In this document: positions 1 to 33,912 of the stretch, one piece after another
Numbering within the stretch: the stretch's first letter is position 1
Layout: each line of letters begins with the position of its first letter
DNA from: an uncultured Roseovarius sp.
GTDB taxonomy: Bacteria; Pseudomonadota; Alphaproteobacteria; Rhodobacterales; Rhodobacteraceae
Assembly: GCA_937884705.1 (NCBI GenBank)
Contig: CAKZYL010000381.1
Coordinates: forward strand, 1 to 33,912
DNA length: 33,912 bases
Direction of reading: 5' to 3'
The notes under the pieces: generated by a model
Told to the model about the DNA's origin: nothing
What the model saw: only the letters and a program-made list of their open reading frames with translations
Database searches by the model: none
Program-made: the position numbers and the translations under genes

Positions 1-232
1 CGGCGCGGGGACAGCTGACGCCTCGTTCATTGAAACGCAACGAAAAAACACCTACCTTACGGCTATACAGACGGAGAACTCCGTCAATTCTGATGGAGAC
101 ATCCGTCAATTCTGATGGTAGTTCCTGAAGAACAACAGGATTATAGAGTGGTATGTCACGAACACCAAAATCGCCGCCGCCGATCAAAGGTCAGACAGGA
201 CCCCGCCCTGGCTATTGACGCCTGGGGCAACG

Positions 233-796
233 TTATCCCCATTTATCCAGGCTTTCCTTCAAGGCTTGGCTGACGTTTTTACCCGCCAATAGAGCCTCGC
301 TTTTTAACCCGATGTAATCCGTAAAAATCGCGATGCGTTGATCCTGCGTCATGACGGCCCCGCGCGCAGGATCCGTGTTGCGGAAATCGGGGGAGCGGAG
401 ATCCTCGATCAAAGACGAAATCGCGACGACCTGATTGTAGTAATAGGTCACGGGTTCAATCACGGGGCTCGGCAGGATTGAGATATCCGGCAAGACGCTT
501 TGAAACACCATGTCGTTCTTTTCGGCCGGAATGAACGGGATGTATCCGTCATCCTTTTCCATCCTCAAGACAATCTCTTTCCAGAAGTCATCGAGGTTCA
601 TCTTGTCGTTCGACAGCGCCGCGACATAGTGGTCAATCTCGGCTTTGAGCGCCGTTTGAATGTCCACTCTTTTCTCACGACGCCGACGACGTTCTGCCTG
701 AATTTGACGGCGACCAGACACAACGAGGGCCAGCAGCGTGACGGTGGCGGCAATAACCGCCGAAATCAGTGCTGGGCTCAATATGTCAATGGGCAA
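233..796 (-). CDS. Hypothetical protein with one N-terminal TM segment followed by a basic, coiled-coil-like region
   Basis: 187-aa ORF beginning 10 nt after the pccA stop on the same strand; N-terminal hydrophobic stretch ALISAVIAATVTLLALVV then RRQIQAERRRRREKR. Confidence 0.7.
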   Translation of the reverse strand: MPIDILSPALISAVIAATVTLLALVVSGRRQIQAERRRRREKRVDIQTALKAEIDHYVAALSNDKMNLDDFWKEIVLRMEKDDGYIPFIPAEKNDMVFQSVLPDISILPSPVIEPVTYYYNQVVAISSLIEDLRSPDFRNTDPARGAVMTQDQRIAIFTDYIGLKSEALLAGKNVSQALKESLDKWG

Positions 797-806
797 GGTC
801 CGGTCC

Positions 807-2855
807 TTATTCGAACTCCATGATCACATCATCAACCGCAAGGCTGTCGCCCGCACCCGCATTGATCTTGGTGACCACGGCCTTTTTCTCAGCCCGCAGG
901 ATATTCTCCATTTTCATGGCTTCCACGGTGCAGAGCGCCTGACCTTCCTGCACTTCATCACCCACCTCGACATTCACCTTCACGATGAGACCCGGCATGG
1001 GACAAAGCAGCATCTTCGATGTATCGGGGGGAAGCTTCTCTGGCATCAGCCCGGCCAGTTCCGCCTGACGCGGCGTCCTTATGCGCACCGACATATCCGC
1101 CCCGCGCGTTCGGATGCGGAAGCCCTGGGTTATCTTGCCAACCTTCAGGACAAGCGGCCTATCATCGACCATCATCTCCGCGAGCTGATCGCCCGGGGTC
1201 CAGTTGCCAGACACACGCATCTCTGACCCACCAGAAAAGCGCACGGTGGCGCCGTCGGGATCTGCGCTGATCACAAGGGACATGGTGTCGTCCTTGTCGA
1301 TCTTCACCACCCAATCATCGCCCACTTTGCGTTCATGGTTGTCCATGCGGCCCGTGACCCGCGCGCGGCGGATCTCAGCAACGCGGTGCATAGCGGCACA
1401 TGCGGCGGCGACACGGCGTTTCTCCCCCTCGGGCAGATCCACACCGTCAAACCCATCAGGATATTCTTCGGCAATGAAGGCCGTTGTCATGTCGCCAGAG
1501 ATGAACTTGGGATGATCCATCACAGCCGCCACGAAGGGCAAATTGTGTCCGATGCCTTCCACTTCGAACCGATCAAGCGCCACGCGCATCGCCTCAATCG
1601 CAGAGGCGCGATCCGGGCCCCAGGTGCAGAGCTTGGCAATCATGGGGTCGTAATACATCGAGATTTCACCACCCTCGTAAACGCCCGTGTCGTTGCGCGC
1701 GCCAGTGTCACCCGAGGGGGCATCGTCGTGCCAGGTGCCAGCTTCAAGCATCGGGCCGGATGCAACCTCCATCGGGGGCCGGTAGCGTGTCAAACGACCA
1801 ATCGAGGGCAAGAAGTTGCGATAGGGATCTTCGGCGTAAAGCCTGTTCTCAATCGCCCAGCCGCCGATTTTCAGATTATCCTGCTTGATCGACAGCGTCT
1901 CGCCTGCCGCCACGCGGATCATCTGCTCCACAAGGTCCACGCCGGTGATCAGTTCGGTCACCGGATGCTCAACCTGAAGGCGAGTGTTCATTTCGAGAAA
2001 ATAGAAATTCTTTTCTCCATCTACGATGAATTCCACCGTTCCGGCGCTGGCGTAACCCACCGCATGGGCCAGCGCGAGAGATTGTTCGCCCATGGCCTTG
2101 CGCGTCTCGGGATCCAGAAACGGCGACGGCGCTTCTTCCACCACCTTCTGGTTCCGGCGCTGAATAGAGCATTCGCGTTCATGCAAGAAAACGCCATTAC
2201 CATGGGTGTCGCAGAGCACCTGAATTTCGATGTGGCGCGGCTGCGTGACAAACTTCTCAATGAAGATGCGGTCATCGCCAAAGCTGCTGGCCGCCTCGTT
2301 CTTGGACGATTGGAAGCCCTCGCGCGCCTCCTCATCATTCCACGCGATGCGCATCCCCTTGCCGCCGCCGCCGGCAGAGGCCTTGATCATCACCGGATAG
2401 CCGACCTTGGTCGAGATCTTCACAGCCTCATCGGCATCCTCAATGAGCCCCATATACCCAGGCACCGTGCTGACATTGGCATCCTGGGCAATTTTCTTTG
2501 AGGTGATCTTATCCCCCATCGCTTCGATGGCGCCTTTCGGGGGTCCAATGAAGGCAATCCCTGCATCTTCAAGGGCTTCTGCGAATTTGGGGTTCTCTGA
2601 AAGAAACCCATAACCGGGATGGACCGCTTCCGCACCTGTATCCTTGATCGCCTGCATCACCTTATCGATGACGATATAGCTCTCCGACGCCGGAGGCGGC
2701 CCGATATGCACGGCCTCATCCGCCATCTTCACGTGCAGGGCATTGGCGTCGGCATCCGAATAGATCGCCACGGTGGAAATGCCCATCTTCCGCGCCGTCT
2801 TGATCACGCGGCAGGCAATCTCTCCTCGGTTGGCGATCAGGATTTTTTTGAACAT
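807..2855 (-). CDS. pccA: Propionyl-CoA carboxylase alpha subunit (biotin carboxylase plus biotin carrier)
   Basis: 682 aa; MFKKILIANRGEIACRVIKTARKMG start, ATP-grasp ASAGGGGKGMR, LEMNTRLQVEHPVTE, C-terminal biotinylation motif EAMKMEN; pccB lies on the same strand. Confidence 0.95.
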   Translation of the reverse strand: MFKKILIANRGEIACRVIKTARKMGISTVAIYSDADANALHVKMADEAVHIGPPPASESYIVIDKVMQAIKDTGAEAVHPGYGFLSENPKFAEALEDAGIAFIGPPKGAIEAMGDKITSKKIAQDANVSTVPGYMGLIEDADEAVKISTKVGYPVMIKASAGGGGKGMRIAWNDEEAREGFQSSKNEAASSFGDDRIFIEKFVTQPRHIEIQVLCDTHGNGVFLHERECSIQRRNQKVVEEAPSPFLDPETRKAMGEQSLALAHAVGYASAGTVEFIVDGEKNFYFLEMNTRLQVEHPVTELITGVDLVEQMIRVAAGETLSIKQDNLKIGGWAIENRLYAEDPYRNFLPSIGRLTRYRPPMEVASGPMLEAGTWHDDAPSGDTGARNDTGVYEGGEISMYYDPMIAKLCTWGPDRASAIEAMRVALDRFEVEGIGHNLPFVAAVMDHPKFISGDMTTAFIAEEYPDGFDGVDLPEGEKRRVAAACAAMHRVAEIRRARVTGRMDNHERKVGDDWVVKIDKDDTMSLVISADPDGATVRFSGGSEMRVSGNWTPGDQLAEMMVDDRPLVLKVGKITQGFRIRTRGADMSVRIRTPRQAELAGLMPEKLPPDTSKMLLCPMPGLIVKVNVEVGDEVQEGQALCTVEAMKMENILRAEKKAVVTKINAGAGDSLAVDDVIMEFE

Positions 2856-2924
2856 ATCAGGTCCTCTTCATCAGCACTGGCACGCATGGCCAAAAGCCTG
2901 CGTCATTTTTTCGGTGTGGAACGT

Positions 2925-2964
2925 AAAAATGGGCGGCCTGTGCAAACCATGCACAGAACCGCCC
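2925..2964 (-). terminator. Rho-independent terminator between the 3158-3520 gene and pccA
   Basis: On the minus strand GGGCGG-TT-CTGTGCA-TGGTT-TGCACAG-G-CCGCCC followed by ATTTTTA. Confidence 0.75.
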
Positions 2965-3157
2965 AAAGGGGAAGGGTAACGGATCAGACGAAACGTCTTG
3001 GCCCCTTGGGGGAGGGCCACCACTACATGCACGAGTGAACAGCCACTTTTCGATTTCGCCAAGCAGCATGGAAGCGCTTGACGAAAATCGGCTTTAATCC
3101 GCGTGTTTTTCACACACATGCGCAGAAACACGCTCAAATTGTGTTTGCGCAAAAATT

Positions 3158-3520
3158 TCACCTGCCGAAATCCTCGTCGTCAAACGCATCTGGAAAGGCG
3201 GCACGGGCAGCTGGCACATTCAAAACCAAGCGCGCGTCATAGTCTTCGGGGTCAAACGGGTCATCCAAGGCCATCACTTCGCGCCCCAATAGCCAACCAA
3301 GTCGACCGGCATCAAGGTTTCCCCTGTGAAACGGCTCATCGCCAAACTGATGCCAAAGTGCACGCACAAAAGCTGCATCCGCACGGCGATCTGCTGGTCG
3401 CCTGTCGGCAAACCGTTCGCGCCGCGTGATGGCTGTTGGCCCTTTGGGATTGGCGCGTCGAATGGTGAATTGGAAATCTGTGCCCGGCAGACGGCCCGGG
3501 AAACCGCGGTGCTTGATCAT
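3158..3520 (-). CDS. Hypothetical protein encoded between pccA and pccB
   Basis: 120-aa ORF in the compact minus-strand pcc cluster, acidic C-terminus (AFDDEDFGR). Confidence 0.65.
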   Translation of the reverse strand: MIKHRGFPGRLPGTDFQFTIRRANPKGPTAITRRERFADRRPADRRADAAFVRALWHQFGDEPFHRGNLDAGRLGWLLGREVMALDDPFDPEDYDARLVLNVPAARAAFPDAFDDEDFGR

Positions 3521-3598
3521 GGGTCCCCTCCCCTGATCAACACCTTTGAGGGGGTCAGGGCGGGCCCGAAGGCCCGTCCCTTTTTTTCAAGTGGGGTA

Positions 3599-3745
3599 TT
3601 ACTTGAACTTTCCGGTGTACTCGGGCTCGATCGAAATCGGCTCGGGATCAACCACGATGAACTCTTCCTGTTGTTGCTGCTGACCACAGGCGGCAATGAA
3701 GCCGACCAGGCCCAACGCCAGGATGCTCTTGATAGTTTTAGACAT
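3599..3745 (-). CDS. Small (48 aa) lipoprotein in the pcc locus
   Basis: Internal start of the 3599..3838 ORF: MSKTIKSILALGLVGFIAACGQQQQQEEF; lipobox FIAAC; AGGAGA Shine-Dalgarno just upstream of the ATG at 3745. Confidence 0.8.
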   Translation of the reverse strand: MSKTIKSILALGLVGFIAACGQQQQQEEFIVVDPEPISIEPEYTGKFK

Positions 3746-3959
3746 TGAAGTCTCCTGTATGTGTACACACTGAGACGACGTGCTGGCTGCCCCACCACTT
3801 GTGCACGCGCCCCTTGGGTCGCAACTTTGCGACCACATATCAGGATACTGGAAAATGCCTTTTTTTCATACGCTTGGACGGTCCTGTGGATAACTTGTGG
3901 CCCAAAAGACTCACTTCCCGACTGATCCGCACGTCGCGTCGCAAGATGTTGTGGGCGCA

Positions 3960-4334
3960 TCAAAATTCCTCCCAGATACAGCGGCCGCTTTCCGAGCGAA
4001 ACGCTTCGAAAACCTGGATCACATTCGGCGCGGCAACACCAAATTCAGAAGGTTGGTCAGCCAAAGAGATGATGATCTGCGCACCTTCTGACACTTCGGG
4101 AAGGGCAATTTCAGCACAAAGATGCTCAAGATCCGCCGCGACAATTTCAAGCTCACCAGCCTTGGAGAACTCTGGCGCCACGAACCTAAAACGGAAGATG
4201 TCGGCGCTCTCATCGGCGATCACTTCATGCAAGTAGCCAGACAAACCTGACGGCAGCTCAATAGGCTCGGCCACCGCGAACCCCACGCCTGTCAGCGCCA
4301 ATAATGCCAAAAATGATGCCAAGGCCGTCCGCAC
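3960..4334 (-). CDS. Exported hypothetical protein (DUF6497-like)
   Basis: 124 aa with signal peptide MRTALASFLALLALTGVGFAVA; located between pccB and the lipoprotein gene. Family name is from recollection only. Confidence 0.65.
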   Translation of the reverse strand: MRTALASFLALLALTGVGFAVAEPIELPSGLSGYLHEVIADESADIFRFRFVAPEFSKAGELEIVAADLEHLCAEIALPEVSEGAQIIISLADQPSEFGVAAPNVIQVFEAFRSESGRCIWEEF

Positions 4335-4413
4335 TCACTCACCTTCATGTTTCTTCTGGCTCAAACTATCCCGGGCGGTTTGAGGGCAGCACCCCAAGCT
4401 TCCCCAAAGAGGC

Positions 4414-5946
4414 TCAGAGCGGAATATTGTCGTGCTTTTTCCAAGGCAGACTTCGGCGTTTCTTACGCAAGGAAGCAAACGCCCTGCTGACGCGTTTGCG
4501 TGTGCTGTGGGGGCGGATGACCTCATCGATGAAACCGCGTTCTGCCGCCACAAACGGATTGGCAAACCGGTCTTCGTAATCCTTGGTGTGCTGGGCGATC
4601 TTTTCCGCATCGCCCAGATCCGCGCGGTGGATGATCTCTGTGGCACCCTTGGCCCCCATCACCGCGATCTCGGCCGTGGGCCAGGCATAGTTGAAGTCTG
4701 ACCGCAGGTGCTTGGACGCCATCACCACGTAGGCCCCGCCATAGGCTTTCCGCGTGATCACGGTCACAGTCGGCACGGTGGCCTCCCCGTAGGCATAGAG
4801 AAGCTTCGCGCCATGCTTGATGACACCTCCATATTCCTGAGTAGTGCCGGGAAGAAAGCCTGGAACGTCCACCAGCGTCAGGATCGGAATTTCAAAGCAA
4901 TCGCAGAACCGGACAAAACGCGCCGCCTTGCGAGCACTGTCGATATCAAGCACGCCCGCCAGCACCATAGGTTGGTTCGCCACAACGCCAACGGTCTGAC
5001 CTTCCAGGCGGATGAAGCCTGTAATGATATTCTTGGCAAACTCGGCCTGGATTTCGTAAAAATCGCCCTCATCGGCCAGCTTCAGGATCAACTCCTTCAT
5101 GTCATAGGGCGTGTTGGGATTGTCTGGAATGAGCGTATCGAGGCTCATCTCCAGCCGATCCGGATCGTCAAAAAAGGGCCGCACGGGCGGCTTCTCGCGA
5201 TTGCTGAGCGGCAGGAAATCCACGAGGCGGCGCACCTCTGCGAGCGCCTCCACATCGTTTTCAAAGGCACCATCGGCCACTGAGCTCTTCTTGGTGTGCG
5301 TGCCTGCGCCGCCAAGTTCTTCGGCCGTGACCTGTTCGTTGGTCACAGTTTTCACCACGTCGGGACCCGTGACGAACATGTAAGAGCTGTCTTTCACCAT
5401 GAAGATGAAGTCCGTCATCGCAGGGGAATACACCGCGCCGCCCGCACACGGCCCCATGATCACAGAGATCTGCGGCACCACGCCGGAGGCTTCAATGTTG
5501 CGCTGAAACACATCGCCATAGCCTGCAAGGCTGTCGACACCTTCCTGGATACGCGCGCCGCCAGAATCGTTGATGCCGATCACCGGCGCGCCGTTTTCAA
5601 CGGCCATGTCCATGATCTTGCAGATCTTTTGCGCATGGGTGGCAGAGACCGAGCCACCCAGGACCGTGAAGTCTTGGCTGAAGACATAGACTTGCCGCCC
5701 GTTGATCGTACCCCAGCCGGTGACCACGCCGTCACCATAGGGCTTTTGGCTCTCCATGCCGAAATCCGTGCAGCGATGGGTGACAAAGGTGTCGAACTCT
5801 TCAAAGCTGCCTTCGTCGAGCAAGAGGTCTATGCGCTCGCGTGCTGTGAGCTTGCCGCGTCCGTGTTGGCTGTCGATCCGTTTTTGCCCACCGCCCAACG
5901 ATGCCTCGCCACGTCGGTCTTCCAGTATCTGGAGAATGTCTTTCAT
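4414..5946 (-). CDS. pccB: Propionyl-CoA carboxylase beta subunit (carboxyltransferase)
   Basis: Start taken at [86 protein letters not shown] carboxyltransferase motifs. Confidence 0.95.
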
Positions 5947-6100
5947 GTCAGGTCCCTCGAAATTTCGACCGAAATTAGTAGATCGCAGGCGGGGGAGAAA
6001 GCCCAAACCGTCACGTTTGCGCTAAACCTCATTTATCCAGGTGCGCCTAACGCGAACGTGCTTTGGCCAGATGATGGACAACTGTGCCTGTCTGACTTAG

Positions 6101-7339
6101 GTGACATGCATGCCTGAGACATCCCAACTTCTCCAAGGGCCGCGGTTTCTGGACCGTCGCAGCCCGCCCAACATCGTCACGCTGATCCTTCTGGCCAGCG
6201 TCTCTGGCTTGGCGTTGAACATCTTTCTGCCCTCCCTGCCGAACATGACCGCGCATTTTGACACGGAATACGGGCTGATGCAGATGGCCGTGGCTTTCTA
6301 TTTGGGTATGAACGCAGTTTTGCAGCTGATCATTGGCCCGATTTCGGACCGATACGGCCGAAGGCCTATTCTGCTGGGCGGCTTGGTCATCTTCCTGCTG
6401 GCCACGCTGGGCTGCATCTGGGCGACAAACGTGTGGATGTTTCTGCTCTTCCGAATGCTGCAGGCCGTGATCGTGGTCACGATGGCGCTCTCGCGCGCCG
6501 CAATCCGTGACATGGTGCCAGAACGTGAAGCCGCCAGCATGATCGGCTATGTCACCATGGGCATGGCCGTGGCCCCGATGGGCGTCCCCGCAATCGGGGG
6601 CTCGCTAGATGCTATCTTTGGGTGGCAGGCCAGTTTCTGGGCCTTGTTCCTGTTGGGCGCGGTCGTCCTGGCGCTGACATGGGCTGATTTCGGCGAAACG
6701 GCACCGCGCAAGCCTGGCGGCTTTGCAGCACAGCTGCGCGACAGCCCAGAGCTCTTTCGATCGCCCCGGTTTTGGGGATACGCTGGCACCTTGGGCTTTG
6801 CCTCTGGCGCATTCTTTGCCTATCTGGGCGGCGGACCCTACGTAGGCGATCAGGTGTTTGGGATGGATCCAGCCACATTCGGGATCTACTTTGGCGCGCC
6901 AGCCGTGGGCTATTTCATCGGCAACTTCATCTCTGGCCGGTATTCCGTGCGCTTTGGGGTCAACCGCATGGTGCTTATCGGCTCGGTGGTATGTGCGGCG
7001 GGTATCACCGTCAACCTGATGCTTTTTGCTGTCGATCTTGGCACGCCGCTGAGCTTTTTTGGGCTTATGTCGCTGATGGGGCTGGGCAATGGCCTGGTCA
7101 TTCCAAACGCGACAGCGGGGGCCTTGTCGGTTAGACCACATTTGGCAGGAACGGCCAGCGGACTTTCTGGTGCTTTGATGATTGGGCTTGGGGCTGGGCT
7201 ATCCGCTCTGGCAGGCTTCATCTTGACATTGGGCTTGGGCACCCTGCCGCTCCTGGCGTTGATGGTCGTCTCAGCCTATGCCGCGATCTTCACGATCCTC
7301 TACGTCATCAGAAGAGAACGGATACTGGGCGTTTCTTGA
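6101..7339 (+). CDS. MFS transporter, Bcr/CflA drug-resistance family
   Basis: 412 aa, about 12 hydrophobic segments; ALNIFLPSLPNM, GPISDRYGRRPILLGG MFS motif A, LFRMLQA. Confidence 0.88.
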   Translation: MTCMPETSQLLQGPRFLDRRSPPNIVTLILLASVSGLALNIFLPSLPNMTAHFDTEYGLMQMAVAFYLGMNAVLQLIIGPISDRYGRRPILLGGLVIFLLATLGCIWATNVWMFLLFRMLQAVIVVTMALSRAAIRDMVPEREAASMIGYVTMGMAVAPMGVPAIGGSLDAIFGWQASFWALFLLGAVVLALTWADFGETAPRKPGGFAAQLRDSPELFRSPRFWGYAGTLGFASGAFFAYLGGGPYVGDQVFGMDPATFGIYFGAPAVGYFIGNFISGRYSVRFGVNRMVLIGSVVCAAGITVNLMLFAVDLGTPLSFFGLMSLMGLGNGLVIPNATAGALSVRPHLAGTASGLSGALMIGLGAGLSALAGFILTLGLGTLPLLALMVVSAYAAIFTILYVIRRERILGVS

Positions 7340-7386
7340 TCGATACAGGTCGGTACACTTTGCAAAGTGCAATTAAATTTAGGGGC

Positions 7387-8268
7387 TTAGACCGTTACAA
7401 TCGGCGCAAGGCCGTCCCGACCTTTCTGCTCCACCCAGTGTGTGCGTCCAAGCACCCGACCGTCGGTGCGCACCTCGGAAATCGCGTCGAGGTCCACTTC
7501 GGCATAGGTCCAGCCGGGCGTGTTCAACGTCCCTTCCGCCAACACACCGGTCTCTGGGAACCCTTTGTCAGGCGGACCAAATATCCCACCCATGCCAGTA
7601 TTTGAGCTGGCATGCGGACACGCCTCAAAGCTGCCGACTAGGGAAGACATGACCGTCACGCACTGCCCTTCCAGCGCGCGGGCCATCGCGCCGATGCGCA
7701 CCCGCCAATAGCCTGAAAGAACTTCGGTACAGGACGGCACCAGAATGATCTCCGCCTCGGTTACCGCGCGGCCCAGCAAAGGAAACTCGCTATCATAGCA
7801 GGTGAGCACGGCGATCTTGCCCAGTTCTGTTGCAAAGACCTGAAGCGGCCCGCCACCAACGACATTCATCACATCGCGCTCGTAGCGCGTCATGATCTGC
7901 TTATCCTGCACGGCCATACCACCGGCTGGCGTGAAAAGCCGCGGGCGGTTCACGGGCCGCGTTGAGATAGCCTCGTCATAGACAGGGCCCGATCCCGCAC
8001 AGATCACCACCCCGTAGGTCCTCGAAAGATCCGCTTGCAAAGCGTCTACCTCGGGCATGATGTCGGATACCGCGCGCAAGCACGCCTCTCCATCCGCTGC
8101 CACATCCGACCCGGCCAGTGTTGCAAGCTCCATTGCGCCGTACTCGGGAAACAGAAGCAGTTTTGCGCCCTGCTCCGCAGCGTCTGCCACCCATGTTTCG
8201 ATCTTTGATCTGTAGTCAGCCCAGCTTTGCATCGCATCGAGCGGATACGCAGCCGTCGCAATCTTCAT
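7387..8268 (-). CDS. Carbon-nitrogen hydrolase (nitrilase superfamily)
   Basis: Start MKIATAAYPLDAMQSWADYRSKIETWV; catalytic context LLLFPEYGAMEL (Glu), VLTCYDSEFPLLGRA (Cys). Confidence 0.88.
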   Translation of the reverse strand: MKIATAAYPLDAMQSWADYRSKIETWVADAAEQGAKLLLFPEYGAMELATLAGSDVAADGEACLRAVSDIMPEVDALQADLSRTYGVVICAGSGPVYDEAISTRPVNRPRLFTPAGGMAVQDKQIMTRYERDVMNVVGGGPLQVFATELGKIAVLTCYDSEFPLLGRAVTEAEIILVPSCTEVLSGYWRVRIGAMARALEGQCVTVMSSLVGSFEACPHASSNTGMGGIFGPPDKGFPETGVLAEGTLNTPGWTYAEVDLDAISEVRTDGRVLGRTHWVEQKGRDGLAPIVTV

Positions 8269-8328
8269 GGATCTCACTCCGCTGAGGTCATGCAACCATG
8301 GCGCAACGTTGCCGTCTGTTCAACCCAA

Positions 8329-9063
8329 TCAGGCCAAGGCGGCGCCCAGAATATCGCGCGGTGTCTCGCCAGCGATGGAGGCGAAATCTTCGCCCAAAGA
8401 CGATGCCACAACGCGCGCTTCTGCGGGCGGCAGGATCGCGTAAAGCGGGTCTGGCCGTTGCTCCAAGGCCATCTCCACCATGTCTCGCGAAGAGGCGCAT
8501 AGGTAAAGCGCACCGTGCTCACCGAAGACGACTTGCTCATCGGCAAACGAGATCCGGACGACCTCCATCCCGTCTTTGGGCGGCACGCGTTCAATCCCGC
8601 GCAGCCCCACCAGAGCACTTGCCGGAATAACCGAAAAAGGATCACCGAACATATCCTCGGCGGCATCGCTTTCCACCATGATGTTCTGCCCGCTCAGCAG
8701 GTGGTATGGCGTTGCGTTGCCAAAGGCGCCCTTGGGAACCTCAAGCGGCCATAGTGCACTCGGGCAGTCTTGCGCGGTTTCAAAGGGCACTTCGCTGCTG
8801 ACCTTGGTGACCGGCTGCAGACCCGCATCGAACGTGAGCACCAGATCACCCGGCTTGAGATTGCGCACAGGCGTCCATCCTTGCGCTGTGGCGACCAGTG
8901 TGGATGAGACCAAGCCAGCCTCTTGCGTGCCGTCAGGTTGCACATGGACCTCTTGGGCCCCTGCCTCTGCACGGGGTGCGAAAGGTTTAAAAAGAAAAGA
9001 CCAGCGCTCAAACATGTGCCTATCCCAAGTCTCGACCGGCGGCACAATGCGCGCCAAATTCAT
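8329..9063 (-). CDS. Hint (Hedgehog/intein)-like domain protein
   Basis: 244 aa; VSSTLVATAQGWTPVRNLKPGDLVLTFDAGLQPVTKV resembles a Hint block A region, then TPYHLLSGQNIMV resembling the block B/F region. Confidence 0.75.
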   Translation of the reverse strand: MNLARIVPPVETWDRHMFERWSFLFKPFAPRAEAGAQEVHVQPDGTQEAGLVSSTLVATAQGWTPVRNLKPGDLVLTFDAGLQPVTKVSSEVPFETAQDCPSALWPLEVPKGAFGNATPYHLLSGQNIMVESDAAEDMFGDPFSVIPASALVGLRGIERVPPKDGMEVVRISFADEQVVFGEHGALYLCASSRDMVEMALEQRPDPLYAILPPAEARVVASSLGEDFASIAGETPRDILGAALA

Positions 9064-9188
9064 GGTAAACGAGACGTTAAGAGTGGGCCAAAGATACGAT
9101 TAAAATGCGTCGCAAATGCGGCAGTGTTGCAAAACCGGAGACACTCTCGCAGGCTTTTGCCCTTTGTTTATTGGACGCAGACGATGTT

Positions 9189-9860
9189 TCAAGAAAACTG
9201 ATAGCCAAACCGCGCAATGTCGTCACGGCACAGCTTTGCCACAATCTCGGCATCTGAGTCGGTGTAGAGAATGCGATAATCGCCGGGCCGGTCTGAGCGA
9301 TTTACAGCAGGCAACTCCAAACGAAACCCCAAATGCTCCCACAGTTGAGCTGCATCTGTCTCAAAACGCTCAAGTTGCAGGTAAAGGCTGCAATCCTCAA
9401 CGCCATCCGAGCGTGTCATGTAATGGCCGTAAGGATTGGCGGGCAGCGCCTGTTGCAGGTAGTCGCTGCGCAGGAAGCCTGGAAAATCGGTCTTCTGAGC
9501 GGTATGAACAGAGACATCATCAAAGCGCTGCGCACGCAGCCAATGATAAAAGCTCACAACCCTGTCCCACGGATTGCGCACCATGGTCACTGTGAAGGCT
9601 TGGTCAATCTGCTCAACCGACACAAGCCCGTCTATGTCAGCGAGCGTTGAGTGCTTCCAGAGACGGCCCGCAGCCTTGGCATCTTTCAACCGGCGGCGGC
9701 GCTTCGCTGCTTTGGGAGTATCACCGATCAGGATGTCATCCTTCATGGCGCGGGACTCCAGCGCAAGGGCCAGTGAGGTGCCCCCTGTCTTGGGAATATG
9801 GACAAAGATATAGGCCCGGCCCTGCGAGATGATCATGCTGGCAACGCTACGCCAAACCAT
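9189..9860 (-). CDS. Sulfotransferase family 2-like protein
   Basis: YIFVHIPKTGGTSLALALE (PAPS-binding-like 5'-PSB), MVRNPWDRVVSFYHWL (3'-PB-like). The 10064 start would overlap the 5' end of the divergent acyl-CoA synthetase gene, so an internal start (9860 or 9836) is preferred. Confidence 0.78.
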   Translation of the reverse strand: MVWRSVASMIISQGRAYIFVHIPKTGGTSLALALESRAMKDDILIGDTPKAAKRRRRLKDAKAAGRLWKHSTLADIDGLVSVEQIDQAFTVTMVRNPWDRVVSFYHWLRAQRFDDVSVHTAQKTDFPGFLRSDYLQQALPANPYGHYMTRSDGVEDCSLYLQLERFETDAAQLWEHLGFRLELPAVNRSDRPGDYRILYTDSDAEIVAKLCRDDIARFGYQFS

Positions 9861-9972
9861 GCGCGAAAAAAACCGGCCTTGACCTTCCTGCCCATGCGCA
9901 AACCCTTCCCATATCTCCACAAATGCGGCATATGCGGTTGCGAGTTTCCAAAGCGGCAAGGGAGGGCACGCC

Positions 9973-11601
9973 ATGGGATGGATGAGGGATGAAACCGGCC
10001 TGGATAAGACGGCAGCCAATTTTGTTCCGCTGACACCGCTGTCGCATCTGCGGCGTGCAGCCAAGCTTTTCCCACACCACGAGGCGCTGGTCTATGGGTC
10101 GTTCCGCAAGACCTATGCGGAGTATTATGAGCGTTGTACGCGCCTCGCCTCCGCATTGGCCAAGATGGGCGTGCAGCCGGGCGACGTTGTGGCGACGGTT
10201 CTGCCCAACATTCCCGCCCATGTAGAAGCCCATTTCGGCGTTCCGGCCTGTGGCGGTGTGCTCAATGCGATCAACATCCGTCTTGAGGCCGAAACGATCT
10301 CATACATCTTCGAGCACGGTGAGGCGAAGGTCGTGCTGGTCGACCCTCAGTTCATGAATGTGGTGCAGGATGCGATTGCGCAGATGAACGGACCAGCACC
10401 GCAGATCATCGAAGTGGCCGACGATCAAGGTGGCGTGCACGCGGCCACGGAATACCCAGAGTACGAAGATTTCTTGGCGGGTGGAGACCCGGATTTCGAC
10501 TGGGTGATGCCAAAAGACGAATGGGAGAGCTTGGCGCTGAACTATACCTCTGGCACGACGGGTCGACCCAAAGGCGTGGTGTATCACCACCGCGGCGCGT
10601 ATTTGATGACGATGGGTACAGCGATTACATGGCCGATCCCGCGCCATCCGAAATACCTCACGATCGTGCCGCTCTTTCATTGCAACAACTGGAATCACAC
10701 ATGGGCGATGCCGATGCTGGGCGGCACCATTGTGTGCTGCCGCGATGTCACCGCCAAGAATATCTATGACGGGATCGCGGATGAAGGCGTTACGCATTTC
10801 GGGGCCGCACCCATCGTGTTGAACACGGTGATCAACGCCCGTGACAACGAACGTCGCGACTTTGACCATGTTGTCGAGGTGTTCACTGCGGGTGCGCCTC
10901 CCCCTGCGGCGACGCTCAAGGCCATTGAGCCACTGGGGTTCAATGTGACGCAAGTCTACGGGCTGACGGAAACCTACGGCCATGTCACCGAGTGCCTATG
11001 GCACGACGCCTGGAACGACGCGCCCGAGGAAGAGCGGTATGCCATTAAAGCGCGCACCGGCGTGCTGATGCCCATGATGGAAGAGATCACCTCTATGGAT
11101 CCTGATGCGATGACGCAGATCGAGATGGACACAGAGGCACAAGGCGAGATTATGATCCGCGGCAACGCGGTGATGAAAGGATATCTAAAGAACCCAGAGG
11201 CGACAGCTGAGGCCTTCCGCGGTGGATACTTTCATTCCGGAGATATCGCCTACCAGCACCCTGACGGTTATCTCAAGGTCGCCGACCGCGCCAAAGACAT
11301 CATTATTTCAGGGGGTGAGAACATCTCTTCCGTGGAGGTAGAAGGCGCCTTGATGCATCACCCAGCAGTATCGCTCTGCGCCGTGGTCGCATTGGCCGAT
11401 GACAAATGGGGCGAGGTGCCTTGCGCCTTTATTGAAACCAAGGATGGCGCGACCGTTACTGGAGACGAGATCATTGCGTTCGCGCGAGAGCGGTTGGCGG
11501 GGTTCAAGACCCCCAAAAAGGTTGTGTTCCAAGATCTGCCCAAAACCTCGACAGGCAAGATCCAAAAATACGAACTGCGCAAGATCGCTGCAGAGGCTTA
11601 A
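9973..11601 (+). CDS. AMP-forming acyl-CoA synthetase
   Basis: 542 aa; YTSGTTGRPKGVVYHHRGAYL (A3), YGLTETYG, YFHSGDIAYQHPDGYLKVADRAKDIIISGGENISS, PKTSTGKIQKYELR; SD AGGGAGGG upstream. Confidence 0.93.
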   Translation: MGWMRDETGLDKTAANFVPLTPLSHLRRAAKLFPHHEALVYGSFRKTYAEYYERCTRLASALAKMGVQPGDVVATVLPNIPAHVEAHFGVPACGGVLNAINIRLEAETISYIFEHGEAKVVLVDPQFMNVVQDAIAQMNGPAPQIIEVADDQGGVHAATEYPEYEDFLAGGDPDFDWVMPKDEWESLALNYTSGTTGRPKGVVYHHRGAYLMTMGTAITWPIPRHPKYLTIVPLFHCNNWNHTWAMPMLGGTIVCCRDVTAKNIYDGIADEGVTHFGAAPIVLNTVINARDNERRDFDHVVEVFTAGAPPPAATLKAIEPLGFNVTQVYGLTETYGHVTECLWHDAWNDAPEEERYAIKARTGVLMPMMEEITSMDPDAMTQIEMDTEAQGEIMIRGNAVMKGYLKNPEATAEAFRGGYFHSGDIAYQHPDGYLKVADRAKDIIISGGENISSVEVEGALMHHPAVSLCAVVALADDKWGEVPCAFIETKDGATVTGDEIIAFARERLAGFKTPKKVVFQDLPKTSTGKIQKYELRKIAAEA

Positions 11602-11626
11602 ACGCCTCAGGCAGAGCTTCAACGAA

Positions 11627-11656
11627 CAAAAAAGCCCGGCATTTGCATGCCGGGCA
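11627..11656 (-). terminator. Rho-independent terminator of the TonB-dependent receptor gene
   Basis: Minus strand GCCCGGCATGCAAATGCCGGGC followed by TTTTTT. Confidence 0.85.
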
Positions 11657-11684
11657 GTTTGGTTTCTCTGCTTTTATCCTTGGT

Positions 11685-13733
11685 TTAGAAGACCTTCGAC
11701 ACTGAGAAAATGAAGTTGCGGCCTTCTGCCTGCCGCGCCGACAATTGCGGACGGTAGTTGCGGTCAAACACATTCTCGATGCTCAGACGAAATTCGGTAT
11801 CTTCCCAAACGCCACTCTCTGGCGCCACTGTCACACGAATATTGTTAACGAAGAAGTCTGACGCGCGACCAAGTTGGTTGGTACGGCCACCAGCCCCATA
11901 GATACCTTCCCAGCTTACATCCACGCCGCTTGCAAATTTGCGACCAACAGTCAGACGCGCCGTGTCCTGAGCGACACCCCGGAAGGTTTGTTCTATTCCG
12001 CTGGCCAAGGTTTCTTCTGCATCCACGATCTGGCCATTAAAATCAGCGTAGTAGCCCTCCAATGTGGCGTAGGACGCCTCAAGCTCAAGCCCCATTGTAT
12101 CTATATCCGTGACGCCAGAGAACGAGTTCACATCCGACAATTCTGTGAAATAGACGTTTCCTTTGACGGCAAGGTTGTCGCCTTCTAAGAACACACCGAC
12201 GCTATCGTAAGACGCCCCGAATTCGTAGGTCGTCGCTTCCTCTGACTTCGGAAAAACCGGCACAAGCACGTCGTCAATGATCGGCAAAACCTCTGTGTAG
12301 GCCCAGCTGCCAAAGAGCGCAAAACCATTATTGAAGCCATACCGCGCCGACAACCCGCCCATAAGCGCGTCATCGCTAAATTTCACGTTATTGGCGGTAT
12401 CGGTGACGGACTGATCCTCGTAGCGAAGCGCGGGCGTGAACGTCCAGTTGCCGACGTCGATCTCATTCACGACGAAAATGGCCCAGCTTTCTTTTTCGCC
12501 TTCTGGGACACCGATGAGGGCTTGGCCTGGCAGGGGCCGGTCGCGAAACTGATATTCGAGGCCTGCGACCAGATTGTGGTTCAATGCACCGGTTGTAAAG
12601 AATGAACGGTTTTTCGCCGTTACAGTCGTTGTTTCGTACACCTGATCCGCGTTGAACGTGCCACATACGAAAGCCTCTAAACCAAAAGGTGGACAAGGGG
12701 CTTCAATGCCTATCACTGGCGGAAATGGAGCGAAGGGATTCGGTATGGTTCCCACGCCTGACAGAAAGATCCGTTCATCGGCAAACGAGTATTGCAGGCT
12801 GAAATCCACCAGATCGTTCCCAATCGGGTTGTAGCCATACTTTACAGCCAAGGTCGTCGAATCCACGAACCTGTCCACGTTGCCGAGGAAAGCGGGAAAC
12901 GCCGTGAAAGATTCAAACGGCACGTTAAACTGAGATGTCTGTGCGTCGGTGTAAGACGCCTCGATGCTGTGCTCATTATCGTTCCCAAAGGTCAGTTTAC
13001 CTTTCAGCAACCAGGAGGGATCATCAACAGCCCCGGTCGCAGGGTTGATCTGCCGTCCAGCGCCGTCTTCGCGAATGCCCAACTCTCGCTGGGTGTAATT
13101 GAAGAGAAATTCCGCGTTCTGAGTTGGCATCCATGCGAACGTACCCGACCGCGTAATGCCCTGACCATTTGTTCGGTACTCAAGCAGAGGCCGGAAGGCA
13201 AAGCCGGGCTCACCGCCCAAAACGTCAGATGCGTCGATCGTCTCCAACCGAACCACACCACCTACGACGCCAGAGCCGAATTCAAAAGATCCCGTGGTGC
13301 CCCGGATCACTTCCACTTCTTTGTAGAGATAGGGATCGGTGAAAAGCTGCGTGGAGTTACGATAAAATTCTTCCGCACCGCGGGTCACGCCGTCGATCTG
13401 GATCAGCACTTTGTTGTCTGTGCCGAAAGTGAAGTTTGACCCAAAGCCACGAATGTTGATACCCGATCCAACCGGCGTAGCTCCGTTGATCAGTGTCACA
13501 CCCGGCACCGAGTCGATCAACCCCGCGATCGTACCCGCCTGACGGTCTCTGATCTCTGTTTCGTCCACAACGGTCACAGCCGTCGCGGTATCCGTGCGAA
13601 CTTCTCGCTTACTTTCCCCAAGCACCAATGTGCCCAGATCCACTGCACCATCCTGGGCCACGGCCGCGGATGATGACAGCGCCAGGCCCATGCTGGTGGA
13701 CCCCAATAGCAACCACTTCGTGATATGCGGCAT
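11685..13733 (-). CDS. TonB-dependent outer-membrane receptor, possibly heme/siderophore
   Basis: 682 aa; signal peptide ending AAVAQ, plug-domain INIRGFGSNFTFGTDNKVLIQIDGV, VEVIRGTTGSFEFGSGVVGGVVRLET, C-terminal strand ending in aromatic FIFSVSKVF. Confidence 0.9.
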   Translation of the reverse strand: MPHITKWLLLGSTSMGLALSSSAAVAQDGAVDLGTLVLGESKREVRTDTATAVTVVDETEIRDRQAGTIAGLIDSVPGVTLINGATPVGSGINIRGFGSNFTFGTDNKVLIQIDGVTRGAEEFYRNSTQLFTDPYLYKEVEVIRGTTGSFEFGSGVVGGVVRLETIDASDVLGGEPGFAFRPLLEYRTNGQGITRSGTFAWMPTQNAEFLFNYTQRELGIREDGAGRQINPATGAVDDPSWLLKGKLTFGNDNEHSIEASYTDAQTSQFNVPFESFTAFPAFLGNVDRFVDSTTLAVKYGYNPIGNDLVDFSLQYSFADERIFLSGVGTIPNPFAPFPPVIGIEAPCPPFGLEAFVCGTFNADQVYETTTVTAKNRSFFTTGALNHNLVAGLEYQFRDRPLPGQALIGVPEGEKESWAIFVVNEIDVGNWTFTPALRYEDQSVTDTANNVKFSDDALMGGLSARYGFNNGFALFGSWAYTEVLPIIDDVLVPVFPKSEEATTYEFGASYDSVGVFLEGDNLAVKGNVYFTELSDVNSFSGVTDIDTMGLELEASYATLEGYYADFNGQIVDAEETLASGIEQTFRGVAQDTARLTVGRKFASGVDVSWEGIYGAGGRTNQLGRASDFFVNNIRVTVAPESGVWEDTEFRLSIENVFDRNYRPQLSARQAEGRNFIFSVSKVF

Positions 13734-13981
13734 ACCCGTTCCCTCCGATATACAGATAAAGCTGAGTGCGCTCTAGCTAACGGAAGGCTTGCTGGTATTT
13801 ATTTGTTCACGCAATTTCGGTCTATTAACCCGTTTTTTGTGAGTCAAGCGCCCCCAATAAGCAAACCAAATGGTGGCGCTTTTGCCACATCAAAAAGGGC
13901 ACGTCACAGGCTGCATTTGCTTGCTTTTGAGGTGAAAAAATCTCGAGCGCGCAACCAGAAGTGGGGCACGTGAAATTCAAC

Positions 13982-15790
13982 TCAAGATGCGCGTGACACG
14001 GCGTCTTCACTGGTCTGCAACCGCCAAAGAGCCGCATACCGACCGTTCTTGGCAAGCAAGTCCCCGTGCCTGCCTTCTTCCATCACTTCTCCTGCTTCCA
14101 GCACCACGATCCGGTCGGCCTCCGCAACCGTCGACAGGCGGTGGGCGATGGTGATCACAGTGCGCCCTTCACTGGCGCGCGCCAGCGCATCCTGGATGCC
14201 GTGCTCTGTTTCTGAATCAAGCGCGCTTGTTGCCTCATCCAAAAGCAGGATGGGTGGATCTTTGAGAAACGTGCGGGCAATACCGACGCGTTGCTTTTCA
14301 CCACCAGAGAGTTTCAACCCGCGTTCGCCCACCTGGGTGTCATAGCCCTCCGGAAGTCCAATGATAAAATCATGGATCTGCGCGGCGCGCGCGGCCTCTT
14401 CGACATCGGCCTGCGTCGCCCCTTCGCGGCCATAGGCGATATTGTAGCCAATGGTATCATTGAACAGCACTGTATCCTGTGGCACCACGCCGATCGCCGC
14501 ATGAAGGCTGTCTTGGGTGACGTTGCGAATGTCTTGTCCATCAATGCGCACCGCACCGCCAGCCGCATCGTAAAACCTGAACAAAAGCCGCCCGATGGTG
14601 GACTTGCCAGATCCAGACGGGCCCACGATCGCGACCGTTTCGCCCGCGTCCACTCGGATCGAGGCCTGCTTTAGGATAGGACGATCCTGCGAGTACGCAA
14701 AAGAAACGTTGTCGAGCGTCACAGTACCTCCGCTCACCGTCAGAGGCTTTGCATCGGGCTTGTCTGCCACGTCCGCATTTCGTTCCAGCAGATCAAACAT
14801 TTCACCCATATCCACAAGCGCCTGCCGGATCTCGCGATACACAAAGCCCAAGAAATTGAGCGGCATGGTGATCTGGATCATGTAGGCATTGACCATCACG
14901 AAGTCGCCCACAGTCATCGTCCCATTCTGGACGCCGATCGCGGCCATGACCATGACGCCCACAAGGCCCGACGTGATCAAAAGCGCCTGACCAACGTTGA
15001 GAAACGCCAGCGAGTAAGACGTCTTCAGAGCCGCAGTTTCATAGCCTTCCATGGCCACGTCATAGCGCGCAGCCTCACGCCCTTCTGCGCCGAAATACTT
15101 GACCGTTTCAAAGTTGAGCAGGCTGTCGATCGCCTTTTGATTGGCATCGGTATCCTGATCATTCATCTGCTTGCGCAGACGCACGCGCCATTCGGTGACT
15201 TTGATCGTAAAGCCCACATAAAGAATGACGACGCCGAGAACGACGGCCATGTACCAAAAGTCAAACACCGCCCAAAGCACAATGGAAATCATCAAGAGTT
15301 CGAGCAGTAGCGGGCCAACGGAAAGCAGCAAAAAGCGCAGGAGGAATTCTACGCCTTTGACGCCGCGCTCAATGATGCGGGACAGCCCGCCGGTTTTGCG
15401 CGAGATATGATAGCTGAGCGACATCTGGTGGATGTGCCGAAACGTACGTAGCGCAAGCTGGCGCAAGGCCCGTTGACCCACACGCGCAAAGATCACATCG
15501 CGCAGCTGCTGAAACCCGATGTTGAGCAGCCGGGCCATGCCGTAGGCGATCGTGAGGCCGACGGCCCCAAGCGCCAGCGTCCAAGCCTCGCCAGAGGATT
15601 CTCCTGAGAGGGTATCAACGGCGGCCTTGTAGAAAAACGGCGTTCCCACGGCGACCAATTTGGCGACAAACAACGCCGCCAGCGCAGCGACGACGCGCCT
15701 TTTTATCCAAGGCTGATCTGCTGGCCATAGGTACGGCGCGACCTCTCGGATCGTGCGCAAGCCTTTTTCTTGTGTGTCGGGTCGGGCCAC
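13982..15790 (-). CDS. ABC exporter (TMD-NBD fusion), Atm1/heavy-metal-transporter type
   Basis: 602 aa; Walker A GPSGSGKST, signature LSGGEKQRVGIARTFLKDPPILLLDEATSALDSETE, H-loop TIAHRLST; N-terminus RTIREVAPYLWP typical of Atm1-like half transporters. Confidence 0.9.
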   Translation of the reverse strand: MARPDTQEKGLRTIREVAPYLWPADQPWIKRRVVAALAALFVAKLVAVGTPFFYKAAVDTLSGESSGEAWTLALGAVGLTIAYGMARLLNIGFQQLRDVIFARVGQRALRQLALRTFRHIHQMSLSYHISRKTGGLSRIIERGVKGVEFLLRFLLLSVGPLLLELLMISIVLWAVFDFWYMAVVLGVVILYVGFTIKVTEWRVRLRKQMNDQDTDANQKAIDSLLNFETVKYFGAEGREAARYDVAMEGYETAALKTSYSLAFLNVGQALLITSGLVGVMVMAAIGVQNGTMTVGDFVMVNAYMIQITMPLNFLGFVYREIRQALVDMGEMFDLLERNADVADKPDAKPLTVSGGTVTLDNVSFAYSQDRPILKQASIRVDAGETVAIVGPSGSGKSTIGRLLFRFYDAAGGAVRIDGQDIRNVTQDSLHAAIGVVPQDTVLFNDTIGYNIAYGREGATQADVEEAARAAQIHDFIIGLPEGYDTQVGERGLKLSGGEKQRVGIARTFLKDPPILLLDEATSALDSETEHGIQDALARASEGRTVITIAHRLSTVAEADRIVVLEAGEVMEEGRHGDLLAKNGRYAALWRLQTSEDAVSRAS

Positions 15791-15926
15791 TGAAATCCTG
15801 CCATGCCTTGAGACGGGTTGGGTGCATGGGTGAACTTATTTCCGCAGCCCACCCATTTCCAGTGCACAGGTGCACAGTACGATCTGCGCTTTGTGCGATC
15901 CTTGCAAAATGTCTTAAGCGACCTGC

Positions 15927-17495
15927 CTAGGACACATCTTTGTAGCTGATCTCACGGCGATCCGACCCACCTACCTTCTCGCGACGCACCAAAAGGCGGT
16001 TCAGCGCCACCACATAGGCTTTGGCAGAAGCCACAACCGTGTCAGTGTCTGCAGATTGGCCCGTGGCCACGTAGCCATCCTCTTCCAATCGCACGGTCAC
16101 TGTGGCCTGGGCATCCGTGCCCTCAGTTACGGCATGCACTTGATAGAGCGACAGGCGCGCAGTGTTGGGGTGCAGCGCGCGCACCGCGCGGAAGGTGGCA
16201 TCCACGGGGCCGTCGCCGGTCTCTGTGGCAGACACTTCTTGGCCGTCGATCGACATCACCAGGTCCGCCTTCGCCTTACCAGACGTGCCGCACATGACAG
16301 CCAATGACGAGATCAGGAGACGATCGTTCTCCAGATCCTCACCCGCGGTCACGAGCGCGATCAGATCTTCGTCGTAAACCTCTTTTTTGCGATCCGCGAG
16401 TTCTTTAAAGCGCACGAACACGTCGTTGAGCTGATTGTCGGCCAGTTCATAGCCCAGATCGCTGAGCTTGGAGCGCAAGGCAGCACGACCGGAATGCTTG
16501 CCCATCACGATATTGGTCTCTGTTAGGCCCACATCTTCGGGACGCATGATCTCAAAGGTCTCGGCGTTTTTGAGCATGCCATCCTGATGGATGCCAGATT
16601 CGTGTGCGAAGGCGTTTTTACCGACGATGGCTTTGTTGAACTGCACGTTGAAGCCAGACACCGTCGCGACACGCCGGCTGACATGCATGATCTTTGTTGT
16701 GTCGATATCGGTGTAATAGGGCATGATATCGCCCCGCACCTTCATCGCCATAACCACTTCTTCCAGAGCGGTGTTGCCAGCCCGTTCGCCCAATCCGTTG
16801 ATGGTGCATTCGATCTGGCGCGCGCCACCCGCCACAGCGGCCAGTGCATTGGCCGTCGCCATGCCGAGATCGTTGTGACAGTGAGTGGCAAATACCACCT
16901 CATCAGCGCCCGGCACCTCTGCGATCAGGCGCGCAATGAGATCAGCGCTTTCGACCGGGGCCGTGTATCCCACCGTGTCTGGGATGTTGATCGTGGAGGC
17001 CCCGGCTTTGATCGCGATGTCGACCACGCGGGCCAGGTAATCCCATTCCGTGCGGGTGGCATCCATGGGTGACCATTGCACGTTGTCGCAAAGGTTGCGC
17101 GCATGGGTGACCGTTTCGTGAATGCGATCGGCCATTTCGTCTTTGGTCAGGTTAGGGATGGCCCGATGCAGGGGGGACGTGCCGATGAAAGTGTGAATGC
17201 GCGGGCGTTTGGCGTGCTGTACCGCCTCCCAGCAGCGATCAATGTCTTTGATATTGGCGCGGGCAAGCCCGCAGATGATGGCGGTCTCGGCGCGCTTTGA
17301 GATCTCGCTCACAGCCTGAAAATCGCCCTCGGATGCAATGGGGAATCCCGCCTCAATGATGTCCACGCCCATCTCATCCAAGAGCCCCGCGATCTCGAGC
17401 TTTTCATTGTGGGTCATGGTGGCGCCGGGGCTTTGTTCGCCGTCGCGCAGAGTGGTGTCAAAAATGACGACTCTGTCTTTGTCGGAATTGGTCAT
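15927..17495 (-). CDS. leuA: 2-isopropylmalate synthase
   Basis: 522 aa; VIFDTTLRDGEQSPGATM, HCHNDLGMATANALAAV, INGLGERAGNTALEEVVMA, HESGIHQDGMLK, C-terminal regulatory domain. Confidence 0.97.
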   Translation of the reverse strand: MTNSDKDRVVIFDTTLRDGEQSPGATMTHNEKLEIAGLLDEMGVDIIEAGFPIASEGDFQAVSEISKRAETAIICGLARANIKDIDRCWEAVQHAKRPRIHTFIGTSPLHRAIPNLTKDEMADRIHETVTHARNLCDNVQWSPMDATRTEWDYLARVVDIAIKAGASTINIPDTVGYTAPVESADLIARLIAEVPGADEVVFATHCHNDLGMATANALAAVAGGARQIECTINGLGERAGNTALEEVVMAMKVRGDIMPYYTDIDTTKIMHVSRRVATVSGFNVQFNKAIVGKNAFAHESGIHQDGMLKNAETFEIMRPEDVGLTETNIVMGKHSGRAALRSKLSDLGYELADNQLNDVFVRFKELADRKKEVYDEDLIALVTAGEDLENDRLLISSLAVMCGTSGKAKADLVMSIDGQEVSATETGDGPVDATFRAVRALHPNTARLSLYQVHAVTEGTDAQATVTVRLEEDGYVATGQSADTDTVVASAKAYVVALNRLLVRREKVGGSDRREISYKDVS

Positions 17496-17516
17496 GGGGG
17501 ATCTCTTTTCAAATGT

Positions 17517-17589
17517 CCTAAGCTGGCGGCGCGGGTCTCATCCTCTGAGCGGTCGCGCCGGATCAGGGCACGCTCAGAGGCGGCTTAGG
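17517..17589 (-). promoter_or_regulatory. Putative attenuator RNA region upstream of leuA
   Basis: Perfect 10-bp inverted repeat (17571-17580 with 17542-17551), competing 7-bp stem (17554-17560 with 17527-17533), outer 7-bp CCTAAGC/GCTTAGG (17583-17589 with 17517-17523). No U-tract is visible after the candidate terminator stem. Confidence 0.68.
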
Positions 17590-17639
17590 AGCAGCAGGAG
17601 AGAAAGACAAGCGAATGGCCTGCCTTTGATGGGTGTCAT
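17574..17639 (-). CDS. Putative leucine leader peptide (leuL-like) of leuA, MTPIKGRPFACLSLLLLLSRL*
   Basis: Read directly: ATG ACA CCC ATC AAA GGC AGG CCA TTC GCT TGT CTT TCT CTC CTG CTG CTC CTA AGC CGC CTC TGA; 7 of the last 10 sense codons are Leu; AGGA just upstream; about 80 nt before the leuA ATG on the same strand; followed by inverted repeats. Confidence 0.82.
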   Translation of the reverse strand: MTPIKGRPFACLSLLLLLSRL

Positions 17640-17753
17640 ATGATCCTGCGAAGTCATTGGTGCACTATAGGCTGAGCTTGTGCATTTGCCTAGATGTGTT
17701 GCGCGAGAAAGCGGGAGCGCTCGTCGCTTCCTTTCGGGCGCGCCTCGCTTGTG

Positions 17754-19412
17754 TCAGATGCTGTCGCGGAACCGGTTTACGATTGGATAGCGACGATCCA
17801 GCCAGAAGGCGCGTTTGGACAGCCGCGTGCCGGGCGCGGACTGGAAACGCTTGTATTCTGCAATGTAGATGAGGTGTTCGACGCGATTGGCATCCTCGCG
17901 CGTGTATCCCGCGTTGATGCAGTCTTCGATTGAACCATCCTGATCAATCAGAATGTCTAGGATCCCGTCCAAAACAGGGTAATCGGGAAGAGAATCGCTG
18001 TCTTTCTGGTCGGGCTTGAGCTCTGCCGAGGGCGGTTTTTCAATCACACGTACCGGGATCACCTCACCCGAAGGCCCCATCATCCAAGGTCTGTGGTTTT
18101 CGTTGCGCCAGCGGCAGATCTCAAAAACTCGGGTTTTATAGAGGTCTTTGATCGGGTTATAGCCCCCCGACATATCGCCGTAGATCGTCGCATAACCCAC
18201 CGCGACCTCGGATTTGTTGCCCGTGGTCAGCAACATCTCTCCGAATTTATTGCTGAGCGCCATCAAAAGCAGCCCACGCAGCCGCGATTGCAGGTTTTCT
18301 TCGGTGATGTCGGGCTCTCTGCCTTCAAAAAGCGGCGCCAGAGTGTTGGTCACCGCGTCGCGGCCTTCTTTGATCGGCACGTAATCGTATCGCGCGCCCA
18401 AGTTCTCAGCGACCGCTTTCGCGTCCTCCAGTGATGATTGCGATGTGTACTCGGATGGCAGCATCACACAGCGGACATTTTCGGGTCCCAAGGCATCGGC
18501 GGCGATCGTGGCCACGATGGCACTGTCGATCCCGCCCGAGAGGCCCAACAGGACCTGAGAGAAACCAGTCTTTCGCAAATAGTCCCTGAGCGAAAGCACC
18601 ATGGCACGGTAGTCCAGCTCATAGGCGTCGGGAATCGAGGCCAACGCTCCTTTGACTGCACGCCAGCCGCCCGGGCCGCGCACAAGATCAAGCTGTGTGA
18701 TCGCCTCTTCCATAACCGGCATTTGCAGCGCCAGCTCTCCACCGGGGTTGAGCACAAAGGTGCCGCCATCAAACATCTGATCATCCTGGCCGCCCACCAG
18801 ATTGAGGTAGATGAGCGGCAGACCGGTTTCGACCACGCGGGCGACCATCAGGTTCTGGCGCTCCTCCAACTTGTTTCGGTAGTAAGGCGATCCATTGGGC
18901 ACCAGCAAAAACTCCGCGCCCGTCTCTGCCAAGGTCTCTGACACCTCCATATGCCAGGCATCTTCGCAAATCGGGCTGCCCACGCGCACACCGTCCACCA
19001 CGTAAGGCCCGCCCAATGGCCCTGCATCGTAGACCCGCACTTCGTCAAAGACGGTTTCATTGGGCAACTCGTGTTTGAGCACGCAGGTTTGGATCTGTCC
19101 TTTTTTAAGAATGTAGTACCCATTGTGCAGCGCACCATCCACAACAGCTGGGCCCCCGATGGCCAAGGCCGGACCGTCGGCACAGTCCTTGGCCAGTGCC
19201 TCTATCGCCCGGATCGCGGCATTGTGAAAGGCGGGCTTCACCACCAGATCCTGGGTGTTGTAGCCCGTGATGAACATCTCCGGCAGCGCCACCAGCTGCG
19301 CCCCAGCCGCGCGTCCCTCCTCCCAAGCGGAGCGGGCCAAGGCCGCGTTGCCAGCAATGTCTCCAACGGTCGCATTGAGTTGCGCCAAAGTGATGCGGAA
19401 ACGGTCTGTCAT
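17754..19412 (-). CDS. nadE: Glutamine-dependent NAD+ synthetase
   Basis: 552 aa; N-terminal nitrilase-like glutaminase domain (VALPEMFITGYNTQDLV, GSPICEDAWH), C-terminal LLGLSGGIDSAIVATIAADALG and TTGNKSEVAVGYATIYGDMSGGYNPIKDLYKT. Confidence 0.96.
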   Translation of the reverse strand: MTDRFRITLAQLNATVGDIAGNAALARSAWEEGRAAGAQLVALPEMFITGYNTQDLVVKPAFHNAAIRAIEALAKDCADGPALAIGGPAVVDGALHNGYYILKKGQIQTCVLKHELPNETVFDEVRVYDAGPLGGPYVVDGVRVGSPICEDAWHMEVSETLAETGAEFLLVPNGSPYYRNKLEERQNLMVARVVETGLPLIYLNLVGGQDDQMFDGGTFVLNPGGELALQMPVMEEAITQLDLVRGPGGWRAVKGALASIPDAYELDYRAMVLSLRDYLRKTGFSQVLLGLSGGIDSAIVATIAADALGPENVRCVMLPSEYTSQSSLEDAKAVAENLGARYDYVPIKEGRDAVTNTLAPLFEGREPDITEENLQSRLRGLLLMALSNKFGEMLLTTGNKSEVAVGYATIYGDMSGGYNPIKDLYKTRVFEICRWRNENHRPWMMGPSGEVIPVRVIEKPPSAELKPDQKDSDSLPDYPVLDGILDILIDQDGSIEDCINAGYTREDANRVEHLIYIAEYKRFQSAPGTRLSKRAFWLDRRYPIVNRFRDSI

Positions 19413-19562
19413 GGCGCAGTGCTCTCCTGGTTTGGCGTTGATTTAGCAGATGGGCAGGCAAGGGAAAGCGGATTTGGCCGAAACACGTTGTCACGCCCGG
19501 GTGCCTCAATTAACATTTCGCCTCATACAAACGGTTCGAATGACCGCATATGAGAGGCAAAG

Positions 19563-20987
19563 ATGACCCACAGGCTGATGGCCCCTTTCGCGATGACCCT
19601 CGCTTTGGCAGCAACACCCATGGCGCTTGCGCAAGAAGGGACGGTGCAAACCAAGCAATATGAAGATGGCGGCATCTACGAGGGAACGTTCAAAGACGGG
19701 CTCCAGCATGGAACCGGAACCTACACGCTGCCAAACGGGTACGAATACACCGGTGAATGGGTCGACGGTGAAATTCGCGGCCAAGGCCGCGCGGTTTTCC
19801 CCAATGGCTCCGTTTATGAAGGCGAGTTTGCGAAGGGCAAACCCGAGGGCGTGGGCATGATCACCTTCACCGACGGGGGCACTTACGAAGGCGAATGGCT
19901 CGACGGTAAAATCACTGGAAACGGTCTGGCGATCTATGCCAACGGCGTGCGCTATGAGGGCGGCTTCCTCAATGCGATGCATCACGGACGGGGGCGCATG
20001 GAGAGCCCAGGTGGATACATCTATGACGGGGAATGGTCCGAGGGGGTGAAAGACGGAGCGGCCGAGATCACCTACCCTGATGGCGCCGTTTATGAAGGTC
20101 AGGTGACGAACGGCGCGCGTGAAGGCGAAGGCACGCTCAGCATGCCAGATGGGTTGATTTATGCCGGACTTTGGAAAAATGGACAGATCGACGGCCAAGG
20201 TCGGCTGACGCAGCCCAATGGCGATGTCTACCAAGGTGATCTTGTCAGCGGCAAACGCCAGGGTCAGGGCCGTGTGGTCTACAATAATGGCGACATCTAT
20301 GAAGGCGCATTTCTGGATGATCGGCGCCACGGCGAGGGCAGTTTCGTGGGCACCGATGGCTACCGCTATGAAGGAGACTGGGCGGAAGGCCGGATATCAG
20401 GTCAGGGACGTGTCACTTATCCCGACGGGTCCATCTATAGTGGCAGTTTTGCTGATGATCTGGCGAATGGGACGGGCACCATCACCTATCCAGACGGATC
20501 AACCTATGAAGGCGAATGGTCCAATGGGGTGATAGACGGTGAAGGCGTCGCGCGCTACCCAAATGGATTGGTCTATGAAGGGCAATTCGTGAATGCGCGC
20601 AACGAAGGCTTCGGCATCATGACCTACGAAGACGGCTATCGATACGAAGGCGAATGGCTAGATGGACAGCGTCATGGTCAGGGTATTGCCACCTATCCCG
20701 ATGGTACGGTGTACGAAGGCGCATTTTCCGACGGTCAAAGAGACGGCATGGGCAAGATCACTATGCCTGATGGCTTCACCTATGACGGTCAGTGGTTGGA
20801 AGGGGAAATTTCAGGCATGGGCGTTGCGAGCTACACAAACGGCGACGTCTATGACGGTACGTTCCTACGCGGCAAACGACAGGGTCAAGGCACCATGCGA
20901 TACGCCACAGGAGAAGAGGCCTCAGGAAACTGGCAGGATGGCGCTCTCGCCACTGCAACGGAAGGGTCCGAGGCACAGACGGAATAG
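19563..20987 (+). CDS. Exported MORN-repeat protein (18 clear repeats plus 1 degenerate)
   Basis: 474 aa; signal peptide MTHRLMAPFAMTLALAATPMALAQ then 23-aa repeats of the type PDGSxYEGEWxxGxxxGxGxxTY. Confidence 0.93.
   Translation: MTHRLMAPFAMTLALAATPMALAQEGTVQTKQYEDGGIYEGTFKDGLQHGTGTYTLPNGYEYTGEWVDGEIRGQGRAVFPNGSVYEGEFAKGKPEGVGMITFTDGGTYEGEWLDGKITGNGLAIYANGVRYEGGFLNAMHHGRGRMESPGGYIYDGEWSEGVKDGAAEITYPDGAVYEGQVTNGAREGEGTLSMPDGLIYAGLWKNGQIDGQGRLTQPNGDVYQGDLVSGKRQGQGRVVYNNGDIYEGAFLDDRRHGEGSFVGTDGYRYEGDWAEGRISGQGRVTYPDGSIYSGSFADDLANGTGTITYPDGSTYEGEWSNGVIDGEGVARYPNGLVYEGQFVNARNEGFGIMTYEDGYRYEGEWLDGQRHGQGIATYPDGTVYEGAFSDGQRDGMGKITMPDGFTYDGQWLEGEISGMGVASYTNGDVYDGTFLRGKRQGQGTMRYATGEEASGNWQDGALATATEGSEAQTE
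19659..20960 (+). repeat. In-frame tandem MORN repeats, 69-bp period
   Basis: Spacing between repeat 2 (PNG codons at 19731) and repeat 9 (20214) is exactly 7 x 69 bp; repeat 10 begins at 20283. Confidence 0.9.
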
Positions 20988-21032
20988 GCCTCGCACTCTT
21001 GCTATTTGATGTCTGAGCAGGGAGGGTGAGCG

Positions 21033-21698
21033 TCACCAGGGGATTGATTTTCCTTGCCAGTCGAAAAAGCCACCAGTGTCGTCAACCGATAGGCTTTGGA
21101 CCACAGATATCAAATTTTGCGCTGCCTCGCTTGGCGGCACGGCAGGGTGACGCCCAACATATTTTTCCGTGAACGAGGTCGCCACCGTCCCCGGATGAAG
21201 CGCCACGCAAATCACCTGTTTGTGGCTGCGCCCAAGCTCTATGGCTGCGCCATGCATCATCTGATTGAGTGCGGCCTTGGCGGTGCGATAAGAATACCAT
21301 CCCCCCAGGCTGTTATCCCCGATAGAGCCAACGCGTGCCGAGAGGGCGGCAAAAACCGCTCTGCGATCACGCGGCAGAAGTCGAATTGCATGCTTCAGGA
21401 TAAGCGACGGACCCACACAGTTGAGGGCAAACTGATCCATCATCGCCTGCCGGGTTAGGTTTTTGATGGATCTTTCGGGGCGCGCGCCTTCTATCTCCAA
21501 AGCGCCGGTCGCCACGAAGATAAGGTCATACGTGCCTGACAACGGGGACAAAGCTGCCGCTATGGATGCTTCATCGGTGACATCAAGTTGGTGGGTAGAG
21601 CGCGACAGACCTGTGACCGCCACGCCCGTCTGCGAAAGGGCCTCTGTGAGCGCTGCGCCGATGCCGCCAGACGCGCCAATGATGAGTGCGTTTTCCAT
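21033..21698 (-). CDS. Short-chain dehydrogenase/reductase (SDR)
   Basis: 221 aa; ALIIGASGGIGAAL, YSYRTAKAALNQMM (YxxxK), LHPGTVATSF. Confidence 0.9.
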   Translation of the reverse strand: MENALIIGASGGIGAALTEALSQTGVAVTGLSRSTHQLDVTDEASIAAALSPLSGTYDLIFVATGALEIEGARPERSIKNLTRQAMMDQFALNCVGPSLILKHAIRLLPRDRRAVFAALSARVGSIGDNSLGGWYSYRTAKAALNQMMHGAAIELGRSHKQVICVALHPGTVATSFTEKYVGRHPAVPPSEAAQNLISVVQSLSVDDTGGFFDWQGKSIPW

Positions 21699-21777
21699 GC
21701 AGTCGAGTTAGCCGCATATCTTCTTCGATCAACCCCTGTCGGGATCCAAACGAGCACGCGCCGTTTGAAAGGGAACA

Positions 21778-21802
21778 CACAGAATTTCTCAAAAATTCTG
21801 TG
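21778..21802. repeat. 10-bp-stem hairpin CACAGAATTT-ctcaa-AAATTCTGTG
   Basis: Perfect inverted repeat between the MBL hydrolase and SDR genes. Confidence 0.75.
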
Positions 21803-21816
21803 GGCCTGACCCGTGA

Positions 21817-22734
21817 TCAAAGCATCAATTGGTAGGAACTGGGCACGTATCGAAACCCGCCGTCTTTTGCCTCGACATAGCCCACGGCAGGCCAAGGCAT
21901 GTGATAGCCCGTAAAGGCCAGGTTGTCGGTTGCGATCATGTCAAGCAGCCGTCGTCGGGTTTTGGCGGCAGCTTCTTTATCGATGTCAAAACGCACATGC
22001 CAGTCCGGATGCGCCAAAGACCACACGTAGTGATTGGCAAAATCGGCCGCGATCAAAAGCTGTTGGCCTTCGGATTCCAGCATATGCACCATGTGACCCG
22101 GTGTATGCCCAAAGGCTGCCATGGCCGTGTGGCCTGAAAATCCGCTCGCCCCGTCACCCACCATCGAGATTTTGTCTGCCAAGGGGCGCACCTTGCCCTC
22201 AAATGCATCACTTTTTTCTTTGGCCCAATAATCAAATTCTGCCTGACCTGCAAAAAGCTGAGCGTTGTTAAACGTCTCGCCCGCGTCTCCCATCAAACCG
22301 CCAATATGATCGCCATGCATATGGGTGAGCACCACCATATCCACCTGATCCGCGCTGTAGCCAGCGTCCTCAAGGGCAGCTGTGATAGAGGCGGGGCTCA
22401 AACCTGTGTCGAAGAGCACCAGCTTTTCACCGGTATTGGCAACCACGGGCGTGAAAAAGAACTGGGCCTGGTCAGTGGGAATGTTGGCCGCGGCGGACGC
22501 GGCGGCAAAATCCTCTTTCGACGCATTGAGACCAAAAATCGACTGTGGCTCTCCGCGTGCAACGGTGCCAGACAGCAACATCGTGACCTCAAATGCGCCC
22601 AGTTTGAAGCGACGGTGAAGCGGCGTGCTCACGCCCTTCATGGGTGCATCCGCCCAACCTGCCGCCGGCAAGAGCGGTAATGCGGCAACCCCGCCCATAA
22701 CGGCGCGACGGGTGAGATCTGTAGGTTGGGTCAT
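21817..22734 (-). CDS. MBL-fold metallo-hydrolase with Tat-type signal
   Basis: Start MTQPTDLTRRAVMGGVAALPLLPAAGWADA (TRRAVMGG); LTHMHGDHIGG metal-binding motif, ADFANHYVW. Confidence 0.88.
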   Translation of the reverse strand: MTQPTDLTRRAVMGGVAALPLLPAAGWADAPMKGVSTPLHRRFKLGAFEVTMLLSGTVARGEPQSIFGLNASKEDFAAASAAANIPTDQAQFFFTPVVANTGEKLVLFDTGLSPASITAALEDAGYSADQVDMVVLTHMHGDHIGGLMGDAGETFNNAQLFAGQAEFDYWAKEKSDAFEGKVRPLADKISMVGDGASGFSGHTAMAAFGHTPGHMVHMLESEGQQLLIAADFANHYVWSLAHPDWHVRFDIDKEAAAKTRRRLLDMIATDNLAFTGYHMPWPAVGYVEAKDGGFRYVPSSYQLML

Positions 22735-22843
22735 GGCATATCCTCCGTATTGAGCGTGAGGTAGCACACAGCAATGGCGCGACCATACCAATCGCACTAT
22801 CGTGAAAGACGAACCGCCCGCATGCCCGTTGGGAAGACACATC

Positions 22844-23248
22844 ATGGCTGACGCGCTAGACCTGCTTCTCTCATCCATCAAACACGCGCGCAGACGCGCA
22901 GATGCCCAAGCTCTATTGCCGTTTTTTCAGGATGTGACCGGGTATGACCCTGTGATTTGGAGCGGATCGATCATTGGGTTTGGGCGATATCACTACACCT
23001 ACGACAGTGGGCGAGAGGGCGATTTCCTGGCGACAGGCTTTGCCCCGCGCAAAGCGTCCATGTCGATTTACATCCTGCCAGGATACCAGGATTACAGTGA
23101 GATACTCTCGCGCCTCGGCCCGCATAAAACCGGAAAGGCCTGCCTTTACATCACCCGGCTCGACCTTATCGATATGACGGTTCTCAGAGAGCTGATCCAA
23201 ACGGGTTTGAGAGATCTATCCCGGATGTATCCTGTCTATCCGATCTAG
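22844..23248 (+). CDS. DUF1801-like protein
   Basis: Start MADALDLLLSSIKHARRRADAQALLPFFQDVTGYDPVIWSGSIIGFGRYHYTY; internal ATG with GGGAAG upstream; pattern matches DUF1801-type proteins. Confidence 0.8.
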   Translation: MADALDLLLSSIKHARRRADAQALLPFFQDVTGYDPVIWSGSIIGFGRYHYTYDSGREGDFLATGFAPRKASMSIYILPGYQDYSEILSRLGPHKTGKACLYITRLDLIDMTVLRELIQTGLRDLSRMYPVYPI

Positions 23249-23305
23249 GGCGCCGAAATCTTTGAAAGATTTCGGTCCGCATTCTTTCAAAGAATGCGTG
23301 CGCCC
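23248..23305. repeat. 58-bp two-hairpin element closed by an outer 6-bp stem
   Basis: gggcgc [cgaaatcttt g aaagatttcg] gtcc [gcattcttt c aaagaatgc] gt gcgccc; all three stems perfect. Confidence 0.85.
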
Positions 23306-24120
23306 GGACGGCGGGCCGAAAGCTGAACCCCGCCAACCACGCCGTCAGCGAAGTAGCCCGACATCTTGTCATAAAAAACCTCAATGACCTCGTACCCGTC
23401 CGGTCCGTGCTTGGCCTCATACGCGACACGATCCTTGCGAAACGCTTCCAGACGGCTGGCCGTGAACGCGCTCCAATCCTCTGTCATGTCCTGCAATCTC
23501 ACGTCCACAAACCCCGCGTCGGACAAAGATCGCTCATACTCTTCCAACGAGACCAGCGAATTTGGGAATAGGTGGCGCGCGAAATCCTCTTGGTCCTTGG
23601 GCGGCCTTATCAGGTAGAGGTCTTCTGCGAATAACATTCCCCCCGGTTTGAGCGCCGCATAGATCTTGGATTGGTACCGCGATCGGTCCGGAATGTGAAA
23701 GAGCGCCAGCCAACTGACCGCGTGATCAAAGCTCTCTGCGGGCGCGTCCCACTGAAGAAAGTCTGCATTTTCGTGAGAGACCCCTTTGGCAAGCCCAGCG
23801 CGTGCCGTGAGGTCTTGCGCAACACTGTGATAGTCCTTTTGCAGCTCGATCGCAGTCAGTGAGGCGCCGCTCGTCTGGGCCAGGTACCGCGCGCATCCCC
23901 CCCAGCCAGACCCAACCTCAAGCACCGTGTGATCTGCCGCCATAGCGCAAGCCTCAATCGCGGCATCTAAAGCATCCGTGCCATGATAGTGCAGTTGATC
24001 AAATCGATTGAGCACATCAACAGAAACAGGCGCCCCGGGGCCGTAGCCCAGCGCATCAAGCTCCGCATAGATCCGATCGGCGCGCGGATAGAGCTGCATT
24101 GATTTGATCTGATCTGACAT
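23287..24120 (-). CDS. Class I SAM-dependent methyltransferase (CFA-synthase-like)
   Basis: 277 aa; VLEVGSGWGGCARYLAQTSGASLTAIEL, ALKPGGMLFAEDLY. Confidence 0.88.
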   Translation of the reverse strand: MSDQIKSMQLYPRADRIYAELDALGYGPGAPVSVDVLNRFDQLHYHGTDALDAAIEACAMAADHTVLEVGSGWGGCARYLAQTSGASLTAIELQKDYHSVAQDLTARAGLAKGVSHENADFLQWDAPAESFDHAVSWLALFHIPDRSRYQSKIYAALKPGGMLFAEDLYLIRPPKDQEDFARHLFPNSLVSLEEYERSLSDAGFVDVRLQDMTEDWSAFTASRLEAFRKDRVAYEAKHGPDGYEVIEVFYDKMSGYFADGVVGGVQLSARRPGARIL

Positions 24121-24176
24121 ACCGGCCCTCGGTTTTTTCAGCGCAGCCTACAGACATTCGCGCGCAGCTTACAAGC

Positions 24177-25535
24177 TCAGGTCACACTTTCCCGAAGCTT
24201 GCGAACCAGCCACCACACGACAAGAACAACCGGAAGTGTCACGGCTGCCGTCAAAACCCCTGTGCTGATCTCTGTGGCCTCGGACACCGGATAAAGCAAA
24301 TAGGAGGCCAGCGAGACGGCATAGTAGCTGATCGCAACGACCGACAGCCCTTCCACCGTGCGTTGCAGCCTAAGTTGGAGCGCTGCGCGTCGGTCCATAC
24401 TTTCCAAAAGCGCCTGATTCTGCGCGCTGCGTTCCACGTCAACGCGGGTGCGCAACAGCTCTCCGGCGCGGCGGGCGCGTTCGACCATGGCATCAAGACG
24501 TTCTTTGGCCGCGGTCACAGTGCGCATGGCAGGATCATAACGCCGCATCATAAACTCGGAGAAGGTCTGGCGCGAGCCGAAGCGGTCTTCGCGCAGCACC
24601 GAGATGCGCTGAGATACAATCTGTTGGTAGGCCGCCGTGGCGCCGAAACGGAAAGAAGATTTGGCGTTGAGCGCCTCCATCTCGGCGGTGATATCCAGAA
24701 GCTCGCGAAGTGTGTCCTCAGCTTTGTCTTCGCCGGCACCCAGCCCACCGATGATACGGCTGAGGCGATCTTCCATGGTGCCCATATCGGCCTCCATGGC
24801 GCGCACACGCGAAAACCCCAGCATGGACATGGCCTTATAGGTCTCAATCTCACAAAGGCGCTGCATCACGCGCCCTGCCCGACGCGCGCCAATGTCCTCA
24901 TCCACACTGATCAAAAAACGCTGGTGGCCGGCGGGATCAATGCGAAAATCTCCCGCGATGACGGCAGAGTTTTCCACCACGCGGGCTACGGCAACAGATT
25001 CAGAGACGAACCAGTCCGCGATGTTCTTTTCCAACTGCCTGTCATTTTTGCGCGGCTCCACCCGCAAGAGCGCCGACGTGACACGAGAGCCCGGAGCGGT
25101 CCCTAACCAGTCATCAGGAAAGACCTCGAAATCGGCCGGATCGAAGGGACGTCCGCCATTGGCTTCGGCGATGGCAGAATAGGTGACAAACTCCGCGTGG
25201 CTTTCCCAGGTGAGATGATGACGGCCCACCTGACCGGAATAGTGCGTGGCGCCTGGTTGTGGGTGGGACGCGCCGTGACGGTCGAGAAGATCTATCAAAT
25301 GCACCATGTCGAGCGCCCGATCCCGCCCCGCGGCGTTTTCGTTCTTTTTCAGAACGAGGAACGCGATCGTGGAAGGCGCCTCCAGCGATGGAAACGGGCG
25401 CGCATGCAGCTCATTGGCGAGCGTGTAGCGCAACGGATGATCTTCGATCGGCGGCATGCAATGTCCATCTAAAATTCGTGCCGCGCCATCATCCATGGCC
25501 CGGGTTAAATTATTGACACTCCGGGCCTCGCTCAC
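24177..25535 (-). CDS. DUF3422-like membrane protein
   Basis: 452 aa; HPLRYTLANELHARPFPSLEAP N-terminus, two C-terminal TM segments; start could be internal. Confidence 0.85.
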   Translation of the reverse strand: MSEARSVNNLTRAMDDGAARILDGHCMPPIEDHPLRYTLANELHARPFPSLEAPSTIAFLVLKKNENAAGRDRALDMVHLIDLLDRHGASHPQPGATHYSGQVGRHHLTWESHAEFVTYSAIAEANGGRPFDPADFEVFPDDWLGTAPGSRVTSALLRVEPRKNDRQLEKNIADWFVSESVAVARVVENSAVIAGDFRIDPAGHQRFLISVDEDIGARRAGRVMQRLCEIETYKAMSMLGFSRVRAMEADMGTMEDRLSRIIGGLGAGEDKAEDTLRELLDITAEMEALNAKSSFRFGATAAYQQIVSQRISVLREDRFGSRQTFSEFMMRRYDPAMRTVTAAKERLDAMVERARRAGELLRTRVDVERSAQNQALLESMDRRAALQLRLQRTVEGLSVVAISYYAVSLASYLLYPVSEATEISTGVLTAAVTLPVVLVVWWLVRKLRESVT

Positions 25536-25663
25536 GCGCGACGGTGGAGTGCAGTTAGTTTGCGGATGTGCTGCGACAACCCGTCATCCCGAATGCCCGG
25601 GCATTCAGGGCGGGCAGTGTCTTTATGGGGTCAGATTGACGCCAGTGAAAGAGCGCAGCGCAT

Positions 25664-25695
25664 AGAAAAAGGGCGGCCTGCGAAAGGCCGCCCTC
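25664..25695 (-). terminator. Rho-independent terminator of pntAB
   Basis: Minus strand AGGGCGGCC-TTTCGCA-GGCCGCCC followed by TTTTT. Confidence 0.88.
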
Positions 25696-25727
25696 TGGTT
25701 GGGTCGTTATAGAACAAGACCTTGGGG

Positions 25728-27215
25728 CTATTCCACCAGCGGGAGTAGTTTGCTGACGCTGTCTTTGGCATCGCCATAGAACATCCGCGTGTTCTCTTTG
25801 AAGAAAAGCGGATTTTCGATACCCGAGTAGCCCGTGCCTTGCCCCCGTTTGGAGACAAAGACCTGCTTGGCTTTCCAGACCTCAAGAACCGGCATGCCCG
25901 CAATGGGGGAGTTCGGATCATCCTGTGCCGCAGGATTTACGATGTCATTGGAACCGATCACGATAACAACGTCCGTTTCCGGGAAGTCCTCGTTGATCTC
26001 ATCCATCTCCAGCACGATGTCATAGGGCACCTTTGCTTCGGCCAAAAGCACGTTCATGTGGCCGGGCAAACGGCCTGCAACAGGGTGGATGGCAAACCGC
26101 ACCTCTTTGCCCTTTGCGCGCATTTTGTTGGTCAGCTCACTCACCGCCTGCTGCGCCTGAGCCACCGCCATGCCGTAACCCGGCACGATGATGACAGAGC
26201 TCGCATCGTTGAGCGCCGCCGCAACGCCATCGGCATCAATCGCGACCTGCTCGCCTTCCACGGCCTGCTGCTCACCCGCGGCCGCACCGCCCCAGCCGCC
26301 AAGTATAACGCTGACAAACGAGCGGTTCATCGCCTTACACATGATGTAGCTGAGGATCGCACCCGAAGACCCCACAAGCGCGCCGACAACGATCAACAGG
26401 TCATTGCCGAGCGAGAAGCCAATCGCAGCCGCAGCCCAGCCGGAATAGCTGTTGAGCATCGACACAACGACCGGCATGTCCGCACCGCCAATACCCATGA
26501 TCAGGTGATAGCCAATAAAGAGCGCCAGAAGCGTGAGCAGAACCAGCGTCCAGGAGCCGGATCCCGCCAGATACATAATGGTGAAGAGCAGCGACAGGCC
26601 GGCAGCACCGGCATTCAGCGCGTGGCCACCGGGCAGCTGCTTGGCAGATGTATCCACCTTGCCCGCAAGCTTGCCGTAGGCGATCACAGAGCCGGTAAAC
26701 GTCACCGCACCGATCCAGATGCCCAGAACCAGCTCGACCTTAAGGATGGTAACCTCAACAGCCAGTTTCTTGGCAATGAGTGTGCCAAAGGACGACAGCG
26801 GCTCTTTCACCTCGGAGGGCAAGGACGCGTAGGCGCCTTCTGCACCCAACACCAGATCATTGGACGCAAAAAGCGCTTCCATCTGATTGATCATGATGTC
26901 GGCATTAAAGCCCACAAAAACGGCCGCAAGACCCACGAGCGAGTGCATGATGGCCACAAGCTCTGGCATTTGCGTCATCTGCACGCGCGTGGCCAGTTGA
27001 TAGCCAATGATCGCGCCCAGAATGATGAGCATTATGGTCAGGGGCCAGAAGACCTGACCGGGCCCAATAAGCGTGGCCAGAACAGCGATCGCCATACCGA
27101 CAATCCCGTACCAAACAGCACGCTTGGCGCTTTCCTGGCCGCTCAGACCGCCCAGGGAGAAGATGAAAAGAATGGCCGCAACAACGTAGGCCGCCGTGGT
27201 AAATCCGAATTCCAT
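25728..27215 (-). CDS. pntB: NAD(P) transhydrogenase beta subunit
   Basis: 495 aa; multi-TM N-terminus; C-terminal [80 protein letters not shown]. Confidence 0.97.
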
Positions 27216-27227
27216 GGCTCTTCCTCC

Positions 27228-28844
27228 TTAGGACTTCTGGAACATGGCGAGCATGCGCCGGGTGACGAGGAAGCCACCGAAGATGTTGATCGCCGCCATG
27301 AAAACGGCCAAGGCAGCAAGGATCGTGATGATCACCGAGCTGGACCCGATCTGAATGACCGCGCCCAGAATGATGATCGACGAAATCGCGTTGGTCACCG
27401 CCATGAGCGGCGTGTGCAGAGAGTGCGACACGTTCCAGATCACCTGGAACCCAACGAATACAGACAGAACAAATACGATGAAATGCTGCATGAAGCTGGC
27501 CGGCGCCACGAGGCCCACCGCGAGTAACAGAAAGCCACCAATGCCCAGAAGCGTGACCTGATTGATCGTTTGCTTCTTGAACGCGGCGGTCTCCGCTTCA
27601 CGCTTTTCTTCCGGCGTCAGCTCTTTGGGGGGCTCAGGCTTTTTAGCCTGCTGCGCAATGGCGTTCACCTTGGGCGGGGGCGGCGGATAGGTCACCTCAC
27701 CGGCATGGGTCACAGTGGATCCGCGGATCACGTCATCTTCCATGTCATGGACCGGCGTGCCGTCTTTTTCCGGCGTCAGGTCGGTCATCATGTGACGGAT
27801 GTTGGTGGCATAAAGAGTAGAGCTTTGCGCCGCCATCCGGCTTGGAAAATCGGTGTAACCGACGATGGTAACCCCGTTATCAGAAACGATTTTCTCGTCC
27901 ATCACGGTCAGATCACAGTTGCCGCCACGCTCAGCCGCGAGGTCAATCACGACAGAGCCCGGCTTCATCATCTCGACCATGTCTTTGGTCCAAAGTTTCG
28001 GCGCCGGGCGGCCGGGGATCAGGGCCGTGGTGATGACAATGTCGATGTCAGGCGCCATTTCGCGGAATTTCTCAAGCTGCTTGGCCTGGAACTCCGGGCT
28101 GGAGGGCGAGGCATAACCGCCTGTAAGAGCACCATCGGTCTGCTTTTCTTCGAAATCGAGGAAGACGAACTCTGCGCCCATGGATTCAATCTGTTCGGCC
28201 ACTTCAGGACGCACATCGAAGGCGTAGGTGATCGCGCCCAGCGAGGTCGACGTGCCAATCGCGGCAAGACCGGCCACACCGGCCCCTACCACAAGGACTT
28301 TCGCGGGTGGAACTTTGCCCGCAGCCGTCACCTGACCCGTAAAGAACCGGCCAAAATTGTTGCCTGCCTCGATGACAGCGCGATAACCCGCGATATTGGC
28401 CATGGAAGAGAGCGCGTCCATCTTCTGAGCGCGGCTGATCCGGGGGACCATCTCCATCGCCACAACGGTTGCGCCTTTCTTGGCGGCCGTCTCAAGGCCC
28501 TTTTCATTCTCGGCCGGGTTGAAGAAAGAGATCAGGGTCTGCCCGTCGCGCAGGCGCTTGACATCCGCGTCGGTGGGCACACGCACCTTGGCCACGATGT
28601 CGGAGGCCTTCCAAAGCGCGGCAGCGGTCTTGTGAACGGAGACGCCCGCGTCTTTGTAGTCTTTGTCGCTGAAACCGGCGGCATGACCCGCGCCCGCTTC
28701 AATCCCGCACTCATAGCCCAGCTTTTGCAGCTGGAGCGCCGAATCCGGTGTCATGGCCACACGGTTTTCGCCGTCCAGCACTTCTTTAGGTGTTCCGATC
28801 TTCAATCTGTCGTCCCCCGATGTCGTCGTCATCCGTATCGTCAA
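27228..28844 (-). CDS. pntA: NAD(P) transhydrogenase alpha subunit (single-chain)
   Basis: 538 aa; KIGTPKEVLDGENRVAMTPDSALQLQKLGYE, KVLVVGAGVAGLAAIGTS, C-terminal TM domain. Confidence 0.96.
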   Translation of the reverse strand: MTIRMTTTSGDDRLKIGTPKEVLDGENRVAMTPDSALQLQKLGYECGIEAGAGHAAGFSDKDYKDAGVSVHKTAAALWKASDIVAKVRVPTDADVKRLRDGQTLISFFNPAENEKGLETAAKKGATVVAMEMVPRISRAQKMDALSSMANIAGYRAVIEAGNNFGRFFTGQVTAAGKVPPAKVLVVGAGVAGLAAIGTSTSLGAITYAFDVRPEVAEQIESMGAEFVFLDFEEKQTDGALTGGYASPSSPEFQAKQLEKFREMAPDIDIVITTALIPGRPAPKLWTKDMVEMMKPGSVVIDLAAERGGNCDLTVMDEKIVSDNGVTIVGYTDFPSRMAAQSSTLYATNIRHMMTDLTPEKDGTPVHDMEDDVIRGSTVTHAGEVTYPPPPPKVNAIAQQAKKPEPPKELTPEEKREAETAAFKKQTINQVTLLGIGGFLLLAVGLVAPASFMQHFIVFVLSVFVGFQVIWNVSHSLHTPLMAVTNAISSIIILGAVIQIGSSSVIITILAALAVFMAAINIFGGFLVTRRMLAMFQKS

Positions 28845-28966
28845 ATCTTGTGGCTCAGGTCTCTTGGCTCAATGCGCGTGACAGCCTGCACCGAACCCGT
28901 CAAATAGTGCGAAGCGTGCCTATGTCACAATCAATTGAAGAAGTGAATGCCAGACGTGCTTGAAGT

Positions 28967-29419
28967 CTAAAGCCACCGCCGCGTCTGGGCCATGTAGCGC
29001 AAAAATGCATCACCAAAGTCGCGCTCAAGACGAAACTCTTCGGCGTGAATGAAGCGATTGTTGATGATCCAGACCAGAATCGGAACCAAGGGCACGCTGA
29101 CAACCGCATCCCAGCGCAGGATAAGACCCGCCAAAATCAGGATGTCGCCGAGGTAGATCGGGTTGCGCGAAAATCGGAAAATGCCTGAGGTGATCAGTTC
29201 GCTGGCGTCCATGTGGGGTATTGGCGTTGTCCGCTTGCGCACAAACTCCATCAATGCGAGGGCAAGGAGCAATAGGCCCAAAGCAACGAGGGTGGTGCCC
29301 GCAGCAAACGCCCATCCTTGGCCGAAACTGAGCCCAAGCGGCACGTATTCAGCCTGCACCCAGGCGAGCACCGCGCAACCCAGAAGCCACATGGGCGGGA
29401 TATCAAGCCATTTGAGCAT
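28967..29419 (-). CDS. Isoprenylcysteine carboxyl methyltransferase-like membrane protein
   Basis: 150 aa, several TM segments; GIFRFSRNPIYLGDILILAG and EEFRLERDFGDAFLRYMAQTRRWL are ICMT/PEMT-type signatures. Confidence 0.87.
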   Translation of the reverse strand: MLKWLDIPPMWLLGCAVLAWVQAEYVPLGLSFGQGWAFAAGTTLVALGLLLLALALMEFVRKRTTPIPHMDASELITSGIFRFSRNPIYLGDILILAGLILRWDAVVSVPLVPILVWIINNRFIHAEEFRLERDFGDAFLRYMAQTRRWL

Positions 29420-29534
29420 CGCGCTTCTTTATGCCCTGCACCCGTCCCCTTGTCACCTCACGCCGGCTTGAGTGTTTCGTCCACGTCCGTCAATGTGCAG
29501 CGAAGATCGCTCATGGCTTCAAGGAGGAACACCC

Positions 29535-30284
29535 ATGTTGAAGGGCACTCATGCGCTGGTCACCGGAGGCGGCACGGGCATCGGTCTTGCGATCGCCCGC
29601 GCGCTGGCTGACAACGGCGCGGTCGTGACCATTACCGGCCGGCGCCAAGAGGTTCTGGATGAGGCCGCAGGCGACGGATTGCATGCTTTGGTGATGGACG
29701 TGACCGATGAAGCGTCCGTCGAAGACGGCGTGGCCTCGGCGGTTGAAGCGCGCGGGCCGGTACAGATTTGCGTTCCGAACGCGGGCGTGGCGGAAGGCCG
29801 CTCGTTGCTCAAAACCGACACAGAATTCTGGCGATGGATCCTCACGACCAACCTCGATGGCGCGTTTTGGACGATACGAGCGTGTCTGCCCGGCATGCAG
29901 TCGACGAATTGGGGCCGGGTGATCGCCGTATCCTCCATTGCCGGTTTGCGTGGTTTGCGCGGCGCACCGGCATACTCGGCCTCCAAACACGGGCTTATTG
30001 GAATGATCCGGGCGCTTTCTGAGGACTACATGGGCGCGCCTTACACGTTTAACGCGCTCTGCCCCGCCTATGTGCGCACCGATATTGTGACCCGCAATCA
30101 GGAAGCCATCCAAACCCGCGCCGGTGTCAGCGCCGAAGACGCCATGGAGATGATGGTCCGCGCCAATCGCCACAAACGGCTCATTGAGCCCGAAGAGGTG
30201 GCCGCCGCCGCGCTTTGGCTATGTGCGCCGGGATCTGAGAGCATCAACGGCCAGACAATAGAGATCGCCGGGGGACAATGCTGA
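29535..30284 (+). CDS. Short-chain dehydrogenase/reductase (SDR)
   Basis: Start MLKGTHALVTGGGTGIGLAIARAL with AAGGAGG upstream; YSASKHGLIGMIRAL, GQTIEIAGGQC end. Confidence 0.92.
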   Translation: MLKGTHALVTGGGTGIGLAIARALADNGAVVTITGRRQEVLDEAAGDGLHALVMDVTDEASVEDGVASAVEARGPVQICVPNAGVAEGRSLLKTDTEFWRWILTTNLDGAFWTIRACLPGMQSTNWGRVIAVSSIAGLRGLRGAPAYSASKHGLIGMIRALSEDYMGAPYTFNALCPAYVRTDIVTRNQEAIQTRAGVSAEDAMEMMVRANRHKRLIEPEEVAAAALWLCAPGSESINGQTIEIAGGQC

Positions 30285-30416
30285 GGTCACGAACCGCCGC
30301 GGAACTTGCGAGCTCTCCTGCAAACTCCCATATTTCATGTGTGCCCGGAACGCAGGTGTTTAAAAAACTTCGTCCGAAACCTGATTGACTGTCCAACAGG
30401 CATTGGGAGATCATCC

Positions 30417-30791
30417 ATGTTCACAATCAGCAAACCAAAAGACAACCGCGTGGATCTTGACGTCAGCGGGAGCATTGACAGCGAGGCCATGCGCACGGCC
30501 CTAGACGATCTCATCTCGGCATCGGAAGGGATTAAGCACGGTCGAATGCTGTACCGTATCCCGGAAATGGCCTGGCCAACCCTGGGGGCAATCTCTGTCG
30601 AGCTGGTGCGTTTGCCCGCTCTTTTCGCCTTGCTAAAAAAGTTCGACAGATGCGCCGTGTTGACCGACGCCACCTGGATAAAGACGGCAGCGGAGCTTGA
30701 AGGCGCGCTTTTACCCGGGCTTGAGATCAAGGCGTTCTCACTGTCACAGACCTCAGAGGCCGAAGCATGGCTCGCCCAAACAACGACGTGA
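30417..30791 (+). CDS. STAS/SpoIIAA-like protein
   Basis: Start MFTISKPKDNRVDLDVSGSIDSEAMRTALDDLI with GGGAGA upstream; pattern of SpoIIAA-like (STAS) proteins. Confidence 0.75.
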   Translation: MFTISKPKDNRVDLDVSGSIDSEAMRTALDDLISASEGIKHGRMLYRIPEMAWPTLGAISVELVRLPALFALLKKFDRCAVLTDATWIKTAAELEGALLPGLEIKAFSLSQTSEAEAWLAQTTT

Positions 30792-30829
30792 CCCGACCCT
30801 CTCAGGATAAGGGCGCTGGCCCATGATCG

Positions 30830-31714
30830 TCACTCAGCCGCGATGCGCTGTGGTGATTCCGCAATCTCCGGCACCCAGGTCCTGAAACGCCATGATTTTC
30901 GCTGGCCAGGGTTGAGACGCAGGGCATTGATCTGACGCTGAAGTTTGTGCTTCACGCCAAACGCGCTCAAACGCTCAGCAGAGTTGGCAAGCGCGCGGGT
31001 GATCCGATCGTCGCTCAGCCCGTGCACCTGCCTCGCGCGCAGCAGGTCGGGCGCAACGCGCCTTGTATAGAGATAGGCTACGGTGCCGCCGGGAACGTAG
31101 CATAAGGGCTCAAAGCACGCCCTTAGGCGCTGCATCTGCGCGGCAATCCACGGCTCTTTCCAGTGCAACTCATCTTGCTGCACGATCACCGATATACCCG
31201 GCACTAGATGCGGGAAAAACGTTTGTGCCATCATGTCCATGGTACGCGATGTCTTCGAGGCATCCAGGATCAGCAAAGAAATCGTTCCATCGCTCCAGGT
31301 GCTGTCTTCAATGCGGCCTTTGCGCAGGACAACCTGGTCGGACCATGGTGAAAGCAAGGCCTTGGACAATGGCAAAGTGTCCTGCCCATCAAACTGCGAA
31401 ATCCCTTTGGCATAGAGCTGACGCCGTTTCACCTTTGGCGAGGCGTGAAATTGATCATAGGCAAACATGCGCGGCCTCTGACGTTCTCGCCGCGCAGAGG
31501 CGCCTGCCGCCAAATAGGCCGTTGAGCCCCCAACAAAGCAGCCCAGATCCACCATGCTGCCCGACACATGCGCCATTCTGTGGGCCAGCCAGAAGTAAAA
31601 CTGCGCCTCTTCACGGTTGAGCATACTGGGAACGCCCAACGCGCAACCGAGGTCCTCTTCTGTCACAAACCTCCACGGCCTGGACGACATGACAGTTTTC
31701 GTCAGTCTTTCCAC
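30830..31714 (-). CDS. Class I SAM methyltransferase (TylF/CmcI-like)
   Basis: 294 aa; SGSMVDLGCFVGGSTAYLAAG, ISLLILDASKT, long C-terminal extension. Confidence 0.65.
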   Translation of the reverse strand: MERLTKTVMSSRPWRFVTEEDLGCALGVPSMLNREEAQFYFWLAHRMAHVSGSMVDLGCFVGGSTAYLAAGASARRERQRPRMFAYDQFHASPKVKRRQLYAKGISQFDGQDTLPLSKALLSPWSDQVVLRKGRIEDSTWSDGTISLLILDASKTSRTMDMMAQTFFPHLVPGISVIVQQDELHWKEPWIAAQMQRLRACFEPLCYVPGGTVAYLYTRRVAPDLLRARQVHGLSDDRITRALANSAERLSAFGVKHKLQRQINALRLNPGQRKSWRFRTWVPEIAESPQRIAAE

Positions 31715-31992
31715 GATTGCACTGCTCGACTTTACCTATGAGGGCAACAAACCCTTCGTTTTGTGCACTCATGACATGTTGAGCCTTGTCTTTCGCTTAA
31801 CCCGGCGGCCACCCTGCCCCGTAAAAACACTCAGATTGTCGCTAAATTCATTTTTTTCGCCTGAGACCGCGTGACGTTCAGAGTTTGTTGAAAGAAACCG
31901 CGTCAAACCTCAATCTGCGCGCAGGACAAGATCAGTTTCTGGACAATCCCCGGCCCGTATGACATTGCGCGCACGAAATCGGAGCACGCTTC

Positions 31993-33318
31993 ATGACCAT
32001 CACCCGTTTTGCCCCCTCCCCCACGGGCTTTCTGCATGTCGGCAATCTGCGCACGGCATTGATGAATTACCTCATCGCGCGCAAAGCCGGTGGGACATTC
32101 ATATTGCGCATTGATGACACCGATCCCGAACGCTCCAAGCAAGAATATGTGGATGCCATTCAGCACGATTTGGAGTGGTTGGGGCTGACTTGGGACCGAA
32201 TGGAGCGACAATCTGAGCGGCTGGATCGCTATGCCGCCGCCGCCGATGCCCTGCGGGACAAAGCGCGTTTCTACGAGGCATTTGAGACGCCGGTGGAGCT
32301 TGACCTAAAACGCAAGAAACAACTCAATATGGGCAAACCGCCGGTCTATGATCGCGCGGCGTTGACCCTGTCCGACGATGAAAAAGACGCCTTGCGTGCA
32401 GAACGCGGCAATGGCGTATGGCGCTTCCAGCTTGATCATGCCCGCATTGAATGGACCGATGGCATTCTGGGCGATATCTCGATCGATGCAGCTTCCGTCT
32501 CTGACCCGGTGCTGATCCGGGGGGACGGTCAGGTGCTCTATACGCTGGCCTCTGTCGTGGACGACACCGAGATGGGCGTGACCCACGTGGTGCGCGGATC
32601 CGATCACGTGACCAACACCGCCACGCAGATCCAGATCATCGAGGCATTGGGCGGCTCTATCACAACGTTTGCGCATCATTCCCTGCTGACAGGACCGCAG
32701 GGGGAATCGCTATCCAAACGTCTGGGCTCGCTTTCCTTGCGCGATTTTCGCGAACAGGGCGTGGAGCCGATGGCGCTCCTGTCACTGCTTGCGCGGTTGG
32801 GATCATCTGATCCGGTAGAGCTGCGTGGCTCCTTGGAAGAACTCGCAGAGCATTTTGAGCCGGCGCGGTTCGGCTCCGCGCCCACCAAGTTTGATCAGGC
32901 GGATCTCTTTCCGCTCACCGCGCGCGTGCTGCATGAGCGCCCGTTTGAAGACGTGTCTGGCGAGATCGCGGGTTTGGGCGTGCCGGATGACATCGCTCCA
33001 AAATTCTGGGAGGTGATGCGCGCCAATGTCACGACCATGGCCGATCTGGCGCCGTGGTGGGAGATTTGCCGCGACGGGGCAGAGCCGATCATCGCCGAGG
33101 AAGACGCAGAGTTCGTGCGCGAGGCCATGGCGCTTTTGCCGGACGCGCCGTTTGATGCGGAAACCTGGAGCGCTTGGACATCTGCGGTCAAAGACGCCAC
33201 GGGCCGCAAGGGCAAAGGCCTTTTCATGCCATTGCGCCTGGCGGTCACCGGTCAGGCACGTGGGCCGGATATGGGCAGTCTGATGCCTTTGCTGCACGTG
33301 GTGCGGGCAAAGGGCTGA
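31993..33318 (+). CDS. gltX: Glutamyl-tRNA synthetase
   Basis: 441 aa; RFAPSPTGFLHVGNLRTALMNYLIARK (HIGH region), ILRIDDTDPERS, LSKRLGSLSLRDFREQG (KMSKS region). Confidence 0.95.
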   Translation: MTITRFAPSPTGFLHVGNLRTALMNYLIARKAGGTFILRIDDTDPERSKQEYVDAIQHDLEWLGLTWDRMERQSERLDRYAAAADALRDKARFYEAFETPVELDLKRKKQLNMGKPPVYDRAALTLSDDEKDALRAERGNGVWRFQLDHARIEWTDGILGDISIDAASVSDPVLIRGDGQVLYTLASVVDDTEMGVTHVVRGSDHVTNTATQIQIIEALGGSITTFAHHSLLTGPQGESLSKRLGSLSLRDFREQGVEPMALLSLLARLGSSDPVELRGSLEELAEHFEPARFGSAPTKFDQADLFPLTARVLHERPFEDVSGEIAGLGVPDDIAPKFWEVMRANVTTMADLAPWWEICRDGAEPIIAEEDAEFVREAMALLPDAPFDAETWSAWTSAVKDATGRKGKGLFMPLRLAVTGQARGPDMGSLMPLLHVVRAKG

Positions 33319-33345
33319 TTTGCCGGAACGAGTTCGGGCGAACGT

Positions 33346-33912
33346 CTAGTCGCGCCACAGCTGGTTTGGGACATCGTCGATGATGGTTACGCCAAGCGTG
33401 GTCAACATCTCATCCACAAGGCCCCGCTCATCAGAAGAGAGCATCTGCGCACGGGAATAGACCGGCTTGGCACGATCATCCAGGATCGGCGCGTCCCACC
33501 CATGGGTGGTTGAAAAGAAGGCCCGCGCGCCCTCTTCTCCGAACTCTTGAAGATAGCCTTGCACGACGACATCGAGGTAACTCATCAAAACCGGGCAGGA
33601 TTTTTCAGGCTGGCCGTGTTTGCCATCGGGAATGGAATAGACAACGATTTCAGGGCTTTGGGGAATATCGTGGATGATCTGGTGGCTTGCAGATACGCGA
33701 TCATAAGCGCGCTCCCTTTCATCAAGCGCGCCCCAACCCGCATCTGGAACAGCCGCCATCAGGCCATCAATCTCAGCCATCGGGTCTGGCACCACAGTCA
33801 GATACGCCACGGGACGCAGATCGGTGTGCCGCCATATCCGCCGCCACCCTTTCAGCCGCGCCGGGCGGATGTCTTCGTAGTCATGGGTCTTGCGGTTGAC
33901 CAGACTGCCATA
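33346..33912 (-). CDS. Gamma-glutamylcyclotransferase-like protein, 5' end beyond the window
   Basis: The ORF frame continues without a stop past the listed 33810 start to the window edge: YGSLVNRKTHDYEDIRPARLKGWRRIWRHTDLRPVAYLTVVPDP...; YGSLVN is a GGCT-family hallmark. Confidence 0.78.
   Translation of the reverse strand, partial: YGSLVNRKTHDYEDIRPARLKGWRRIWRHTDLRPVAYLTVVPDPMAEIDGLMAAVPDAGWGALDERERAYDRVSASHQIIHDIPQSPEIVVYSIPDGKHGQPEKSCPVLMSYLDVVVQGYLQEFGEEGARAFFSTTHGWDAPILDDRAKPVYSRAQMLSSDERGLVDEMLTTLGVTIIDDVPNQLWRD

Follow-up and report, generated by a model that had tools for sequence, protein, structure and literature searches.

A conserved leucine-codon leader RNA upstream of leuA in Alphaproteobacteria, probably a ribosome-operated leucine switch without a terminator

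The stretch of DNA analysed here, which we call the window, comprises 33,912 nucleotides of a contig from an uncultured Roseovarius sp. and carries on its minus strand leuA, the gene for 2-isopropylmalate synthase, preceded by a short leucine-rich ORF and by a series of complementary RNA segments (Table 1). The initial annotation drew this ORF from 17639 to 17574 on the minus strand, and it was recovered exactly there. In that version it encodes MTPIKGRPFACLSLLLLLSRL*, and Leu accounts for 7 of its final 10 codons (CTT, CTC, CTG, CTG, CTC, CTA and CTC). At least six Leu residues in the last 10 codons were found in a single one of the 274 ATG ORFs of 12-60 aa in the window, the leader ORF itself, and in none of the 13,204 ATG ORFs of the same size range from 60 simulated first-order Markov windows. 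The Leu-rich leader and the three helices upstream of leuA are real and far from chance.

The start at 17639 is, however, probably 18 nt too far downstream. The leader very probably begins at the in-frame ATG 17657, because this codon lies 6 nt after a -10 box, the spacing in relatives is similar and the N-termini align from there (MTxxxHI in the relatives, MTSQDHM in the window). The box was the sole sigma-70-like site detected in that region by a scan in which 0.0 were expected, and in 83 of 109 relatives the distance from the end of a -10 box (TATAGT, TATAAC and similar) to the leader ATG is 5-9 nt, most often 7 nt. Since only six bases separate the box from ATG 17657, the leader mRNA would be leaderless, with transcription starting at or near the leader AUG. 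A CTTTTCATT-like -35 box is common to the relatives; at that spacing the window has TAGGCA instead. Of 83 Rhodobacteraceae leaders, 57 carry a CATATC-like word about 15 nt after the start of the ORF, and the window has CATATG at 17642-17637 (minus strand), inside its leader ORF. In three relatives (L017, L019 and L111) CATATC is out of frame (+17) and yet kept, so that the word is probably a nucleotide-level signal, and a reading of MTxxxHI as an N-terminal peptide motif is disfavoured. At 17714-17756, just upstream of the leader promoter, is a CGAGGCGCGCCCGAAAGGAAGCGACGAGCGC-like repeat, about 35 nt long and dispersed, of which the same genome holds 26 further partial copies.

Table 1. Features of the leuA leader region in the window, in the order of transcription.
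Feature	Position	Strand	Remarks
Candidate -35 hexamer TAGGCA, weak	17687..17692	minus	17-nt spacer to the -10 box; 9/12 matches
-10 box TATAGT, leader promoter	17664..17669	minus	followed by six bases, then ATG 17657
leuA leader peptide ORF, 27 aa, MTSQDHMTPIKGRPFACLSLLLLLSRL*	17574..17657	minus	probably translated from a leaderless 5' end
Segment A, TCCTAAGC	17583..17590	minus	last Leu codons and a Ser codon; 5' strand of the base stem
Segment B, CCTCTGAGCG	17571..17580	minus	holds the stop codon (17576-17574)
Segment D, GTGCC	17567..17571	minus	pairs with GGCGC of D', lengthening hairpin B:C
Segment D', CGGCGCG	17554..17560	minus	partner of either D (inside hairpin B:C) or E
Segment C, CGCTCAGAGG	17542..17551	minus	partner of B
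Segment E, CGCGCCG	17527..17533	minus	partner of D' (GC stem); family-level feature only
Segment A', GCTTAGGA	17516..17523	minus	SD-like; partner of the Leu codons in A; ends 20 nt before the leuA AUG
Proximal weak SD region of leuA, AAAAGAGAT	17501..17509	minus	
leuA, 2-isopropylmalate synthase	15927..17495	minus	gene proposed to be regulated; TIGR00973, 647.5 bits, over cut-off

As initially annotated, segments B and C form a perfect helix of 10 bp with the leader stop codon inside B, and the GC stem, 7 bp between D' and E, holds C in its loop. The two arrangements computed for this RNA, hairpin B:C lengthened by D:D' and the GC stem, exclude each other, and both are kept in Rhodobacteraceae. 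The outer pair that had been regarded as an oddity of the locus is present, but it joins A to A' over 8 bp rather than 7 and is a central part of the element, because it shows covariation with synonymous Leu codons and its counterpart in other families engages the leuA SD. The folding energy of the region is unremarkable on its own (z -1.8), and the case therefore rests on conservation and covariation.

A short ORF with a Leu-rich tail (typically LLLLxRL*) and with its stop codon in the same hairpin was located at 109 Rhodobacteraceae leuA loci, usually about 80 nt before leuA. Comparison of these upstream regions bore out the conservation of the Leu run and showed that A:A', B:C and D:D' covary: in an alignment of 80 sequences their joint covariation score was 0.142 versus 0.090 in shuffled alignments (0/500), and slid controls gave 0.046-0.062. 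For D':E, 4 pairs were changed on both sides versus 1.5 expected (0/500), and other covariation measures were not clearly above the shuffles; the covariation support for this stem within the family appears moderate. The claim of a conserved GC stem holds to this extent in Rhodobacteraceae but not outside the family, where a locus's own segments paired no better than foreign ones, a null result which means that the own-versus-foreign test is capable of failing. Class-wide, B:C was 98.1% paired, with 57 double-changed cells versus 8.6 in shuffles, in an alignment that had been fitted to the structure of the model and is thus somewhat biased in its favour; the stop codon (TGA, TAG or TAA) in B and its partner in C change together across the class.

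The codon at position -4 from the stop is CTA or CTT in 106 of the 109 Rhodobacteraceae loci, and CTA goes with U in A' and CTT with A in 46 of the 48 loci that can be scored at both positions, with switches that amount to about three parallel events on the LeuA tree. CTA makes up 24% of the Leu codons in the leader tails versus 0.9% in leuA genes, and an enrichment of rare codons is what is expected of a sensor of tRNA charging, although at codon -4 the third base is constrained by its pairing with A' as well. In some distant members the last ten codons include no more than 2-3 for Leu, and a strong A:A' helix was found in only 65 of 95 Rhodobacteraceae loci in which the element precedes leuA directly. 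Outside Rhodobacteraceae a frequent tail reads CTT CGA CTT ANN NGC CCC TGA (LRLxRP*, as in L137, L156 and L160), and the Arg codon CGA stands at -5 in 44 of 82 loci.

Model R1 of the element matched in 187 of 199 Rhodobacteraceae genera, with one match per genome save one genome with two; the genome of the window has one, and no credible second copy was found in it. The two strong matches of the exceptional genome (G080:C38:730-809 and G080:C225:2042-2124) represent a second copy or a contaminant. With the class-level model R2 (E<=0.01) the element was found in 86 of 395 Alphaproteobacteria genomes, and at each of the 82 distinct loci examined from families other than Rhodobacteraceae it is directly upstream of leuA, on the strand of that gene. 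In a sample of the phylum, 37 of 37 matches fell inside Alphaproteobacteria, although the proportion of the sample outside the class is unspecified and absence elsewhere is not implied. At seven Rhodobacteraceae loci (L009, L021, L046, L049, L106, L109 and L116, with a possible remnant in L045) the leuA operon opens with a cupin-like gene, and there the element precedes the cupin gene, that is, it stays with the first gene.

We then considered what the base stem meets at its 3' side. In other alphaproteobacterial families, a locus's own Leu-codon segment gives better pairing with the 5' region of leuA than segments taken from foreign loci (p 9e-6). Of the 35 strong helices of this kind outside Rhodobacteraceae, 28 contain GGA or AGG, mostly at SD distance; examples are the 10-bp helix AGTCGAAGGA of L137 and the 8-bp helix CGAAGGAC of L156. 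In the cupin-first operons of Rhodobacteraceae, A' is the SD of the cupin gene. In direct-leuA Rhodobacteraceae, the window included, A' ends at a median of 19 nt before the AUG (IQR 17-21), and the base stem of the window reaches an SD-like AGGA upstream of the weaker proximal SD, not the proximal SD itself. At 20 nt from the AUG, A' is too far away to serve as the ordinary SD of leuA in the window.

Accessibility was estimated by partition-function folding, in which the stalled state was represented by removing the Leu codons and the released state by keeping them. From released to stalled, the unpaired probability of the SD rose from 0.31 to 0.53 across the class and from 0.17 to 0.58 in cupin-first operons, and that of A' in direct-leuA Rhodobacteraceae from 0.25 to 0.57; shuffling A had an effect similar to that of removing the Leu codons. 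The folding predicts, for other families and for cupin-first operons, an SD that is buried unless a ribosome occupies the Leu codons. The proximal SD of direct-leuA Rhodobacteraceae, in contrast, is about equally open in all states (0.65 vs 0.68), and in the window the link from A' to initiation is the weakest step of the model, for which a second SD, a standby site or a steric block are candidate routes. A' is likewise predicted to be free with a ribosome parked at the leader stop codon, and repression would therefore need release of the ribosome.

Taken as a whole, this arrangement of leader, codons and helices is probably a leucine switch of the leuA mRNA that works in cis, is operated by the ribosome and acts most likely at translation initiation, that is, by translational attenuation. 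The transcript would start on or close to the leader AUG. With ample leucyl-tRNA, the ribosome would clear the Leu run and depart at the stop codon in arm B; the Leu codons of A, now free, would then bind the SD-like A', the base stem so formed would close the B:C hairpin, and initiation would be hindered. When leucyl-tRNA is short, the ribosome would stall on the rare Leu codons and cover A; B:C would still form, A' would stay single-stranded and the downstream gene would be translated. The Leu codons would act as the sensor and also as the strand that masks the initiation region. The ORF, the helices and their covariation, the bias towards rare Leu codons, the missing U-tract and the pairing of Leu codons with the SD in relatives are read from the sequences; we infer the stalling on uncharged leucyl-tRNA, the direction of the regulation and its translational output. 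A leucine shortage that stalls the ribosome would probably turn leucine synthesis on. D':E may possibly serve as an alternative hairpin or form an H-type pseudoknot with B:C. A class-wide pseudoknot through D':E or through pairing of the loop with downstream sequence was considered and rejected, as own loops pair no better than foreign ones.

The initial annotation had read the locus as classical attenuation, while remarking that no U-tract follows the GC stem and that the end mechanism could be Rho-dependent or translational. The U-tract is indeed missing in the window and in Rhodobacteraceae: a T-run of at least six between the hairpin and the gene is present at 1 of the 109 family loci and absent from the other 108, class-wide such runs occur in three AT-rich genomes only, and a terminator scan of the window found no terminator-like site on the minus strand. 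U-tracts being essentially absent, intrinsic termination is excluded as a general mechanism. The Rfam Leu leader had no match at the gathering score in the window and 13 related loci, nothing was found in the leader region by Rfam at E<=10, and the element is missing from Rfam 15. With a GC stem confined to Rhodobacteraceae in addition, classical transcription attenuation is not supported for this element. An intrinsic terminator made from D':E, for which the mutual exclusion with D:D' and the paired changes in Rhodobacteraceae could be adduced, is in our judgement extremely improbable in view of the absent U-runs and of the loss of D':E outside the family. The alternatives raised for the end mechanism were the right ones, and Rho-dependent transcription attenuation is the main rival for the window. 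According to it, release of the ribosome under leucine-replete conditions exposes the RNA to Rho or leaves the RNA polymerase paused, unless a stalled ribosome or the B:C hairpin stands in the way. We consider such an output unlikely, though with a weight that it owes to the position of A' about 20 nt upstream of the AUG and to the open, weak proximal SD. The lack of an intrinsic terminator and a moderately C-rich leader transcript (55 C and 39 G of 162 nt) agree with it, and Rho-dependent attenuation has been suggested for some terminator-less actinobacterial leaders (PMC1262725). However, the transcript has no obvious C-rich, G-poor rut stretch, and the covariation of A:A' and its overlap with the SD in other families would be superfluous for a Rho mechanism; the narrow spacing of A' to the AUG (IQR 17-21 nt) also argues against Rho, as weak evidence.

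Alternatively, the conserved tail (LLLxRL* here, LRLxRP* elsewhere) could stall the ribosome at the stop codon as a nascent arrest peptide that senses free leucine, and a Pro codon before the stop, found in 75 of the 82 non-Rhodobacteraceae loci, is known from other arrest peptides such as TnaC. The last residues, however, vary (SRS, SLR, SLI, LPLP), and arm C changes with them in a compensatory manner, so that it is the RNA pairing that is kept and not the peptide sequence; conservation of the tail at the peptide level is disfavoured, and we regard peptide arrest as highly doubtful. Somewhat less doubtful, but still improbable, is a protein- or ligand-binding RNA that overlaps the leader ORF by happenstance. 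The primary sequence of hairpin B:C/D:D' is highly conserved, as such a site would have it, and protein binding has been proposed for the actinobacterial LEU elements (PMC1262725), but the strong enrichment of rare Leu codons and the conserved spacing of promoter and start argue that translation of the leader matters.

The proposed leucine switch shares features with several known systems. In the erm/cat type of translational attenuation, stalling of a ribosome within the leader ORF makes an SD further downstream accessible; the signal there is an antibiotic, whereas for the leuA element uncharged leucyl-tRNA is proposed, and the control codons themselves would be the anti-SD strand. The Leu leader of gammaproteobacterial leu operons (Rfam Leu_leader) has in common with it a leader peptide with Leu codons, rare Leu codons among them, and mutually exclusive helices. 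It has a terminator, however, while the alphaproteobacterial element is devoid of a U-tract terminator and of an Rfam match, has the leader stop codon in the core helix and has a base stem to an SD-like sequence. The trpL attenuator of S. meliloti (PMC7298713, PMC10117765) is likewise a leader ORF from Alphaproteobacteria, with an mRNA that starts directly at the start codon, but it works by transcription attenuation and releases the sRNA rnTrpL, whereas the leuA leader has no terminator. The uORFC-8-2 motif upstream of cysS in Rhodobacterales (PMC8632094) is also an order-wide uORF with control codons in a helix and with predicted ribosome-mediated attenuation, although with Cys codons, another gene and a different structure; the text examined makes no mention of leucine or isopropylmalate synthase. 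In the open literature searched, the alphaproteobacterial leuA element is undescribed, and an earlier description is possible, a 2004 comparative study of proteobacterial attenuation being outside the scope of that search.

The closest likeness is to the actinobacterial LEU element (Seliverstov et al., 2005; PMC1262725), which also lies upstream of leuA and has a leader peptide with a run of Leu codons, a base stem between Leu codons and SD, alternative internal structures and no terminator. The element described here appears architecturally like it, a likeness drawn from its published description. Base-stem pairing of Leu codons with the SD, as in LEU, recurs at numerous loci in other families and in the cupin-first operons, whereas the stem of the window misses the proximal SD. 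LEU also belongs to a different phylum, and a pseudoknot is central in the published account (PMC1262725), while B:C is the class-wide core here and an H-type pseudoknot of B:C with D':E is possible on paper only, in Rhodobacteraceae. For the similar leader of S. coelicolor leuA, mutations were reported to be inconsistent with classical attenuation (cited in PMC1262725), which we count against the proposed switch. We give about even credence to the broader reading, that this is an ancient switch of the whole class in which the Leu codons of a leaderless uORF are the anti-Shine-Dalgarno strand, with sensor and actuator in one segment and without a terminator, and that it may be the same solution as actinobacterial LEU, by descent or by convergence. 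If so, leucine synthesis across much of Alphaproteobacteria, including roseobacters and many uncultured and AT-rich lineages, would be under one overlooked, terminator-free RNA element, and the base stem between Leu codons and SD would be a directly testable mechanism in common with the unexplained LEU element of actinobacteria.
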